Below, in pieces: positions 1 through 64,000 of a stretch of 64,000 nt of DNA. The DNA is from Merismopedia glauca CCAP 1448/3 (lineage in GTDB: Bacteria; Cyanobacteriota; Cyanobacteriia; Cyanobacteriales; CCAP-1448): NCBI RefSeq assembly GCF_003003775.1, contig NZ_PVWJ01000003.1, positions 1 through 64,000 on the forward strand, in the 5' to 3' direction. A program made the translations under genes and the position numbers. The notes under the pieces are model-generated. The model did not search any database, was not told the DNA's origin, and saw only the letters and a list, made by a program, of their open reading frames with translations. Each line of letters starts with the position of its first letter. Position 1 is the first letter of the stretch.

Positions 1-3
1 GAT

Positions 4-182
4 TAGACCTCTTGCATAAGTCAGAAATTGAAGAGGTTTAGCCCTCATTTTTCGCTAATTGACCGCATAAAACTGCATAAAAGTCGTTAAGCAACGGTTT
101 AATTGCTAAAAGATGGGAACTAATTTTATTACTCGTTACTCGTTACTCCCATCGATACGTCTTAAGTTTTGCAAGAGGTCTA
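4..182. mobile_element. MITE-like element with TA ends
   Basis: A 13-bp perfect inverted repeat, TAGACCTCTTGCA at 4-16 and its complement at 170-182, bounds 179 bp with no coding capacity. If the outermost TA on each side is a target duplication, the element is 175 bp with 11-bp ends, as in IS630/Tc1-type miniature elements. The family assignment is inference. Confidence 0.6.
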
Positions 183-251
183 TTGTAGCGTTCTTTTCAT
201 CTCACAGCCCCTCAGTCCCAGTGCCTCTGGCACGGCTACGCCAACAGCCCC

Positions 252-653
252 TCAGCCCATTAAAATGACGTTATCAATTACATGAATAATGCCATTATCT
301 GCTTCAATATCGGCAGCGACGACAGTGGCATTTTTCACTTCAAAGCCATCGGAACAATCGAGTCTAATATCTGAACCTTCTACCGAAATAATTGAATCTA
401 GCTGGGCTAAATCTGCTTGTTTATATTTTCCCGCCACTACATGGTAGGTCAAAATTCTGATTAACTGAGGAATGTTTTGCACTAAGGTTTGGATAGTTCC
501 TGGTGGCAGTTTCGCAAATGCTTCATCAGTGGGGGCAAAAACTGTAAATGGCCCTGGACTTTTGAGTGTTTCAACTAATCCAGCCGCTTTGACGGCTGTG
601 ACTAAAGTATTGAAGCTACCAGCACTTACTGCAATATCTACAATATCTGCCAT
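252..653 (-). CDS. Fasciclin (FAS1) domain protein
   Basis: The 133-residue protein is a single FAS1 fold. The N-terminal half carries the FAS1 box ([17 protein letters not shown] at about 34-50), followed by [10 protein letters not shown] and the terminal [11 protein letters not shown] strand. FAS1 domains mediate adhesion or protein-protein contacts, and cyanobacteria carry many such small stand-alone copies. There is no signal peptide, so this version may be cytosolic or exported by an unrecognised route. The ATG at 653 gives the standard family N-terminus. It is transcribed away from nrtA and stands alone. The family call is secure and the cellular role is unknown. Confidence 0.9.
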
Positions 654-1335
654 AACAATTTATTCATTTAAATTATATTAAAATTTATCATAGGGTTTTT
701 GGGAATTTAATTAGTTCAATTTTTTCTATAGATGGAATTAATAAATTTAACTTGTGGTAAGTAAAGACCATATATAGCAAAAGTCAGAAGTCAGTCGTAG
801 AGACGTAGCAGTGCTACGTCTGTACAGAAGTCAGAAGTTAAAACCAGTTGCTTCAATGGTTCCAGTCTGATCGAGTGTCCTAACCTTGATGCGTACTGCT
901 ATAACATAGATTTTTTTATATATATTTAGTGGTGAATTCAATATTGCATATTACATAGAGATTTAGCTATTTTATTGATAAGTAAATAGTAAACTTGATG
1001 ATTTAAAATTACAGATCACATAGATTTTTATCAATTGATAAAATAAGATATTTCATGGCATTCACAAAACTCAATACGTTCAGAATTAATAATAAACTTT
1101 TTCTTATGTATTTGATTTAATATTTATTTAATTTTTGGGTCTTGCTAGCGATCTTTTTCATCCAGTAGCCTGTAGAATAAAATTACAAAATTAAAACAAC
1201 TACTCTCAATCCCTTCTGTTAGTTAGCAGAAAAGTGTTACCTATTACAGTCTTTAAAAACTAAATAAAGAACAGAAAGTTAGGCGATCGCCCTATACCTT
1301 TCTTCTCAAATTGTAACTTACTAAATGGAGGTACA
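654..1335. other. AT-rich spacer upstream of nrtA
   Basis: No gene is visible. It holds a near-perfect palindrome at 798-826 (14-bp arms around one base, one mismatch), flanked by CAGAAGT heptamers. It must also contain the nrt promoter. A GTG-N8-TAC sequence at 1234-1247 resembles half of an NtcA site, but a -10 box at the expected distance is not clear. A HIP1 octamer lies near 1284. Confidence 0.5.
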
Positions 1336-2622
1336 ATGAATCACTTTGCGTCTAAATTTTCTCGTCGTCAATTCCTATTGAGTTCGGGTGCAGCAGCTTT
1401 GGGAACAATTGTTTTACATGGCTGTACCGATTCACCAAATCAATATGATGCTTCAGATACTATTAAAATTGGTTTTTTAGGACAAACAGATGCAGCACCT
1501 TTAATTATTGCCCAAGTTAAAGGTTTATTTGCCAAGCATGGAGTTCCCAATGTCACGTTAGTTAAACAACCATCTTGGGGAGTAACTAGAGACAATTTGC
1601 AACTTGGTTCTAAAGGCGGCGGTATAGATGGGGCAATGGTTCTGAGTCCAATGCCATACCAAATGGCATTAGGAACTGCGACAGTTAATCGCCAGCGAAT
1701 TCCTATGTATTTGTTAGCCAGATTGAATACAGGAGGGCAAGGATTTTCTATTAGTAATGAATACAAAGGTTTGGGCACAAAACTTGATACTTCTGTCTTA
1801 CGAGAGAAAGTTCAAGCAGCTAAATCTAAGGGCAATCACCTGCGATTTGCCATGACTTTTAAAGGTGGTACTAGTGACTTAATGTTGCGCTATTGGTTAG
1901 CTGCTGGTGGCATAGATCCAGTTCAAGATGTGGGAATAATTACCGTTCCAGGGCCACAATTAGTCTCTAATATGAGGGTAAAAAATATTGATGGATTCTG
2001 CGTTGGCGATCCATTTCATGTCCGTTTAATTAACCAAGAATTAGGTTATACAGCAGCTACTACTAATGAGTTTTGGTCAGATCATCCAGAGAAAGCCCTA
2101 GCCTTTCATGGTAAATGGGTGGATAAAAACCCGCAAGCTGCCAAAGGGATACTCAAAGGACTAATAGAAGCCCAACAATGGTGCGATCGCTTAGTAAATC
2201 GTACCGAAATGGCGCAAATTCTGTCCGAACCAGATTGGGCAAAAGTGCCCGTGGAGGATATCAGCGATCGCCTGCAAGGTCGCATTATCTATGGTGATGA
2301 CCGCCCAGTTGCCGAAAATAGTCAAAATATCATGCATTATTGGGAAAACAATGCTTCATTCCCCTACAAAAGCCACGATTTATGGTTTTTAACTGAAAAT
2401 CAGCGTTGGGGGATGATGGATTCCAATATAGATGTCAAAACAGCGATTAATAATGTCAATCGCGCCGATTTATGGCGAGAAGCTGCCAAAGAAATGAATA
2501 TTCCTGTAGCCCAAATTCCACCAACAGATTCGCGAGGGGTAGAAACCTTTTTTGATGGGGTGAAATTCGATCCAGAAAATACAAATGCTTACCTGAATAG
2601 TTTAAAAATTAAAGCCATTTAA
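1336..2622 (+). CDS. nrtA: Nitrate-type ABC transporter substrate-binding lipoprotein NrtA
   Basis: This is the periplasmic, membrane-anchored binding protein of a nitrate/nitrite ABC importer. The N-terminus has a twin-arginine motif (SRRQF) and a lipobox ending LHGC at about residue 30, so it is probably Tat-exported and lipidated. The body shows NrtA/CmpA signatures: TDAAPLIIAQ, RDNLQLGSKGGGIDGA, RYWLAAGGIDP, KSHDLWFLTE and the end SRGVETFFDG. HPEK at about 250-253 keeps the Lys typical of NrtA; CmpA proteins have Glu there. The motif GGTSD at 177-181 has Ser180 where nitrate binders, as I recall them, have His, and DPFH replaces the usual EPWN. The length of 428 is close to the family norm. 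GGAGG lies 5-6 bases before the ATG. First gene of nrtABCD. Confidence 0.85.
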   Translation: MNHFASKFSRRQFLLSSGAAALGTIVLHGCTDSPNQYDASDTIKIGFLGQTDAAPLIIAQVKGLFAKHGVPNVTLVKQPSWGVTRDNLQLGSKGGGIDGAMVLSPMPYQMALGTATVNRQRIPMYLLARLNTGGQGFSISNEYKGLGTKLDTSVLREKVQAAKSKGNHLRFAMTFKGGTSDLMLRYWLAAGGIDPVQDVGIITVPGPQLVSNMRVKNIDGFCVGDPFHVRLINQELGYTAATTNEFWSDHPEKALAFHGKWVDKNPQAAKGILKGLIEAQQWCDRLVNRTEMAQILSEPDWAKVPVEDISDRLQGRIIYGDDRPVAENSQNIMHYWENNASFPYKSHDLWFLTENQRWGMMDSNIDVKTAINNVNRADLWREAAKEMNIPVAQIPPTDSRGVETFFDGVKFDPENTNAYLNSLKIKAI

Positions 2623-2666
2623 TCTGTTCTATTGCGATCCAATTAGTAATAAGAGGAGACTAATTC

Positions 2667-3500
2667 ATGACAACTGCTACTCGGACTAAAGCTAAATCTA
2701 CTACTCGTCAAGCAGGTAGATTTTTAAGTAATTCAAATACCAATAAGATAGTTACACCGATCTTGACAATAGGAGTTTTGCTACTAATTTGGCAACTATT
2801 ATGTAGTGCCCCTAATGCTCATTTCCCAGGGCCAATTCAGGTTGTCAATCAAAGTTGGGATTTAATTGTTAATCCATTCTTCGATCGCGGTGTCACTAAT
2901 AAAGGTTTGTTTTGGCAAATACTAGCCAGTTTACAACGGGTAGCTTGGGGCTTTTCTTTAGCAGCCTTAGTCGGCATTGGTTTAGGTATTATTGTGGGGA
3001 CTACTCCCTGGCTAAATGATGGTTTAGATCCACTTTTTCAACTCTTGCGTACTATTCCTCCATTAGCTTGGTTGCCTATTTCTCTAGCTGCTTTTCAACA
3101 AGCAAGTACCTCAGCTATTTTCGTCATTTTTATTACTTCAATTTGGCCCATCTTACTCAATACCATCGCTGGAGTTCAACAAATTCCGCAAGACTATATC
3201 AACGTCTCCAAAGTCCTCAATTTATCTCGCCAAGAATACTTTTTCAACATCGTTTTTCCCGCCACAGTTCCCTACATTTTTACAGGTTTAAGAATTGCCA
3301 TCGGTTTATCTTGGCTAGCAATTATCGCCGCCGAAATGATCGTTGGTGGTGTCGGAATTGGCTTTTTCATGTTCGATGCTTGGAACGCAGCCAAAATTAG
3401 CGACATTATCGTGGCTTTAGTTTATGTAGGTGTAGTTGGCTTGCTTTTAGATAGATTGATGTCGGCGATCGCAGATAAGGTTGTTCCCAAGAATCGCTAG
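2667..3500 (+). CDS. nrtB: Nitrate ABC transporter permease NrtB
   Basis: The 277-residue inner-membrane permease has about six hydrophobic segments, the first near 28-46. A cytoplasmic EAA-type loop lies near 170-205 (GVQQIPQDYINVSKVL, then the FPATVPYIFTGLRIA segment), where it would couple to the NrtC and NrtD ATPases. It belongs to the NrtB/CmpB/SsuC/TauC permease family. GAGGAG lies about 8 bases before the ATG. It follows nrtA by 44 bp and is followed by a CAATCAA-type repeat tract before nrtC. The assignment rests on strong family resemblance and operon order. The nitrate versus nitrite preference is set by NrtA, not by this subunit. Confidence 0.9.
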   Translation: MTTATRTKAKSTTRQAGRFLSNSNTNKIVTPILTIGVLLLIWQLLCSAPNAHFPGPIQVVNQSWDLIVNPFFDRGVTNKGLFWQILASLQRVAWGFSLAALVGIGLGIIVGTTPWLNDGLDPLFQLLRTIPPLAWLPISLAAFQQASTSAIFVIFITSIWPILLNTIAGVQQIPQDYINVSKVLNLSRQEYFFNIVFPATVPYIFTGLRIAIGLSWLAIIAAEMIVGGVGIGFFMFDAWNAAKISDIIVALVYVGVVGLLLDRLMSAIADKVVPKNR

Positions 3501-3589
3501 TTAAAAGAGACAAGTAGGACAGGGAAGAGGGGGAATGGGAGGAGGGGGAGGAATGGGAGGAAAAACTTAGATTTCTAATGCCCCATCCC

Positions 3590-3664
3590 CAATCAACAAT
3601 CAACCATCAACAATCAACTATCAACAATTAACCATCAACAATCAACCATCAACAATCAACAAAC
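3590..3664 (+). repeat. Heptanucleotide tandem repeat tract
   Basis: About ten imperfect CAATCAA/CCATCAA heptamers fill the nrtB-nrtC spacer up to 4 bp before the nrtC start and leave no visible Shine-Dalgarno sequence. This is the class of short tandemly repeated repetitive sequence known from cyanobacteria. Confidence 0.85.
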
Positions 3665-3667
3665 ATT

Positions 3668-5662
3668 ATGTGTGCCTTAGTAGCAGTAGATAGAATTAGC
3701 AAAGTCTTTGATTTACCTAACGGTCAAAACTATATTGCCCTAAAAGGGATTGACCTGCAAATCAAGCTAGGAGAGTTCATTACTTTAGTAGGTCACTCAG
3801 GATGTGGCAAATCTACCCTATTAAACATGATAGCTGGGTTAGACTTACCCACAGATGGAATTGTGACTCTAGAAGGAGAAACGATTACCCAACCAGGACC
3901 AGAGAGAATGGTAGTATTTCAAAACTATTCTTTGCTACCTTGGCGAACGGTGCGAGAAAATATCGCTTTAGCGGTGAATTCGGTGTTAAAACACCTATCG
4001 TCAGAAGAACGCGATCGCATTGTGGAAGAACACATCAATCTGGTGGGATTAAGCCATGCTGCGGATAAGACTCCAGGAGAAATATCGGGAGGAATGAAAC
4101 AGCGAGTAGCGATCGCCCGCGCTTTGGCGATTCGTCCTAAATTACTCCTATTAGACGAACCTTTTGGGGCGCTAGATGCCTTGACTAGAGGCAACTTACA
4201 AGACCAATTGATGAAAATCTGCGAAGAGCATCAAGTTACTGCTGTCATGGTAACTCACGATGTCGATGAAGCGGTATTACTCTCAGATCGAATTGTGATG
4301 CTAACGAATGGCCCCGAATCTAAAATCGGGCGCATTCTAGAGGTAGATATTCCCAGACCTCGCGAAAGAATGAAAGTCGTCGAACATCCCAGCTATTACA
4401 GCTTGCGGAGTGAAGTCATCTACTTTTTGAACCAACAGCAACGGGTGAAAAAACTGAGGGCGAGACATACCACTAATATCGCCCGTCATGGCTTGGAAAA
4501 GGTGAATTTAGAGATAGGTTTTTTACCCCTAACCGCTTGCGCGCCAATTGCTGTAGCTAAAGAGAAAGGCTTTTTCGCCAAACACGGTTTAGATGAAATT
4601 AACCTGATTCGAGAATCAAGCTGGCGCGGAATCGTCGATGGAATTACGGGAGGATACGTCGATGCAGCCCAAATGCCGGCAGGAATGCCAGTTTGGTTGA
4701 CTTTAGGGGGAAATGAAGACCAACCTCTGTCTGTAGTTACCTCTTTAACCATGACTCGCAATGGCAACGCCATCACTTTAGCTACCCATTACGGCGATCG
4801 CGAAGTCCATTCTCTCCCAGAATTTCGCCAATATTTACAACAAACGCCGGAAAAAAGGCACACATTAGGAGTAGCGCACCCCTCCTCGTTGCATAACCTC
4901 CTCCTGCGTTACTGGTTAGCCGCAGGCGATATCGATCCAGATCGGGATGTCAATCTCAAACCAATGCCACCCGCCCAAATGTTAGCGGATTTGCGGGCAG
5001 AAACGATTGACGGCTATTGCGTGGGAGAACCTTGGAATTATCGGGCTTCAATCGAAGGAATTGGCTCGACTATTGCCACCGACTTAGATATTTGGCCCAA
5101 TCATCCAGCTAAAGTTTTAGGAGTCAGAGAAGATTGGGCTAATGCCTATCCTAATACTCATATTGCTTTAGTCAAAGCCTTACTGGAAGCTTGTAAATAT
5201 TGTGCAGATCCAGTTAATGCAACGGAAATAAGTCATATTTTAGCCAAAAGAGAATACGTCGGCACTAAAGCTGAATATATCCAAATTGGTACGCCAGATT
5301 TCGACAAAATCAAAACTAGAGAATACGCCCATCACCTGTTTTATGACGGTAACGGTGCGAGAAATCGTCCCAGTCGTACCGAACAGCTATGGATTATGAC
5401 TCAAATGGCGCGGTGGGGACACGTTTCTTTCCCTAGAAACTGGGTAGAAATCATGGAAAGGCTGTGTCGTCTGAGTGTATTTAGTACCGCAGCTAGGGAA
5501 TTGGGATTAGAAGTAAATTATGATCGCCATCCTATCGAACTTTTTGATGGAATTACCTTCGACGGTAATAACCCGATGGAATATCTCAATCATCTCAAAA
5601 TTAAACGAGATTTCACCGTAGCCACTGTGATTTTAGATAACAGACACCATTCGGTTGCGTAA
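3668..5662 (+). CDS. nrtC: Nitrate ABC transporter ATPase fused to a substrate-binding-like domain, NrtC
   Basis: The protein is a two-domain fusion characteristic of NrtC and CmpC. Residues 1 to about 265 are an ABC ATPase with Walker A GHSGCGKST (42-50), signature ISGGMKQR and Walker B LLLLDEPFGALDA. Residues from about 280 to 664 resemble NrtA without its signal peptide (IGFLPLTACAPIAVAKEKGF, LLRYWLAAGDIDP, ELFDGITFDG). In characterised NrtC the C-terminal domain mediates ammonium-responsive inhibition of uptake, and the same role is inferred here. The 664-residue length is typical. The start is unusual because a repeat tract ends 4 bp upstream and no ribosome site is visible, but the N-terminus matches the family. 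Confidence 0.9.
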   Translation: MCALVAVDRISKVFDLPNGQNYIALKGIDLQIKLGEFITLVGHSGCGKSTLLNMIAGLDLPTDGIVTLEGETITQPGPERMVVFQNYSLLPWRTVRENIALAVNSVLKHLSSEERDRIVEEHINLVGLSHAADKTPGEISGGMKQRVAIARALAIRPKLLLLDEPFGALDALTRGNLQDQLMKICEEHQVTAVMVTHDVDEAVLLSDRIVMLTNGPESKIGRILEVDIPRPRERMKVVEHPSYYSLRSEVIYFLNQQQRVKKLRARHTTNIARHGLEKVNLEIGFLPLTACAPIAVAKEKGFFAKHGLDEINLIRESSWRGIVDGITGGYVDAAQMPAGMPVWLTLGGNEDQPLSVVTSLTMTRNGNAITLATHYGDREVHSLPEFRQYLQQTPEKRHTLGVAHPSSLHNLLLRYWLAAGDIDPDRDVNLKPMPPAQMLADLRAETIDGYCVGEPWNYRASIEGIGSTIATDLDIWPNHPAKVLGVREDWANAYPNTHIALVKALLEACKYCADPVNATEISHILAKREYVGTKAEYIQIGTPDFDKIKTREYAHHLFYDGNGARNRPSRTEQLWIMTQMARWGHVSFPRNWVEIMERLCRLSVFSTAARELGLEVNYDRHPIELFDGITFDGNNPMEYLNHLKIKRDFTVATVILDNRHHSVA

Positions 5663-5691
5663 GTAGAGACGTAGCACTGCTACGTCTCTAC
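5663..5691. repeat. Perfect palindrome directly after nrtC
   Basis: Two 14-base arms (GTAGAGACGTAGCA and its complement) surround a single base, starting on the base after the nrtC stop codon. Related palindromes occur at 798-826, inside the 101-bp elements, and near 37066. In RNA it would form a strong hairpin between nrtC and nrtD, which could protect or attenuate the transcript. Confidence 0.9.
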
Positions 5692-5726
5692 ATTAGTGAT
5701 AAAACACATTTCAGGGATCTCAAACT

Positions 5727-6566
5727 ATGACTAGTGCTAAAGTTTCTTACTCAACAGCCACTACTACCAGAAAAAGTAACACTCCCTTCTTACTCCTAGA
5801 AAACGTATCTAAAGTCTATCCCACCCCCAAAGGACCTTATACAGTACTAGATGGAGTCAATCTCAGCGTTGATTCGGGAGAATTCATCTGTTTAATCGGT
5901 CATTCTGGCTGTGGCAAATCTACCCTACTAAACATGGTGGCAGGATTCAACCAACCCACAGATGGGATAGTGCAACTAGATAACCAACCCATTACCAAAC
6001 CTGGCCCCGATCGCATGATGGTGTTCCAGAATTATGCCTTATTACCCTGGCGTACTGCTTGGGAAAACGTTTATTTAGCAGTTAATGCGGTTTATCGGGA
6101 TAAATCTAAAGCCGAAAAAGAAGAGATTACTAGAGAAAATATTGCTTTAGTAGGATTAACTGAAGCAGCGCACAAAACCCCAGCACAAATATCTGGGGGG
6201 ATGAAACAACGGGTGGCGATCGCCCGTGCGTTATCAATTCGTCCCCAAGTTCTCATTTTAGACGAACCCTTCGGCGCTTTAGATCCGATTACTAAAGAAG
6301 AGTTACAAGAAGAATTACTGAAGATTTGGAGCGATCGCCGTTGTACAGTCTTAATGATTACCCACGATCTCGATGAAGCCCTTTTTCTGGCAGATCGCCT
6401 AGTGATGATGACTAATGGACCTCATGCCAAAATTGGCGAAATCCTCGACATTCCCTTTGATCGCCCCCGCGACAGAACTTTAATCATGGAAGATCCCACC
6501 TACTACGAACTTCGCAACCAAGCTCTAGATTTCTTATACCATCGTTTCGCTCACGACGATACTTGA
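5727..6566 (+). CDS. nrtD: Nitrate ABC transporter ATPase NrtD
   Basis: This is the second ABC ATPase of the nitrate importer, 279 residues, cytoplasmic. Walker A GHSGCGKST is at 58-66, the signature ISGGMKQRVAIARAL near 155, and Walker B VLILDEPFGALDP near 178. The order NrtA-binding protein, permease, fused ATPase, simple ATPase is diagnostic for nrtABCD or cmpABCD. NrtA keeps a Lys in the ligand pocket, so nitrate is preferred here. The first 20 residues form a Ser/Thr-rich extension before the domain. No narB, nirA or cmpR gene adjoins the operon in this window. A mobile repeat begins 26 bp after the stop codon. Confidence 0.9.
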   Translation: MTSAKVSYSTATTTRKSNTPFLLLENVSKVYPTPKGPYTVLDGVNLSVDSGEFICLIGHSGCGKSTLLNMVAGFNQPTDGIVQLDNQPITKPGPDRMMVFQNYALLPWRTAWENVYLAVNAVYRDKSKAEKEEITRENIALVGLTEAAHKTPAQISGGMKQRVAIARALSIRPQVLILDEPFGALDPITKEELQEELLKIWSDRRCTVLMITHDLDEALFLADRLVMMTNGPHAKIGEILDIPFDRPRDRTLIMEDPTYYELRNQALDFLYHRFAHDDT

Positions 6567-6591
6567 ATCAAGATTTCTCAAAATACAACTA

Positions 6592-6692
6592 ATACCATTT
6601 TCCTAAATACCTGCTACAAATCCAAACGTAGAGACGTTGCACTGCAACGTCTCTACACCCCAATATGTAGCCCAAGAAAATGAAAATGGTAT
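6592..6692. mobile_element. 101-bp MITE, copy 1
   Basis: The 11-bp perfect terminal inverted repeat ATACCATTTTC (6592-6602) pairs with 6682-6692. A palindrome related to 5663-5691 lies at the centre. A second copy of identical length is at 32047-32147. It has no coding capacity, so mobilisation would have to be in trans. Confidence 0.8.
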
Positions 6693-6757
6693 AAGGTTGT
6701 TAACACAAAGAATCAGCACAATCCAAAATTGGAAGCCTACCTACGTGGGCTAATATT

Positions 6758-6777
6758 AAACCTGCGTAGGCAGGTTT
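6758..6777. terminator. Hairpin between convergent nrtD and crtB
   Basis: AAACCTGC and its complement form an 8-bp stem around GTAG. It has no long U-run and resembles a hairpin at 57936-57955, so it may be a dispersed repeat that doubles as a terminator. Confidence 0.45.
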
Positions 6778-6829
6778 CGGTTGTATAGCGCCAGACTTCA
6801 GTCTGAGCGTCTAGCTGACTTCTGACTTC

Positions 6830-7822
6830 TCAAAGCACTTGCGCCCTCAACCAAGCTAGAGGCAAAGAGAACAACTTCTGGTGCTTAGGTACATATGCCC
6901 TTTGCCGAAATACATCATACTGATTTTCTTCAATTCTATCCAGAATTTGCCTGTATAAAATCAAAGCAGCCCAGATCGGATAGCGAGCATCGCCAGAGAG
7001 ATAACTAATCCCTCTTTCTGCTGTTTCGTAGTATTTACGCGCTCTAGCAATTTGGAATTGCATCAAAGCGCGCCAGCGATCGTCAACCACACCTTTGAGG
7101 AGTTCTGCTTCAGTATAGTTAAACTGAGCTAACTCGTCCAAAGGAATGTAAATCCGTCCGCGAGAGACATCTTCACCTACATCCCGCAAAATATTAGTTA
7201 ATTGACTAGCTATACCCAAGGCTATAGCTTCTTCCGTAGGATTATATATTTCCCGATGCCAAGGAGCGTTACAGTGAGAAGTATCTATTCCCATAACTGC
7301 CGTAGACATCAACCCTACCGTTCCAGCGACGTAGTAACAGTATTGTTTTAATTCTTCAAAAGTTTGATAGCGATTGCGGTACAAATCCAGGCGCTGACCC
7401 GCAATCATATCTCTAAAGGGCTGAATCTCGATGGGAAACTTCTGTAGAGTATCTACCAAAGCCACATCTGGATCGTCTATGGGCTGACCTGCGAAAATAG
7501 ATTCCAGTTGCGCTTCCCATTGGTCTAAGGTTTCTGGGGTAGTACCCGTCGCTTCCAAACCATCTACCAATTCATCAGTCAGCCGACACCAAGCATAAAT
7601 TGCCCAAATTGCCTGACGTTTCGGTTTGGGCATGAGTAAAGTGCCCAAATAAAAAGTTTTGGCATATTTAGCAGTGATCTGGCGGCAGATTTCGTAAGCT
7701 TCCTCTGTTGAAGCTAGTTTTTGGGGGGATGCAGACTCAGACAGTTGCAGCATTCTTTGCAGCTTAGCCATTTGAGAGTTATTCGTGTTAACTGTCGAGT
7801 GATGAGTTACGTGTTTTGACAT
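6830..7822 (-). CDS. crtB: Phytoene synthase CrtB
   Basis: The enzyme condenses two geranylgeranyl diphosphates to phytoene, the first committed step of carotenoid synthesis. Both Asp-rich magnesium/diphosphate motifs are present: DELVD at 83-87 and DVGEDVSRGR near 215. YAKTFYLGTLLMP (53-65) and the squalene/phytoene synthase core around them are also intact. The ATG at 7822 has AAGGG a few bases upstream. It adds a polar N-terminal stretch of about 25-35 residues compared with the core fold, and internal Met18 or Met24 are possible alternative starts. It lies 165 bp downstream of pds on the same strand, so the two probably form the usual cyanobacterial pds-crtB operon. Confidence 0.95.
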   Translation of the reverse strand: MSKHVTHHSTVNTNNSQMAKLQRMLQLSESASPQKLASTEEAYEICRQITAKYAKTFYLGTLLMPKPKRQAIWAIYAWCRLTDELVDGLEATGTTPETLDQWEAQLESIFAGQPIDDPDVALVDTLQKFPIEIQPFRDMIAGQRLDLYRNRYQTFEELKQYCYYVAGTVGLMSTAVMGIDTSHCNAPWHREIYNPTEEAIALGIASQLTNILRDVGEDVSRGRIYIPLDELAQFNYTEAELLKGVVDDRWRALMQFQIARARKYYETAERGISYLSGDARYPIWAALILYRQILDRIEENQYDVFRQRAYVPKHQKLFSLPLAWLRAQVL

Positions 7823-7987
7823 CTTGCCCTTTGTCAGTCAACTACAATAACCTCCCAGATTTCTTGGAACAGGGAAGAAGGTTTTGGTTGATGGTTTTCA
7901 ACCAATGTTTGCTGCGTCCGATCTGGTAGCAAGCTAGAAAAATTTTGCCATAATTTAGGTACATTTTCCGAGCTTTTACTTAGTAGT

Positions 7988-9412
<1,425 letters not shown>

Positions 9413-9657
9413 TTAAATTCGTTTTTGTTCGCTGGTTTTAATTATACTTTGCAATCCTTTACATTTGGTAAATAATTTGGCAAGGTAATTAGGATGAAGT
9501 CAGAAGTCAAGAACGGAAAGAGCAAATTTTGGTTTTGATAACTTCACAGAGAAGTCCGAAAAGAAACTATCATTATTAGGGTTTCTCAAACTCTACCCTC
9601 AATTCACTATTACGACCATAGCCAACAGCTTGGTCTGAGTACCCTTAAGGAAATCCG

Positions 9658-10692
9658 ATGGTTCAAGAACGACCTGTACCTACATTACCGACTGCGTATA
9701 CATCGATTACGAAAGAAGAAGGTTTGCGCCTTTACGAAGATATGGTTTTAGGGCGCTTGTTTGAAGACAAGTGTGCTGAAATGTACTATCGAGGTAAAAT
9801 GTTTGGTTTTGTCCACCTGTACAATGGTCAAGAAGCTGTGTCCAGTGGCGTAATTAAAGCCATGCGTCCAGGTCAAGATTACGTTTCTAGCACTTACCGC
9901 GATCACGTTCACGCTTTGAGTTCTGGAGTCCCAGCTAGAGAGGTGATGGCAGAGTTATTTGGTAAGGCTACAGGCTGTAGTAAAGGGCGTGGCGGCTCAA
10001 TGCATATGTTTTCTGCCGAACATCGCCTGTTGGGAGGTTATGCTTTCGTCGCTGAAGGGATTCCGGTAGCGACTGGTGCGGCTTTTCAAAGCAAGTATCG
10101 TCGAGAAGCTTTAGGAGATGAGAGTTCAGATTTAGTCACTGCTTGCTTTTTTGGGGATGGAGCTTGCAATAATGGGCAGTTTTTTGAATGTTTGAACATG
10201 GCAGCTTTATGGAAGCTACCGATCCTCTATGTGGTAGAAAATAATAAGTGGGCGATCGGGATGGCTCACGAACGGGCTACTTCTGAACCAGAAATCTATA
10301 AGAAAGCTCATGCTTTTGGGATGGCTGGGGTAGAGGTTGACGGGATGGATATCATGGCGGTGCATACAGTAGCTAAAGAGGCTGTAGCACGCGCTAGAGC
10401 CGGTGAAGGTCCAACTTTGATTGAGGCGATGACTTACCGCTTTCGGGGGCATTCTTTAGCCGATCCTGATGAATTACGTTCTAAAGCTGAGAAAGATACT
10501 TGGTTTGTCCGCGATCCCATTAAACTATTTGCGGCTTACCTGAACGAGCATAATTTAGCAGATGTAGGTGAACTAAAGGCGATCGACCAGAAAATTCAAG
10601 CTACTATTGATGAAGCGGTACAATTTGCCGAAAGCAGCCCAGAACCCGATCCTAGCGAACTCTATCGCTATATTTTTGCTGAAGACAATTAG
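9658..10692 (+). CDS. pdhA: Pyruvate dehydrogenase E1 component, alpha subunit
   Basis: This is the thiamine-diphosphate-dependent alpha subunit of the E1 heterotetramer that decarboxylates pyruvate for acetyl-CoA synthesis. The thiamine motif GDGACNNG begins near residue 167 and ends at VVENN about 26 residues later. The phosphorylation-loop region [15 protein letters not shown] is present near 260-275. The length of 344 fits cyanobacterial and plastid PdhA. No pdhB, pdhC or pdhD gene adjoins, as is common in cyanobacteria where these subunits are scattered. A strong rho-independent terminator follows about 110 bp after the stop. Confidence 0.95.
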
Positions 10693-10803
10693 TGAAGTCA
10701 GAAGTCAGAAGTAGAGGAGTTAAATAGTGATAGTGGGTATGTACAGAAGTCACCTATGAAATATCTCAAATTAGGGTTAATTGGGGAATAACTTTATATT
10801 TTG

Positions 10804-10830
10804 AAGGCGTGTTTTTGCCACGCCTTTTTT
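10804..10830 (+). terminator. Rho-independent terminator after pdhA
   Basis: AAGGCGTG (10804-10811) pairs with CACGCCTT (10819-10826) around a 7-base loop and runs into a T tract to 10830. Confidence 0.9.
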
Positions 10831-10912
10831 ATTTTTATGCCGATTTAACGCTTCTAAAGCTAAAGACTTTAATTAGATTAGGAATAGTGAGAGATAGGGC
10901 CGAAAGAAAACC

Positions 10913-10968
10913 CAATCAACAATCAACAATCAACAATCAACAATCAACAATCAACAATCAACAATCAA
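10913..10968 (+). repeat. Perfect (CAATCAA)8 tract
   Basis: Eight exact heptamers, 56 bp, are preceded by the GAAAGAAAACC segment found in the elements at 22021 and 37012. It is therefore the internal part of that element family, with its ends lost. It ends 9 bp before the TolB-like gene's stop codon. Confidence 0.9.
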
Positions 10969-10977
10969 GAATACCGT

Positions 10978-11529
10978 TTATTTCTGTGGTAAAGATAATT
11001 CAGTATCAGTTCCGCGATCGTAAATTTCAATATCCCACTGTCCAGAACGATTAGCTGCAAAACTGACAAACCTACCGTTACCACTAATAGTAGGATGACT
11101 GACTTCAAAGTTGAGATTTTCGGTAATGACTTCAGATTGGAAGGTTTGGCGATCGTAAACGAATACGTCTGGTTTACCCCGCTCTTCAGAAATATAAGCA
11201 ATGTAGCGACCATCTGCACTAATATCAGGTTGGTCGTACATAATTTTAGGTTGGTTCAAGCCTGGGAGATTAATTAAGCCCCTTTGCTGGACATCATAGA
11301 GAAGTATACGGCGTTGACCTTGGCGATCGGAAGCAAACACTATGTAGCGACCATCGTAGGAAAATCTCGGTGCTTGCTCGGCAGATAAACTATTAAGGCT
11401 ACCACCAAAAAGTTGTGCAGGCGGGGTCAAAAACCCTTGCTCTTGACAACTAACTAACCCAGGCAGAAAACATAATACAGATACAAGTATACCAGTGAAG
11501 TTTTGAGCCTTAGTGCGAAACCACTTCAT
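10978..11529 (-). CDS. TolB-like beta-propeller lipoprotein
   Basis: The 183-residue protein starts with a lipoprotein signal (hydrophobic 12-26, lipobox LVSC), so it is probably anchored on the outer side of the inner membrane or sent to the outer membrane. The mature part holds three to four WD40/TolB-like blades: APRFSYDGRYIVFASDRQGQ, QPDISADGRYIAYISEE and HPTISGNGRFVSFAANRSGQ. This is too few for a closed propeller, so it may oligomerise or be shortened. Its start overlaps the end of the LuxR-type gene by 20 bp, which suggests co-transcription with a redox-linked regulator. The function is unknown. A repeat tract abuts the stop codon. Confidence 0.75.
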   Translation of the reverse strand: MKWFRTKAQNFTGILVSVLCFLPGLVSCQEQGFLTPPAQLFGGSLNSLSAEQAPRFSYDGRYIVFASDRQGQRRILLYDVQQRGLINLPGLNQPKIMYDQPDISADGRYIAYISEERGKPDVFVYDRQTFQSEVITENLNFEVSHPTISGNGRFVSFAANRSGQWDIEIYDRGTDTELSLPQK

Positions 11530-11788
11530 GATCGGCTACTGGCAGGGAACAACAGTTGACATCATCAATACAGACTTTACCCCACTGTAATGCCCAACGC
11601 ACTAGTTCGACTCGATTATCTGTATGAGTTTTTTTGAGAATGTTACTGATGTGATTATCAACTGTACGCTTACTAATTGCTAGTTGTTCAGCTATTTTTT
11701 CATTAGTCAGACCGCCAGTAACTAGTTCGATAATTTGTACTTCTCTATCTGAGAGTACTCCAGGATTGAGAGCTTTAGTATTAGTCAT
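11510..11788 (-). CDS. pedR: Small LuxR-type regulator, PedR-like
   Basis: The 92-residue protein is almost only a LuxR/NarL helix-turn-helix domain (LSDREVQIIELVTGGLTNEK, then KRTVDNHISNILKKT). A short C-terminal tail has Cys73, Cys79 and Cys80. There is no receiver domain. PedR of Synechocystis is a regulator of this size and build whose activity responds to photosynthetic electron transport through a Cys near position 80 and thioredoxin. The length, architecture and Cys cluster agree with it. Whether this is a true orthologue cannot be proved by eye. It overlaps the TolB-like lipoprotein gene by 20 bp and is upstream in the same operon. Confidence 0.75.
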   Translation of the reverse strand: MTNTKALNPGVLSDREVQIIELVTGGLTNEKIAEQLAISKRTVDNHISNILKKTHTDNRVELVRWALQWGKVCIDDVNCCSLPVADHEVVSH

Positions 11789-12160
11789 AATTGACAGATT
11801 TTTTAGTAGATCTACTTAGTGTTGTTTTCATTCTAGCTAAATTATGAAATTGTGCAATAGCAATCTTTGAATAAAGTTAAAAGTCAGAAGTAAGTACAGG
11901 ATAATCATTCTTAAATTACAAAATTGATGATTAATTTTAAGAAAATGTAATATTTGTCAATGTATCTAGACAAAAAATGGGTAGGGTAGCGTTACATTTA
12001 ATCGGCAATTTGTGAAGTTAGGCGATCGCTCTTCTGCTCTGGCTAATTGTTAAGATTAAATTCAATCAAAGCTTAATTAATTAGGGGCGATCGCCGAAAC
12101 TATGCAGGTGGTAAACTATTACTAAACTAGGGAAACAAATTAGGTTTTAATAGTCACCAT
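11789..12160. other. Divergent spacer between pedR-like and ABM genes
   Basis: The stretch holds the two outward promoters by position, two or three HIP1 octamers (near 12022 and 12087) and one CAGAAGT heptamer pair near 11881. No gene, RNA or clear operator was recognised. Confidence 0.5.
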
Positions 12161-12505
12161 ATGACAGAATTTCTGGATTTCCTCAAAAATAAATTTGCCT
12201 ATGTAGCGATCGGAGAATTTAAACCCGGAAAATTCGCCGAAGCCGAGCAAATGTTTACTAAAGCCGTGGCTACTTATCAAGAAGGCTTTCAAGGAGCTTA
12301 CTTATTGCAAGAACCAGGAACTGATAAGGGTATAGCTGTCATTTTCTGGGAGAGCATAGATAATATGGAAACCAATCAAACTGAAGTTACTAAAGAGATT
12401 TTGCACCAAATGGCACCTTTATTTACTCAAGCTCCCAAAACCGGATTGTATGAAGTAGTTAGTGAAATACCAGCTAAAAGTGAATCTCCATCTCTAGATA
12501 GTTAA
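12161..12505 (+). CDS. ABM-like dimeric alpha/beta-barrel protein
   Basis: This small soluble protein of 114 residues has the pattern of an antibiotic-biosynthesis-monooxygenase or EthD-type ferredoxin-like fold. A first strand (AYVAIGEFKPGKFAEAEQMF) is followed by a helix, the strand GAYLLQEPG, then GIAVIFWESIDNMETNQTEV and a C-terminal strand GLYEVVSEI. Such domains dimerise and act as small cofactor-free oxygenases, haem binders or ligand sensors. No catalytic residue can be assigned. The last 12 residues are a polar tail. It is monocistronic, followed by CAGAAGT-type repeats. The fold call is moderate and the function is unknown. Confidence 0.6.
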   Translation: MTEFLDFLKNKFAYVAIGEFKPGKFAEAEQMFTKAVATYQEGFQGAYLLQEPGTDKGIAVIFWESIDNMETNQTEVTKEILHQMAPLFTQAPKTGLYEVVSEIPAKSESPSLDS

Positions 12506-12720
12506 CCAATTGGCAAAATTTTTGTCAAACTAGTACCGCTACGCGAAAGTCAGAAGTCAGAAGTTAATGCTTTCTCCTACAAAAACACGCTACCCGTTAG
12601 TGTAGCTTGTGCTGGCGACAAGCTCAGCAACCAGCTAGAAGTATTACTTTTTAACGGTTCTGACTACTTACTAATAGGTGCTTAACTTACACCATTTTGT
12701 ACTAGTTCTAATTGTTTGTT

Positions 12721-14190
12721 ATGAAATCTCAACGATGCTGGCTACTAGTAATATTGAGTAGTCTTGTGGCTTGTAGTTCTACCGAGGCGTTACTAGACGA
12801 TCCTTCTGAGTCAACATCCATCGAGAGTAACCCTAAAGCACAGATAGAAGTTCAGCCGCTCAACCCAAAACCTATCCAGATATCCCGTGCCGATTTACCA
12901 CCCCCCTATAAAACTGACAGCGCCTCTCATTCTCCACAAATAATCCCAATTCCCGAAAAACCAGTGCTGCAAGTGCCGCCAGGGTTTAAAGTTAACGTAT
13001 TTGCCGAAAATTTGGAGTCTCCCCGTTGGTTAGCTCTAACTCCTACAGGTGATGTGTTAGTCACAGAAACCCGATCCAATCGGATTCGCCTGCTCAAAGA
13101 TACCAATAAAGATGGCGTAGCCGATCGCAAAAGTACATTTGCTAGCAGCAAAAATGGTCTAAATATCCCCTTTGGGATGACTTTTACTAAAGACTCCTTT
13201 TTTGTAGGTAATACCGATGCTGTGCTGCGATTTCCTTATACTAAAGGTCAACCACAACTTAGCGGTAGCGGGAATAAGATTACCGACTTAACACCAGGGG
13301 GATACAACCAACATTGGACACGCAATGTAGTTGCATCTCCAGATGGCGAAAAGCTGTATGTATCCATTGGTTCTCGTTCTAACGCCGATGAAGAAGAATT
13401 ACCTCGCGCTTCAGTTCAGGTAATGAATTTAGATGGTTCTAAACGCCAAACTTTCGCCTACGGACTGCGTAATCCAGTCGGTTTAGCTTTTCACCCCCAA
13501 AGTCAAGAATTATATGCCACAGTGAACGAAAGGGATGGATTAGGAGACGATCTAGTTCCAGATTACTTGACGCGGATTAGATCGGGAGAATTTTACGGTT
13601 GGCCATATGCCTACTTAGCACCTAATTTACTAGATCCCCGCCATGTTAGAGATAATAAAAGTCAACGTCCAGAACTAGTAGCTCAAACTAGAACTCCTGA
13701 TGTTCTATTTCAGTCTCATTCAGCAGCTTTAGGGGTGAAGTTTTATGATGGTAAAACCTTTCCTGCTAAATACCGCCAGGGAGCATTTGTGGCTTTTCGG
13801 GGTTCTTGGAACCGTAACCAAGGAACTGGCTATAAGATAGTATTTGTCCCTTTTAACACCGATAGTCGTCCCAAAGGGTACTATGAAGACTTCCTCACTG
13901 GCTTTTTGACTGATGCCGCAGTACCTACCACTTGGGGAAGACCTGTAGGCTTACTCGTACTACCTGATGGCAGTTTACTATTGACAGAAGAAGCCAACCA
14001 CAGAATCTACCGCATCCAGTATGAACCTAAAGATGAATCTCCCCAGCGATCGCCTAGGTCAAAATCAACTAACCTCGATCCAGCATCTGGTTCGGAGTTT
14101 GCCTTTAGGAGTTTGTTTACTACTATTGAGTTGGCACACAGCCGCTTTAGCAGCCAATCCCAAACACGTCAAAAGGTTACTAGAAGCTAA
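12721..14190 (+). CDS. Glucose/sorbosone dehydrogenase-type (PQQ family) lipoprotein
   Basis: This exported beta-propeller protein of the glucose/sorbosone dehydrogenase family has a lipoprotein signal ending LVAC near residue 18, a proline-rich linker to about 75, and then the six-bladed core. Core motifs are GFKVNVFAENLESPRWLAL, GDVLVTETRSNRIRLL, LRNPVGLAFHPQSQELYATV, ERDGLGDDLVPDYLTR and GLLVLPDGSLLLTEE. Related enzymes oxidise sugars with PQQ in the periplasm. Substrate and PQQ use are unproven. I choose ATG 12721, since a TTG nine bases upstream would spoil the signal. After HRIYRIQY (about residue 440) comes a low-complexity Ser/Arg tail of about 48 residues that lies in the overlap with the next gene. 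Confidence 0.8.
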   Translation: MKSQRCWLLVILSSLVACSSTEALLDDPSESTSIESNPKAQIEVQPLNPKPIQISRADLPPPYKTDSASHSPQIIPIPEKPVLQVPPGFKVNVFAENLESPRWLALTPTGDVLVTETRSNRIRLLKDTNKDGVADRKSTFASSKNGLNIPFGMTFTKDSFFVGNTDAVLRFPYTKGQPQLSGSGNKITDLTPGGYNQHWTRNVVASPDGEKLYVSIGSRSNADEEELPRASVQVMNLDGSKRQTFAYGLRNPVGLAFHPQSQELYATVNERDGLGDDLVPDYLTRIRSGEFYGWPYAYLAPNLLDPRHVRDNKSQRPELVAQTRTPDVLFQSHSAALGVKFYDGKTFPAKYRQGAFVAFRGSWNRNQGTGYKIVFVPFNTDSRPKGYYEDFLTGFLTDAAVPTTWGRPVGLLVLPDGSLLLTEEANHRIYRIQYEPKDESPQRSPRSKSTNLDPASGSEFAFRSLFTTIELAHSRFSSQSQTRQKVTRS

Positions 14191-15298
14191 AGTCTGCCCT
14201 AATTGTGACTTAAAAGGAGCAGATTTAAAAAATGCTAACCTTAAAGATGCCAATCTCACCGAGGCGGAACTGGAAGGTGCAGATTTAAGTGGTGCGGATC
14301 TGACTAATGCGACTTTAGAAAGAGCTAATCTCAGAGGAGCTAAGTTAGTTAAAGCTAATCTAACTCAAGCTAATTTACGCCAATCCAAATTAGTCTTTCT
14401 GGAGGGTATAGCCACAAATTTGACTGAGGCGAACTTACAAGGTGCTAACTTAGAAGAAGCGGAAGTTAGTGGTGCTGAGCTACCTAGTACTAATCTCATG
14501 ATGGCTAAGTTAGCTAGAGCTAATTTCTCAGCAGCCAACCTCACCTCTGCCAATTTACAAAAAGCCGATCTTACAGGCGCTAAACTTAAAGCGGCTACCC
14601 TAAATGGGGCAAATTTGACCGAAGCGCAACTTAGTCAAGCTGATTTAGAAATTAGCCAGTTAAATAGAGCTAACTTGACTGGAGCTAATTTATCCCAAGC
14701 TCAGTTATCTGCGGCGAGGTTGCAGGGCACCATTTTACAAAAAATTCAGGCAAATAAGGCGGTATTTATCAAGGCTTATCTGCAAGATGCCGATTTGACC
14801 CAGGCTAATTGCAGTCAGGCTAACTTTCAAGAAGCTGGTTTACAAAGAGCCAATTTGACTGGCGCTGACTTGAGCTATGCTGATTTAAGTGGTGCTTTGA
14901 TGGCAAGCACGAACTTAACTAATAGTAATCTTATGGGAGCTAACCTAGCTTTAGCTTCTTTAGATAAAGCAAATTTACAACAAGCCAATCTAAGTGGCGT
15001 GGATTTGCGTCAATCTCAACTAACAGGCGCAAATTTAACTAATTCAACCTTAGTTGGAGCCACCCTGGGAAGTGCTAATTTAGAAGGCGCTCAAGTAGTT
15101 AGCAGCAACCTAACTTATACCAATTTGACTAGCGCTAAGTTAGGTCAAAGCAACTTAGAAAATAGTAACTTCAGTTATGCCAATCTCACGGGAGCAGATT
15201 TAGAGCAAGCTAAGATTACGGGTGCCAAATTCGACTATGCTAATTTGAAACAAATAACAGGTATAGATCCTCAATTGTTAGTTCCTAAAAGTAAGTAG
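14033..15298 (+). CDS. Exported pentapeptide-repeat protein
   Basis: The 421-residue protein has an N-terminal export signal (hydrophobic LPLGVCLLLLSW, cleavage plausibly after ALA). A short motif follows, HVKRLLEAKVCPNCDLKGAD, and then more than 60 tandem A(D/N)LXX pentapeptides up to about residue 405. These fold as a right-handed quadrilateral beta helix, here presumably in the periplasm or thylakoid lumen. The HVKRLLEAKVCPNCDLSGA module is common at the start of cyanobacterial pentapeptide proteins. The reading frame overlaps the dehydrogenase gene by 158 bp. ATG 14033 and ATG 14021 are both possible, and neither has a clear ribosome site. The function is unknown. Confidence 0.85.
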   Translation: MNLPSDRLGQNQLTSIQHLVRSLPLGVCLLLLSWHTAALAANPKHVKRLLEAKVCPNCDLKGADLKNANLKDANLTEAELEGADLSGADLTNATLERANLRGAKLVKANLTQANLRQSKLVFLEGIATNLTEANLQGANLEEAEVSGAELPSTNLMMAKLARANFSAANLTSANLQKADLTGAKLKAATLNGANLTEAQLSQADLEISQLNRANLTGANLSQAQLSAARLQGTILQKIQANKAVFIKAYLQDADLTQANCSQANFQEAGLQRANLTGADLSYADLSGALMASTNLTNSNLMGANLALASLDKANLQQANLSGVDLRQSQLTGANLTNSTLVGATLGSANLEGAQVVSSNLTYTNLTSAKLGQSNLENSNFSYANLTGADLEQAKITGAKFDYANLKQITGIDPQLLVPKSK

Positions 15299-15340
15299 GG
15301 TGTAGAAATATAGCGGTTCTGGTTTTGATGCACTACTCAT

Positions 15341-15580
15341 GGGCAGGCAAGATGCCATTGGTGTCAATTTAAGGCTCAAACGGTTGCTGCACGCTGAGTT
15401 GAGGCAACAACCCGCCAGGGGTTGAAAACCCCTGGCTGACAGCTAAAGTCCTCTAAAGAGGACTCTAAGAACTATTTTCAGTCCACTTCAGTGGACTTGG
15501 GCTATGAGCCGTGAACTTGAGTTCACGGCGGGGTAAAGGTTTCACGTTAAGTTGACGCTAGTGGCAAGATGCCCACCCCA
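15341..15580 (+). mobile_element. Four-hairpin MITE, copy 1
   Basis: The ends carry imperfect inverted repeats (GGCAAGATGCC plus about 19 bp more, 15 of 19 matching). Between them lie consecutive hairpins: GGGGTTGAAAACCCC, GTCCTCTAAAGAGGAC, GTCCACTTCAGTGGAC and GTGAACTTGAGTTCAC. A second copy lies inverted at 43036-43263. It interrupts a pentapeptide gene remnant at its right end. Confidence 0.85.
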
Positions 15581-15725
15581 CAAGAGTTTCAAAAAATCCA
15601 TTCAGGTTGGCTTCACTCAGGTCGGCTCCACTCAGATCTATCTCGATCCTATAATTCTTCTCCCTCCATTGATTCCAAACCTCTACTCCTTGCTTGAGGA
15701 TGTGGAGATGTTCTGGGTTTGCCAT
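15558..15725 (-). pseudogene. 5' remnant of a pentapeptide-repeat gene cut by the MITE
   Basis: The minus-strand reading from ATG at 15725 gives MANPEHLHILKQGVEVWNQW, then REKNYRIEIDLSGADLSEAN, and runs into the MITE where it stops after 55 codons. The opening is the standard N-terminus of a large cyanobacterial pentapeptide-repeat family whose members are normally several hundred residues long. Only the leader and two pentapeptides survive. The rest of the gene is missing, so the insertion or a later deletion destroyed it. Confidence 0.8.
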
Positions 15726-15841
15726 TCTGGTTTACTTCAACACTTTCTTATTTAAGATTATCGGCGATCCAGAGGTTATTGCTACTATTTGACCAGTAAA
15801 TTACTCAAAATAATCATAATTTATCTCCAGGGCGCAAGGCT

Positions 15842-16162
15842 TTGCGCCCCTACCCAAGATATTTTGGATCTTCATTTGATTATTGTGCGGCTATCTGGCA
15901 CGATCCTGAGTACAAAGAAAGCGATATCGATGGAGAAACTGTAGTTGCGATCGCTCATTTAATACCAGAGACAGAGCAAATTAAAGTGTACGATCTACCA
16001 GGATATGATGCGATCGCCTGTATCATTCATAAAGGTAGCTACCAAACCCTCAGCGAATCTTACAAACACCTACTAACCTGGATCGAAGCGAATATAGCAT
16101 TTCTCCTTGTCCCCATGTTTCCGTGTCTCCGTTTCCCTCTCAACTCACCAATTTCAACTTGA
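15842..16162 (+). pseudogene. Remnant of a GyrI-like effector-binding domain
   Basis: The open stretch encodes YCAAIWHDPEYKESDIDGE, then VVAIAHLIPETEQIKVYDL and CIIHKGSYQTLSESYKHLL. This is the middle of a GyrI-like or AraC/MerR effector-binding domain, which senses small ligands in transcription regulators. It has no start of its own: the 5' side is a fragment of the GGGGCGCAAAG palindromic repeat (about 15828-15855). The 3' side runs into unrelated low-complexity DNA. No DNA-binding domain remains. It lies directly after the MITE-damaged pentapeptide remnant, so 15341-16162 looks like a small decay zone. Confidence 0.6.
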
Positions 16163-16239
16163 CAGACTGGTAGGTTTGTTTGCTCAATGCTTACCCCTGT
16201 TGCTAGTAGAATATTGAAATCTTTGTTTCCCTTTGTCTC

Positions 16240-18018
16240 ATGCTATCTCCAGATTTTCACCGCCGGACTAAAATTGTGGCTACGATTGGACCTGCTACTA
16301 GTAAACCAGAGGTCTTGCGTCGTTTGATTGAAGCTGGTGCAACCACACTACGCCTTAACTTCTCCCACGGGACTCACGAAGATCATCAACGCAGTATTCG
16401 CTTAATTAGACAAACTGCTTTTGAACTCAATCAACCTGTGGCAATTTTGCAAGACTTGCAAGGTCCGAAAATCCGGTTGGGGAAATTTGAAAATGGCAAG
16501 ATTATTCTCAAAAAAGGCGATCGCTTTACTCTAACTAATCAAGATGTGGTAGGAACTCAAGAAATCAGTTCGGTTACCTACAAACTACTTGCCGAAGAAG
16601 TCCCCACAGGTGCGATTATTCTACTTGATGATGGCAAAGTAGAAATGTCTGTCGAAGAAGTAAACCGCCAAACTGGAGAGTTACACTGTAGAGTGGTGGT
16701 GGGTGGACCCTTATCTAATAGTAAAGGGGTGAATTTCCCTGGAGTCTATCTTTCTATCAAAGCCTTAACCGACAAAGACCGCGAAGACTTAATGTTTGGC
16801 TTAGATCAAGGGGTAGATTGGGTAGCTTTAAGTTTTGTCCGCAACCCTCAAGATGTACTAGAAATTAAAGAACTGATTTCTAATGCTGGTAAAGAGGTGC
16901 CAGTAATTGCCAAAATTGAAAAGCATGAAGCTATTGAGCAAATGGAGGCAATTCTCACCCTTTGTGATGGGGTTATGATTGCTAGAGGGGATTTAGGGGT
17001 CGAATTACCCGCCGAAGATGTGCCAATTTTGCAAAAGCGGTTGATTATCACCGCCAATCGTTTGGGGATTCCCATTATTACGGCGACCCAAATGCTCGAT
17101 AGTATGGTAAGTAACCCTAGACCGACTCGTGCCGAAATATCCGATGTGGCTAATGCGATCTTAGATGGCACAGATGCGGTGATGCTCTCTAATGAAACTG
17201 CTGTCGGTAGTTATCCTGTAGAAGCTGTGGAAACTATGGCGCGGATTGCCGTGCGGATTGAACAGGAACGAGTAATTCGGAATTTGGAAGATACCAGAAG
17301 ATCTATTCCTAATGCAATTAGCCAAGCCGTTAGTCAGATTGCCGAACAGCTAGATGCTTCAGCAATTATGAGTTTAACTAAAAGTGGAGCTACAGCCCGT
17401 AACGTATCTAAATTTCGTCCCCGTAAGCCCATTTTAGCCGTCACACCCCATGTAAATGTAGCGAGAGAGTTACAGATGGTTTGGGGCGTTAAACCCTTAT
17501 TAGTCTTAGATTTACCCTCCACAGGTCAAACATTTCAAGCGGCGATTGGTGTGGCTTTAGAAAAAAATCTCCTAGCTGAGGGAGATTTGGTAGTCATGAC
17601 TGCTGGAACTTTGCAAGGCGTGTCTGGCTCTACAGATCTGATCAAGGTTGAAATTGTCACGGCGGTTTTATGTCAAGGAATTGCTCTGGGGGAAGGTGCA
17701 GTTAGTGGTAGAGCTAGAATTGCCCATAACCCTATGGAAGTCAGCAACTTCAATCATGGGGAAATTTTAGTCGTTTCTACAACTAATGCTGAATATGTCG
17801 AGGCGATTCGCAAAGCCGCAGGAATTATTGTTGAAGATGACAATTTGAGAAATCATGCCGCCACGATCGCTTCTCGTTTAGGAATTCCCGTCATTGTGGG
17901 GGTGAAAAATGCCACTGGCTCGATTCGGGATGGCACGATCGTAACTTTAGATATGCAAAAAGGGTTTGTCTATTCTGGCGCGATCGCTTCTAACCTCAAA
18001 AATGGTAATGGTGTTTAA
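16240..18018 (+). CDS. pyk: Pyruvate kinase with C-terminal PEP-utiliser-like domain
   Basis: The enzyme converts phosphoenolpyruvate and ADP to pyruvate and ATP in glycolysis. The N-terminal barrel shows KIVATIGPAT, LRLNFSHG, the catalytic-Lys segment PVIAKIEKHEAIEQM, GDLGVELPAEDVP and TATQMLDSM. The allosteric C domain follows. Residues from about 480 to 592 are an added domain resembling the phosphohistidine domain of PEP utilisers (GRARIAHNP and LRNHAATIASRLGIPVIVG), as in many cyanobacterial and Bacillus-type enzymes of this length. The ATG at 16240 fits the family start. It appears monocistronic. Confidence 0.95.
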   Translation: MLSPDFHRRTKIVATIGPATSKPEVLRRLIEAGATTLRLNFSHGTHEDHQRSIRLIRQTAFELNQPVAILQDLQGPKIRLGKFENGKIILKKGDRFTLTNQDVVGTQEISSVTYKLLAEEVPTGAIILLDDGKVEMSVEEVNRQTGELHCRVVVGGPLSNSKGVNFPGVYLSIKALTDKDREDLMFGLDQGVDWVALSFVRNPQDVLEIKELISNAGKEVPVIAKIEKHEAIEQMEAILTLCDGVMIARGDLGVELPAEDVPILQKRLIITANRLGIPIITATQMLDSMVSNPRPTRAEISDVANAILDGTDAVMLSNETAVGSYPVEAVETMARIAVRIEQERVIRNLEDTRRSIPNAISQAVSQIAEQLDASAIMSLTKSGATARNVSKFRPRKPILAVTPHVNVARELQMVWGVKPLLVLDLPSTGQTFQAAIGVALEKNLLAEGDLVVMTAGTLQGVSGSTDLIKVEIVTAVLCQGIALGEGAVSGRARIAHNPMEVSNFNHGEILVVSTTNAEYVEAIRKAAGIIVEDDNLRNHAATIASRLGIPVIVGVKNATGSIRDGTIVTLDMQKGFVYSGAIASNLKNGNGV

Positions 18019-18120
18019 GGAAGATAGAATCGACATAAATAGCGATCGCGTCAACTTTTACTAAACTGATGGCAAAAGTCTCATAAAAAGGAGATAAAGC
18101 AGTTTTTAGGTGGCAAAATC

Positions 18121-18588
18121 ATGACTATTTACTTTTATTCGGCTCGCGAGCAACCATATGGTTGCTTTTCTAACTTTTCCTACCACGGCTTTATGTTAGA
18201 TGAACTTTGGTGGAAAACCAGCGAACACTATTTCCAAGCTCAAAAGTTCATTAATACCCCCCATTTAGAACAAATCCGCTTGGTTGCTACTCCAAAAGAT
18301 GCAGCTAGAATGGGACGAGAACGGACTCGACCCCTACGTCCTGATTGGGAAAAAGTCAAAGAGGCAATTATGTACCGTGCGGTTTTGTGTAAATTTAGTA
18401 CCCACGCCGATCTCGAAAAGTTGCTTCTATCTACTGAAAATGAGTTGATTGTCGAGAATTCACCCATTGACTACTACTGGGGTTGTGGTGCTGATGGCAG
18501 TGGCAAAAATCGCTTGGGAGAAATATTGATGGTGGTGAGGGGCATATTGAGCGATCGCTCTGAACGCAGTAGTGCTGGAGACTTTTAG
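18121..18588 (+). CDS. ybiA: NADAR-family N-glycosidase (YbiA-like)
   Basis: The 155-residue protein is a single NADAR (DUF1768) domain. YGCFSNFSYHGFMLDELWWK at the N-terminus, TSEHYFQAQKF with the conserved acidic residue, the RTRPLRPDWEKVKEAIMYRA helix and YWGCGADGSGKNRLGEILM near the end are all conserved. YbiA and RibX relatives hydrolyse the N-glycosidic bond of early riboflavin-pathway intermediates, preventing harmful accumulation. Other NADAR enzymes act on ADP-ribosylated substrates. Which substrate applies here is unknown. A GGAG sequence about 25 bases upstream is too far to be decisive, but the ATG gives a complete domain. Confidence 0.85.
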   Translation: MTIYFYSAREQPYGCFSNFSYHGFMLDELWWKTSEHYFQAQKFINTPHLEQIRLVATPKDAARMGRERTRPLRPDWEKVKEAIMYRAVLCKFSTHADLEKLLLSTENELIVENSPIDYYWGCGADGSGKNRLGEILMVVRGILSDRSERSSAGDF

Positions 18589-18663
18589 CAAAAATAGGAT
18601 TTAGTTAGCTCTCTGGGTTATTAAACCCTCTCCGTGTCTCCGTGTCACTCTCAACAATCAAGC

Positions 18664-19797
18664 TTATTTGCAAACGTAGCTTATACCCTCTCGCCGTCTT
18701 CTGGTGAGTGATGATGCTCGATCGCTTTCAGAACAGCCGATAAATTGCTTTTGAATAAAAGGAGAAGTCATTGCAGCTAGAAGTCCACCGTAATCTAAGT
18801 TGAACTTGACTTCACTTCCAACTTTTAAATCGTAGTTATTGCTATCTAGAACCACATGATCGCTGCTAGATCCGAGAATTTCCCAATCCTTACTAGGTCT
18901 TAAGCCAGATATCAGAACGTCTTGTCTTCCCAAAGCAATAATAACTCTCCGCCGAATGCCGCGATCGCAGAAGGTGGGAACATTACCAAAAGCATCCCGA
19001 CAGATTTCTCCAAATGGCAGAGATGGCTTTTCTTTTGACTCGATCGCTTCAGCAATCAATTTGAAGGCGCTGGTATACAAACCTGGAATAGCTTTTCCTT
19101 TGACGGTTTCACAACCTAAAAGAATCGATTCACCTAAACGCAGGTTGTTAATTCTCCCAACTTTTTGGGTTGATTCATACCATTCATAGTTGGCTGAATT
19201 TCCACCCGAAATGATTTCTAGCTTAATCTGAAATTCTTTTTCAATAGAATCAGCTAATTTAGATAATTCGCCCATATTTTGGTTATCTGGCTTGATTCCG
19301 CCATAACAAGCCAAGTTACAGCCAATGCCAATAATTTTGATATGGGATAGGGCAAGAGTTTTTTTGATGAATTGAGAAAGATCGCCAGGAAGTATACCCT
19401 CTCGCAGATCGCCCAACTCTACCATCAGAATAATTTCATGGATCTTATTATGTATCTTTGCATAATACGAAAGTTCTTCGATCGTCTCAAGTTCCGTATT
19501 GAGACTGATATCTACATTTAGAATGACAGATTCCGCCTGACTTAAAGCGGTGCGTAGCAGCACAAACTGAGTCGAAATACCCGCCTTTTTCATTTTTTGG
19601 AGGTTTTCAAGGCGAGAGTCAGCAATAAATTTGACTCCACCTTGAATCATTGCCTCGGCGATCGCGGGTTCTCCTAGTATCGCCTTGGATACTCCCATTA
19701 AGGAAATTCCTTTTTGCCCGTAAAGTTCAGATAGCATCCGAGCATTATGCCGTATTTGAGATAGGGCAATTTCTATTCTTGGTAGTAACGCTTTCAT
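18664..19797 (-). CDS. PLP-dependent alanine/ornithine racemase-like enzyme
   Basis: The 377-residue protein has the alanine racemase N-terminal barrel. The strand-helix opening IEIALSQIRHNARMLSELYG is followed by the PLP-lysine motif LMGVSKA (Lys38). GGVKFIADSRLENLQ, IILMVELGDLREGI, SGGNSANYEW and RINNLRLGESIL line the cofactor phosphate side. It resembles the ornithine racemase and YhfX subgroup more than classical Alr, which has a separate C-terminal beta domain with a catalytic Tyr. The true substrate is unknown. It shares a strand with the DUF1611 gene about 720 bp upstream, a pairing that suggests D-amino-acid metabolism. The arginine-rich C-terminus (RRRREG) is unusual. Confidence 0.75.
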   Translation of the reverse strand: MKALLPRIEIALSQIRHNARMLSELYGQKGISLMGVSKAILGEPAIAEAMIQGGVKFIADSRLENLQKMKKAGISTQFVLLRTALSQAESVILNVDISLNTELETIEELSYYAKIHNKIHEIILMVELGDLREGILPGDLSQFIKKTLALSHIKIIGIGCNLACYGGIKPDNQNMGELSKLADSIEKEFQIKLEIISGGNSANYEWYESTQKVGRINNLRLGESILLGCETVKGKAIPGLYTSAFKLIAEAIESKEKPSLPFGEICRDAFGNVPTFCDRGIRRRVIIALGRQDVLISGLRPSKDWEILGSSSDHVVLDSNNYDLKVGSEVKFNLDYGGLLAAMTSPFIQKQFIGCSESDRASSLTRRRREGISYVCK

Positions 19798-20194
19798 GTA
19801 TTCTATCGAGACGTTTTGCGTCTACCTCATAGGTAAGAGAGGGGTTTTTTCTACACTCTCTCGTTGTATTTTGTGATGCAGCTTGGGAAAACGATCGCAT
19901 CTTCAGGATCTGCATCCCCGAATTTCCGACAATGCCCCTATCATTCTGTTTAGAGCGCAGTTTTCTTTTAAGCTCAGGTAAGCTGGTAAACGCAATGGGG
20001 CATGGGGCATGGGGCATTGATTGGATTATCCTCCCCCTCTTCCCCCTTTTCCCTATCCTTAACTGAGGGATGTTTTGATTGAAAATTCGTTCTATTGCTA
20101 AAATAACACAATATATAGCATTAATGCAGAATTTAGAGTTGCGATCGCTCTACTTCTTTTGACTGCGAACTCTAAAAATGTTATACTGATATAT
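19798..20194. other. Spacer with short GGGGCAT repeats
   Basis: Three GGGGCAT heptamers lie near 19996-20016 (on the plus strand), followed by C/T-rich low-complexity DNA. No gene was recognised. Open frames here lack family features. The promoter of the small gene at 20195 must lie here. Confidence 0.5.
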
Positions 20195-20401
20195 ATGAAA
20201 ATTCAAGCATTAAATATTCAGACTGGCGATCGCATTATTGCCTACTTCAAGAATAAAATGCAGGTCTGCACAGTGAAATATATTTCGGCTCCCGATCAAA
20301 CCAACATTACACTATCCGTATTTCTTGGTGAACGTTATCGCCATTCAAGCTCAGGCATAATTCGGTTTAAATCAGAAGCTTTAGTCGATTTGACTAACTA
20401 A
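20195..20401 (+). CDS. Small conserved cyanobacterial hypothetical protein
   Basis: The 68-residue protein starts at ATG 20195; the longer TTG-initiated frame adds an implausible leader. It reads MKIQALNIQTGDRIIAYFKN, then MQVCTVKYISAPDQTNITLS and ends with IRFKSEALVDLTN. The pattern of short strands with a GDRI turn suggests a small all-beta, SH3-like fold. I recognise similar short proteins as conserved in cyanobacteria but no function. It sits on the opposite strand between the racemase-like and DUF1611 genes, so it is not co-transcribed with them. Confidence 0.65.
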   Translation: MKIQALNIQTGDRIIAYFKNKMQVCTVKYISAPDQTNITLSVFLGERYRHSSSGIIRFKSEALVDLTN

Positions 20402-20517
20402 GATTTTAAAGTCCAACCTGGGGAATCTGAGTAGGGCAAAATCTCTGGAAATCAGCGATCGAACTAGATAGTGTTGGTGAAAAGCAGGTAAACTGCTTCA
20501 CCTGCCACTGTTTGTGT

Positions 20518-21639
20518 CTATCTCATCGCTAATAGAGGAATTGTGTCTAAACCTTCTCGTTTAATTTTTTGGTTCAGCTTGGGAAAATAATGGCATAAGG
20601 TTTGAACCAGTTTTTGACACCCATAGTTCAATACATCCGTAGTTGGCAAGCGCAAACGATTTTCATAATCTTTGATAATTTGGGGAATTTCTGCTGGTGT
20701 CAGATTTTCGTGGCTTAAGGCGATCGCAATCACCTGAGATTGGGAGATTGCCTCAATCAGTTGAATTTCACTTTCAACAGTAGGCATAGCCAAATTAGGA
20801 AAATCACACCGGAATTCTCTGGCAGGCGGATGTTGAAGAATAACGCCATCGGGCATACATCCCTTTAAAATAGCAACAGAACTCATAAAGGCAGGATGAC
20901 TGACTGCGCTTTGTCCTTCGACTAAAATGATGTCGGGATGTTCGTTATCGAAAGCCTGAATAACCGCATTTTCTATTTCACCGATCGCAAATTGGGAAAC
21001 TAGAGCATCCATTGATACGCCATACCTTGCCCCTTGCATTAAGCTAGTTTGTCCTGTGGCAATCATTATCGATTTGATTCCCAGGCTATTTAAGGCTTTG
21101 TTTAGTTCCACTGCGGTAGTCCTTTTACCGCAAGCACAATCTGTACCGAGAAAGGCAATCACAGGCACATTTACTCTAGAGATTTGACCACTAAAGATAT
21201 GCAAATCTTCTAATTGGGGAGGCTTTCGGATGTCTTTAATTTGAATACCGCATTGCACAGCCATGTGGACAAACTCTGGATCTTCGGAAAAAAATTGATG
21301 AAGACCGTTAATAATATCCATGCCTTTTGCCATAGCTTCTAAGATTAGAGATCTTTCATCTATGGATATAGAAGCCTCTAAGGGAGCTTTTCCATAAATG
21401 TAACAGTTGGGAACTGCTGAAAGTTGACTCAAAGCTTCATGCAAATTGGCAAAAATGGGAATATCGCTTTTTTTGTCCCCTAATTCTTCGCCTGCATCCT
21501 TACCAGCTAACGAGCTATCAATAACCCCAACAATGTTATAGATTTCAGAGTGCCGAACCAACCCGGCGGCAGTTTTTCCATCCACTAAGCCAAATTGATT
21601 TTCACAGTAAACTAAAGCGGTTTCTTTAACGATCGCCAT
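20518..21639 (-). CDS. DUF1611 P-loop protein (DgcN family)
   Basis: The 373-residue protein is a full-length DUF1611 member. The N-terminal half is a Rossmann-like domain (IVGVIDSSLAGKDAGEELG, PNCYIYGKAP, HQFFSEDPEF). The C-terminal half is a P-loop domain with GTDCACGKRTTA at 165-176, MIATGQTSLMQGARYGVSMD and ILVEGQSAVSHPAF. DgcN, a characterised relative, N-acetylates D-glutamate in a D-glutamate catabolic route. Other members are uncharacterised. The neighbouring racemase-like gene on the same strand fits a D-amino-acid pathway. No DgcA-like dehydrogenase is present in the window, so the pathway is inference. The ATG at 21639 is the family start. Confidence 0.75.
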   Translation of the reverse strand: MAIVKETALVYCENQFGLVDGKTAAGLVRHSEIYNIVGVIDSSLAGKDAGEELGDKKSDIPIFANLHEALSQLSAVPNCYIYGKAPLEASISIDERSLILEAMAKGMDIINGLHQFFSEDPEFVHMAVQCGIQIKDIRKPPQLEDLHIFSGQISRVNVPVIAFLGTDCACGKRTTAVELNKALNSLGIKSIMIATGQTSLMQGARYGVSMDALVSQFAIGEIENAVIQAFDNEHPDIILVEGQSAVSHPAFMSSVAILKGCMPDGVILQHPPAREFRCDFPNLAMPTVESEIQLIEAISQSQVIAIALSHENLTPAEIPQIIKDYENRLRLPTTDVLNYGCQKLVQTLCHYFPKLNQKIKREGLDTIPLLAMR

Positions 21640-22239
21640 TCAATTAATTTCCTTCAATTTTTTCCCAAACCATCCAGAAGCTGGTTCAAGTTACCAAGCT
21701 TCTGTGCCGTCTAAAGTTTTATCTATATTTGAAAAACTCGCATCAACTTTGGCTTATTTGAAGCCGGTAATTTCTTCGCATTTCATAAAAATCTGATGCA
21801 GCAAAAGCTACATAATTTAGTAAATCTGTTGAAAAGCCTAAGTAATGTTGATTTTGCGGCGGAAATCTCAAGCTCTAATTGAGTCTCAGTCTAAACTTGG
21901 CTTGCATTAATCCTAACACAATATTGCTGTTTTGCATTAAGCTGCTTGAACCAGAAGCATTTGAAGCGATCGAGATGTTGTTCGTTTCACGTCAGTTACA
22001 TAGTCTTTGCTGCAAAAAATGGCATTGCTGATTTGAAGTATGAATTGTTGATTGTTGATTGTTGATTGTTGATTGTTGATTGGGTTTTCTTTCGCCCTGA
22101 ACTATTCCTATTTGGGGTGTCAACCTAGTTCATACCTTGATTCAGCAACGCCCAAAAAATTAGTCTAATTATTCCAGGTTTGGTAACAACTACAATCAGT
22201 ACAATAGAAGTTGGTGGTCACCAGAATCAGGGGAATGAT
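21640..22239. other. Spacer between DUF1611 gene and rre1
   Basis: It contains the mobile element at 22021-22152 and otherwise about 380 bp of AT-rich sequence with no recognised gene. A HIP1 octamer lies near 21967. Confidence 0.5.
22021..22152 (-). mobile_element. Heptamer-carrying MITE, copy 1 (132 bp)
   Basis: Its two 24-bp ends are inverted repeats matching at about 19 of 24 positions (starts GGCATTGCTGA; far end is the complement of GGCGTTGCTGA). Inside lie five TTGATTG-type heptamers and the conserved GGGTTTTCTTTCGCCC segment. Other copies are at 22974, 32151 and 37012. Confidence 0.8.
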
Positions 22240-22926
22240 ATGTCAGCGCGACTTTTACTCGTCGATGATGAGCCAGGATTGCGAGAAGCAGTACAAGCTT
22301 ACTTGGAAGATAGTGGTTTTACTGTTGACGTAGCCAGTAATGCGCGGGATGCATGGGAGATACTGCAACAACGCTCTCCAGAACTGGTTATCTCCGATCT
22401 AATGATGCCCCAAGTAGATGGGTATCAATTTTTAAAGCAAATGCGCGAAGATCCCCGATTCAAGGCGTTACCTGTCATTTTTTTGACAGCTAGGGGTATG
22501 AAAAGCGATCGCATACAAGGTTATCAAGCTGGGTGTGATGCTTACATTCCCAAACCTTTTGAACCAGATGAACTAGTAGCCATAGTCGAAAACTTACTGC
22601 AACGCCGCAGCGCTTCTGCGAGTGGTGATGGAACCACCACTGATTTTGAAGGTCTTGCCCGTCAAATCGATGAAATTAGAAGAATATTGCAAAGTGGTAG
22701 CAGTATAGTTACTACCCCTTCTGCCATTAAAATTGACCTGACTCCCCGCGAACAGAGTGTTTTAGACTTGGTAGCTAAGGGATTAATGAACAAAGAAATT
22801 GCCAAGCAACTTAGTACCAGCGTTCGCAATATTGAAAAGTACGTCAGTCGCTTATTTAGTAAAACTGGAACTAATAGTCGGACTGAATTAGTCCGGTTTG
22901 CTTTGGAACATGGCTTAACCAAATAG
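22240..22926 (+). CDS. rre1: NarL/LuxR-type response regulator, Rre1/Ycf29 group
   Basis: The 228-residue protein joins a receiver domain to a LuxR-type DNA-binding domain. The receiver has LLLVDDEPGLREAVQAYLED, phospho-acceptor Asp in LVISDLMMPQVDGY, the switch Thr in VIFLTARG and the Lys in YIPKPFEPDE. The DNA-binding domain is LTPREQSVLDLVAKGLMNKE through VRNIEKYVSRLF. The N-terminal sequence closely resembles Rre1 (Slr1783; Ycf29 in red algal plastids), which acts with Hik34 or Hik2 in stress and redox signalling. I choose ATG 22240, which has GGGGA upstream, over a TTG at 22180. No kinase gene adjoins it. Confidence 0.8.
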   Translation: MSARLLLVDDEPGLREAVQAYLEDSGFTVDVASNARDAWEILQQRSPELVISDLMMPQVDGYQFLKQMREDPRFKALPVIFLTARGMKSDRIQGYQAGCDAYIPKPFEPDELVAIVENLLQRRSASASGDGTTTDFEGLARQIDEIRRILQSGSSIVTTPSAIKIDLTPREQSVLDLVAKGLMNKEIAKQLSTSVRNIEKYVSRLFSKTGTNSRTELVRFALEHGLTK

Positions 22927-22973
22927 CTGTAGACACGTTAGATGTAAGATCTCTCAAAGTGCTTGATTTTTAA

Positions 22974-23130
22974 GGAGTTGCTGAATCAAGGTATGAACTA
23001 GTGCATGAAGTCAGAAGTCAGTGCTTCGACAGGCTCAGCAGCCAGTCAGAAGTCAAAATAGTGAGAGATCGGGGCGAAAGAAAACCCAATCAACAATCAA
23101 CAATCAACAATTAACAATCAACAATTAACA
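22974..23130 (+). mobile_element. Heptamer-carrying MITE, copy 2 (right end degraded)
   Basis: The left end GGAGTTGCTGAATCAAGG matches the family. CAGAAGT heptamers flank a short GC-rich hairpin (CTTCGACAGGCTCAG), then come GAAAGAAAACC and six CAATCAA/CAATTAA units. The right terminal repeat is no longer recognisable. Confidence 0.7.
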
Positions 23131-23142
23131 ACTTGCAGCAAA

Positions 23143-23661
23143 TCACCCCATCTTTGCTTCTGCGGACTGCTGGCGATAGACAAGCTTCAAAAGTATCGCA
23201 ACTATGACTATTTTGGCAATTTCTAATAACCAGTAGCCAGTGTGCATCTGATTCATGGAGTTGGGAATGCTATTGGCTGTGTCAAATAAATTGAGCTTCA
23301 TCCCTAAAGCACTCATATGGGGAGTCAGAAAATAGGTGTACCCCAAGACTATATCTAGTAAAATTGCTGCTAAAACTATCAGGTTTTGCCAGGATTTTCC
23401 CACTACTGCATATTGGTTTTGTAAAGCTAATAAACCTGTCAGGATCAAAGCTGCACAAACTAATTCAACTCGATTAAAAATCCCAAATATTGTATATCCG
23501 GCTGTAGCAAAACCATCTTGGCTCATCATCCCAGTAGCATACAGCGTAGGCATAATTAATAGATCTATTACCAGGCTAGCACTGAGCCAAAAAGATAAAG
23601 CCGATAGAATTATAACTACCCATTTAGATGGTGTGTTCCTGAAGTCAGATCTAAAATTCAT
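23143..23661 (-). CDS. Four-helix membrane protein, DUF4149-like
   Basis: The 172-residue protein has four hydrophobic segments: about 15-38 (WVVIILSALSFWLSASLVID), 60-85 (VELVCAALILTGLLAL), 90-115 (LIVLAAILLDIVLGYTYFL) and 140-165 (LLEIAKIVIVAILLKLVY). The layout, with the polar HTGYWLLE before the last helix, resembles DUF4149/TMEM205 proteins of unknown role. I choose ATG 23661 because AGGGG lies 7 bases upstream. A longer frame starting at 23739 adds an unlikely Lys-rich leader. It is monocistronic and its stop lies next to a mobile repeat. The family assignment is moderate. Confidence 0.6.
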   Translation of the reverse strand: MNFRSDFRNTPSKWVVIILSALSFWLSASLVIDLLIMPTLYATGMMSQDGFATAGYTIFGIFNRVELVCAALILTGLLALQNQYAVVGKSWQNLIVLAAILLDIVLGYTYFLTPHMSALGMKLNLFDTANSIPNSMNQMHTGYWLLEIAKIVIVAILLKLVYRQQSAEAKMG

Positions 23662-23930
23662 CTGTTTGCCCCTAATTTGTCCCTTTAGTTTTAGCTTAAC
23701 CAAAATTGCTGGTAAAAAATTTAAAGTTTTTACCAGCAAACAGATTAAAAAACATTACGTTTGATGGTGATTATTAAAGTTAATTGACTTAACTAATTAA
23801 CTAAACTAGTAAGTCAAGTTGTATCATTAGGTACTCTTGCTCACTAGTTGATTCTGCCATAATTAATCTGTCTGTAGGTATGCAAGCTGGTACGCCTACA
23901 ACATATACTCTGACTTACTTTGTTCTTATC

Positions 23931-24935
23931 ATGCTCAGTCGCGTTGCTAATTCTATTTATTGGCTAAACCGTTATGTAGAAAGAGCAGAAAATGTTGCTC
24001 GCTTTATCGATGTTAATCTTAACCTCTTGTTAGATTCTCCCACTGGCATAATTCAACAATGGGAGCCATTAGTCCATACTACGGGAGATATAGAACTATT
24101 TCGCGAACGGTATGGAACCGCAACCCCAGAAAATGCCATTCAGTTTCTGGCGTTTGATAAAACTTACCCAAATTCAATTATTTCTTGCTTGTCTGCTGCT
24201 AGAGAAAATGCCCGTTCGATTAGAGAAGTAATTTCGTCAGAAATGTGGCAAAGGCTGAATACCTTCTATTTTCTAGTCAAAGATGCGGCTCAGTCACCAC
24301 CGCTATCTGCTTTATCTGAGTTTTTTGCAGAAGTAAAGATGTCAAGTCACCTCTTTTCTGGAGTGACTGACGCGACTATGACTCATAATGAAGGGTGGCA
24401 CTTTGGACAAATTGGTAGATTTTTAGAGAGAGCAGATAAAACCGCTCGCATCTTGGATGTAAAATATTATATTCTTCTGCCTTCAGTCAAAGATATTGGC
24501 ACTACTTTAGATGAAATTCAGTGGATGGCTTTGCTCAAATCAGCTAGTGCTTACGAAATGTATCGAAAATGGGGTCAACATCGGATTAAGCCGATCGCAG
24601 TCACCGAATTTTTGATTCTAAATCGTGAATTCCCCCGTTCTATCCAGTTTTGCTTATTACAAGCCGAGCGATCGCTGCACCAAATAACTGGTACTCCAGT
24701 GGGAACTTGGAATCAGAGTGTCGAAAGGGCTGTGGGGAAAATTCGCTCAGAATTAGAGTATTTAACCATTGAAGAAATTGTCAAAATGGGTTTACACGAG
24801 TTTCTTGATGGACTGCAAAGTCAGATTAATAATGTGGGAGCAGGTATTTATCAAGCTTTCTTTGCTTTAAATGCGATAGATTCCTTTTCGCCATCACAAA
24901 CTCAAACCCAAAGCAACGTTATGATTCGCTGGTAA
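23931..24935 (+). CDS. Alpha-E domain protein (DUF403)
   Basis: The 334-residue all-helical protein begins MLSRVANSIYWLNRYVERAE, the hallmark of alpha-E (DUF403) proteins, and continues with ARENARSIREVISSEMWQRL and FGQIGRFLERADKTARILDV. These proteins are almost always encoded with a transglutaminase-like protein and often with a circularly permuted ATP-grasp ligase, and a role in making a peptide-like product has been proposed. Here the transglutaminase-like gene follows within 35 bp, but no ATP-grasp partner is adjacent. I choose ATG 23931; the upstream in-frame ATG at 23880 adds 17 residues not typical of the family. Confidence 0.9.
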   Translation: MLSRVANSIYWLNRYVERAENVARFIDVNLNLLLDSPTGIIQQWEPLVHTTGDIELFRERYGTATPENAIQFLAFDKTYPNSIISCLSAARENARSIREVISSEMWQRLNTFYFLVKDAAQSPPLSALSEFFAEVKMSSHLFSGVTDATMTHNEGWHFGQIGRFLERADKTARILDVKYYILLPSVKDIGTTLDEIQWMALLKSASAYEMYRKWGQHRIKPIAVTEFLILNREFPRSIQFCLLQAERSLHQITGTPVGTWNQSVERAVGKIRSELEYLTIEEIVKMGLHEFLDGLQSQINNVGAGIYQAFFALNAIDSFSPSQTQTQSNVMIRW

Positions 24936-24969
24936 ACTTACCTAAATTGCCCGATTAGATGACTCACCT

Positions 24970-25839
24970 GTGCAATATCAAATCAGCCATTCGACTACAT
25001 ACGATTTTAGCCAACCCGTCACCCTAAAGCCTCATATTATTAGATTACAACCGCGATCTGATAGTTGGCAAACAGTGGCAAGTTTTCAAATCGGGATTAT
25101 TCCCCAACCAGCTAACGTGTCTCGCAGCATCGATTTAGATGGCAATAACACGATCAAAATTTGGTTCGATCCAGATCGAACGACTAAACAACTATCGATC
25201 CAAATCCAGTCACAGGTTGAAACTCATTGTACTAATCCCTTTGACTATCTTTTAGAAGATTGGGCTACCTTTTTACCAATAGACTATCCCAGTTCGCTCC
25301 AATCCCAACTCTATCCCTATTTGGCAGGTAAATGGGGTAGATGGGGACTAGATTCTTTAGCGATAGATTTGGGGGAGGAAATTGCGGAAAAGACGAGTAA
25401 TAATGTGTTCGATTTTTTAATAGAACTGAACCAGCGTATTTACGATCGCTGTGACAAGATTATTCGCGAAACAGGGGAACCGTTACCCCCGAAAATGACT
25501 TGGGAACAACAAGCGGGGTCTTGTCGAGATTTAGCGATATTATTTATGGAAATATGCCGGAGCGTGGGATTAGCGACTAGGTTTGTCAGTGGCTACCACG
25601 AAGGAGATATTAGTAACCCCCACGCCGATCTGCACGCTTGGGTAGAAGTATATTTACCAGGGGCTGGGTGGCGCGGTTACGATCCTTTATATGGATTAGC
25701 TGTGAGCGATCGCCATGTGGCTTTAGCAGCTAGTGCGATTCCTAAAGCTACAGCCCCTGTGGAAGGTAAAACTAGTGTTAATGGGGGAAATTCGCATCTT
25801 TCCTACCAAGTTTCTGTCTGTCGGGTTGGGGGTGGTTGA
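24970..25839 (+). CDS. Transglutaminase-like cysteine peptidase-fold protein
   Basis: The 289-residue protein has the bacterial transglutaminase-like N-terminal beta domain (MQYQISHSTTYDFSQPVTLK) followed by a papain-like core. The catalytic triad is visible as Cys185 in AGSCRDLAILF, His222 in ADLHAWVEVYL and Asp238 in RGYDPLYG. The start is GTG at 24970, because the upstream ATG is out of frame. It is probably translated from the same message as the alpha-E gene. Relatives may act as peptidases or amide-bond-forming enzymes. No substrate is known. The C-terminal 15 residues are less conserved. Confidence 0.85.
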   Translation: MQYQISHSTTYDFSQPVTLKPHIIRLQPRSDSWQTVASFQIGIIPQPANVSRSIDLDGNNTIKIWFDPDRTTKQLSIQIQSQVETHCTNPFDYLLEDWATFLPIDYPSSLQSQLYPYLAGKWGRWGLDSLAIDLGEEIAEKTSNNVFDFLIELNQRIYDRCDKIIRETGEPLPPKMTWEQQAGSCRDLAILFMEICRSVGLATRFVSGYHEGDISNPHADLHAWVEVYLPGAGWRGYDPLYGLAVSDRHVALAASAIPKATAPVEGKTSVNGGNSHLSYQVSVCRVGGG

Positions 25840-26021
25840 TGAGCGATCGCTCCCACCTATAATCAAACACTAACGAAAAATCAGGCTTTCTCCCCCTTGT
25901 CCTCCTTGTCCCTTTCAGACCAGTAATCTTAAAAACCTACCCTTGAAAGGAGGGAACACCATATCGCCTCTCAATACCTACTCGTATTAGACTCAACTGA
26001 GAACCGCTATCACACATTAAA

Positions 26022-26933
26022 ATGAAAGTAGCTATTACTGGAGCCACTGGTTTTGTTGGTAAACGTCTCGTTGAACGCTTACAAGCTGAAAACCATGAAG
26101 TATTGATATTAACCCGCCACGTTGAGACAGCCAAGAAAATTTTTCCTCAAGCAGAAGCGATCGCCTATAATCCAACTGAGTCTGGCGATTGGCAACAAGC
26201 TATTTCCAGTTGCGATGCAGTAGTTAATTTGGCTGGAGAACCTTTGGCTGAGGGACGTTGGAGTCCTAAGAAAAAGCAAGATATTCTCGATAGTCGGAAG
26301 TTAGGAACTCAAAAAATTGTAGAAGCTATAGCTCAAGCCAATCCTAGACCGCAAGTGCTAATTAATCCTTCAGCGATTGGCTATTATGGGACTAGCGAAA
26401 CAGCTACTTTTACAGAAACTAGTCCTTCTGGTAGCGATTTTTTGGCTCAAGTTTGTCAAAACTGGGAATCTGAAGCTGAAAAAGTCAAAAATGCAGGTAC
26501 TAGACTAGTTATCTTGCGTTTTGGGATCGTTTTAGGTCAAGGTGGAGCTTTAGGCAAGATGCTAGCACCTTTCCAGATGTTTGCAGGTGGTCCGATAGGT
26601 AGTGGTCGTCAGTGGGTATCTTGGATTCATATCGACGATTTAGTGAATTTAATCCTCTACTGTCTCCAGCACCCTGAAATTTCAGGGGTTTTTAACGCCA
26701 CATCTCCTAACCCAGTCCGCATGGCAGAATTTTGTCAAATTCTGGGTGCAACGATTAACCGTCCCTCTTGGTTACCAGTCCCGAATATTGCCTTAGAACT
26801 ATTATTAGGTGAAGGAGCAATGGTAGTTTTAGAAGGTCAAAAAGTTATCCCCAACGGCACAATATCTACAGGATTTAATTACACTTATTCACAGTTAAAA
26901 CCAGCGATGGAAAATGTGATTAATCATCAGTAA
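26022..26933 (+). CDS. TIGR01777-family NAD(P)-binding epimerase-like protein
   Basis: The 303-residue protein is an extended short-chain dehydrogenase of the TIGR01777 (YfcH/SDR39U1) family. The N-terminal cofactor motif is ITGATGFVGKRL (4-15). AVVNLAGEPLAEGRWSPKKK, INPSAIGYYGTSE and RFGIVLGQGGALGKML are diagnostic of the subgroup. The SAIGYYG segment supplies the catalytic Tyr. The C-terminal DUF1731 domain is present (LPVPNIALELLLGEGAMVVL). The enzyme activity is unknown; plastid and cyanobacterial members have been linked only loosely to cell division or photosynthesis. It is monocistronic. Confidence 0.9.
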   Translation: MKVAITGATGFVGKRLVERLQAENHEVLILTRHVETAKKIFPQAEAIAYNPTESGDWQQAISSCDAVVNLAGEPLAEGRWSPKKKQDILDSRKLGTQKIVEAIAQANPRPQVLINPSAIGYYGTSETATFTETSPSGSDFLAQVCQNWESEAEKVKNAGTRLVILRFGIVLGQGGALGKMLAPFQMFAGGPIGSGRQWVSWIHIDDLVNLILYCLQHPEISGVFNATSPNPVRMAEFCQILGATINRPSWLPVPNIALELLLGEGAMVVLEGQKVIPNGTISTGFNYTYSQLKPAMENVINHQ

Positions 26934-27072
26934 CAATGTCCACCTACTGAACCAGCGATCGCGATTTTAAAGGTGCGATCGCTAAATGTTATTCCAGCAC
27001 AATTTTGGGGAAAGCTAGATCTATATACCTAATTTCTGGAAATATCAGTGTTAGTAGGTTGATTGAATCAAT

Positions 27073-29961
27073 ATGAAATTGTCCAACCCAATTAGGGGGT
27101 CAAAAAAAATAGATCCAGAACGCGATCGAAACTTCGGCGGATTACCCCTACGCTTAGTTTTAGTATTGCCTTTTGTACTACAAATTGTTAGTGCTGTAGG
27201 ATTGGTGGGTTATCTTTCTTTTAGAAATGGTCAGCAAGCTGTTAATGACCTGGCGGATCGGTTGATGGATAAAAATAGTAATTTAATATCTGAACACCTC
27301 AATAACTATTTAGAAACTCCTCAAAAAATCAATCAAATTAATCTCGATGCCATTGACCTGAACTTATTGAATTTAAAAGATTTCAAGACCGCAGGGCACT
27401 ACTTTGCCAAACAAATACAAGCTTACTCAGATATATCTTTTATTGGTTATGCTTTGACAACAGGAGAATATGCTGGTGCTGGCAAATATTTAGCAGGACA
27501 GGGAATTACAATAGATGAACTTTCCCCAGCTACCCAGTGGAAAACCTATACCTATGCTACCAATAGTCGAGGCGATCGCACCAAAGTAGCAGCAGTTTCC
27601 GATAGCTACGAGCCTTTAGAAGAAGCTTGGTACAAAGATGCAGTCAAAATAGGCAAGCTAAGATGGACTTCTGTTTTCAACTGGGAAGATAATCCTGACA
27701 TTTTGGCGGCTACAATTAATAGTCCAATCTATGACAAAAATCATCAGTTAATTGGTGTAATTGGAATCGATCTCATTTTAGGTAGTATTAGCGATTTCCT
27801 CCAACAATTAAAAATTAGCACAACAGCGAAGAGTTTTATTATTGAGCGGGATGGATTGCTAATCGGTAGTTCCAGTATAGAAAAACCTTTCACCCTAGTC
27901 AATGGTGTAGCCAAAAGACTTAATGCGATCAACAGTTCCGACTCTCAAATTAAAGAAACAGCCAAGTATTTACAACAAAAATTTGGTGGTTTTCCAGAGA
28001 TTAAAGAGGTACAAAAATTAGATTTCCAATTAGGAGAAACCCGCCAATTCGTGCGCGTAATTCCCTGGAAAGATAACTTTGGTTTGGATTGGTTAGTAGT
28101 AACTACTATCCCTGAATCAGACTTCATGGATCAGATTCATGCCAACAGTCAGACGACGATCCTTTTATGTTTTTTAGCATTATTAATAGCCACCTTTCTC
28201 GGTCTAATTACTTCTCGTTGGATTACGCAACCAATTAGCAGATTGAGTCAAGCCTCAGCCGCGATCGCTGATGGTAATCTTCAGCAACAAGTAAGTTTTA
28301 AAGTAATTAGCGAACTGGGAACTTTAGCTAATTCTTTTAACCAAATGGCACAACAATTACAAACATCTTTTGCTAGTCTAGATCTAACTAATGAACAATT
28401 AGCCAAAGCTAATCAAGAACTAGCCAATACCAATGAAGAATTAGAAATAAGAGTAAAAGAAAGAACTACAGAACTACAAGAAGCCAAAAACACCGCAGAG
28501 TTAGCCAATAGTGCTAAAAGTCAATTCCTGGCTAATATGAGTCACGAACTGCGAACCCCCCTGAACGCTATCCTTGGTTTTAGTCAACTGATGAACCGCG
28601 AAGCATCTTTGACGAAGCAACAACAAGATAATCTCAGTATTATCAATCGTAGTGGTGAACACTTGCTATCATTGATTAATGACATTCTAGATTTAGCTAA
28701 AATCGAGTCAGGAAATACGGCTCTCTATCCCACAGATTTTGATTTATATGCGACCTTAGACTTAATTGCAGAAATGTTAAGTTTAAAAGCGGAATCTAAA
28801 GGATTAAAATTCACAATTCAGCGATCGCCAGATGTCCCTCAATATATTAAAACTGATGACAAAAAACTGCGTCAAATTCTGCTCAATTTAATAGGTAATG
28901 CCATCAAATTTACTACATATGGCAGTGTGACTTTACGAGTAAGATTAGGAGAGAAGTCAGAAGTCAGCACTTCGACAAGCTCAGTCACCAGTCAGAAGTC
29001 AGAAGTTAGGATAAATCAGCAAGAATTCACTCAAATTGAATTTGAAGTTGAAGATACAGGACCAGGTATTGCACCTGAAGAAATAGATACTTTATTTACA
29101 GCTTTTATTCAAACAGACATAGGCAAACAATTGGAAGAAGGAACGGGTTTAGGTTTGCCAATTAGTCAAAAGTTTGTTGAACTAATGGGAGGTAAAATTA
29201 ATGTTACTTCTGTTGTAGGTCAAGGTACAGTCTTTGAATTTGATATCCAAGTCGAGTCTAGCAAAATCGCTAAGATTCACCCTCACAAATCCACTAAACG
29301 AGTCATTGGACTAAAACCTAATCAACCAGAATATCGCATTTTAGTAGTAGACGATCGCTGGGAAAATCGTCAACTATTGCTGAAATTACTCGAACCAATT
29401 GGCTTTCAAGTTAAAGAAGCCAGTAATGGACTAGAAGCTGTTGAACTTTGGCAAAATTGGGAACCTCATCTAATCTGGATGGATATGAGAATGCCTGTCA
29501 TGAATGGCTATCAAGCTACTATGGAGATTAAATCACACCTTAAGGGTCAAGCTACAGTGATTCTGGCTTTAACTGCTAGTACTCTCGAACAAGAAAAAGC
29601 CGTCGTTCTCTCAGCAGGTTGTGACGATTTTGTCCGCAAGCCTTTTCATGAGGCAGAAATCTTTGAGAAAATGGCTCATTACATAGGTGTGCATTACATT
29701 TATCAAGAGATTCACTGGGAGGAAAGCGCTGAATCTGCCAAGGTTGAACACTTAACAGCCGAAGCTTTAGCTATGATGCCAGATGAATGGTTACTCCAAC
29801 TGTCAGAAGCTGCCGCCTTAATCAATAATCAACTAATTTCTCAATTATTATTGCAAATACCCGCAGAATATCAAACTCTAGCCAGAGCCATCCAGCAACA
29901 AATAGATGAGTTTGATTTCGATCGCATTATGAATCTCGCTCAAGCAGCCGTCAATTTATGA
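27073..29961 (+). CDS. Hybrid histidine kinase (CACHE-HAMP-HisKA-HATPase-REC)
   Basis: This 962-residue membrane sensor has a transmembrane helix at about 25-50, a large extracytoplasmic dCACHE-like domain ([40 protein letters not shown]), a second helix at about 355-378 and HAMP ([20 protein letters not shown]). A coiled coil leads to HisKA with phospho-His491 in [13 protein letters not shown], then HATPase ([30 protein letters not shown]) and a receiver with Asp804. About 95 residues follow the receiver. Residues 627-646 are encoded by a dispersed repeat inserted in frame in the HATPase domain. It overlaps the next gene by four bases, so the two are translationally coupled. Confidence 0.9.
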
Positions 29962-31793
29962 ATACCCATCAGCCAAAGACCTTTTGCACAAATATTTTAG
30001 TAGTTGATGATATCCCAGATAATTTGCGGTTTTTGTCAGCATCTCTAATAGAGCGCGGCTATCAGGTTCGATGTGCTAAAAATGGAGCAATGGCGCTGAT
30101 TACAGCGCAAAAAGACCCGCCAGATCTAATTTTGCTGGATATTAAAATGCCAGCGATGAATGGATATGAAGTTTGTCAACATCTCAAAGCCAATGAGCAA
30201 ACTCGTAATATTCCGGTTATTTTTTTGAGTGCGCTGGATGATGTTTTTGATAAGGTGAAAGCTTTTACTGTTGGTGGCGTAGACTATATCACCAAACCCT
30301 TCCAAATTGAAGAAGTATTAGTTCGCGTCGAACATCAACTAGCTTTAAAAGCAGCCAAAGCCGAAATTGCTCAGTTAAACACGGAACTAGAGCAAAAAGT
30401 TCAAGCTAGAACCACACAATTAGAATCAGTCATCAGTGAACTAAATCAAGAAATCGCTCAACATCAAGAAACCAAACAGCAGTTACTCTATGATGCTTTA
30501 CACGATGCTTTAACTGGTTTACCCAACCGTTCTTTATTTATGGAGCATCTGCAAAAAGCTCTACAACGCAGCCAAAGAAATCAAGATTATTGGTTTGCAG
30601 TTTTGTTTATCGACCTCGATCGCTTCAAAATTATAAATGATAGTTGGGGACATAATGTAGGAAACGAAGTTCTGATTGCGATCGCGACTTTACTCAAAAA
30701 ATCTGCTCGGATTATTGATACGGTAGCTCGTCTCAGTGGAGATGAATTTGCCATCCTAGTTGATGATATTAAAAATCCGGCTGATGTCACAGCGATCGCC
30801 GAGAGACTACTCAACCAACTTACTTCTCCTATTCATTTAGAAGAGCGTACAGTTTTTACTGGTGGTAGTATTGGGATCGTCTTTGGTAATGAAACTTATC
30901 AAGATGGAGTAGAATTACTCCGAGATGCTGATATTGCCATGTACCGTGCTAAATTTCTTGGCAAAGGACGCTACGCGATCTTTGACCAAGAAATGTACGC
31001 TCAAACTTTACATCTTTCCCAATTAGAAATAGATTTACGTTTTGCTCTAGAACGTCAAGAATTTGTTCTCTATTATCAACCAATAATATCTTTAAAAACT
31101 GGTGAGCTTAACGGCTTTGAAGCCTTGTTGCGGTGGCAACATCCCCAAAAAGGGTTAATCTATCCTGGAGATTTTATTGCGATCGCTGAAGAAACAGGTT
31201 TAATTGTACCTATTGGTGAATGGCTATTGGGTGAAGCTTGTCAACAACTGCGAACTTGGCAACTTAAATTCCCTAATGCTGCATCTCTTCATATGAGTAT
31301 CAATCTTTCTAACCGACAAATTCAACAATTAGACTTACTAGAAAAGTTGACGGGAATTTTGACGGATCTTGGCTTAGATGGACAATATCTCAGATTAGAA
31401 ATTACAGAAACTATGCTGATGGATCGGTGTGAAAGAACTATACAGCTTCTTTATAAATTAAAAGAGCAAAAAATTCAGTTGAGCATTGATGATTTTGGGA
31501 CGGGTTATTCCTCTTTAAGTTATTTGCATAGTTTTCCAATAGATAGTCTGAAAATAGATCGATCTTTTGTCAATCTCATTAATACTAATGGTGGAAATTG
31601 TGAAATAGTTAAGACGATTATTACTCTGGCTCACTCTTTAGGAATTAAAGCCATCGCTGAAGGCGTGGAAACACCTCATCAACTAGCAGAATTAAGAGCT
31701 TTGGGATGCGACCAAGCACAAGGATATTTCTTTGCTAAGGCTGTCAATTCTGAGTTAGCAGAATCGATTATTGTGACAAATCCTAAGTGGTAA
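29958..31793 (+). CDS. REC-GGDEF-EAL cyclic-di-GMP response regulator
   Basis: The 611-residue protein has a receiver domain ([20 protein letters not shown], Asp in [15 protein letters not shown]), a coiled coil (about 130-175), a GGDEF domain and an EAL domain. The GGDEF signature reads SGDEF, so diguanylate cyclase activity may be weak or only regulatory. The EAL domain looks catalytically complete ([57 protein letters not shown]), which favours cyclic-di-GMP hydrolysis. Its ATG overlaps the stop of the hybrid kinase, which is the probable phosphodonor. The pair likely converts a periplasmic ligand signal into a cyclic-di-GMP change. Confidence 0.92.
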
Positions 31794-31841
31794 AACGGAT
31801 CATCATTTCGACTGATTGCTTCAAGGATTTCACATATAGTG

Positions 31842-31919
31842 ATACCAATTAACCTTGAAGATGCTACAAATCTTGGGTAGGGGCGCAAAGCTTTGCGCCC
31901 CTACAAGGAATCTATATGT
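31842..31919 (+). repeat. Partial copy of the ATACCAATT palindromic element
   Basis: It begins ATACCAATTAACCTTGAAGA and contains GGGGCGCAAAGCTTTGCGCC. It matches the left part of the complete 146-bp element at 46686-46831, but the right end is lost. Confidence 0.7.
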
Positions 31920-32046
31920 CAATACGGTTCAGTTAAAGAAAAAGTTGTTAGTTTGGCTAACGAGAGATGTGGCATTCAGCCCATCATCCAGAGACAATAA
32001 AAGCTTATCTGAACTGTATTGATCTATATGTAGCAGGTATTTAGTA

Positions 32047-32147
32047 ATACCATTTTCTTAAATACCTGCTATAGGTCCAAACGTAGAAACCTTGCACTGC
32101 AACGTCTCTACACCCCAATGTGTAGCCCAAGAAAATGAAAATGATAT
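32047..32147. mobile_element. 101-bp MITE, copy 2
   Basis: It has the same length and 11-bp ends as the element at 6592-6692 (left ATACCATTTTC, right end with one substitution), and the same central palindrome with two changes in its left arm. It abuts the truncated heptamer element at 32151. Confidence 0.8.
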
Positions 32148-32150
32148 AAC

Positions 32151-32236
32151 TTGGTATGAGATATCAGGGGAAAAGAAAACCCAATCAACAATCAACAATC
32201 AACAATCAACAATTCATACTTCAAATCAGCAATGCC
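32151..32236 (+). mobile_element. Heptamer-carrying MITE, copy 3 (left end truncated)
   Basis: It keeps TTGGTATGAG from the left side, GAAAAGAAAACC, about five CAATCAA heptamers and the complete right terminal repeat ending AGCAATGCC. That end lies 2 bp from the stop codon of the CysQ-like gene. Confidence 0.75.
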
Positions 32237-32238
32237 GA

Positions 32239-33123
32239 TTAATCTTTGTCTAACTCAGCTAATAGCTTTTCGGCTTCGCTGCACAAGGTATCATGACAGT
32301 GACCGTTACTAGCAATTAGACAACCCCACTGACTGACATCTCCGTGGTTATAGCGCAAAGGAGTACCATCTACGTGGGTGAATTTCCCGCCCGCTTCCGT
32401 CAAAATTAGCTCAGGTGCTGCCATATCCCAGTCTTTTGGGGCAGATTTGCCAGATAAAGAGATATACACATCTGCATTTTGTTCTAAGATGTTGGTTACC
32501 TTGCAACCGACACTACCAACAAGCTTTTGTTTAGTCAGAGATAAGCGTTTTAGTAAGGCATCGAAACGATCGTCGCGGTGGGTACGACTGGCGACTAAGG
32601 TAAGATCTTCGAGGTTAGAACGGGTGGATACTTGAAGTTGTGTGTTGCTACCATCTGCTGTTTCCACAAATGTTCCTCCACCCAAGGTAGCATAGTAAAG
32701 TTTTTCAGCTTCGGGAATGGCAACTAAAGCTAAAACTAGCTTTCCTTGATAGGTTAAAGCTATATGAATCGCATATTCTCCGGTTTTATCGATAAAGTCC
32801 CGCGTTCCGTCTAAAGGATCGATAATCCATACCCAAGATTGGGGAAGTTTACCAGTTCTGGGATCGTAGGTTTCTTCGGTGAGATAACCAAAATCTTCGT
32901 CATCAATGGCTTGCTGAAGATGTGCCACAATATAATGATTGACGGCTAAATCGGCAGCAGTTACTGGTCCACCTTTTTTTTCTTCAATATTAAGATCCCC
33001 TGTTTTTGGTTCACCTCGATAATAAGATCGGAGAATATCAGAAGCACCCCAAGCGATCGGGCGGGCAATTTCCAAGATATTCTGTAAATTAGTAGGGATT
33101 TGTTGGCTCAAAGTGTCTGTCAT
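32239..33123 (-). CDS. cysQ: 3'(2'),5'-bisphosphate nucleotidase / inositol phosphatase family protein
   Basis: The 294-residue enzyme belongs to the lithium-sensitive, magnesium-dependent sugar-phosphatase superfamily. The metal-binding motifs are GYLTEETYD with its Glu, WIIDPLDGTRDFI, and KDWDMAAPELILTEAGGKFT near the C-terminus. The CysQ group removes the 3' phosphate from phosphoadenosine phosphate made in sulfate assimilation; inositol-1-phosphatase is the main alternative. I choose ATG 33123, giving MTDTLSQQIPTN. The longer frame from 33186 adds a doubtful leader. It diverges from the ATP-grasp gene across 136 bp. A mobile repeat terminates 2 bp after its stop codon. Confidence 0.8.
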   Translation of the reverse strand: MTDTLSQQIPTNLQNILEIARPIAWGASDILRSYYRGEPKTGDLNIEEKKGGPVTAADLAVNHYIVAHLQQAIDDEDFGYLTEETYDPRTGKLPQSWVWIIDPLDGTRDFIDKTGEYAIHIALTYQGKLVLALVAIPEAEKLYYATLGGGTFVETADGSNTQLQVSTRSNLEDLTLVASRTHRDDRFDALLKRLSLTKQKLVGSVGCKVTNILEQNADVYISLSGKSAPKDWDMAAPELILTEAGGKFTHVDGTPLRYNHGDVSQWGCLIASNGHCHDTLCSEAEKLLAELDKD

Positions 33124-33259
33124 GAGATCGGGGGTTAGAAAGATAAGGGTGGGGGAGAGTTTCCTGAAAGTAAATCTTTCCCACAAAAGCTGACTGGACT
33201 GACAGTCTCAACCTAAAATTTGGGATTGATATGGGAAAAAGTTGTAGGTGGCTGTATAG

Positions 33260-34876
33260 ATGAGCGATCGTAGTCTACCACTATCAGAAAAATTCCGTCA
33301 GTTGCAAGCTCAATTGCGCGATCGCTGGCACAGTATGGAAATGTTAGATGAAAGTGATGTCGATATCTTAGTTGTGCCTTCGATTAGTGTCGATCAAAGA
33401 GAACTGCAAAAAATTCAAGGTTATATTCATTACGAAGAAAGACTACTATTTTCCCTAATTAGGCTCTGGAACCCGAAAACTAGGTTAGTATATGTGACTT
33501 CCGAGCCTTTACCACCAATAGTAATTGATTATTACTTACAGTTACTCCCAGGCATCCCTTTTTCCCATGCGCGCGATCGCCTGTTACTCTATCCAGTTTA
33601 TGATTCTTCTCTCAAATCCCTCACCGCCAAAATTCTGGAACGCCCCCGCTTATTACAACGGATCAAGCACGCCTTAAGACCAGAAAAATCCTTCATGATT
33701 TGCTACAATTCTACAGTTTTAGAAAGGGAATTATCCGTCCAGTTAGATCTCCCTCTATATGCTTGCGATCCCGATTTGTTAGACTGGGGAACCAAAAGCG
33801 GTAGTCGGCAAATCTTTGCCGAAACTAATGTACCCCATCCTGATGGTTCATTGACAGTTTGGAATCCCAAAGATTTAGCTGTAGCCACAGCCGAATTATG
33901 GGAACGTCAACCCAAGTTGCAAAGAGTAGTAGTCAAACTCAATGAGGGCTTTTCTGGAGAAGGAAATGCCATTTTAGATTTACGTTCTCTTCCAGATTAT
34001 GCCCCAGAACTGGCTGACCATAAAGCCAGAGTGACAGCGATTATGTCTCGTCTGCCTCAACTAGGTTTTCAAGCCAAAAGTGAAACCTGGGAGAACTACT
34101 CTAGCCGGATTCCCGAATTAGGTGCAATTGTGGAAGCCTTTGTCGAAGGAACAGAAAAGCGATCGCCTAGCGTTCAAGGCAGAATCACCCCCGATGGCGA
34201 GGTAGACATCCTCTCGACTCACGATCAAATTTTAGGCGGTAATGACGGACAAATCTTTCTTGGTTGTAGCTTTCCTGCCGATTTAGGCTACCGCTTACAA
34301 CTGCAAGAGTATGGGATTGCCATAGGTCGCAACCTGGCTGCCAAAGGCGCTTTAGAGCGGTTTGGAGTTGATTTTGTGGCTGTCTATCAAGGCGAAGGAC
34401 AATGGGATATTCAAGCTATTGAAATCAATCTCCGTAAGGGTGGTACAACTCACCCCTTCATGACTTTGAAGTTTTTAACTAGAGGTCATTACGATCTCAA
34501 AAGTGGGGACTTTTTCAGTCAACAGAATCGCCGTAAGTATTATGTAGCTTCTGATAATCTCCAAAAAGACCACTACCGAGGTTTACTACCCAACGATTTG
34601 ATGGATATTATCGCTTCTCATCGCCTCCACTTTGATACCAGTACAGAGACAGGGACAGTATTTCACCTCATGGGTTGTCTGTCTGAATTTGGTAAACTTG
34701 GACTAACTAGTATCGGTGACTCGATAGAAGAAGCTGAAGCTATCTATAATCAAGTTATTCAAGTATTGGATGCAGAAACTTGTACTTCTGTGGTGACGAA
34801 TATAGCTGAGTCACCAGCTAATCTTTCTCAACCATCAGCTTATATTCCTCCTATTGCTTGGAGTACCGAAAGTTAG
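33260..34876 (+). CDS. ATP-grasp peptide-ligase PGM1-related protein
   Basis: The 538-residue protein resembles the ATP-grasp ligase group annotated as PGM1-related peptide ligases. The N-terminal region has DILVVPSISVDQRELQKIQG and HYEERLLFSLIRLWNPKTRL. The ATP-grasp core around 215-400 has VVKLNEGFSGEGNAIL (nucleotide-binding Lys and glycine loop), EAFVEG, and AIEINLRKGGTTHPF with the metal-binding Glu and Asn. PGM1 itself joins a non-proteinogenic amino acid to peptides in pheganomycin synthesis. Cyanobacterial relatives are common and uncharacterised. The C-terminal 40 residues are Ser/Pro-rich. There are no biosynthetic neighbours here, so the substrate is unknown. Confidence 0.75.
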   Translation: MSDRSLPLSEKFRQLQAQLRDRWHSMEMLDESDVDILVVPSISVDQRELQKIQGYIHYEERLLFSLIRLWNPKTRLVYVTSEPLPPIVIDYYLQLLPGIPFSHARDRLLLYPVYDSSLKSLTAKILERPRLLQRIKHALRPEKSFMICYNSTVLERELSVQLDLPLYACDPDLLDWGTKSGSRQIFAETNVPHPDGSLTVWNPKDLAVATAELWERQPKLQRVVVKLNEGFSGEGNAILDLRSLPDYAPELADHKARVTAIMSRLPQLGFQAKSETWENYSSRIPELGAIVEAFVEGTEKRSPSVQGRITPDGEVDILSTHDQILGGNDGQIFLGCSFPADLGYRLQLQEYGIAIGRNLAAKGALERFGVDFVAVYQGEGQWDIQAIEINLRKGGTTHPFMTLKFLTRGHYDLKSGDFFSQQNRRKYYVASDNLQKDHYRGLLPNDLMDIIASHRLHFDTSTETGTVFHLMGCLSEFGKLGLTSIGDSIEEAEAIYNQVIQVLDAETCTSVVTNIAESPANLSQPSAYIPPIAWSTES

Positions 34877-34985
34877 TACCGTTTCAAATCAATTGTTTCA
34901 GCCTTCAATTATGTCCTAACCTTTGCTTAGGGCTGCTGTAACTAATGCGATGCGATCGCCAAATTGCCATAGTCCAAAAAATAGA

Positions 34986-35015
34986 CGGCTGCTAACCTAG
35001 AAAGGGTAACAGCCG
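34986..35015 (-). terminator. Terminator for the amidohydrolase gene
   Basis: CGGCTGTTACCC and GGTTAGCAGCCG (minus-strand reading) form a stem around TTTCTA, followed on the minus strand by a T-rich run (TCTATTTTTT). It lies 60 bp after the stop at 35075. Confidence 0.85.
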
Positions 35016-35074
35016 CTTATCAGTATTGAATAGTCAATAGCTCTTTTTTTGACCAACCAAGCCACTATTGTGAC

Positions 35075-36484
35075 TTACTTACTGAGTGCGGTTAATCCAG
35101 AACCTTTAGTTTGTAGATAATCTGGTAGGGATTGACGCAATCTGTCACCATAGAGTGCTAAAGCGTTACCACTCAAGAGTAATTCTAGGTGTTCGCGCTC
35201 ATATTCAGCAACTGTAGCTGCATCTTGGACGCAATTGTGCAAAACTCCATCCCAATGACCGTAATCTCCAGAGAAACAAGCTAGATGTTTACCCATTTCA
35301 CCCATCGCTAGGTGCATATAGGATGGACCTGGATCGTCTGATTCAAAGGAGGTAAAGATTTGTCCTCTGGCGAAGTATTCTATCGGATCGCGGTGGCGCA
35401 ACTCGTAGTGTTCGTATAGACTTGCATCGTCGATCTTAGCAGGGTCGTGCTGGGCATTCCACAACAGGTCAAACAGGTTTTTCGCCTGACCGATCAAGTT
35501 AACATTATTGTGAGTACCTCTTTCTTGAATCATCAACTTGGTGAAGTCCATCAAAGAAGGACGGTAGGGATGTTTGGGATCGAAATCGCGAATCCGTTTT
35601 TCCCAATGTTCGTGGAAAGCATGGGCTAAATCGGGAACCCAACCGCAACCACCTTCTAAAAATCCGACGCGCAAGTCAGGAAACTGTTCAAAAGCGCCAT
35701 CAAACACCATTCTAGCCATTGCTAGCTGCTGCTGGTTTCGTTGGACGAAAATATGGGTGAGGACAAAAGTTTCTGTATAATCGGAAATTCCGCCTACCAT
35801 ATAGGAACCAGGACCACCATGAATTCCTAAACCGATGTTGAGATCGACTGCTGCTTGCAGAATCGGGCGAAAATCGGGGTGAGAAATGGTTTTACAACTG
35901 CGAATTTCGGGGAAAGCATCAGGGGCTTTAGGGTGAGGAATCGGTAAATTAGGGGCGACAGCGACGCTAATCATCCCCAATTCATTGACGCAACGGTGCA
36001 TTTCGGCGACTGCTGCATCTACATCTTGTAAGGGAATTACCCCAATCGGTTTGAGGCGGTTATCATAACCTTTGCAATCTTCAGCGATATAGTTGTTGTA
36101 ACCGCGACATAAGGCGATCGCCAAATCCTTATCTAGGATACTCGAAAAAATCAGGTTCAAAGTTCCAAATATGACTTGAACATCAATTCCTTCTTGATCC
36201 ATATGCTCAATTCGCACGCGATTGAACATGGCTCCCAAAGTAGTATCTGGATGTAAGTTGCGAAAACCACCTTTTCCCATACCTTGGGGTTGAGGAAACA
36301 AGCGGGTAAAGTCATTTTTGCCAGTAGCGGGGTTAAAATCGACAATCCGCGCCCGTTGATCGCCCAATGAATCGATGACTAAACCAATGCGATCGCGATA
36401 CTCTGGATCTATATAATCCCGCATTACCAGGGGATTTTCTAGTTTGTGCGCGTCGGCATCAATTACCATTAAACCTTGATACAT
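35075..36484 (-). CDS. Amidohydrolase-2 family metal-dependent hydrolase
   Basis: The 469-residue protein is a TIM-barrel hydrolase of the amidohydrolase-related (decarboxylase-type) family. It begins VIDADAHKLENPLVMRDYI, where the first metal motif is DADAH rather than HxH. It continues with GIHGGPGSYMVGG, VGFLEGGCGWVPDLAHAFHE and CFSGDYGHWDG, which carry the other expected metal-site residues. Relatives decarboxylate or hydrolyse aromatic acids and amides. The large size and the insertion around 310-400 distinguish this subgroup. It starts at ATG 36484 and has its own terminator. The physiological substrate is unknown. Confidence 0.8.
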   Translation of the reverse strand: MYQGLMVIDADAHKLENPLVMRDYIDPEYRDRIGLVIDSLGDQRARIVDFNPATGKNDFTRLFPQPQGMGKGGFRNLHPDTTLGAMFNRVRIEHMDQEGIDVQVIFGTLNLIFSSILDKDLAIALCRGYNNYIAEDCKGYDNRLKPIGVIPLQDVDAAVAEMHRCVNELGMISVAVAPNLPIPHPKAPDAFPEIRSCKTISHPDFRPILQAAVDLNIGLGIHGGPGSYMVGGISDYTETFVLTHIFVQRNQQQLAMARMVFDGAFEQFPDLRVGFLEGGCGWVPDLAHAFHEHWEKRIRDFDPKHPYRPSLMDFTKLMIQERGTHNNVNLIGQAKNLFDLLWNAQHDPAKIDDASLYEHYELRHRDPIEYFARGQIFTSFESDDPGPSYMHLAMGEMGKHLACFSGDYGHWDGVLHNCVQDAATVAEYEREHLELLLSGNALALYGDRLRQSLPDYLQTKGSGLTALSK

Positions 36485-36538
36485 GAACTATCCTGACCTC
36501 TAGTATGGGTAATATAGTGTAGCGTAATGAAAGTCAGC

Positions 36539-36883
36539 TTATGGCTGTAAAGGTGTTTTTGGGCTACTTTCTGGTTCTTTATTGGTAAGATAACCCAAAA
36601 CTTGTTTTAATCCTAACCAATTCTCGAATGACCAGACCAAAGAAACTAAAATGGTGATGGCTGGATACTTCACGAAGGCTGGTTTGTTCTTCTCAAAGAT
36701 AAAATGACCACTCCAGGCGCAAACTTGCGTAAGGACGATACACGCCGCAGTCACTCGCCAATCACGAAATAACCAGAAAAGTGAGATAAAAATCAGCACG
36801 ATATTGAGGTGATGCAGCATCTGATTAATCGGATGCTGATGACTGGCAATAAAGTGGGCTTTGGCTTCTTGAAAGTAGCTCAA
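36539..36883 (-). CDS. Mpo1-like / DUF962 membrane protein
   Basis: The 114-residue protein has HPINQMLHHLNIVLIFISLF at the N-terminus, a second hydrophobic segment (VTAACIVLTQVCAWSGHFIF) and the DUF962 signature SGHFIFEKNKPAFVKYPA, followed by a third hydrophobic stretch. Yeast Mpo1 of this family is an iron-dependent dioxygenase of 2-hydroxy fatty acids, and its conserved His residues are visible here (H17, H24, H25 and the GHF His). It starts with TTG at 36883, supported by AGGAG 8-9 bases upstream. It is shorter than the roughly 150-residue average. It may be co-transcribed with nothing else nearby. Confidence 0.75.
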   Translation of the reverse strand: MSYFQEAKAHFIASHQHPINQMLHHLNIVLIFISLFWLFRDWRVTAACIVLTQVCAWSGHFIFEKNKPAFVKYPAITILVSLVWSFENWLGLKQVLGYLTNKEPESSPKTPLQP

Positions 36884-37011
36884 CTGTAAATCTCCTACTC
36901 TTAAGCCGAAATGAAAGTATGTCCCGCATTATAGACTCGTCAACTGAATACGGCTACTTAACTTAAGAGATTTTATAGATAAGCTATCTGTTTAAATGCA
37001 CCACAGTTTAT

Positions 37012-37170
37012 GGCGTTGCTGAATCAAGGTATGAACTAGTGAATGAAGTCAGAAGTCAGTCGTAGAGACGTAGCAGTGCTACGTCTGTACAGAAGTCAGA
37101 AGTCAAAATAGTGAGAGATCGGGGCGAAAGAAAACCCAATCAACAATTAATACTTCAAATCAGCAATGCC
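37012..37170 (+). mobile_element. Heptamer-carrying MITE, copy 4 (159 bp, both ends intact)
   Basis: The left end GGCGTTGCTGAATCAAGG and right end ATCAGCAATGCC are both present. Inside are CAGAAGT heptamers, the GTAGAGACGTAGCAG palindrome (near 37066), GATCGGGGCGAAAGAAAACC and only about two CAATCAA-type units. Confidence 0.85.
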
Positions 37171-37177
37171 CAGTTTA

Positions 37178-37324
37178 TTACCTAGATGACAGCCAATTCT
37201 GCAAATCTTCCAATCCTTCAAAGTCCAACAAAGCTTCACCCAGAGCCTCCAACTGCTCAAGACTCAACTCATCCACTTGCATTGTCAGTGACTTGGCGGT
37301 TTTATTGGGATTTTGTGAGTTCAT
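37178..37324 (-). CDS. 48-residue DUF4351-like micro-protein after pyrE
   Basis: The minus-strand frame from ATG at 37324 reads MNSQNPNKTAKSLTMQVDEL, then SLEQLEALGEALLDFEGLED and LQNWLSSR. The LSLEQLEALGEALLDFEGLEDLQNWL pattern is the DUF4351 helix pair. It normally forms the C-terminus of large cyanobacterial Rpn/PD-(D/E)XK transposase-like proteins. Here it stands alone, and its ATG directly follows the pyrE stop (TAAATG), so it could be translationally coupled to pyrE. It could instead be a remnant of a larger gene. No trace of the nuclease domain is seen, and a mobile element begins 7 bp beyond its stop. Confidence 0.6.
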   Translation of the reverse strand: MNSQNPNKTAKSLTMQVDELSLEQLEALGEALLDFEGLEDLQNWLSSR

Positions 37325-37918
37325 TTAAGGGTTTAACTCGCGCCAACGTTGCTGTAAGTCAGCAATAGTGAATAAAGCTATAAATTTCAGCCCTTGGGAG
37401 GCATAAAGTTCGCCACCACCTTGCTGCCTATCTACCAACGCTATGACTTCTGCAACTTTATAACCTGCATCTTGAAGTCTATCTACAGCTTTGAGTGCTG
37501 ATTGACCGGTAGTGACAACATCTTCTAAGACTACCACCTTTGCCCCTTCAGGTAGACTGGGACCTTCAATATAAGCTTGAGTACCGTGTCCTTTGGCTTC
37601 TTTACGGATAATTAGGGCAATTACAGGGCGATTTTCGTAAGCAGAGACAACACTGACGGCGCTAACAATGGGATCTGCACCTAAAGTTAAACCAGCTACA
37701 GCTTGAGTATCTGCTGGTAATAAATTTAATAATAACTGACCTATAGCCAATGCCCCTTGGGGGTGTAATGTTACTTGCTTACCATTGATATAGTAAGAAC
37801 TTTTTTGCCCTGAAGATAAGGTAAAATCGCCTTCTTGATAAGCTTTTTGGCAGAATAAATCGAGAAGCTGAGTTTTAATCGTAGATAATTTAGGGTCTGA
37901 AGCGATCGCATCTGTCAT
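37325..37918 (-). CDS. pyrE: Orotate phosphoribosyltransferase
   Basis: The enzyme joins orotate to phosphoribosyl pyrophosphate in pyrimidine synthesis. The protein has 197 residues from ATG 37918. The orotate-side motif is FTLSSGQKSSYYINGKQV. Then come LTLGADPIV, the catalytic-loop region IRKEAKGHG, and the PRPP motif VVVLEDVVTTGQSALKAVDR. A longer TTG-initiated frame from 37957 adds 13 residues and is less likely. The micro-ORF with a DUF4351-like sequence follows without a gap. It is divergent from the secreted-protein gene at 38058. Confidence 0.93.
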   Translation of the reverse strand: MTDAIASDPKLSTIKTQLLDLFCQKAYQEGDFTLSSGQKSSYYINGKQVTLHPQGALAIGQLLLNLLPADTQAVAGLTLGADPIVSAVSVVSAYENRPVIALIIRKEAKGHGTQAYIEGPSLPEGAKVVVLEDVVTTGQSALKAVDRLQDAGYKVAEVIALVDRQQGGGELYASQGLKFIALFTIADLQQRWRELNP

Positions 37919-38057
37919 TTTTGGGGCAAAATAACTTAACAGGACTTGTGCAACCAAAAGACTAACATAAAAACGTTAGTGGCAGCTAAATCTAGGTGTG
38001 TCTTTGAACTAAATGCCAGAGGACTGTTACCTACTTTCAAATATTTTATGAGGTGAT

Positions 38058-38633
38058 ATGAAAACAGGGTTAACTAAACCAATCGCCGCGAGTAAAGTGT
38101 TAGTGCTGACAGCAATCTGTAGTACTCTAGTGACGGCTGGATTCACTAACCCAAGCCATGCTCAATCTAACTCGCAGATTGCCCAAAGAAGTACTAATAC
38201 TACCAATGGGCGATCGCCTAGCAGTACCAACCGCTATAGCCCCCCTTTACCAGGCTATCAGGAACTTCCCTTTCAAACAATTCCTGATGCTTTTAACCAT
38301 GCTTTTTCCAAGCGATCTGGAGACTACTTCCGTAATGATACGATCGGCAGTCAATTTAATTTTGTCTTTGGCATTGGCGGCTATAGCGATCGCCAAATTA
38401 CTCACGATGCAAATCTAATTGAAACATTGTATCGCGATTTCATGGAACAACAAGTTTCTGGCGATGCAATTATCCGCACTCCAGATTTAGAAAATCCTTT
38501 CAATAGTTCTTTGCTAACTACCACTACCTATATTCAACCACCACCACCAGCTTACACTCCACCACCACCACCTGTTTATAATCCACCACCAGCAGTAGAA
38601 CCTCCACCCCCCATTCCCCGCGCACTTTATTAG
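38058..38633 (+). CDS. Secreted protein with Pro-rich C-terminus
   Basis: The 191-residue protein has a clear Sec signal (KPIAASKVLVLTAICSTLVT, cleavage plausibly after SHA near residue 35). A Ser/Asn/Gln-rich linker follows, then a small folded section (about 70-150: PFQTIPDAFNHAFSKRSGDY, QFNFVFGIGGYSDRQITHDA) and a tail of PPPP-type repeats. Such tails often interact with cell wall or surface layers. GAGG lies 4-8 bases before the ATG. I do not recognise a named family. It is monocistronic, upstream of a CAGAAGT-type repeat and a convergent lactate dehydrogenase gene. Confidence 0.7.
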   Translation: MKTGLTKPIAASKVLVLTAICSTLVTAGFTNPSHAQSNSQIAQRSTNTTNGRSPSSTNRYSPPLPGYQELPFQTIPDAFNHAFSKRSGDYFRNDTIGSQFNFVFGIGGYSDRQITHDANLIETLYRDFMEQQVSGDAIIRTPDLENPFNSSLLTTTTYIQPPPPAYTPPPPPVYNPPPAVEPPPPIPRALY

Positions 38634-38697
38634 TTTTCACATTTCTAATACAAGAGAGAACCTATTAGTAAGCGATCGAAACTTTTGGAAACTAATA

Positions 38698-38721
38698 CTT
38701 CTGACTTCTGACTTCTGACTT
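38698..38721. repeat. (ACTTCTG)3 heptamer tract
   Basis: Three tandem ACTTCTG units, the complement of CAGAAGT, run up to the stop codon of the lactate dehydrogenase gene. This heptamer recurs at about 790, 10694, 12546, 23008, 28953, 37045 and 43484. Confidence 0.85.
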
Positions 38722-39718
38722 ATATATCTAGCGTCTCTATGGTTTGACGTAAAACTTGGCTAGAGTTGTGCAATCGATCCTGTTCTTTAAGAGTTAGGGA
38801 AATGCGTAAAACTCTAGTCACTCCTTGGCGATTTACGACTGCTGGAAGACTAAGATATACATCTTCTATTTGGTGAAGATCGTTAATTAAGCTACTCACA
38901 GTTAATACTCGATTTTGATTGTGTAAAACTGCTTCAACTATTTCAGTTACTCCTAAACCTATCGCATAACAAGTTGCGCCTTTACGCCGAATAATTTCGT
39001 CAGCAGCATTCTTAACTTGGAGAAAAACCTCTTCTAGTTCTGAGTTAATTTGGCGATCACTAGCTAATAAATCTCCTTGACAAAGATTCATTCCACCTAT
39101 ACTAGCGTTACTCCAAACAGGCACTTCACTATCTCCATGTTCTCCGATAATATAAGCATGGAGACTACGAGGATCAATTTTCAGTTTTTGCCCTAGTAAA
39201 TACCGGAATCTGGCTGTATCTAAAACTGTTCCCGAACCAATTACTCTAGCACTTGGTAAACCTGATAGTTTCCAAGATACATAACTCATAATATCGACTG
39301 GATTGGTGACAATTAGTAAGATAGCTTGGGGACAATATTTTACTATCTCTGGAATCAGTTTTTTAAACAGTTCAATATTTCTTTGTACCAAGTCTAAACG
39401 TGTTTCTCCTGGCTTTTGTTTGGCTCCCGCAGTAATAATAACAATGTCTGCATCTGCACTATCAGCTAAAGTTCCACCGCGCACAATACTAGGTGTAACA
39501 AAAGGGAGTCCGTGGACTAAATCCATGACTTCTCCTTGCAGTTTTTCTTGATTAGTATCAACAATTGTCATTTCATCAAGAGTGTTTTGAATTAACATTG
39601 AATAAGCACAAGCCATACCTACTTGACCTGCACCAATAATGACACCTTTGCGTAAGTTGTGAGTTGCCTTAAATTCTAAACTTGTTTCGGGTGAAACTGT
39701 AAAAAGATGCTCAAGCAT
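38720..39718 (-). CDS. ldh: L-lactate dehydrogenase
   Basis: The NAD-dependent enzyme interconverts pyruvate and L-lactate. The 332-residue protein shows the Rossmann motif [17 protein letters not shown] near 27-43, the substrate loop [26 protein letters not shown], and the catalytic-His motif [14 protein letters not shown]. The loop has Gln in the specificity position (KQKPGETR), which marks lactate rather than malate dehydrogenase; malate enzymes have Arg there. An N-terminal extension of about 22 residues is present. It suggests fermentative capacity in the dark. A CAGAAGT-type repeat abuts the stop codon. Confidence 0.9.
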
Positions 39719-39781
39719 ATGTTAATGAAGTCAGAAGTAGGTTTGACGATCTAAAACAAGTACGGAAGAACCTAAATTTAC

Positions 39782-40801
39782 CTAGTTTATAGAGGCTAAA
39801 CAATCATTTAATTGTTGCTTGATTTCTTCAGAGTTGAGTTTTTGACCAATAAATACTACCTGGTTTTGAGGAGGGGTTAACCATTCATCTGCATTCATAT
39901 CATAGCGTTTTCCACTGAGTTGAAATACGTGGCGCATTTTACTTTCTTTAAACCACATGATGCCTTTAGCCCGAAACACTTTATCTGACATTTTATCTGT
40001 TAAAAATTGTTGAAATTTTTCCACAATAAATGGGCGATCGCTAGTAAATGAAACTGAGACAAACCCATCATTTTCTAAGTGGTGCGAGTGATGATGATGA
40101 TGTTCATCGCTATCGTGGTGATGGTGTGTATCGGGTTCGGGATAACCATCTATTTTGGTAAGTTCTACATCTAAAATTAAGGGGAGAGAGACAATTCCTT
40201 GGTGCGATCGCAAGATTCTGGCACCCATTTTAATTGACTGCAAATATGCTTCTAATTCAGCCACTTTTTCTTCAGTAACTAGGTCAGTTTTATTGAGGAT
40301 AATAATATCTCCATAAGTAATCTGACTACTAGCTGCTTGCGTCGAAAATATATCTTGGTTAAAGTTTTCAGCATCAACTACAGTGAGGACAGAATCTAAT
40401 CTAGTCAATTCCCTTAACTCTGTTCCTAAAAAAGTGAGTATAATCGGCAGAGGATCGGCTACTCCTGTAGTCTCAATTACTAAATAGTCAATGCGATCGC
40501 TCCTTTCTAAGACTCGATAAACTGCTTCGACTAAACTATCGTTAATGGTGCAACAAATACAACCATTACTTAGTTCCATCATGTCTTCATCAATGGATAT
40601 TAATAGCTGACTATCAATATCTATATCGCCAAATTCGTTGACAAGAACTGCAACTTTTAAATCTTGGCGATTTTGTAAAATATGGTTGAGTAAAGTGGTT
40701 TTTCCACTGCCTAAAAAACCAGTAATAATAGTAATCGGCATTCCTCTCTTGGGAATATCTAATTCACTAACTGGATCGATACTAGTTTGAGAAATATTCA
40801 T
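39782..40801 (-). CDS. CobW/COG0523 G3E GTPase, probable zinc metallochaperone
   Basis: The 339-residue protein is a G3E P-loop GTPase of the COG0523 group. It has Walker A GFLGSGKTTLLN near 28-39, the metal motif NGCICCTI (GCxCC) near 79-86, ETTGVADP, and the guanine motif LNKTDL. A His-rich insertion (HHHHDSDEHHHHHSHH) lies near 226-243, and the CobW C-terminal domain follows (GIMWFKESKMRHVFQLSGKR). Zinc-responsive members deliver zinc to client enzymes under deficiency. A Fur/Zur-like palindrome lies about 175 bp upstream, consistent with metal-dependent repression. Cobalamin synthesis is an alternative role but no cob genes adjoin. Confidence 0.88.
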   Translation of the reverse strand: MNISQTSIDPVSELDIPKRGMPITIITGFLGSGKTTLLNHILQNRQDLKVAVLVNEFGDIDIDSQLLISIDEDMMELSNGCICCTINDSLVEAVYRVLERSDRIDYLVIETTGVADPLPIILTFLGTELRELTRLDSVLTVVDAENFNQDIFSTQAASSQITYGDIIILNKTDLVTEEKVAELEAYLQSIKMGARILRSHQGIVSLPLILDVELTKIDGYPEPDTHHHHDSDEHHHHHSHHLENDGFVSVSFTSDRPFIVEKFQQFLTDKMSDKVFRAKGIMWFKESKMRHVFQLSGKRYDMNADEWLTPPQNQVVFIGQKLNSEEIKQQLNDCLASIN

Positions 40802-40975
40802 AGGTGGCTCTCTCGTACTTGCTTTTGATAATCAAATCTTATGGTTTTGGTGATTGGTGACTGGGGACTGGGAAGACAGCCAACAGGATTTTGTAACTTA
40901 TGATACATTTCTTCCCTTCTTGTTAGGAGAGCCAACTGGCAATCGCCCTCTAAGCCATATTAGAGCATTTGGTAG

Positions 40976-40992
40976 ATAATGATTCTCATTAT
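40976..40992. promoter_or_regulatory. Fur/Zur-like operator
   Basis: ATAATGA and its complement TCATTAT flank TTC, a perfect 7-3-7 palindrome in an AT-rich stretch between the metallochaperone gene and the divergent receiver gene. The sequence resembles cyanobacterial Fur-family boxes. COG0523 genes are known zinc-uptake-regulator targets in cyanobacteria. Which Fur paralogue binds is undetermined. Confidence 0.65.
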
Positions 40993-41164
40993 AATAATGT
41001 GCCTTGGGGAAGTACTTGGTTATAAGTTGCAGAAATTCTTGTACTCTAGATATATTTAGTTTCTATTTATGATTCTTACTCATTAGTAACTGTGTTAAGA
41101 TACACAAAAATTTACAATTTCTGTTAAAAACAACTAAATTACTGACGATATAGAGAGATCGATC

Positions 41165-41731
41165 GTGGCAAGTCAAAAAGTGTTAATTATCGATGATGGT
41201 AAGACGATTCGGATGCAGATTAAAGATATGCTTCCGTCTGGTAATTTCCAAGTTTTAGAAGCTAAAGATGGGATGGAAGGTTTAAGTATGATTCGCGAAG
41301 AGCGACCTAATTTAATATTATTAGATTGCTTTATGCCCAGAATGAATGGCTGGGAAGTTTTAGATGAATTAGAAGCACAGAAAGACTTGGTGGGAATTCC
41401 TCTAATTATTATGTCTGGCAGGAAAGAAGAAGCCAAAGATAAAATACCTCATCTAGATGAAGCTTTTGAATTCTTGGAAAAGCCCTTCGATCAAAAAACT
41501 TTAATTGCCGCTATTAAATCTGCTGTGGCTAAAGCAAAATGGCGGCAAAAAAATGGTGGTAGTTCTTATGAACAAACGGTTAGTTCTTCTCAAGATGCTA
41601 AGGAAATAAATCAACTGAAAGCAACAGTTAATGCCTTAGTACAACAAAATATTAAACTGCAATCAGAAGTAGAGCAATTGAAAAAACAAGTTAATCAAAT
41701 TGTGACATTTATTAAACAAAAAATGGGATAG
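41165..41731 (+). CDS. Single-domain receiver protein with coiled-coil tail
   Basis: The 188-residue protein has a receiver domain (VLIIDDGKTIRMQIKDML, phospho-Asp in LILLDCFMPRMNGWE, Lys in FEFLEKPFDQ). A Ser/Gln linker follows, then a C-terminal coiled coil with heptads of Leu/Val (INQLKATVNALVQQ, LQSEVEQLKKQVNQI). There is no DNA-binding or enzyme domain. It may work by protein contact or dimerisation, as with PatA/PilG/CheY-like proteins of phototaxis and development. The start is GTG 41165. It is divergent from the metallochaperone gene and shares its upstream region with the Fur/Zur-like box. Confidence 0.85.
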   Translation: MASQKVLIIDDGKTIRMQIKDMLPSGNFQVLEAKDGMEGLSMIREERPNLILLDCFMPRMNGWEVLDELEAQKDLVGIPLIIMSGRKEEAKDKIPHLDEAFEFLEKPFDQKTLIAAIKSAVAKAKWRQKNGGSSYEQTVSSSQDAKEINQLKATVNALVQQNIKLQSEVEQLKKQVNQIVTFIKQKMG

Positions 41732-42016
41732 AACCATACAGAAAGTTGTTAAATAAAATTAATTTAACAAATCATATTTTTGAGATTATTTGGGATTTAT
41801 TGGCGTTTATCTGCGGAAATAGACGCTAACGTTTCCAGTATAAAATGTATTTGTCATACACCGTAAAAGTATTTTAGTAACAGGTATTTAGAAAATCTAA
41901 ATCAATTTAGCCACTATATTAACTCTTTACTCTTTACTCTTTACTCAGTAGGGTACGTCCTGCGGTAGCCTAGATCGAGTGACTTATAATAGCAAAATTA
42001 GAATTGCGATCGCTTT

Positions 42017-42988
42017 ATGTCTCCTGAAGTTTCTGCTCCCACTCGGACAATTAGAATCGGTTCTCGGAAAAGCCAATTAGCCTTAGTACAAACTTATTGG
42101 GTAAGAGAAGAACTCCAAAAGGCGTTTCCCGACATCACCTTTGAAGTACAGACGATGAATACCCAAGGAGATAAAATTCTGGATGTCGCCTTGTCAAAAA
42201 TTGGTGATAAAGGCTTATTTACTCAAGAATTAGAGACAGGGATGCTCAATCATGAGGTTGACTTTGCCGTTCACTCCCTCAAAGATTTACCTACTAACTT
42301 ACCCTCTGGTTTAATGTTAGGGTGCGTCACCGAAAGAGAGAACCCTGCTGATGGTTTGGTGGTACACGAAAAGCACAAAGATAAGCAACTAGATACCCTT
42401 CAGGAAGGTGCAGTAATTGGTACATCCTCTTTAAGACGCTTAGCGCAACTGCGTCATCACTTCCCGCACCTGACATTTAAAGATATCCGAGGTAACCTCA
42501 ATACTCGTTTGGCAAAATTAGACGCAGGGGAATACGATGCCATAATCTTAGCTGTAGCAGGGCTAAAACGGCTAGACATGAGCGATCGCATCCATCAAGT
42601 CATCCCTGATGAACTATCTCTACACGCCGTCGGACAAGGGGCTTTAGGCATTGAATGCCGCAGTGAAGATCCAGAAGTCCTCAAGGTAATTAAAGCCTTA
42701 GAACACTTACCTACAGCCCAAAGATGCTACGCCGAACGCGCTTTCTTAAGAGAATTAGAAGGTGGCTGTCAAGTCCCCATTGGGGTTAATACTAAGATTG
42801 ACGGAGATAACCTGACTTTAACAGGGTTAGTTGCTAGTTTAGACGGCAAACGCTTGATTAAAGATAGTATCATCGGTGCTGCCACTGCCGCCGATGAATT
42901 AGGGATTGAACTAGCGCACAAAGTTAAAGAACAAGGGGCGCAAGAAATCTTGCAGGAAATCATTGAAGAGATGCGGACTGATAGTTGA
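42017..42988 (+). CDS. hemC: Porphobilinogen deaminase
   Basis: Hydroxymethylbilane synthase polymerises four porphobilinogens in haem and chlorophyll synthesis. The 323-residue protein has [64 protein letters not shown] and [11 protein letters not shown]. Cys251 in the last motif is the dipyrromethane cofactor attachment site. All catalytic Arg and Asp residues are visible. The gene lies about 700 bp upstream of chlL but is separated from it by the four-hairpin element, so both belong to tetrapyrrole synthesis without evidence of a shared message. Confidence 0.95.
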
Positions 42989-43681
42989 ATCCGTTAAAAC
43001 TCTTGTGGGGTATTACCCTGAGCCTGTCGAATGACGGGCATCTTGCCATCAGCGTCAACTTAACGGTGAAAGCTTTACTCCGCCGCGAACTCAAGTTCAC
43101 GGCTCATAGCTCAAGTCCACTCAAGTGGACTAAAACTATTCCTGAGTCCTCTGAAGAGGACTTTAGCTATGAGACAGGGGTTTTCAACCCCTAGCGGTTG
43201 TGGTTCAAAGCCATAGTCCAGCAATCATTTGAGCCTTAAATTGACACCTATGGCATCTTGCCCGCTTTTTTGTTTCCCAATTCCCGATTCCCAATCCCCA
43301 ATTCCTAATTGAAAAATTCATCATTATTTACAAAGCCTAACTGTAAGTAAATTAGGTACTGTTACTGGACTAGATATTACCTATCTACACCAGTGACTCA
43401 AGCACATTAAGCTGTTCCAGATTTGACTTACCGATCCAAAATCTGCATCTAGAACCTCAAACCCATATTAAATATGACTTCTGACTTCTGTACAGACGCG
43501 ATATATTGCGTCTCTCCTAACTTCTGACTTTTTTTGCTATTGTTTACATTTTTATAAAAAGCGATCAAATAGGGTTTCCTTTTGCTGACGATTTGGACAA
43601 TAATCTGAGGTAACCAAAAAAAAGATATTAAACACCGCAAGCTAAGAAGTTTAATAACAGCACCATTGGAGGCAGTTAAAA
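42989..43681. other. Repeat-filled spacer between hemC and chlL
   Basis: The spacer contains the four-hairpin element (43036-43263), a CCCAATTCCC-type simple repeat near 43275-43310, and a partial palindrome between CAGAAGT heptamers near 43484-43530. No gene was recognised. Confidence 0.6.
43036..43263 (-). mobile_element. Four-hairpin MITE, copy 2 (228 bp, inverted relative to copy 1)
   Basis: It has the same ends (GGGCATCTTGCCA at left, GGCATCTTGCCC at right) and the same series of hairpins, in opposite orientation: GTGAACTTGAGTTCAC-like, GTCCACTCAAGTGGAC, GTCCTCTGAAGAGGAC and GGGGTTTTCAACCCC. Loop bases differ while stems are preserved, for example AAGAG/CTCTT arms with changed centres. 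Confidence 0.85.
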
Positions 43682-44545
43682 GTGAAACTGGCAGTATACG
43701 GAAAAGGCGGCATCGGCAAATCTACAACTAGCTGTAATATTTCAGTAGCCTTGGCGCGTCGTGGCAAAAAAGTGCTACAAATAGGCTGCGATCCAAAACA
43801 TGACAGTACTTTTACCTTGACTGGTTTCTTGATTCCTACCATCATTGACACCCTTCAATCCAAAGACTTCCACTACGAAGATGTTTGGCCCGAAGATGTC
43901 ATCTACAAAGGTTATGGTGGAGTAGACTGCGTAGAAGCTGGTGGTCCTCCAGCAGGTGCAGGTTGTGGCGGATATGTAGTGGGAGAAACCGTCAAACTCC
44001 TGAAAGAACTCAACGCCTTTGACGAATATGACGTAATTTTGTTTGACGTATTGGGTGACGTGGTTTGTGGTGGTTTCGCCGCACCTCTCAACTATGCTGA
44101 TTATTGCCTCATCGTCACTGATAATGGTTTTGATGCTCTTTTTGCAGCCAACCGGATTGCAGCTTCAGTTAGAGAAAAAGCCCGTACCCATTCCCTACGT
44201 CTGGCTGGATTGATTGGAAACCGTACCTCGAAGCGAGATTTGATTGAAAAGTATCTCGAAGCAGTTCCGATGCCAGTTTTGGAAGTTCTACCCCTAATCG
44301 AAGACATTCGGGTTTCTAGAGTTAAGGGTAAAACTTTGTTTGAAATGGCTGAAAATGACCCATCTTTGAACTATGTCTGCGATTTCTACTTGAATATCGC
44401 CGATCAGATTTTAGCGCGTCCTGAAGGTGTAGTTCCCAACGATGCGCCAGATAGAGATTTGTTCGCGCTGCTGTCTGATTTCTACCTCAACCCTACCAAG
44501 CCTGCGGTAGAAAAAGAAGAGGAATTAGATCTAATGATGGTGTAG
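43682..44545 (+). CDS. chlL: Light-independent protochlorophyllide reductase, iron protein ChlL
   Basis: ChlL is the ATP-dependent electron donor of dark-operative protochlorophyllide reductase, homologous to nitrogenase NifH. The nucleotide-binding P-loop is [10 protein letters not shown] (7-16). Cys95 ([12 protein letters not shown]) and Cys129 ([11 protein letters not shown]) are the ligands of the intersubunit 4Fe-4S cluster. The 287-residue length is typical. The start is GTG at 43682 with GGAGG 8-10 bases upstream. It is the first gene of chlL-DUF5331-chlN. The chlB subunit gene is not in this window. Confidence 0.97.
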
Positions 44546-44612
44546 ATTTGGTTGTCCGATTTTGGGAAAAATAGGTAATGAATATCTATTTTTCCCGATA
44601 TGGAGGACAATT

Positions 44613-46411
<1,799 letters not shown>

Positions 46412-46485
46412 TTATCTCTCTGAAACTCTAAATATCTTCAAAATGTTGTGGGGTAGGCATCTTGCCTGCCCCTATTGTATTTTAG

Positions 46486-46584
46486 CTAGGGAATTCGCAA
46501 TGGTTGGAGAACTTGAGCCGAAGCAATCCAGCCTAAAATCAGAGAAGATATCAATCCTACCAGTAAGACTTGAGATGCAGTCAA
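46486..46584 (-). pseudogene. Possible transmembrane-HAMP remnant
   Basis: A short minus-strand frame encodes LTASQVLLVGLISSLILGWI, then ASAQVLQPLRIP and stops. It looks like a transmembrane helix with the first residues of a HAMP linker from a sensor kinase. There is no start context, and flanks are repeats, so it is at most a decayed fragment. Confidence 0.25.
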
Positions 46585-46685
46585 ATGCTACATCATCTGA
46601 TTAAGATGAGAGTTTTTTCATGTAACTCTCATGTTTACTTCACGCAAACTTTTTAAACTAAATTTAACCAAAAAATAATCAGGTT

Positions 46686-46831
46686 ATACCAATTCACCTT
46701 GAAGATACGACAAATCTTGGGTAGGGGACGGTTGCTGAAGTGCCAGACGCAGGTTCTGGCACCGCAACCTCCGCAATGCATTGCGCCCCTACAGAGAATT
46801 TATATGTAGCAAGTATTTAGTGAATTGGTAT
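46686..46831. mobile_element. 146-bp MITE with ATACCAATTCAC ends
   Basis: A 12-bp perfect inverted repeat, ATACCAATTCAC at 46686-46697 and its complement at 46820-46831, bounds a sequence with nested hairpins (including GTGCCAGACGCAGGTTCTGG). Partial copies sit at 31842-31919 and about 15828-15860. Confidence 0.85.
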
Positions 46832-46954
46832 TAAAAGCGATCGCAGGTGATGTCGCTGCTAACTAAAGCAAACAAGCTATGTCACAAATTATCTATTGTT
46901 TGTCGCTAGGTCTAGCCTCATCGCTGTATTAAACCATTCTCAATAAAAGGGTTT

Positions 46955-48292
46955 ATGAAAAAGCTATCACCTCAATTGGCGCATCAAAGGCAGAAAATGC
47001 GCTCGACGCATCCCGGCGATCGCTTCAACCTCCATTTAGGGCAATCCCTTTGGTTGGACAAACAGCAACTGCCACCTCTATGCGATAAATTCCAGCTATC
47101 AACCAGCCACAAGTTAAGAATTGCTGTTTATTCGCACGATACGATGGGATTAGGGCATAAACGCCGTAATTTACTGATTAGCCAAACACTGGGGGCTTCA
47201 GCTTTAGATGCAGACATTCTCATGATTAGTGGGATGTCAGAAGCCAATAATTTTTCCATGTTTCCTGGGGTAGATTGTTTGACCTTGCCAGCACTCCACA
47301 AAAACAGCAACGGAGAGTATAGATCTCGCCGTTTGGATATTTCCATTAGCGAAATCATCAATTTGCGATCGCAAGTCATTCGCACCACCGTCGAAAGTTT
47401 CACCCCAGATGTATTGATTGTGGATAACGTACCGCGCGGGGTGATGGGGGAACTAGATTCAACCTTGGAATACTTGCACGATCGCGGGCAAACCTATTGT
47501 ATTTTGGGCTTGCGAGATATATTAGACGAACCTAGTGCCGTTAGGCTAGATTGGCAGCGTCGCCACAACGACCTAGTGATCCAAGATTATTACGATGCCG
47601 TTTGGGTGTATGGCGATCCTAGCGTCTACGACTCGGTTAAAGAATATAACTTTGCCCCAGAGACAAATGCCAAGCTGCATTACATGGGATATCTAGATCA
47701 AACTGCCCGTTTAAAGTTTGTCGAGGCAGCCAGCAAACGGGCGCTAGAGAGCCTTAATCTACCTTCAGAGCGTTTAATTCTCTGTTCTGTTGGCGGTGGA
47801 CAAGATGGAGCAGAATTAGCAGAAGTTTTTGCTAAAACTAAATTTCCATCTCATACCTATGGGGTTCTGTTAACGGGTCCTTTTATGCCCCCAGCAGTTC
47901 GCCAGCGCTTGCAAGAACAGGCAGACAGGCGTTTGGACTTGTCTGTACTAGAATATTTTCCCGAACCTACCTTGCTGATAGAACGGGCAGATCGGGTGAT
48001 TGCGATGGGTGGATACAATACTACTTGTGAAATCCTCTCATTCCAAAAGCAAGCCCTCATCGTCCCCCGTATCAAACCGAGAAAAGAACAACTGGTGCGC
48101 GCCGAACGCTTGCAAGCTATGGGACTTGTAGATATGTTACATCCCGATCGCCTCAGTGTCGAGACATTGAGTGGGTGGTTAAAACAACCCGATAAATTAC
48201 CCAAGGCACGCGATCGCGTCAATCTTGATGGTTTAACTCGCATCCCCGAATTTTTAGCCCAAAATATTGCCGTCACTCATTCATATATTTAA
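46955..48292 (+). CDS. Glycosyltransferase, GT28/MurG-like (COG4671)
   Basis: The 445-residue soluble protein has two Rossmann-like halves (GT-B fold). The N-terminal half begins after about 55 residues with RIAVYSHDTMGLGHKRRNLL, the glycine-rich acceptor loop, and includes PDVLIVDNVPRGVMGEL. The C-terminal half has LILCSVGGGQDGAELAEVF and the donor-binding region AMGGYNTTCEILSFQKQALI with PRIKPRKEQLVRAERL. The family is predicted to transfer sugars from nucleotide donors. The acceptor is unknown. It is the first gene of a tight same-strand run of two more glycosyltransferases, an ABC exporter and an APH-fold kinase. Confidence 0.85.
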   Translation: MKKLSPQLAHQRQKMRSTHPGDRFNLHLGQSLWLDKQQLPPLCDKFQLSTSHKLRIAVYSHDTMGLGHKRRNLLISQTLGASALDADILMISGMSEANNFSMFPGVDCLTLPALHKNSNGEYRSRRLDISISEIINLRSQVIRTTVESFTPDVLIVDNVPRGVMGELDSTLEYLHDRGQTYCILGLRDILDEPSAVRLDWQRRHNDLVIQDYYDAVWVYGDPSVYDSVKEYNFAPETNAKLHYMGYLDQTARLKFVEAASKRALESLNLPSERLILCSVGGGQDGAELAEVFAKTKFPSHTYGVLLTGPFMPPAVRQRLQEQADRRLDLSVLEYFPEPTLLIERADRVIAMGGYNTTCEILSFQKQALIVPRIKPRKEQLVRAERLQAMGLVDMLHPDRLSVETLSGWLKQPDKLPKARDRVNLDGLTRIPEFLAQNIAVTHSYI

Positions 48293-48301
48293 TTTCAGAA
48301 A

Positions 48302-49573
48302 ATGTTGCTTTCCCAATCGCCACGTGTTGGCTACGTTCTCAAACGCTATCCCCGGTATTCAGAAACCTTTATCGTCAACGAAATCTTAGCCCATGAAGCT
48401 CAAGGGCTGAAAATCGAGATATTTGCCCTGCGTCCTCCTGAAGATACCCATTTTCAAAACATTATTTCCCAGGTTCGCGCTAGAGTGCATTACATTCGCA
48501 AACCCGTCCAAGGACGTACAAGCGAGTTTCTCACCAGTTTAGCGCCTACCGCAGCCAGCTATTTTTGGGCAGAGTTACAAGAAGCCAGTCAATTAATTCC
48601 CGATCTTTGGGCAAAGTTAAGTGTAGCCCAGGGAGAGAGAGCCAGCACGGTCTATCAAGCTCTTTGGCTGGCACGGGAAATTAAACTCCAAAATATTACC
48701 CATCTTCACGCTCATTTTGGCACTGTAGCTACCAGCGTGGCTCGTTTGGCTGCTCACTTTACAGGGATTCCCTATACCTTTACCGCTCATGCTAAAGATA
48801 TCTTTCATGAAAGTGTAGATAAGCAAGATCTGACTGGCAAACTCAGCGATGCTGCTACTGTTGTCACCGTCAGCGATTATAACCTGAGATATCTGCAAGC
48901 TAATTACGGTATTGCAGCTAACCGAGTGCGGCGGATTTACAACGGTTTGGATTTATCTCAATTGAGCTACAAATCACCTCTAAATCGTACCCCCTTAATT
49001 CTGTTTGTCGGTCGTTTAATCGAGAAAAAAGGCGGGTTAATTTTAATAGAAGCTTGCGCTCAACTCAGAGATTGGGATTGCGAATTTCACTGTCAGATTA
49101 TCGGTACGGGTTCTTGCCAAAGACAGCTAATAGAGCGAATTAAAGAGTTAAATTTAGGCTTGCAGGTGGAAATAGTGGGTCCTCGCCCGCAAAATGAAGT
49201 ATTTGCAGCACTTCAGCAAGCAGCAGCGTTTGCGGCTCCTTATGTAGTCGGTACGGATGGCAATCGTGATGGTTTGCCAACGGTACTACTAGAGGCAATG
49301 GCTTTGGGAACTCCTTGCGTGGCGACTGATGTCACGGGAATTCCCGAAATCGTGCGGGATGGAGAGACTGGTTTATTAGTGCCGCAACACGATGTTAAGG
49401 CTCTAGCGATCGCTCTTAAACAACTGTTAAACAACGGCACTCAACGAGAACAATTGGCGCGAGAGGCAAGAAAACTGATTGAGGAAGCGTTTGACATTCA
49501 CTGCAATAGTGCCGTATTGCGATCGCTCTTCCAACCGATCTCAACGACGCAAAAAGTTCTTCAGGAGGTGTAA
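48302..49573 (+). CDS. Glycosyltransferase family 4 protein
   Basis: The 423-residue GT-B enzyme begins RVGYVLKRYPRYSETFIVNE, typical of the WcaL/AmsK/CpsE-like subgroup. It has HLHAHFGTVATSVARLAAHF, TFTAHAKDIFHESVDKQDL, LILFVGRLIEKKGGLILIEA, PYVVGTDGNRDGLPTVLLEA and ALGTPCVATDVTGIPEIV. The nucleotide-sugar site, Glu in LLEAMALG and the second Glu in IPEIV seven residues on, is in place. It probably adds a hexose to a polysaccharide or lipid-linked glycan in the cytoplasm. The gene starts 10 bp after the COG4671 gene and is followed by the next glycosyltransferase after 3 bp. Confidence 0.88.
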   Translation: MLLSQSPRVGYVLKRYPRYSETFIVNEILAHEAQGLKIEIFALRPPEDTHFQNIISQVRARVHYIRKPVQGRTSEFLTSLAPTAASYFWAELQEASQLIPDLWAKLSVAQGERASTVYQALWLAREIKLQNITHLHAHFGTVATSVARLAAHFTGIPYTFTAHAKDIFHESVDKQDLTGKLSDAATVVTVSDYNLRYLQANYGIAANRVRRIYNGLDLSQLSYKSPLNRTPLILFVGRLIEKKGGLILIEACAQLRDWDCEFHCQIIGTGSCQRQLIERIKELNLGLQVEIVGPRPQNEVFAALQQAAAFAAPYVVGTDGNRDGLPTVLLEAMALGTPCVATDVTGIPEIVRDGETGLLVPQHDVKALAIALKQLLNNGTQREQLAREARKLIEEAFDIHCNSAVLRSLFQPISTTQKVLQEV

Positions 49574-49576
49574 TTT

Positions 49577-50749
49577 ATGCGAATTGCTTATATTTGTGCC
49601 GATCCTGGCATTCCTGTCTTCGGTCAAAAAGGATGCTCGATCCACGTTCAAGAAATCTTGCGATCGCTCCAAAATTTGGGGCATCAGGTAGTTTTGTTTG
49701 CTACTCGTTTGGGAGATAAGCCGCCAGCAGATTTAGCCAATATTCCCGTTTGCCTTTTACCTCCCATTCCTAAAGGAGAAAGAGCAATTCGCGAACAAGT
49801 TGCCCTCGCCGTTAACCCAGATTTACGCCTAGAACTGGAACTAGCTGGTAATTTTGACTTAATCTACGAACGCTATTCCTTGTGGAGCTATAGCGGCATG
49901 GAATACGCTAAAGAACAGGGAATTACCGGGATCTTAGAAGTTAATGCCCCTTTAATTGAAGAACAGTTACAACATCGAGGTTTGGTAGATCGGGAAGCGG
50001 CTCAAAGGGTGGCTCGGAGAGTCTTTCATGCTGCCAGTCAGATTGTGGCGGTTTCGAGAACTATTAAAGATTATTTGACCAAATACGTGAGTGGGCAAAA
50101 AGTTCACGCCATCGGTAATGGAGTCAATCGCGATCGCTTTGCCCTACCTCTAATTCCGTCTTTTGCCAATCCTCCCAAAACTTTTGTCGTCGGATTTGTG
50201 GGCAGCTTAAAACCCTGGCATGGATTGTCTAATTTAACCGATGCTTTTGCCCACCTGCATCAAAAAGTACCATCAGCACGACTTTTAATTGTAGGAAATG
50301 GACCGGAACAAGGAAAAATCGCAGCAGATTTATGTTTGCGGGAATTAGACTCGGCGGCTCATTTTACTGGTGCCGTCAGCCCCACCGAAATACCTGGATT
50401 ATTGGCTTCAATGAGCGTAGCAGTAGCTCCGTATCCAGAGCGCCCCGATTTTTACTTCTCTCCTTTAAAAGTCTACGAATACATGGCAGCAGGATTGCCT
50501 GTCGTTACCAGTCGCATCGGACAACTAGCTGAATTTATTGAAGATGGGGTCAACGGAATGCTTTGCCCTCCTGGGGATGTGGTGGCGCTGGCAGAGGCTT
50601 TAGAGGAATTGTGGCGATCGCCCGAACTCCGCCAGCAGATGGGTAATGCGGCTCGTCATACCGTCTTAGAAAATCATACTTGGGATGCGATCGCCGCACG
50701 GATCTTAGCCTTGGCGAATGAGTCTCGGCTCGTCGGAGGTTGTAGATGA
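49577..50749 (+). CDS. Glycosyltransferase family 4 protein
   Basis: The 390-residue GT-B enzyme has the acceptor-side motif FGQKGCSIHVQEILRSLQNL at the N-terminus, NFDLIYERYSLWSYSGMEYA, and a donor domain with FVVGFVGSLKPWHGLSNLTD, ARLLIVGNGPEQGKI, TEIPGLLASMSVAVAPYPER and FSPLKVYEYMAAGLPVVTSR. The Glu in VYEYMAAG and the following hydrophobic pair match family 4. AGGAGG lies 8 bases before the ATG. The 3' end overlaps the ABC exporter start by four bases (ATGA), so the two are translated together. The exact sugar is unknown. Confidence 0.88.
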   Translation: MRIAYICADPGIPVFGQKGCSIHVQEILRSLQNLGHQVVLFATRLGDKPPADLANIPVCLLPPIPKGERAIREQVALAVNPDLRLELELAGNFDLIYERYSLWSYSGMEYAKEQGITGILEVNAPLIEEQLQHRGLVDREAAQRVARRVFHAASQIVAVSRTIKDYLTKYVSGQKVHAIGNGVNRDRFALPLIPSFANPPKTFVVGFVGSLKPWHGLSNLTDAFAHLHQKVPSARLLIVGNGPEQGKIAADLCLRELDSAAHFTGAVSPTEIPGLLASMSVAVAPYPERPDFYFSPLKVYEYMAAGLPVVTSRIGQLAEFIEDGVNGMLCPPGDVVALAEALEELWRSPELRQQMGNAARHTVLENHTWDAIAARILALANESRLVGGCR

Positions 50750-52584
50750 CATCGAGTAAATCTCTGTCCAAATCAGTTCCTGGGATCTGGAATATATTAG
50801 TTTATTTTAGTCCCTACATTCGCAAACAGCATAATTTATTGTTCTTGAGTGCCATCGCTTTAGTTTTTGATGTCTTACTGCGGGTTCTCGAACCTTGGCC
50901 CCTCAAGTTCGTATTTGACTACGTGCTGATTCGCGATCGCCAACCTCCTGTATTGCCCTGGGTAGGCACTCTAGAACCCGTGTGGCTGCTGACGTGCTGT
51001 GCCCTAATCGCGATCGCAATTCCAGCTTTGCGGGCGGTGGCGGCTTACTGGAATACGGTGTGGCTGGCTTTGGTAGGGAGTCGGGTGATCGGGGAGGTGC
51101 GGGAAAAGTTGTATCGCCACCTGCAACAGTTGTCTCTGGCTTATCACCATCAAGCCAGAAGTGGGGATTTGATTGTCAGGGTTAGTAGTGATGCTAGCAG
51201 GCTGCAAGAAATCTTACTAACCGCCGCTTTACCTTTATTAGTCAGCATCTTGACTCTATTTGGGATGTTGGCGGTCATGTTCTGGATGGATCGAGATCTG
51301 ACTTTGCTTTCCTTATTGATGCTGCCTTGGTTTGGGTTAGTTGCCAGTCGTTTGAGCGATCGCATTCGGGAATCTTCTCTCAAACAGCGCAAGCAAGAAG
51401 GGGCGGTGGCGGCTACTGCGGCGGAGTCGATAGCGGCGATTAAACTGGTTAAAGCCCTTTCCCTGCAAGAAGCCTTCGCCCAGGTTTTTGCTACCCAAAA
51501 TCAACGCAGTCTCAAAGAAAGCGTTCAAACTCAGCAACTAGCTTCTAATTTAGAGCGTACTGTCGATGTAGTTATTGCGATCGGGACAGCTATAGTCCTG
51601 TGGTACGGCTCCTGGCTGGCGCTGCGAGATGCCTTAACCCCTGGGGACGTGCTGGTATTTCTGACTTATCTCAAAAATGCTTTTAAACCCGTCCAGAATT
51701 TCGCTAAATATACGGGCAGATTAGCCAAGGCTGCGGCTTCGGGAGAGCGGATTTTGGATGTTTTAGCCGAAATTCCTGACGTAAGAGATTTACCTGGGGC
51801 GATCGTAGCTCCTTGTTTGCGGGGTGAGGTGGAATTTGATGGGGTTAGTTTCGGGTACGAACCGGAGCGAATGCTGTTAGAGAATATAAATTTAAAGGTG
51901 CAATCGGGGCAGCAAATTGCGATTGTGGGAGGTTCTGGCGGGGGTAAATCTACTCTAGTCAGCTTAATTTTGCGCCTTTACGACCCAATTTCCGGTTCAG
52001 TGAAGATTGATGGCAGGGATATTAGGGAGTACACGTTGGATTCGGTGCGATCGCAAATTAGCGTTGTTTTGCAAGAAAGTTTATTATTTGCTGCTACTAT
52101 TCGCGAAAATATTGCTTACGGGGTGGCTGATGTGAGGGAAGCCGAGATTGTGGCTGCGGCTGAACTGGCTAACGCTCATGAGTTTATTGCAGCAATGCCT
52201 CAAGGTTACGATACGGTGGTGGGGGAGAGGGGTGCGACTCTTTCGGGGGGACAGAGACAAAGAATTGCGATCGCTCGTGCTGCGATTCGCCAAACGCCGA
52301 TTCTGATTCTGGATGAGCCTACTACTGGCTTAGATAAAGGTAGCGAACAAATTATTATTGAAGCTTTGCAAAGACTCGCCCAAAACCGCACTACTTTTGT
52401 GATTACTCACGATCTTTATTTAGCTACCCGCAGCGATGCGATTGTTTATATAGAAGGGGGGGAAATTAAAGAAAGAGGAAGTCATGCAGAGTTGATGAGT
52501 GATAACGGTCGTTATGCAGATCTTTATCGCATACAAGCAGCGCAGGGAGAGAAACAGGCTGCGAGTACTCGATCGAAGCTTTAA
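50746..52584 (+). CDS. ABC exporter (fused membrane and ATPase domains)
   Basis: The 612-residue protein has a six-helix membrane domain (about 25-320) with LSLAYHHQARSGDLIVRVSS, which matches the type IV exporter fold of MsbA/LmrA relatives. An ATPase domain follows from about 350: Walker A GGSGGGKST, signature TLSGGQRQRIAIARA, Walker B PILILDEPTTGLDKG and the H-loop ITHDL. It works as a homodimer. Lipid-linked glycans, glycolipids and peptides are typical substrates. The glycosyltransferase gene overlaps its start by four bases, so a glycoconjugate cargo is the simplest inference, but this is not shown. The protein lacks any peptidase domain. Confidence 0.9.
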   Translation: MTSSKSLSKSVPGIWNILVYFSPYIRKQHNLLFLSAIALVFDVLLRVLEPWPLKFVFDYVLIRDRQPPVLPWVGTLEPVWLLTCCALIAIAIPALRAVAAYWNTVWLALVGSRVIGEVREKLYRHLQQLSLAYHHQARSGDLIVRVSSDASRLQEILLTAALPLLVSILTLFGMLAVMFWMDRDLTLLSLLMLPWFGLVASRLSDRIRESSLKQRKQEGAVAATAAESIAAIKLVKALSLQEAFAQVFATQNQRSLKESVQTQQLASNLERTVDVVIAIGTAIVLWYGSWLALRDALTPGDVLVFLTYLKNAFKPVQNFAKYTGRLAKAAASGERILDVLAEIPDVRDLPGAIVAPCLRGEVEFDGVSFGYEPERMLLENINLKVQSGQQIAIVGGSGGGKSTLVSLILRLYDPISGSVKIDGRDIREYTLDSVRSQISVVLQESLLFAATIRENIAYGVADVREAEIVAAAELANAHEFIAAMPQGYDTVVGERGATLSGGQRQRIAIARAAIRQTPILILDEPTTGLDKGSEQIIIEALQRLAQNRTTFVITHDLYLATRSDAIVYIEGGEIKERGSHAELMSDNGRYADLYRIQAAQGEKQAASTRSKL

Positions 52585-52726
52585 GTAACGAGTAACGAGT
52601 CAAATTAAATTATTGTATTCAATTTTTGCCGTGATTAATACTAATATTTCTATTCAAGATAGAACCAGATTTTTTGCAATAAGAGTCATTAAAGCCTATT
52701 CAGAACTTAACTAAAGAAACTTTGAT

Positions 52727-53743
52727 ATGGTTCTACTATCAAACATTATCGTTAGCGATCCTTTTAACAGTAGCGCCGATCCGAAGATGCCTTTCCTAGC
52801 AGAAGCGATCGCTCCGATGCAGGTGCAAAGGTACTTGGCTCAAGCTTTGGGCGATCGGCTTGAGGGGATCGAACTTCAAGGAATTCAGGTCATGCGCCAC
52901 AAAATGGGACGACGTTGTGGGATTGCTTACAATATTAAGGCTAGAAAGTCTGATTCATCTAAATATATGGCTATTATTGGCAAAGTTAGGGCTAAAGGAC
53001 TCGATTACCCCAGCTACGAACTCCAGCGATCGCTCTGGAATGCAGGATTTGGCGATCGTAGTTCAGATGGAATTTCTGTTCCTGAAGTGCTGGGTGCGAT
53101 TCCTAGATGGGAAATGTGGTTGCAGACAAAAATCCCTGGAAGCGTTGCTACCGATTTATTGGCTGGGGCGGATGGCGTGGCTTTAGCGATTAAAATAGCT
53201 GAATCAGCCCATAAACTTCATCAAGGTGGTTTTGTACCCCATCGCTGCCACACAATGACTGATGAACTCAAGATTTTGCGCGATCGCCTACCCAAGGTAG
53301 GGCAAGTATATCCCAATTGGGCAAAGAGAATTGCAGTAATTTTAGACAAGTGCGATCGCCTCGGTGCCAAAACTCCAGAATTCGAGCCTTGCGGGATTCA
53401 CAGGGATTTCTATGGCGATCAAGTTATTGTCAATGGCGATCGCCTTTACCTAATCGATCTCGATCTTTACTGTCTTGGGAATCCTGCTTTAGATATCGGC
53501 AATTTTATCGCCCATATCACCGAATACAGTCTGCGAGTTTTGGGAAATCCCGATGCTTTAAGCGATCGCGAATCTGCAATGACAGAAAGATTCGTGGAGT
53601 TTCACGGTGCGGGGATGCGCTTGGCAATAGAATCTTACACAACGTTGACTTTAGTACGACATATTTACATCAGCACCCAAATCAGCGATCGCCGTCCTTT
53701 TACTAAAGCGCTGCTAGAACTTTGCGAACAGCGTTTGAGTTAA
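52727..53743 (+). CDS. APH-fold phosphotransferase
   Basis: The 338-residue protein has an aminoglycoside-phosphotransferase/choline-kinase fold. The N-terminal lobe includes KYMAIIGKVRAKG, and the catalytic core is PCGIHRDFYGDQVIVNGDRL followed by LYLIDLDLYCLGNPALDIGN. HRDFYGDQ carries the catalytic Asp, and IDLD the metal-binding Asp, so it looks active. Relatives phosphorylate sugars, choline-like head groups and amino alcohols. In this setting, phosphorylation of a glycan or lipid head group is plausible but unproven. The gene starts 142 bp after the exporter and the next gene begins 17 bp beyond its stop. Confidence 0.8.
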   Translation: MVLLSNIIVSDPFNSSADPKMPFLAEAIAPMQVQRYLAQALGDRLEGIELQGIQVMRHKMGRRCGIAYNIKARKSDSSKYMAIIGKVRAKGLDYPSYELQRSLWNAGFGDRSSDGISVPEVLGAIPRWEMWLQTKIPGSVATDLLAGADGVALAIKIAESAHKLHQGGFVPHRCHTMTDELKILRDRLPKVGQVYPNWAKRIAVILDKCDRLGAKTPEFEPCGIHRDFYGDQVIVNGDRLYLIDLDLYCLGNPALDIGNFIAHITEYSLRVLGNPDALSDRESAMTERFVEFHGAGMRLAIESYTTLTLVRHIYISTQISDRRPFTKALLELCEQRLS

Positions 53744-53760
53744 TTAAAGAGAGATCGGCA

Positions 53761-55296
53761 GTGAAAAAATCCGGTAAAAACCATTTAAAAGCTATTTTTA
53801 GGTTTAAAGTCTCTCAAAAAATGGCGATAGCGCTGTTTTTATGGCTAAGTAATTCCTTTCCAGCTAGCGCATCTGTTAGTAAAGATGATTTAATGTTTCA
53901 AATTCCCTCAGTTTCCGAATTTTCAGACGTGCATCCTCATGATTGGGAATTTACAGCTTTAAAATCCTTAGTGAAGCAGTATGAGTGTGGTGGCGATCGC
54001 TTTTACCGAATGCTGACTCGCTCGGAATTTGCAGTCAAGTTTCATGCTTGTTGGCAGGAAATGCAACATTTGGGCGCAGGGATAGATGGAGATACTTTAA
54101 CCACAATCCAACGACTGCGATCTGATTTTGCTGCGGAATTAAGCGCTTTACCGAGACAAATAAAGCAAGTGGAAACTAGAGTCGATAGTTTAGAGAACCA
54201 GCAATTCTCACCTCGCGTTGAACTCGAAGGAGAAGTTATCTTCGCACCCATCGCGACGAGTGGCGGCAAAAAAGCTGATGGTAGTGGAGAATCCATAGAC
54301 AAAAGTGTTTTTTTGGGGAATGGTGCTAGTTTTAATTTTAAAACAAGCTTTACAGGCAAAGATAGCTTAAAAATTAGCCTAGAATCGACTCAAATTCCAG
54401 AATTAGAAGAACTAACGGGTACGCGGATGTCTAATTTAGGATTTGATGGGGATGATGAAGGACAATTGGTACTTGATGAAGTAGAATATCAATTTCCTCT
54501 CAGCGAAAGAACTAGAGTCACCATTAATTCTGAAGGTGGGGGTTTGGGCGATTACGTGCCTACAGTTAGTCCTTGGTTGAGCGGTAGCGAGGATGGTTCG
54601 ATTTCGACTTTTGGTAAAGAAAATCCGATTCGGCGGCAAGGATCGGGGGCTGGCATTGGTATATCGTATAAATTCAGCGATGCCGTGAATCTTTCAATAG
54701 GATACGTGGCGGCTAAGCCCAACAAACCAGAAGGAGGCTTATTTTCGACTCCTAATGCCGCGATCGCTCAATTGACCCTCAATCCGTCTAAATCTATAGC
54801 TTTGAGCTTGACTTACACCAATTCTCACAATAGTTTCAGAACTGGAACTGGTAGCGAATTGACGAACAATCCCTTTAACGATACCTCAGAAGCAATCGCG
54901 GCTACAGGCTATGGTGCAGAAGCAACTGTATCCCTTACTCCTAAGTTTCACATTGGTGGACGCATCGGTTATTTGCAAGCAATTGCTGAAGATTTGAGCG
55001 ATCGCCCCCAGGCAAATATTTTCACTTGGTCAGCTTTTTTAGCCCTGGAAGATGAGGGTAAAAAAGGTAATTTATTCGGCTTAATCTTCGGTCAGCCCCC
55101 AAAAGTCGTCAATAATAACTTTGGAGCAGACTTTCAAGACCGAGATACTTCTTTGCATCTAGAAGCTTTCTATCGCTGGCAAATCAATCGGAATGTAGGG
55201 ATTACTCCTGGCATATTTTTGATTACTAATCCTGAGCATAATCGCAATAACGACAGTATTTTCGTCGGTAGTGTCCGCACTACTTTTACCTTTTAG
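53761..55296 (+). CDS. Outer-membrane porin of the cyanobacterial SLH/OprB type
   Basis: The 511-residue protein has a Sec signal (hydrophobic MAIALFLWLSNSFPAS, cleavage plausibly after SAS). A partial SLH-like domain follows (SEFSDVHPHDWEFTALKSLV through MLTRSEFAVKFHAC), then a coiled-coil segment (about 105-150) and a beta-barrel of amphipathic strands ending with VRTTFTF, a C-terminal aromatic typical of outer-membrane proteins. Cyanobacterial members such as SomA/SomB are porins that anchor the outer membrane to peptidoglycan. GTG 53761 is chosen because the upstream TTG lies within the previous gene. It may be co-transcribed with the kinase gene. Confidence 0.85.
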   Translation: MKKSGKNHLKAIFRFKVSQKMAIALFLWLSNSFPASASVSKDDLMFQIPSVSEFSDVHPHDWEFTALKSLVKQYECGGDRFYRMLTRSEFAVKFHACWQEMQHLGAGIDGDTLTTIQRLRSDFAAELSALPRQIKQVETRVDSLENQQFSPRVELEGEVIFAPIATSGGKKADGSGESIDKSVFLGNGASFNFKTSFTGKDSLKISLESTQIPELEELTGTRMSNLGFDGDDEGQLVLDEVEYQFPLSERTRVTINSEGGGLGDYVPTVSPWLSGSEDGSISTFGKENPIRRQGSGAGIGISYKFSDAVNLSIGYVAAKPNKPEGGLFSTPNAAIAQLTLNPSKSIALSLTYTNSHNSFRTGTGSELTNNPFNDTSEAIAATGYGAEATVSLTPKFHIGGRIGYLQAIAEDLSDRPQANIFTWSAFLALEDEGKKGNLFGLIFGQPPKVVNNNFGADFQDRDTSLHLEAFYRWQINRNVGITPGIFLITNPEHNRNNDSIFVGSVRTTFTF

Positions 55297-55341
55297 CGAT
55301 CGCTGCGATACTTAGACAATTCCTGTGCCAGCAGTTTAATA

Positions 55342-55351
55342 CTAGTTAGTC
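55342..55351 (+). repeat. Target-site duplication, left copy
   Basis: CTAGTTAGTC lies directly left of the insertion sequence and is repeated exactly at 56647-56656. This shows a recent insertion with no later rearrangement of its edges. Confidence 0.9.
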
Positions 55352-56646
55352 CTGAGTGCCTGACAGAAGTAGGTGAAACCCAATAAACACAAGAGAATTG
55401 GCGAAGAGGGTAGAGAGACATGAGAGGCTAGAGTTACCACACAACAGCCAAAAACCATGACAACCTCCACCCATTTGTATGGTCAACTATTCGACCAATT
55501 GAGTCAACACAGTCGCATTTGCGATCTGCGCCACTTGAAAGCCTTGGCATGGATGGTGAGTGCCTTGCTCTACAGCGGAGAATTGAACCTGGCGGTATGG
55601 GAGCCTTACGTGCTGAGTCGAGCGACGAAAGCGCAAAGCACCGAGCGGCGCTGGCAGCGATTTATGGACAACTGCCGCATCAACGTGATGGCGATTTACT
55701 TACCGTTGGTGCTGGTGGCTCTGAGTGGATGGAAGCAACAGCGATTGTATTTAGCCTTAGATACGACAGTTTTGTGGGAGCGCTTTTGCATGATTCACCT
55801 GTCGGTGGTGTGCTGTGGGCGGGCTGTTCCCTTATTGTGGCGAGTCCTCGAACATGGCAGTGCCACCGTTGCCTTTGAGGAGTACCAACCCGTATTGCGC
55901 CGTGCTCGGTGGCTGCTGCGGCATCACCCCGATGTAATGTTATTAGCCGACCGAGGCTTTGCCAATCATGAATTGATGAAATGGTTACGGCAGAGCCACT
56001 GGCATTACTGTTTGCGATTACCGTGTGATGTCTCGATCCATACTACACGACGCTATCCCTTGATCCCCCCTTGGTGAAGCCCGACTGTATGAGAATGTGG
56101 GCTTGTGGCTTGATGGTGAGCATCGCTGTAACTTGGTGGTGGCAACTGTACAGGGAGCCAAAGAATCTTGGGCAGTTGTCACTGATGAACCTCCGAGTTT
56201 GCAGACGCTCTGGCAATATGCCTTGAGATTTCGGGTCGAAGAATTATTCTTGGATAGCAAATCTGGGGCATTTGAGTTAGAAGACTCGCGCTTGCGCTCG
56301 GCTGCTGCCCTCGAACGCCTTTACCTGGTCGCTGCCATTGCTCTGCTGTTTGCCACCACCCAAGGCATGGCGGTGCAACTGGCAGGCTTGCGGCAACAAG
56401 TAGACCCGCATTGGCGACGTGGCATTAGCTATCTCAAAATCGGACTTCGCTGGCTGCCAGGGGTGATGCATAAAGGAAGAACCTTGCTGCCTTGTGTTCC
56501 GTTGTTACCTCACGATCCTCAAGCTTGTTTCGCCTCCCTCAAGGCGAAGCGCGACTACGATGACCACATTTGGTTTCATCGAGTTCGTTCCATCGTTTGT
56601 AAACCTAGTTCTACCGCCAATTAGAAAAGATCTGTCAGGCAGTCAG
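55352..56646 (+). mobile_element. IS4-family insertion sequence, 1295 bp
   Basis: The left end CTGAGTGCCTGACAGA (55352-55367) and the complement of the right end (56631-56646) match at 15 of 16 positions. A 10-bp target duplication flanks the element. It contains one DDE transposase gene, frameshifted. It inserted between the porin gene and the glycosyltransferase gene at 56735. Confidence 0.93.
55457..56624 (+). pseudogene. IS4-type DDE transposase, frameshifted
   Basis: The first frame (55457-56077, 206 codons) has catalytic Asp in YLALDTTVLWERF and Asp in MLLADRGFANHELMK. The second frame (from about 56066 to 56624) reads GEARLYENVGLWLDGEHRCN and holds the Glu in RFRVEELFLDSKSGAFELED, the third catalytic residue. 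The shift of one base falls at a run of six C at about 56064-56069. Removing one C restores continuous reading. The element could use programmed frameshifting, could be inactivated, or the run could be a sequencing error. Everything else looks intact, and no internal stop occurs elsewhere. Confidence 0.85.
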
Positions 56647-56656
56647 CTAGTTAGTC
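56647..56656 (+). repeat. Target-site duplication, right copy
   Basis: CTAGTTAGTC, identical to 55342-55351, immediately follows the right terminal repeat of the insertion sequence. Confidence 0.9.
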
Positions 56657-56734
56657 TCTTGGTGAGTTTGTATAATTACAGGTAATTTTGGGAAAGTTAA
56701 TAGCCGTAACTATAAATTCACTCGACCAACAAAT

Positions 56735-57937
56735 ATGAAAATCGCCTATTTAATGAATATTCACCCTTACGCTAGTTGTACCTTCATTCGTAGGGAAATA
56801 GTGGCGATTGAAGCTAGCGGAATTCCTGTCTCAAGGTTTGCCATTCGTCCTCCAGAAAACGACTTAGTAGACGAAGCCGATAAACAAGAGGTTGGTAAAA
56901 CCAGATACATTTTAGGAGTAGGAATAGTCGGTTTGCTGAAAAGTTTAATTACTATAGCATTAACTCGACCAATTCACTTTTTTAAAACTCTCAAATTCAT
57001 CATTAAAATAGGTTTATCTGCGGAAAAAGGCATACTATTCAACCTCATTTATTTCTTAGAAGCTTGCGTACTTTTTCAATGGGTAACCGAAGCAGAAATC
57101 GACCACATCCACGTTCATTTTGGCACTAATTCAGCTACCGTAGCGATGCTATCTCGGCTTCTGGGAGGACCTACATACAGCTTCACTGTACACGGTCCTG
57201 AAGAATTTGATAAACCCCAAGCTTTGTGTTTAAAAGAAAAGATAGAAAATGCTAGTTTAGTTATTGGAGTTTCTTCTTTTGGTAAAAGCCAGCTATTCCG
57301 TTGGTGTGGATATAAACACTGGTCAAAAATTCACGTAGTTCATTGTGGTTTAGACGAGATGTTTTTATCGCAATCTTATGTTCCTTTACCACACGAACCT
57401 CGGTTTGTTTGCATTGGTCGATTAAGCGAACAAAAGGGACATTTATTATTAGTTGAAGCCGTCAGTCAGCTAGCATCTGAAGGTTTAAAATTTAAAGTAA
57501 TTTTAGTAGGAGATGGTTATTTAAGAGAACAAATTGAATTTTTAATTGAAACGTTGGGTTTGAAAGATTATATTGAAATTACTGGTTGGGCAACTAATTT
57601 AGAAGTCAGACAGCAAATTTTAAACTCTCAAGTAATGGTTATACCAAGTTTTGCGGAAGGCTTACCAGTAGTAATTATGGAAGCTTTTGCCCTTTCTCGC
57701 CCTGTTATTAGCACTCATATTGCCGGAATTCCAGAATTAGTTAAAACCCGAAAATCTGGTTGGTTAGTTACACCTGGATCGTCGGAAGCTTTAGCTTCAG
57801 CTATGCGAGAAGCCATACATTTACCATTAGCAGAATTAGCTCAAATGGGAAAAACGGGTGCGGAAGCTGTGGCAAAAGAGCATAATATTAACCATGAAGC
57901 TCAGAAGTTAGTTAAACTATTTCAAACATATTCTTAA
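56735..57937 (+). CDS. Glycosyltransferase family 4 protein (WcaL-like)
   Basis: The 400-residue GT-B enzyme starts MKIAYLMNIHPYASCTFIRR, the WcaL-type acceptor motif. It has HIHVHFGTNSATVAMLSRLL, YSFTVHGPEEFDKPQALCLK, FVCIGRLSEQKGHLLLVEAV and VMVIPSFAEGLPVVIMEAFA, followed by RPVISTHIAGIPELV. Both nucleotide-site Glu residues (FAEGLPVVIMEAFA) are present. WcaL acts in colanic acid synthesis, and the acceptor here is unknown. The insertion sequence separates it from the upstream glycan cluster by about 1.4 kb. Before that insertion the gene may have been part of the same region. Confidence 0.88.
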   Translation: MKIAYLMNIHPYASCTFIRREIVAIEASGIPVSRFAIRPPENDLVDEADKQEVGKTRYILGVGIVGLLKSLITIALTRPIHFFKTLKFIIKIGLSAEKGILFNLIYFLEACVLFQWVTEAEIDHIHVHFGTNSATVAMLSRLLGGPTYSFTVHGPEEFDKPQALCLKEKIENASLVIGVSSFGKSQLFRWCGYKHWSKIHVVHCGLDEMFLSQSYVPLPHEPRFVCIGRLSEQKGHLLLVEAVSQLASEGLKFKVILVGDGYLREQIEFLIETLGLKDYIEITGWATNLEVRQQILNSQVMVIPSFAEGLPVVIMEAFALSRPVISTHIAGIPELVKTRKSGWLVTPGSSEALASAMREAIHLPLAELAQMGKTGAEAVAKEHNINHEAQKLVKLFQTYS

Positions 57938-57955
57938 GTCCGCGCAGGCGGACTT
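57936..57955. terminator. Hairpin after the WcaL-like gene
   Basis: AAGTCCGC and its complement form an 8-bp stem around GCAG, overlapping the stop codon. It is followed by a second weaker hairpin (GCGGTTTCAACCGC). It is similar in layout to 6758-6777, so a dispersed repeat is as likely as a dedicated terminator. Confidence 0.45.
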
Positions 57956-58034
57956 TGATTGTGTAGCTGCGGTTTCAACCGCCGATGTAAAAAAGGGATT
58001 ATCTCTATGGATTTGGGATTAGATGTGTTTGAAA

Positions 58035-59126
58035 CTACCAGCGATCGCGAATTTGTTCGACTAGTTCCATAATCTTTAAAGTTTCATCCAAAGGCATAAT
58101 TTCACTTTCTATTTTTCCTTGTTGGAGACAACGCATTACTTCTAATGCTTCATATTGATAACCATTACCTATAAATGGTTGGATTTTTTGTTGCGACGAT
58201 CTGCTAGTTAGGGGCGATAAATAACTGGCAAGATGTAGATATAAACTCTTTAGTAGGGAATTAGATTTGACTGATGCAACTAGTTTTTGCTTAGTGCTAG
58301 GAGTAGAGATTAAAGAGGGATTAAAAATGGGTAATTTAGTAGTAATAGATGCTCTTTCCGAGCAATAGAATGGTTCGTGAATTGTAATTTTGCCTTTAGT
58401 TCCAGCAATTAAAGCTTGATTACTAGTATAAGTGGTTAAGCTAGCCGAAAGTGTAGCCAATGCACCTTGAGGATAACTCAAAATTATAGCGACTTCTTCA
58501 TCAACCCCTGTTTTACCTCTACGAGCTTGGCTCATAATTTTAGCAGGTATTCCTAACAAATATACAGCCAAGTTTAGAGTGTAAATTCCCCGATCTAGTA
58601 ATGCTCCTCCACCTAATTCCGGGTTAAACAAATGACTACTCGGACTAAATTCGGTTGGTACTCCAAAGTCAGCCGATAATGTTCTAATCTCGCCAATAGT
58701 TCCACTATCAATTAGTTGCTTAATTTCCTGAATCAAAGGAATGAAGCGCATCCACATAGCTTCCATGCAAAATAATTGTTTTTGACGCGCTAAATTAATC
58801 ACCTCACTAGCTGCTTTAGCTGTAGTGGTAAATGGTTTTTCACACAGAATTGCTTTACCTGATTCCAGACATAAAACACAATCTGCTTCATGTCGATGGG
58901 GAGGTGTAGCAATATAAACTACGTCAATATCTGGATCTTTGACTAAATCTTCAGAGCTATTATATACTCGCTCTACTTGATATCTCTTGGCAAATTCTTG
59001 AGCTTTTGAAGCAGTTCGAGAGGTAATTGCTAATAGTTGAGCATCAGGAATCAAACGCAATCCTTCCGCAAACTGTTTGGCTACATATCCTGTACCGATA
59101 ATTCCCCAACGAATTTTATTTGACAT
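58035..59126 (-). CDS. Gfo/Idh/MocA oxidoreductase
   Basis: The 363-residue protein has a Rossmann N-terminus (IRWGIIGTGYVAKQFAEGL) and the family EKP motif in SGKAILCEKPFTTTAKAASE. The C-terminal alpha/beta domain has MWMRFIPLIQEIKQLID and GGGALLDRGIYTLNLAVYLL with the DRGIY active-site region. The sequence is closest to the dihydrodiol-dehydrogenase/glucose-fructose oxidoreductase subgroup. Relatives oxidise or reduce sugar derivatives using a tightly held NAD(P). The proximity to glycosyltransferases suggests sugar-nucleotide or glycan modification, but no substrate can be named. A C-terminal Ser/Thr-rich insertion is seen at about 250-310. Confidence 0.85.
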   Translation of the reverse strand: MSNKIRWGIIGTGYVAKQFAEGLRLIPDAQLLAITSRTASKAQEFAKRYQVERVYNSSEDLVKDPDIDVVYIATPPHRHEADCVLCLESGKAILCEKPFTTTAKAASEVINLARQKQLFCMEAMWMRFIPLIQEIKQLIDSGTIGEIRTLSADFGVPTEFSPSSHLFNPELGGGALLDRGIYTLNLAVYLLGIPAKIMSQARRGKTGVDEEVAIILSYPQGALATLSASLTTYTSNQALIAGTKGKITIHEPFYCSERASITTKLPIFNPSLISTPSTKQKLVASVKSNSLLKSLYLHLASYLSPLTSRSSQQKIQPFIGNGYQYEALEVMRCLQQGKIESEIMPLDETLKIMELVEQIRDRW

Positions 59127-59275
59127 ACTATCCTAAGTAATTTGAAGAATTGGGTAAACCACAGAGACACAAAGTTCACAAAGTTAGAGATTTAGCAGTT
59201 TAGAGTGTTCATTCTAGAGATGTTAATCGCTGAAAAGTATGAGCAGTAAACTTTTGACTTGCGTCTAGTGCTATA

Positions 59276-60397
59276 TTAGACCCAAGGCATGGAGTCTAAT
59301 GGTTCAAATGTAGAGGTTATTTTATAACTAGCACCTGTTTCTAAAGCATTATGAATTGCTAGAACAATTTCATTATTATGTAAAGAATATCTAGCTGATA
59401 GCTTACACGATCGCTTCTCGCGAACTGCACTAGCTAATTCAGCTACACCCCCAGCAAAATCTATTTGCTGTGAACCTCTATATTTAAATCTAGAACTATC
59501 ACCAACTAGAGGATACTTTTGTTTCCAGGGGTTGAGAAATGTTTTGCGACGAATGGTAATCTCGCGTTGAATATAGACGGGAGAATTTTCATACCAACAG
59601 TCTTTAGTAGAAAGAATTCCCTCATCCCCTATGATTCTTAAAGAGTGATCGTGGGGTGCAATAATACTACAAGTAATTCTCGCTACTACCCCAGAAGCAA
59701 ATTTAATACAAGCTACAGAAAAATCTGGCGATTCAATATCTAAAGGAACATCCGTTTCTTTATCGGGAATTTGACAAGAAGAAAAGGCGGTGACACTTTG
59801 AGCCGCGCCGAAATAAGCTACCAGCCAATTAACATAATAACCCGCGTGTTCTAAGGTACATCCTACTTCAAATTCATCTTTATAGGGCCAGGGAGTTCCT
59901 GATTCACTAAGCCATTTTTGATAAGGCATTTTATGAACCATACCATCATCTATTTCGGCGTAAACTAATCTGACTTTCCCAACTACATTTTCTTGTAAGG
60001 CTTTGCCAATAGTTTGAGCGGTTTTGCCAAGTATCGTGCATGGTGCTGAGGAAATATATAACCCTTTAGCTTCAGCTAAATCTACTAAGGCTTTTGCCTC
60101 TGAGATATCGGTAGCCAAAGGTTTTTCTGAATAGACGTGTTTTCCCGCTTCTAAACAAGCTTTGGAGACTTCAAAGTGACTTCTGGGATTAGTTAAATTG
60201 ACAACTATTTCGACACGAGGATCTGCTAGTAATTCGGCTAAAGAATTGTAGCAATGAAGGTTATAATAACTCGAAAAATGAGATGCTCTGGCGGCATTTT
60301 TATCCATCACTCCCGTTAATTCTAAATCGGGATGTTTGGGCAAGGTTTTCAAGTAATAGTCAGCTACAAAACCACAGCCAACGATCGCAATTCGCAT
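59276..60397 (-). CDS. Gfo/Idh/MocA oxidoreductase
   Basis: The 373-residue protein is a second member of the family, not closely similar to the one at 58035. The Rossmann region is RIAIVGCGFVADYYLKTL. The EKP motif lies in AGKHVYSEKPLATDISEAKA, and the C-terminal domain has GCTLEHAGYYVNWLVAYFGA with the His-containing active-site helix. I choose ATG 60397; a TTG one codon upstream is less likely. The two oxidoreductase genes point the same way with a 150-bp gap and may form an operon. They could make a modified sugar for the neighbouring glycan genes. Confidence 0.85.
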   Translation of the reverse strand: MRIAIVGCGFVADYYLKTLPKHPDLELTGVMDKNAARASHFSSYYNLHCYNSLAELLADPRVEIVVNLTNPRSHFEVSKACLEAGKHVYSEKPLATDISEAKALVDLAEAKGLYISSAPCTILGKTAQTIGKALQENVVGKVRLVYAEIDDGMVHKMPYQKWLSESGTPWPYKDEFEVGCTLEHAGYYVNWLVAYFGAAQSVTAFSSCQIPDKETDVPLDIESPDFSVACIKFASGVVARITCSIIAPHDHSLRIIGDEGILSTKDCWYENSPVYIQREITIRRKTFLNPWKQKYPLVGDSSRFKYRGSQQIDFAGGVAELASAVREKRSCKLSARYSLHNNEIVLAIHNALETGASYKITSTFEPLDSMPWV

Positions 60398-61092
60398 CAA
60401 ATTTGTCCTTTTTTCGATATTCGTAGAAGTACTAATCTTTCACTGCATCTACAAGCCATTACAGATTGAGGTGGCTTTGAGTTAACTTAAGTCGATCTGA
60501 AGTGGTTTAAACCTTGGAAAGGGGATTGACCTAATTTAATGCCAATTTATCCGAATTTCAACCCAATTAGAGCATAAATCTCAATTTGCTTTCTGTTCCA
60601 GTAGTTTGGTTATCGCTTAGCTTGCTGCACTCCATTCCGTTAGGCTAGCCATGACAAATACGATCTTTCAGGGCAATTTGAGATGAGTTGTCGGCGATCG
60701 CACCACCTGTATCAGATTCTGATAGGGAGTATCTGGCTACTGTTCATCCCATACTAGCTATCCCCTAGATTGTGTTTAAGAAGAAAAAATTAACTATGAC
60801 TGAGATGCGGAAAAATCGAAATAATATGGAAAGTATAGCAATTGCATCATAGATGAAAACGATCGTCAGGAGCCACCACCCTTGGGCCGAATTGTAACTG
60901 AGCTTTAGCATTAGTTAAAGCTCAACCACCAACCAACACCCATACAGACGTTCAATATAACGTCTCAACCACCAAGATTCTCAAGTAACTACGATTGTTT
61001 ACTTGCTCTGTGTCAAAAAGACTCACTCAAAATCCCAGGATCTATACTCTGCTTTGCTTTCGTGCTGGTAGTTGCTGTCTAGTGAACGCAAA
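60398..61092. other. Divergent spacer before the GAF kinase
   Basis: About 695 bp with no gene recognised. Two hairpins lie in the last 200 bp: TGAGCTTTA at 60899-60907 with its complement at 60916-60924, and AGACGTT-type arms at about 60950-60969. They are close to the kinase start and may belong to its leader RNA. Confidence 0.5.
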
Positions 61093-62979
61093 ATGTTAAA
61101 ACTTACACAGCTAATTCGGCAAACAACTTTGCCGCTTGCTACCTTTGAGTCTTTACGACAATTGTGGTATCAAATTTCTCAAGCCATTAGCGAAGAATGT
61201 TTCTTCATTACAGAAACTACATTATCCTCAACTACTGAATCATCCCTCAACTACTTTACAGTTGTAATTTCCGAAAAATTTAGTGCTTTACTCATCGGTA
61301 ATTGGGATCTAGACTCCGATCGCACTTCTGATGCCAAGATTCACCCTCCCCCAGACAGCATCACTTCTGAAACCTTACTGAGGGTAGAAATTAGTTTTGC
61401 TCCTGATGCGATCGCTAGTTTCTTGAACGATCTAGCTGGAATGATGCCACACAATGCCATCCTCATCGAACCAGCTAAGAGTAGATTACAACCCAATGAT
61501 GCTGGTTTACAGAGCCAGTTTACCGTAGCGTTAATCGAAATATTGACTAAAAGTAGTCATTTGACTTCATTTTCGCCAGATTTAGCCGTATGTCGTCCCA
61601 TTGAAGCCGCACTCCAGCAACAAATAGAGCAAGAAAGTTTATTAAATCAAGTCATCAGCCAAATTCGCCGAAGTCTAGAAGTACCAGTTATTTTAGAAAC
61701 TGCGGTGCAACAAGTACGTCAGTTGTTACAGACAGATCGGTTGGTAATTTTTGAGTTTGATTTACCCGAAAATTACCAAGAATTATCCCTTAAAGATCTA
61801 GAACGCAATTGCCAAGTTGGTAAGGTTACCTATGAGGCTAGATCGACAGAAAATATTACTTCTGTTGTATCTTGTGGGGAACCAGATCGATGTTTTATCC
61901 GCGCTCCTCATGTTTTGGCAAAATACCATCGAGGTGTGACTCAAGCAGTATCTAATGTGGAAACTGTATATGCTCTAACACCTTGTTTTTTAGACTGGAT
62001 GCGTCAAATTCAAGTTAAAGCTAAATTAGTTGCCCCAATTATAGTAGAAGAAAAACTTTGGGGATTATTAATTGCACATCAGTGCGATCGCCCCCGCGAG
62101 TGGAAACTCAGCGAACAACAGTTTTTGCTCCTAATTGCCGAACATTTGGCGGTGGCAATCCAACAAGCACAGCTATATACCCAGGTGCAACAGCAAGCTC
62201 AAACCTTGGAACAGCGCGTCATCGAACGCACTCAAGAACTGCAAGACGCTTTAGTTGTAGCAGAAGCTGCCAGTCGCGCCAAAGGTCAATTTTTAGCTAC
62301 CATGAGTCATGAGTTAAAAACACCTTTAACTTCTATTATCGGACTATCAGATACTTTATTACGCTGGTCTAGTGATGAACTTAAAGAAAAACAGCAACTT
62401 TATTTACAAATAATCCGCGATCGCGGACAACATTTACAAGAAATTATCGATGATATTCTCGATTTGTCAGACTTAGAAACCAAGGAATTAACCTTAAATA
62501 TTAGCGAAATTTCCTTGCAGCAAATTGCCAAACAAAGTCTGAAAATGGTGGAAAGAAATGCTACCAATAATGGAGTTGAATTAGCCTTAGAATTGCGAAT
62601 TTCACGAAAAAATGCCACTTTCAAGGCTGATTATCGAAGATTAACCCGAATTTTAGTTAATTTACTCAGTAATGGAATTAAGTTTACTCCTAAAGGTGGA
62701 AAAGTTACTTTGCGTATTTGGCTAGAAACAGATAAAAGTGTCTTTCAAGTCGAAGATACAGGGATTGGCATTCCTGAATCACAACAGCATTTATTATTTC
62801 AGAAGTTTCAACAATTAGATTCTGCTTATACACGCCAGTATCAAGGTATGGGTATGGGTTTAGCTTTAACTAAACAATTAGTCGAATTACATCAAGGCAA
62901 AATCGATTTGCGATCGACTGTAGGTGTAGGCTCCATTTTTACAGTTTCTTTACCGAGGTTGACAAATCATCAATTATAA
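61093..62979 (+). CDS. GAF-domain histidine kinase, possible cyanobacteriochrome
   Basis: The 628-residue soluble kinase has an N-terminal region of about 165 residues with no recognised fold and a GAF domain at about 180-370. HisKA follows (ATMSHELKTPLTSIIGLSDT), then HATPase (LLSNGIKFTPKGGKV, EDTGIGIPESQ, GMGMGLALTKQLVEL). The GAF domain has a DXCF motif (Asp265-Arg-Cys267-Phe268) and Cys298 spaced exactly as the chromophore-binding Cys of cyanobacteriochromes, but followed by Phe299 where they usually have His. It ends VKAKLVAPI and WGLLIAHQC, as in bilin-binding GAFs. Bilin binding is a hypothesis. ATG 61093 is preferred to a TTG at 61072. There is no receiver domain. Confidence 0.85.
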   Translation: MLKLTQLIRQTTLPLATFESLRQLWYQISQAISEECFFITETTLSSTTESSLNYFTVVISEKFSALLIGNWDLDSDRTSDAKIHPPPDSITSETLLRVEISFAPDAIASFLNDLAGMMPHNAILIEPAKSRLQPNDAGLQSQFTVALIEILTKSSHLTSFSPDLAVCRPIEAALQQQIEQESLLNQVISQIRRSLEVPVILETAVQQVRQLLQTDRLVIFEFDLPENYQELSLKDLERNCQVGKVTYEARSTENITSVVSCGEPDRCFIRAPHVLAKYHRGVTQAVSNVETVYALTPCFLDWMRQIQVKAKLVAPIIVEEKLWGLLIAHQCDRPREWKLSEQQFLLLIAEHLAVAIQQAQLYTQVQQQAQTLEQRVIERTQELQDALVVAEAASRAKGQFLATMSHELKTPLTSIIGLSDTLLRWSSDELKEKQQLYLQIIRDRGQHLQEIIDDILDLSDLETKELTLNISEISLQQIAKQSLKMVERNATNNGVELALELRISRKNATFKADYRRLTRILVNLLSNGIKFTPKGGKVTLRIWLETDKSVFQVEDTGIGIPESQQHLLFQKFQQLDSAYTRQYQGMGMGLALTKQLVELHQGKIDLRSTVGVGSIFTVSLPRLTNHQL

Positions 62980-62985
62980 ATTTCA

Positions 62986-63156
62986 ATGATTTCTCAAGAG
63001 AGGGTTTGGGAAAGGTTTGTGGAAGAGATTTTAGTTGACACCAGTGCCTATGACACTGAATATACCCTAATCTGCTTTAAGGAAAGCTCAAAACCTGGCA
63101 TTTGGTTGAATATAGCGGAAATTGAACCACGGTGTTTTAACTCAACAACGCTCTAA
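62986..63156 (+). CDS. 56-residue hypothetical protein downstream of the kinase
   Basis: A short frame starts 7 bp after the kinase stop codon. It reads MISQERVWERFVEEILVDTS, then AYDTEYTLICFKESSKPGIW and ends LNIAEIEPRCFNSTTL. The sequence looks protein-like, with no repeat content. I know no family for it. It may be the last gene of the kinase transcription unit, or a chance frame. No strong ribosome site is seen. Confidence 0.4.
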   Translation: MISQERVWERFVEEILVDTSAYDTEYTLICFKESSKPGIWLNIAEIEPRCFNSTTL

Positions 63157-63328
63157 GTAAAGTTTTATACCAAACCTGATTTTTATGCTGTACAACTAAT
63201 GCCAACAACGATTTTTCTTATAAAATGCAAGCAGGTTAATTTAAAAAAACTTGAACTTACCCTGTGAGTAATTTTTAGAGTGCTGGAAAAAGAATTAATA
63301 TTCCCTCCAACTATTAGGTAACTAATCG

Positions 63329-63589
63329 GTGTATACCTCCAAAGAAAGGCAAATCCATTACCAAGAACCAGTTGCAATTCCCACATTGATAGATCCAACT
63401 GTAATTAGGGCTGCACGGCAAATTTACCGCACATTTATCGAAATTTACCCCAATCGCAGCCAACAACCTACAGGGGTAGTAATTAATCGATTTACCTATA
63501 GAGGTAAACTGATATTTTCTGCCAAACCCATTCTCTTACCAGATGAATGTTTTGTACCTCTCAATCAAATAGAGATTGATACTCACTAA
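63329..63589 (+). CDS. Hypothetical 86-residue protein
   Basis: The frame from GTG 63329 encodes YTSKERQIHYQEPVAIPTL, then RAARQIYRTFIEIYPNRSQQ and TGVVINRFTYRGKLIFSAKP. It is soluble, with one central helix and C-terminal strands. No family is recognised. It is convergent with the partial gene at the right edge and only 7 bp separates the two stop codons, so both frames are unlikely to be accidental. The start is uncertain. Confidence 0.5.
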   Translation: MYTSKERQIHYQEPVAIPTLIDPTVIRAARQIYRTFIEIYPNRSQQPTGVVINRFTYRGKLIFSAKPILLPDECFVPLNQIEIDTH

Positions 63590-63596
63590 ACTCAGG

Positions 63597-64000
63597 TTAG
63601 CTTTGAGACAACCGTTTAACCGATTGACCTCCCAATAATTGGTCAGTCTCGGCTAATATCTGGGGAATTTTGTCGGCGTGTGGGCTATTAGTCAAACACT
63701 CGCGCAAATCTAGTTTCCTGACTTCATTAGCCTTAGCACCAGGAAACCAGTGTCCCCCATTTCCCAAAAGGTTATACCGCATCTTGGCATATTCCACCAT
63801 ATCGTAAGCCAAAGCGAGATTCCTTAACCACAAAATAGTGGATATATTTAAACCTCCAGGGGTTTTTTCAGGGCTAGGTAAGCCTATATGCCAAGTTTTT
63901 GCCCACTCCTCCCCTAGAGTCTTTTGAGCTTCTGCTGACCAGCGCTCTTGGATTAGGGGTAAAATTTGGGCAGCTTGGTCTATCACTTCCAAGGTTTTGA
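63597..64000 (-). CDS. Hypothetical protein, 5' end outside the window
   Basis: The frame is open to the window edge, so the start lies beyond 64000. At least 134 codons are seen. It includes LPLIQERWSAEAQKTLGEEW, TILWLRNLALAYDMVEYAKM and HWFPGAKANEVRKLDLRECL, and ends QLLGGQSVKRLSQS. The composition is soluble and mostly helical. I do not recognise the family. Confidence 0.6.
   Translation of the reverse strand, partial: KTLEVIDQAAQILPLIQERWSAEAQKTLGEEWAKTWHIGLPSPEKTPGGLNISTILWLRNLALAYDMVEYAKMRYNLLGNGGHWFPGAKANEVRKLDLRECLTNSPHADKIPQILAETDQLLGGQSVKRLSQS

Follow-up and report, generated by a model that had tools for sequence, protein, structure and literature searches.

Based on the predicted proteins and on comparison with other genomes, we interpret five adjacent genes of Merismopedia glauca CCAP 1448/3 (positions 46955-53743) as a probable system for making and exporting a glycan, with an unusual set of parts, which is undescribed in the open-access literature searched. 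Judging from the protein families, its most likely product, which it would also export, is a single invariant oligosaccharide or glycolipid that is phosphorylated and probably contains uronic acid.

Organization of the gene cluster

The window, i.e. the whole stretch of DNA that was analysed, comprises 64,000 nt (GCF_003003775.1 NZ_PVWJ01000003.1:1-64000). Within it the genes P1-P2-P3-P4-KB, with KB being the fifth gene P5, stand in this order on a single strand, between two terminator-like stem-loops found by a terminator scan:

46450..46472, plus strand: terminator-like stem-loop at the left edge, 3' of the upstream chlN/bchN
46955..48292, plus strand: P1 ORF, 445 aa
48302..49573, plus strand: P2 ORF, 423 aa
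49577..50749, plus strand: P3 ORF, 390 aa
50746..52584, plus strand: P4 ORF, 612 aa
52727..53743, plus strand: P5 (KB) ORF, 338 aa
53722..55296, plus strand: OprB/SomB porin ORF, the next ORF after P5
55267..55284, plus strand: terminator-like stem-loop at the right edge, at the end of the porin ORF

The spacers are 9 bp (P1-P2) and 3 bp (P2-P3), followed by a 4-bp overlap of P3 and P4 and a gap of 142 bp between P4 and P5. These coordinates and spacers are exactly those given by the first-pass annotation of this DNA, and the single operon-like unit that it had proposed is supported, with the five-gene order being strongly conserved in relatives. The terminator scan, a weak one that found fewer sites in the real sequence than in shuffled sequences, gave no terminator-like site in any intergenic gap from P1 to P5, including the P4-P5 gap, and this pattern is no more than consistent with a single transcript. 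A GT4 gene further downstream (56735-57937) and oxidoreductases were considered as additional parts of the cassette and rejected, as they do not recur beside the relatives.

Glycosyltransferases and exporter

The domain searches agreed with the earlier assignment of P1, P2 and P3 as glycosyltransferases, P4 as an MsbA-type exporter and P5 as an APH-fold kinase. P1 matches Pfam Glyco_tran_28_C (30 bits), and its profile matches MurG (1f0k, E 1e-7). The AF2 model of P1 (pLDDT 86, with residues 1-49 forming a low-confidence tail) has a GT-B fold, its structural matches in the PDB are of GT-B/GT1 type, and the nearest folds are the natural-product glycosyltransferases OleD and CalG. The glutamate E359 in its motif GGYNTTCE is invariant. 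On sequence and model P1 is thus a predicted GT-B, GT28/GT1-like enzyme with a MurG-like donor domain. P2 and P3 both carry Glyco_transf_4 and Glycos_transf_1 domains and are GT4 enzymes; P2 is nearest to the EpsE and WcaL models, scoring under both cut-offs, and is 46-52% identical to the second gene of the proteobacterial clusters. No Wzx, Wzy or phosphoglycosyl transferase domains were found in the five genes or in the flanking genes scanned, as the first-pass annotation had held for Wzx and Wzy, and the cluster thus has no Wzx, Wzy or initiating phosphoglycosyl transferase of a Wzx/Wzy-dependent pathway.

P4 is an ABC exporter of the MsbA/ABCB type, a single chain in which ABC_membrane and ABC_tran domains are fused, with intact Walker A (GGSGGGKS), LSGGQ and LDEPT motifs; it is not of the Wzm/Wzt kind with separate ABC-2 permease and ATPase subunits. 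Its best NCBIfam score is to MsbA (TIGR02203, 426.5 bits, equivalog cut-off 602); other scores are those to HepA (NF045513, 391 bits, cut-off 725), NdvA/ChvA (NF010178, 334 bits, cut-off 733; TIGR01192, 258 bits, cut-off 585) and PglK (180 bits, cut-off 1000), and P4 also resembles multidrug exporters. There are dozens of weak NCBIfam family matches for P2, P3 and P4, and the equivalog models near P2, P3, P4 and P5 all score well under their cut-offs.

Kinases

P5 belongs to Pfam APH and has a confident AF2 model (pLDDT 95.9). Its catalytic motifs HRDFYxDQ and DLDLY are present, and it has the fold, the catalytic Asp, the Mg-binding residues and the DxD of the APH/choline kinase superfamily. 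H225, D227, Q232, D244, D246 and K86 are invariant among 30 cyanobacterial relatives, which makes it unlikely that P5 is a pseudokinase. The nearest PDB folds are LxmK (best structural match, 9dk3, TM 0.60), the 4-hydroxytryptamine kinase PsiK, choline kinase, methylthioribose (MTR) kinase and the aminoglycoside kinases (APH). In the HRDxxxxQ motif of P5, Q replaces the usual N of the APH Brenner motif; mycobacterial maltokinase likewise has Q at that position, which provides a lead. Choline, small molecules and peptides are further substrates of APH-fold kinases.

Gloeocapsopsis, Thermosynechococcus, Petrachloros and others have a second APH-family kinase, here called KA, encoded between P4 and P5. 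In Rhodobacterales and Actinobacillus, and also in some other gammaproteobacteria, KA and KB are fused into a single protein, of about 730-770 aa in the former two, of which the N half matches KA and the C half matches P5. Compared with the Actinobacillus fused kinase, P5 scored 182 bits to the C half and 38 bits to the N half. By sequence similarity, KA is the orthologue of the N half and P5 that of the C half. The search for KA in the window genome returned only P5 itself, as a weak match, which rules out a KA hidden elsewhere in that genome. When mapped on a tree of P1-P4, a quick one with long branches, KA occurs in the proteobacterial outgroup as well as in the basal clade of the cyanobacteria and changes state twice; it was lost in the lineage of the window. 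As KA can be lost, two phosphates are not essential everywhere. The Phycisphaerales genome, whose copy of the cluster is divided between two contigs, has P5 joined to a sulfotransferase domain (Sulfotransfer_3) in one protein, and this fusion hints that the substrate of the kinase may be a carbohydrate.

Conservation and distribution

With P1 as the query, 80 loci were recovered from 84,980 GTDB genomes, and about fifty cyanobacteria share the gene order of the cassette. Of the 48 cyanobacterial loci, 45 carry P1-P2-P3-P4 in this sequence and all on the same strand. The first-pass annotation had proposed looking for the five-gene order across cyanobacterial genomes; when this was done, P5 followed P1-P4 in all 41 testable loci, 39 of them clearly on a long enough contig. 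A second draw covered 244 cyanobacterial genomes and partly overlaps with the first, sharing some genomes. With orthologue limits of E <1e-130 for P1 and E <1e-36 for P5, the two genes co-occur in the identical 18 of the 244 genomes and nowhere else (Fisher p 1.3e-27). Leaving out the window's own genome, 15 of the other 17 keep the order; one has it rearranged, and in another it is split. The cassette is patchy, being found in about 7% of the sampled cyanobacteria. The conserved order and co-occurrence indicate that the genes work together.

The same cassette is present in Rhodobacterales, Actinobacillus, other gammaproteobacteria, one Phycisphaerales genome and E. coli plasmids. Orthologues of P5 were found in 6 of 321 sampled gammaproteobacteria (about 2%), a true P1 orthologue in one of 289 sampled alphaproteobacteria, this being the query genome itself, and a P1 orthologue in 1 to 2 of 248 genomes of the class of the Phycisphaerales genome. 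P1-like genes that are widespread in alphaproteobacteria were not accepted as members, as they form a sister group that lacks KB and P4. In E. coli the cassette takes an eight-gene form, GT28-GT4-GT4-ABC-KA-KB-Alginate_exp-Ugd. Among 5,426 complete E. coli genomes, 18 have this form in full, always on a plasmid and never on the chromosome, with at least 99% identity. The main text of a paper on RM9088, one of the carrier strains, does not mention the products of the cassette (PMC10562709). P5 had no match in phage records, and carriage of the cassette by phages was rejected.

Associated genes

The porin that the first-pass annotation had placed directly after the kinase is present there and proved to be a recurrent part of the unit. 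It scores 158 bits to OprB and 413 bits to NCBIfam por_somb, and its true start is likely the ATG at about 53821, ahead of a signal-peptide-like stretch. An OprB/SomB porin lies directly 3' of P5 in 24 of the 38 cyanobacterial loci with room for it. In gammaproteobacteria the cluster ends with an Alginate_exp barrel, and one genome has a Porin_4 gene upstream of the cluster instead. That barrels from several families accompany one kind of cluster suggests that it needs an outer-membrane channel and that one channel can stand in for another. However, an adjacent barrel is missing from the Rhodobacterales clusters and from about one in three of the cyanobacterial clusters, which makes the role of the barrel less than certain.

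An OmpR-type regulator and a HAMP/HisKA sensor adjoin 23 of 48 cyanobacterial loci in a strict count, in three arrangements (divergent upstream, co-directional upstream, or downstream), and such a pair also adjoins the Rhodobacterales clusters. The nearest two-component pair of the window genome (L106) is on another contig, C11. In 6 of the 8 genomes with a strong match to its sensor, the best match is the cluster-linked sensor, and the pair on contig C11 is by this similarity likely the counterpart of the cluster-linked regulators in the window organism. A UDP-glucose dehydrogenase gene (Ugd) follows the cluster in the E. coli plasmids and in Actinobacillus; in these distant relatives it hints at glucuronic acid among the sugars. 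Except for the regulators and the porin, no further gene families recur beside the cassette. The first-pass annotation did not include KA, the two-component system, the Ugd of the relatives or the occurrence outside cyanobacteria.

Comparison with known systems

No description of the cassette was found in the open-access papers and family libraries searched, in agreement with the first-pass annotation, which knew of no named system with this gene order. The lipid A flippase MsbA is, like P4, an exporter of the homodimer type with the transmembrane and nucleotide-binding domains in one chain; P4 differs in being encoded together with glycosyltransferases and kinases and in being almost as near to HepA and to secretion exporters. 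The cyclic glucan exporter ChvA/NdvA and the oligosaccharide flippase PglK are also, like P4, single-polypeptide ABC exporters of a glycan or a lipid-linked oligosaccharide, but their defining synthase or pgl genes are absent from the cassette. In the heterocyst HepA region a cyanobacterial ABC exporter is likewise grouped with glycosyltransferases, whereas the cassette occurs also outside cyanobacteria and carries APH kinases. With synthase-dependent export of the alginate type (AlgE), the gammaproteobacterial and E. coli plasmid cassettes share the Alginate_exp barrel, and the plasmids also carry Ugd. However, the cassette has no membrane-embedded processive synthase, export across the inner membrane would be by an ABC protein, and the barrel of the cyanobacterial cassette is OprB/SomB.

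P5 has the fold and the catalytic loop in common with the class V lanthipeptide kinase LxmK, APH and choline kinase; it differs from LxmK in the Q that takes the place of the Brenner-motif N, and no lanthipeptide partner genes recur next to the cluster. Sister clusters of the COG4671 type in alphaproteobacteria and Nostoc, in which the P1-like protein is 35-40% identical to P1, share the P1-like and GT4 genes, and the one in Nostoc also has a related exporter, with a UDP-glucose dehydrogenase upstream. These sister clusters lack the KB kinase, and none of the 10 alphaproteobacterial sister loci examined has an adjacent P4-type exporter.

Several other identities were considered and set aside. 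Synechocystis sll1722-sll1725, considered as a candidate counterpart, was unsupported by the papers found, and EmbRS of Rubrivivax, a two-component system controlling polysaccharide clusters, is different. The literature on capsules, teichoic acids and E. coli plasmids gave no match to the cassette. A defence system was rejected, PADLOC giving no hits for P1, P2, P3, P5 and KA and only generic ATPase hits for P4.

Alternative explanations

Since P4 is nearest to the MsbA model and the donor domain of P1 is MurG-like, both relatives using lipid-linked substrates, the cassette could instead serve a flippase for a glycolipid or lipid-linked glycan: P1 would glycosylate a membrane lipid, P2 and P3 would extend it, KB would phosphorylate the head group and P4 would flip it as MsbA does, with the lipid staying in the envelope and the porin being a mere neighbour, which also fits the Rhodobacterales clusters without an adjoining barrel. 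However, P4 is near HepA, secretion and multidrug exporters too and under every equivalog cut-off, so that the substrate class is unreadable from P4, and the repeated presence of barrels from unrelated families speaks for release through the outer membrane. We regard this explanation as unlikely, while taking it seriously.

Far less credible is a cluster for the biosynthesis of, and self-protection against, a glycosylated natural product, which the APH kinase would inactivate or mature and P4 would export. The likeness of the P1 fold to OleD and CalG, of the P5 fold to LxmK and the APHs, and of P4 to multidrug exporters would suit it, but the block contains no PKS, NRPS or precursor peptide scaffold genes, no family other than the regulators and the porin recurs beside it, and P5 reaches 30.7 bits against a cut-off of 315 in the LxmK model (NF038156). 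A fixed gene set across distant phyla would also be unusual for antibiotics. Common glycosyltransferase and transporter genes, such as those of the abundant GT4 and ABC exporter families, might come together loosely or by chance; yet the order kept in every testable cyanobacterial locus and across phyla, together with the perfect co-occurrence of P1 and P5, refutes chance clustering, to which we give practically no credence.

Proposed function and significance

The explanation that we favour, and hold to be probably correct, is that the five genes form one unit of a widespread, undescribed system for glycan synthesis and export. The chemistry proposed is inferred from the protein families. In the cytoplasm, the GT28-like P1 and the GT4 enzymes P2 and P3 would assemble an oligosaccharide whose composition does not vary, with a lipid as its possible carrier, and KB alone, or KA and KB in many hosts, would phosphorylate it from ATP. 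A P4 homodimer would carry it across the inner membrane, and the barrel may release the glycan or participate at the outer membrane. Glucuronic acid, supplied by UDP-glucose dehydrogenase, may be one of the sugars in other members, and the OmpR-type sensor/regulator pair would control expression in many hosts. In the window organism KA has been lost and the regulator pair is likely on another contig.

The gene set is nearly fixed, and no extra glycosyltransferases are inserted in the loci read, which argues for one conserved product and not for a variable antigen. We suggest more tentatively, as somewhat less likely than not, that one conserved phosphorylated acidic oligosaccharide, in some hosts also sulfated, is secreted across phyla by an undescribed pathway. 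Its parts would be a constant trio of glycosyltransferases, one APH-fold kinase or two dedicated to the glycan, an MsbA-type exporter that takes the place of Wzx or Wzm/Wzt, an outer-membrane barrel that can be exchanged, and a two-component switch of its own.

In loci for surface or exported glycans the glycosyltransferases usually differ between strains. In the cassette one and the same trio of glycosyltransferases, together with the exporter and the kinase, is ordered alike in cyanobacteria, proteobacteria and a planctomycete, and the cassette has reached conjugative E. coli plasmids, a fixed set that implies selection for one particular molecule and provides a well-defined group of genes for deletion. 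If the kinases phosphorylate the exported glycan, this would be a pathway that brings together kinases dedicated to a glycan, an ABC exporter and outer-membrane barrels that can replace one another.

Genes flanking the cassette in the window

The chl genes upstream of the cassette and the region downstream of the OprB/SomB porin contained the following features:

window:44562-45017, DUF5331 protein, between chlL and chlN
window:55457-56624, two successive ORFs, immediately after the porin
window:56735-57937, additional GT4 glycosyltransferase, EpsE-like, past the insertion sequence

The DUF5331 gene and chlN overlap by 4 bp. The first of the two ORFs behind the porin matched the DDE_Tnp_1 transposase domain, and together the pair look like a broken insertion sequence. 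The additional GT4 gene did not recur next to the relatives of the cassette.

Variant forms of the cassette

In L102:2776-12345 the gene order was changed, with the APH kinase KB now 5' of P1 (GT28-like) and the second APH-family kinase, KA, still between the exporter P4 and the porin. In a Phycisphaerales genome (L108:278-2470) KB was part of a fusion protein, of which a Sulfotransfer_3 domain forms the C-terminal part. An eight-gene form, in the order GT28-GT4-GT4-ABC-KA-KB-Alginate_exp-Ugd, was found on plasmids in 18 of the 5,426 complete E. coli genomes, including:

L119:14001-24179, eight-gene cassette, E. coli plasmid p1RM9088 (NZ_CP042296.1)

On p1RM9088 its neighbours are genes for F4-like fimbriae and for an S6 peptidase.

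The sister cluster and its regulator

In the sister cluster (L064:8231-17265 and similar Nostoc loci) two P1-like genes are accompanied by one GT4, one GT2 and a gene for UDP-glucose dehydrogenase; its exporter was 50-56% identical to P4, and KB was absent. A related set adjoins the cassette itself in L012, L041 and L052. In genome G005, the gene immediately before a sister P1 gene (41999-43147) encodes a sensor kinase (G005:C45:39574-41058) that is related to the regulator of the cassette, indicating that the two-component link may reach the sister cluster as well.

Follow-up and report, generated by a model that had tools for sequence, protein, structure and literature searches.

Organization of the kinase gene

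The window, by which we mean the whole stretch of 64,000 nucleotides analysed here, carries near its end a gene for a CikA-type sensor histidine kinase (Table 1). A Pfam search of its product identified GAF, HisKA and HATPase_c domains and found neither a pseudo-receiver (PsR) nor a receiver domain. An alternative TTG start at 61072 would give a reading frame of 635 aa (61072-62979); we counted residues from the ATG at 61093, which reproduces exactly the residue numbers of an earlier note on this DNA. The N-terminal domain was modeled with a pLDDT of 82, and neither a neighbor among PDB folds (best E 0.5) nor a Pfam family was found for it. Within its own genome, the only full-length match to the kinase is the kinase itself, and searching a plasmid collection with it returned generic kinase matches only. 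On the minus strand of the window, at 58035-60400, two adjoining genes resemble related oxidoreductases of the GFO/IDH/MocA type.

Table 1. Features of the kinase gene and of the KaiA gene encoded elsewhere in the genome.
Feature	Location	Strand	Remarks
cikA-type sensor kinase gene	61093..62979	+	628 aa from ATG
CikA-specific N-terminal domain, ~165 aa	61093..61590	+	no Pfam family, no PDB fold neighbor
GAF domain, cyanobacteriochrome-like	61687..62160	+	Pfam PF01590, aa 199-356
DXCF motif D265-R-C267-F268; C267 is the second Cys	61885..61896	+	
C298-F299, canonical bilin-type Cys followed by Phe	61984..61989	+	
HisKA domain	62278..62481	+	PF00512, 1.8e-21
HATPase_c domain	62629..62958	+	PF02518, 8.3e-29
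Region downstream of cikA, where longer orthologs carry the pseudo-receiver	62980..63590	.	no remnant in six frames
Single-domain KaiA, 138 aa, C-terminal domain only	L033:5398-5814 (G000:C19)	-	adjoins kaiB and kaiC

Assignment to the CikA lineage

Using the N-terminal region and the GAF domain as a query against 194 genomes of the phylum, we found relatives that align from the first residues onward. The ortholog set combined 80 loci of the named collection with further loci taken from the genomes. A profile of the two regions recovers 138 proteins, the window protein included, and the window kinase aligns end to end with the 137 relatives, one of which (L136) is close to the CikA of S. elongatus. 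Positions 1-368 of the CikA-lineage HMM A1 match the window protein over its N-terminal domain and GAF (6.5e-135), and the same HMM also covers L136, an S. elongatus-type CikA. The C-terminus of L136 is nearly identical over 116 residues to PDB 2j48, the solved PsR of S. elongatus CikA, while another long ortholog, L004, matches both 2j48 and 5jyu. Since the profile unites the window protein with L136 and L004, whose C-termini match the CikA PsR, the kinase belongs, by its sequence, to the lineage of CikA (circadian input kinase). Its N-terminal CikA domain is joined directly to the GAF domain and followed by HisKA and HATPase, the same order as in CikA of S. elongatus PCC 7942, seen through the close relative L136. 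This identity had been overlooked in the earlier note, as had the missing PsR described below, while its motif and cysteines were borne out.

A CikA without pseudo-receiver

Unlike canonical CikA, which ends in a PsR, the window protein stops after HATPase_c. A six-frame search downstream of the gene found no PsR remnant, and a search for the CikA PsR elsewhere in the genome yielded nothing convincing (best match, 28% identity). Because the reading frame ends after the HATPase with no PsR downstream or elsewhere, we class the protein within the CikA lineage as a PsR-less form and not as a canonical S. elongatus-type CikA. Just over half of the collected orthologs possess a C-terminal PsR. Its absence amounts to four changes on the CikA tree: a clade with full support, made up of Nostocales and Chroococcidiopsidaceae-type genomes, lacks it throughout, and so, as separate cases, do the window protein, L008/L054 and L028/L113.

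In S. elongatus, the PsR of CikA binds KaiB and quinone (PMC12632262); quinone acting on the PsR of KaiA advances the phase, while on that of CikA it delays the phase (PMC7766417). Docking on the KaiB-KaiC ring and quinone sensing of the S. elongatus type are unlikely for the window CikA, because the domain that S. elongatus CikA uses for both is absent.

Paired absence of the KaiA and CikA domains

The genome contains a kaiA-kaiB-kaiC cluster, and a second KaiB-like match, of SasA type, lies in a 399-aa frame. A profile of two-domain KaiA matches the KaiA of this genome at profile positions 152-288 and finds nothing credible upstream of it. With two-domain KaiAs the protein shares about 60-74% identity, and with the single-domain KaiAs of Nostocales about 47-58%. 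G194, which represents a different genus within the family of the window genome, encodes a 645-aa CikA frame without PsR and with both cysteines, together with a 137-aa KaiA frame. Single-domain KaiA has been placed only in Chroococcidiopsidales and Nostocales (PMC8113500).

We then tabulated KaiA and CikA in 58 genomes with intact genes. The CikA PsR is absent in all genomes with a single-domain KaiA (17/17) and present in 39 of the 41 with a two-domain KaiA, the exceptions being G062 and G185. A Fisher test on these 58 genomes ignores relatedness, and the effectively independent events number about two. The table omits the genome G125 because its cikA frame (L138) is broken, being only 463 aa long and ending shortly past the GAF domain; its close relatives are intact.

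When the comparison was widened to 245 genomes of the order, a few apparent exceptions emerged among the matches listed, and those followed up proved to be frameshifts or genomes that do carry the domain. The N-terminal domain of the G381 KaiA sits in a neighboring frame, as does the PsR of the G328 CikA in another frame; the G361 KaiA has at least part of its N-terminal domain, and the G272 CikA does have a PsR.

The PsR-less CikA proteins of Nostocales and Chroococcidiopsidaceae resemble the window protein in their N-terminal domain, kinase, missing PsR and accompanying single-domain KaiA, and nearly all have a dual-cysteine GAF. However, they form a clade separate from that of the window protein in the gene trees as well as in a tree of RpoB and partial RpoC1. 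In the latter, the family of the window genome stands apart with 98/95 support and one clade is rejected (AU p = 0.012), whereas a single origin of single-domain KaiA was not rejected on the KaiA gene tree (AU p 0.35), nor was a single clade of PsR loss with Nostocales on the CikA tree (p 0.089). Since the RpoB/RpoC1 tree rejects one clade, though the KaiA and CikA trees do not, this one marker set suggests independent co-loss of the PsR domains as the better reading.

Two conserved cysteines in the GAF domain

The motif and the canonical-type cysteine described in the earlier note read as it had claimed. The DXCF motif lies in E-P-D265-R266-C267-F268-I, with C267 encoded by TGT at 61891-61893 as the second cysteine. 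The other cysteine is found in T-P-C298-F299-L-D-W-M-R-Q-I-Q-V308-K-A-K and is encoded by TGT at 61984-61986. It precedes the V(K/R)A segment as a canonical cysteine does, lying ten residues ahead of VKAK; AnPixJ, to which the note had likened it, has the same interval (CHLEILEQFEIKAY in the 3w2z alignment).

At the aligned columns, 120 of the 134 distinct CikA GAFs have both cysteines, against an overall cysteine frequency of 1.3%; the pair is not due to chance. The distance between them is exactly 31 residues in 106 of these 120 dual-cysteine domains, and among aligned orthologs C267 is conserved at 0.91 and C298 at 0.93. The His of the AHQC motif, intact in the window protein, is present in 130/134. 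Other positions are more variable. The Asp of DXCF occurs in no more than 23 of the 120 domains, most of the others having E or K, and across this alignment is not a feature of the CikA family; the second cysteine is followed by Phe in 88 and by Leu in 21. After the canonical cysteine we counted Leu 96, Phe 17, Met 5, Trp 1, Tyr 1 and His 0. Because Leu, Phe and Met rule this site and His never occurs, Phe299 is by alignment a family trait, ordinary among CikA GAFs. The "unusual tuning" that had been read from a Phe at this site is thus not supported, all the more as the cyanobacteriochrome (CBCR) RcaE (8k9o) has Cys-Leu. A residue other than His after the canonical cysteine does not exclude a chromophore for the same reason. 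RcaE nevertheless differs from the window protein in being of the green/red type and in having no DXCF cysteine.

Some orthologs have lost one or both cysteines. The dual-cysteine state has undergone at least ten changes on the CikA tree, the bilin cysteine having been lost repeatedly, and L136 has neither. S. elongatus CikA, which has a PsR, has no bilin cysteine and binds no chromophore (PMC6378743), making it the reverse of the window protein with its two cysteines and no PsR. These losses agree with the idea that the GAF domain of the window protein no longer binds bilin either, its cysteines lingering by inertia. We regard this as quite improbable: the orthologs in question have lost the cysteines themselves, whereas the window protein keeps both, spaced by 31 residues, as well as the His of AHQC. 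The G194 protein of the same family also keeps both (EECF ... PCFLEL). Conservation of the pair over 134 sequences argues for continuing selection.

Fold and phylogeny of the GAF domain

In a phmmer search against PDB sequences, the only strong matches of the GAF region were CBCR and phytochrome GAFs. The AlphaFold model of the N-terminal domain and GAF (mean pLDDT 86.9) likewise found only CBCR and phytochrome GAFs as its best fold matches in the PDB, with a TM score of 0.86, target-normalised, to TePixJ (4glq). The model points to a CBCR GAF fold.

Could the two cysteines instead form a thiol or redox switch? S. elongatus CikA does report the redox (quinone) state (PMC7766417), and redox sensing by the GAF domain would replace the missing PsR. 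Yet the positions of C267 and C298 coincide with the bilin-attaching cysteines of solved CBCRs, and in L011, L056, L087 and L094 the second cysteine alone is replaced, as expected if the canonical one still functions by itself. We consider such a switch very unlikely.

We built a tree of the CikA GAFs with 14 other GAFs of the genome and five references, including TePixJ, AnPixJ, NpR6012g4 and RcaE. The CikA GAFs, that of the window protein included, form a single clade (SH-aLRT 99) apart from the other CBCR GAFs of the genome, from these four references and from the red/green group. The window GAF thus falls in the CikA clade and does not group with TePixJ. Because the CikA GAFs form a clade of their own, we call the domain a CikA-lineage CBCR with a DXCF motif and do not assign it to the TePixJ clade. 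TePixJ (4glq/3vv4), a DXCF CBCR, shares with it the DXCF cysteine, the canonical cysteine and the GAF fold but has a His after the canonical cysteine, and since its clade is separate, its colors cannot be transferred to CikA GAFs. At least 12 other CBCR-like GAF domains occur in the genome (L146-L155, L034), several with a clear DPCF ... CH of the TePixJ type.

The position of the CikA clade apart from TePixJ and the poor conservation of the DXCF Asp in CikA GAFs would fit a bound bilin to which C267 does not serve as a photolabile second ligand, with a single-cysteine photocycle at longer wavelength as the outcome. With C267 conserved nearly as well as C298, this seems unlikely, though worth keeping in mind.

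Probable bilin binding and proposed mechanism

SyCikA (Slr1969) of Synechocystis PCC 6803 is described, in the passages of PMC11372060 and PMC3546692 that cite Narikawa 2008, as a photoreceptor with a chromophore-binding GAF. We compared it with the window protein by description rather than by sequence, the likeness being the CikA lineage and the reported chromophore binding of the GAF. SyCikA is reportedly a violet/yellow photoreceptor and is said to carry a PsR, which the window protein does not have.

Between the cyanobacteriochrome and the chromophore-less relative that had both been offered for this domain, the former is better supported by the sequence and fold relatives in the PDB, the conservation of the cysteines and the example of SyCikA; the known chromophore-less CikA of S. 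elongatus and its relative L136 have lost both cysteines. Against bilin binding we counted the repeated loss of cysteines, the separate clade, the absent His after the canonical cysteine and the unconserved Asp of DXCF. On balance, a PsR-less CikA-lineage protein with a dual-cysteine, DXCF-motif CBCR GAF that probably binds bilin is the best reading, and one we hold with reasonable confidence.

DXCF CBCRs carry phycocyanobilin (PCB) on the canonical cysteine, and their second cysteine forms a second thioether, to C10, and aids isomerisation of PCB to phycoviolobilin (PVB) (PMC11284453; PMC5578081). In the window CikA, C298 most likely holds a PCB-derived chromophore covalently, while C267 would add reversibly to its C10 and may help conversion to PVB. 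A state presumably sensitive to violet or blue light would then photoconvert to one of longer wavelength, and this would alter how the adjoining histidine kinase acts. The likely role of the protein is that of a kinase/phosphatase under light control, with RpaA as a possible target and a conceivable effect on the clock. The genome encodes three ferredoxin-dependent bilin reductases (L157, G000:C16; L156, G000:C44), of which two are neighbors, a set that may provide phycoerythrobilin synthesis besides that of PCB.

Implications for clock input

The flagged motif is very probably the bilin pocket of an already known family, to which the window GAF would, judging from alignment, add a member. The more interesting point is the combination of a PsR-less CikA with a single-domain KaiA, which leads to a testable prediction about clock input by light versus quinone. 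We put forward tentatively, and with some doubt, that at least two separate cyanobacterial lineages lost the quinone-sensing PsRs at the N-terminus of KaiA and the C-terminus of CikA together and kept the bilin GAF of CikA, so that the clock would be reset by direct light perception through CikA (or CikA be uncoupled from Kai) and not by quinone redox.

The model of clock resetting was built on S. elongatus, in which CikA, itself blind, relies on its PsR and quinone. Our comparison suggests an atypical position for S. elongatus: the bilin cysteines are retained in most CikA proteins, and a large group, including the window genome, has neither of the two quinone-input PsRs. If the GAF domain is photoactive, clock input in such cyanobacteria may be true photoreception.
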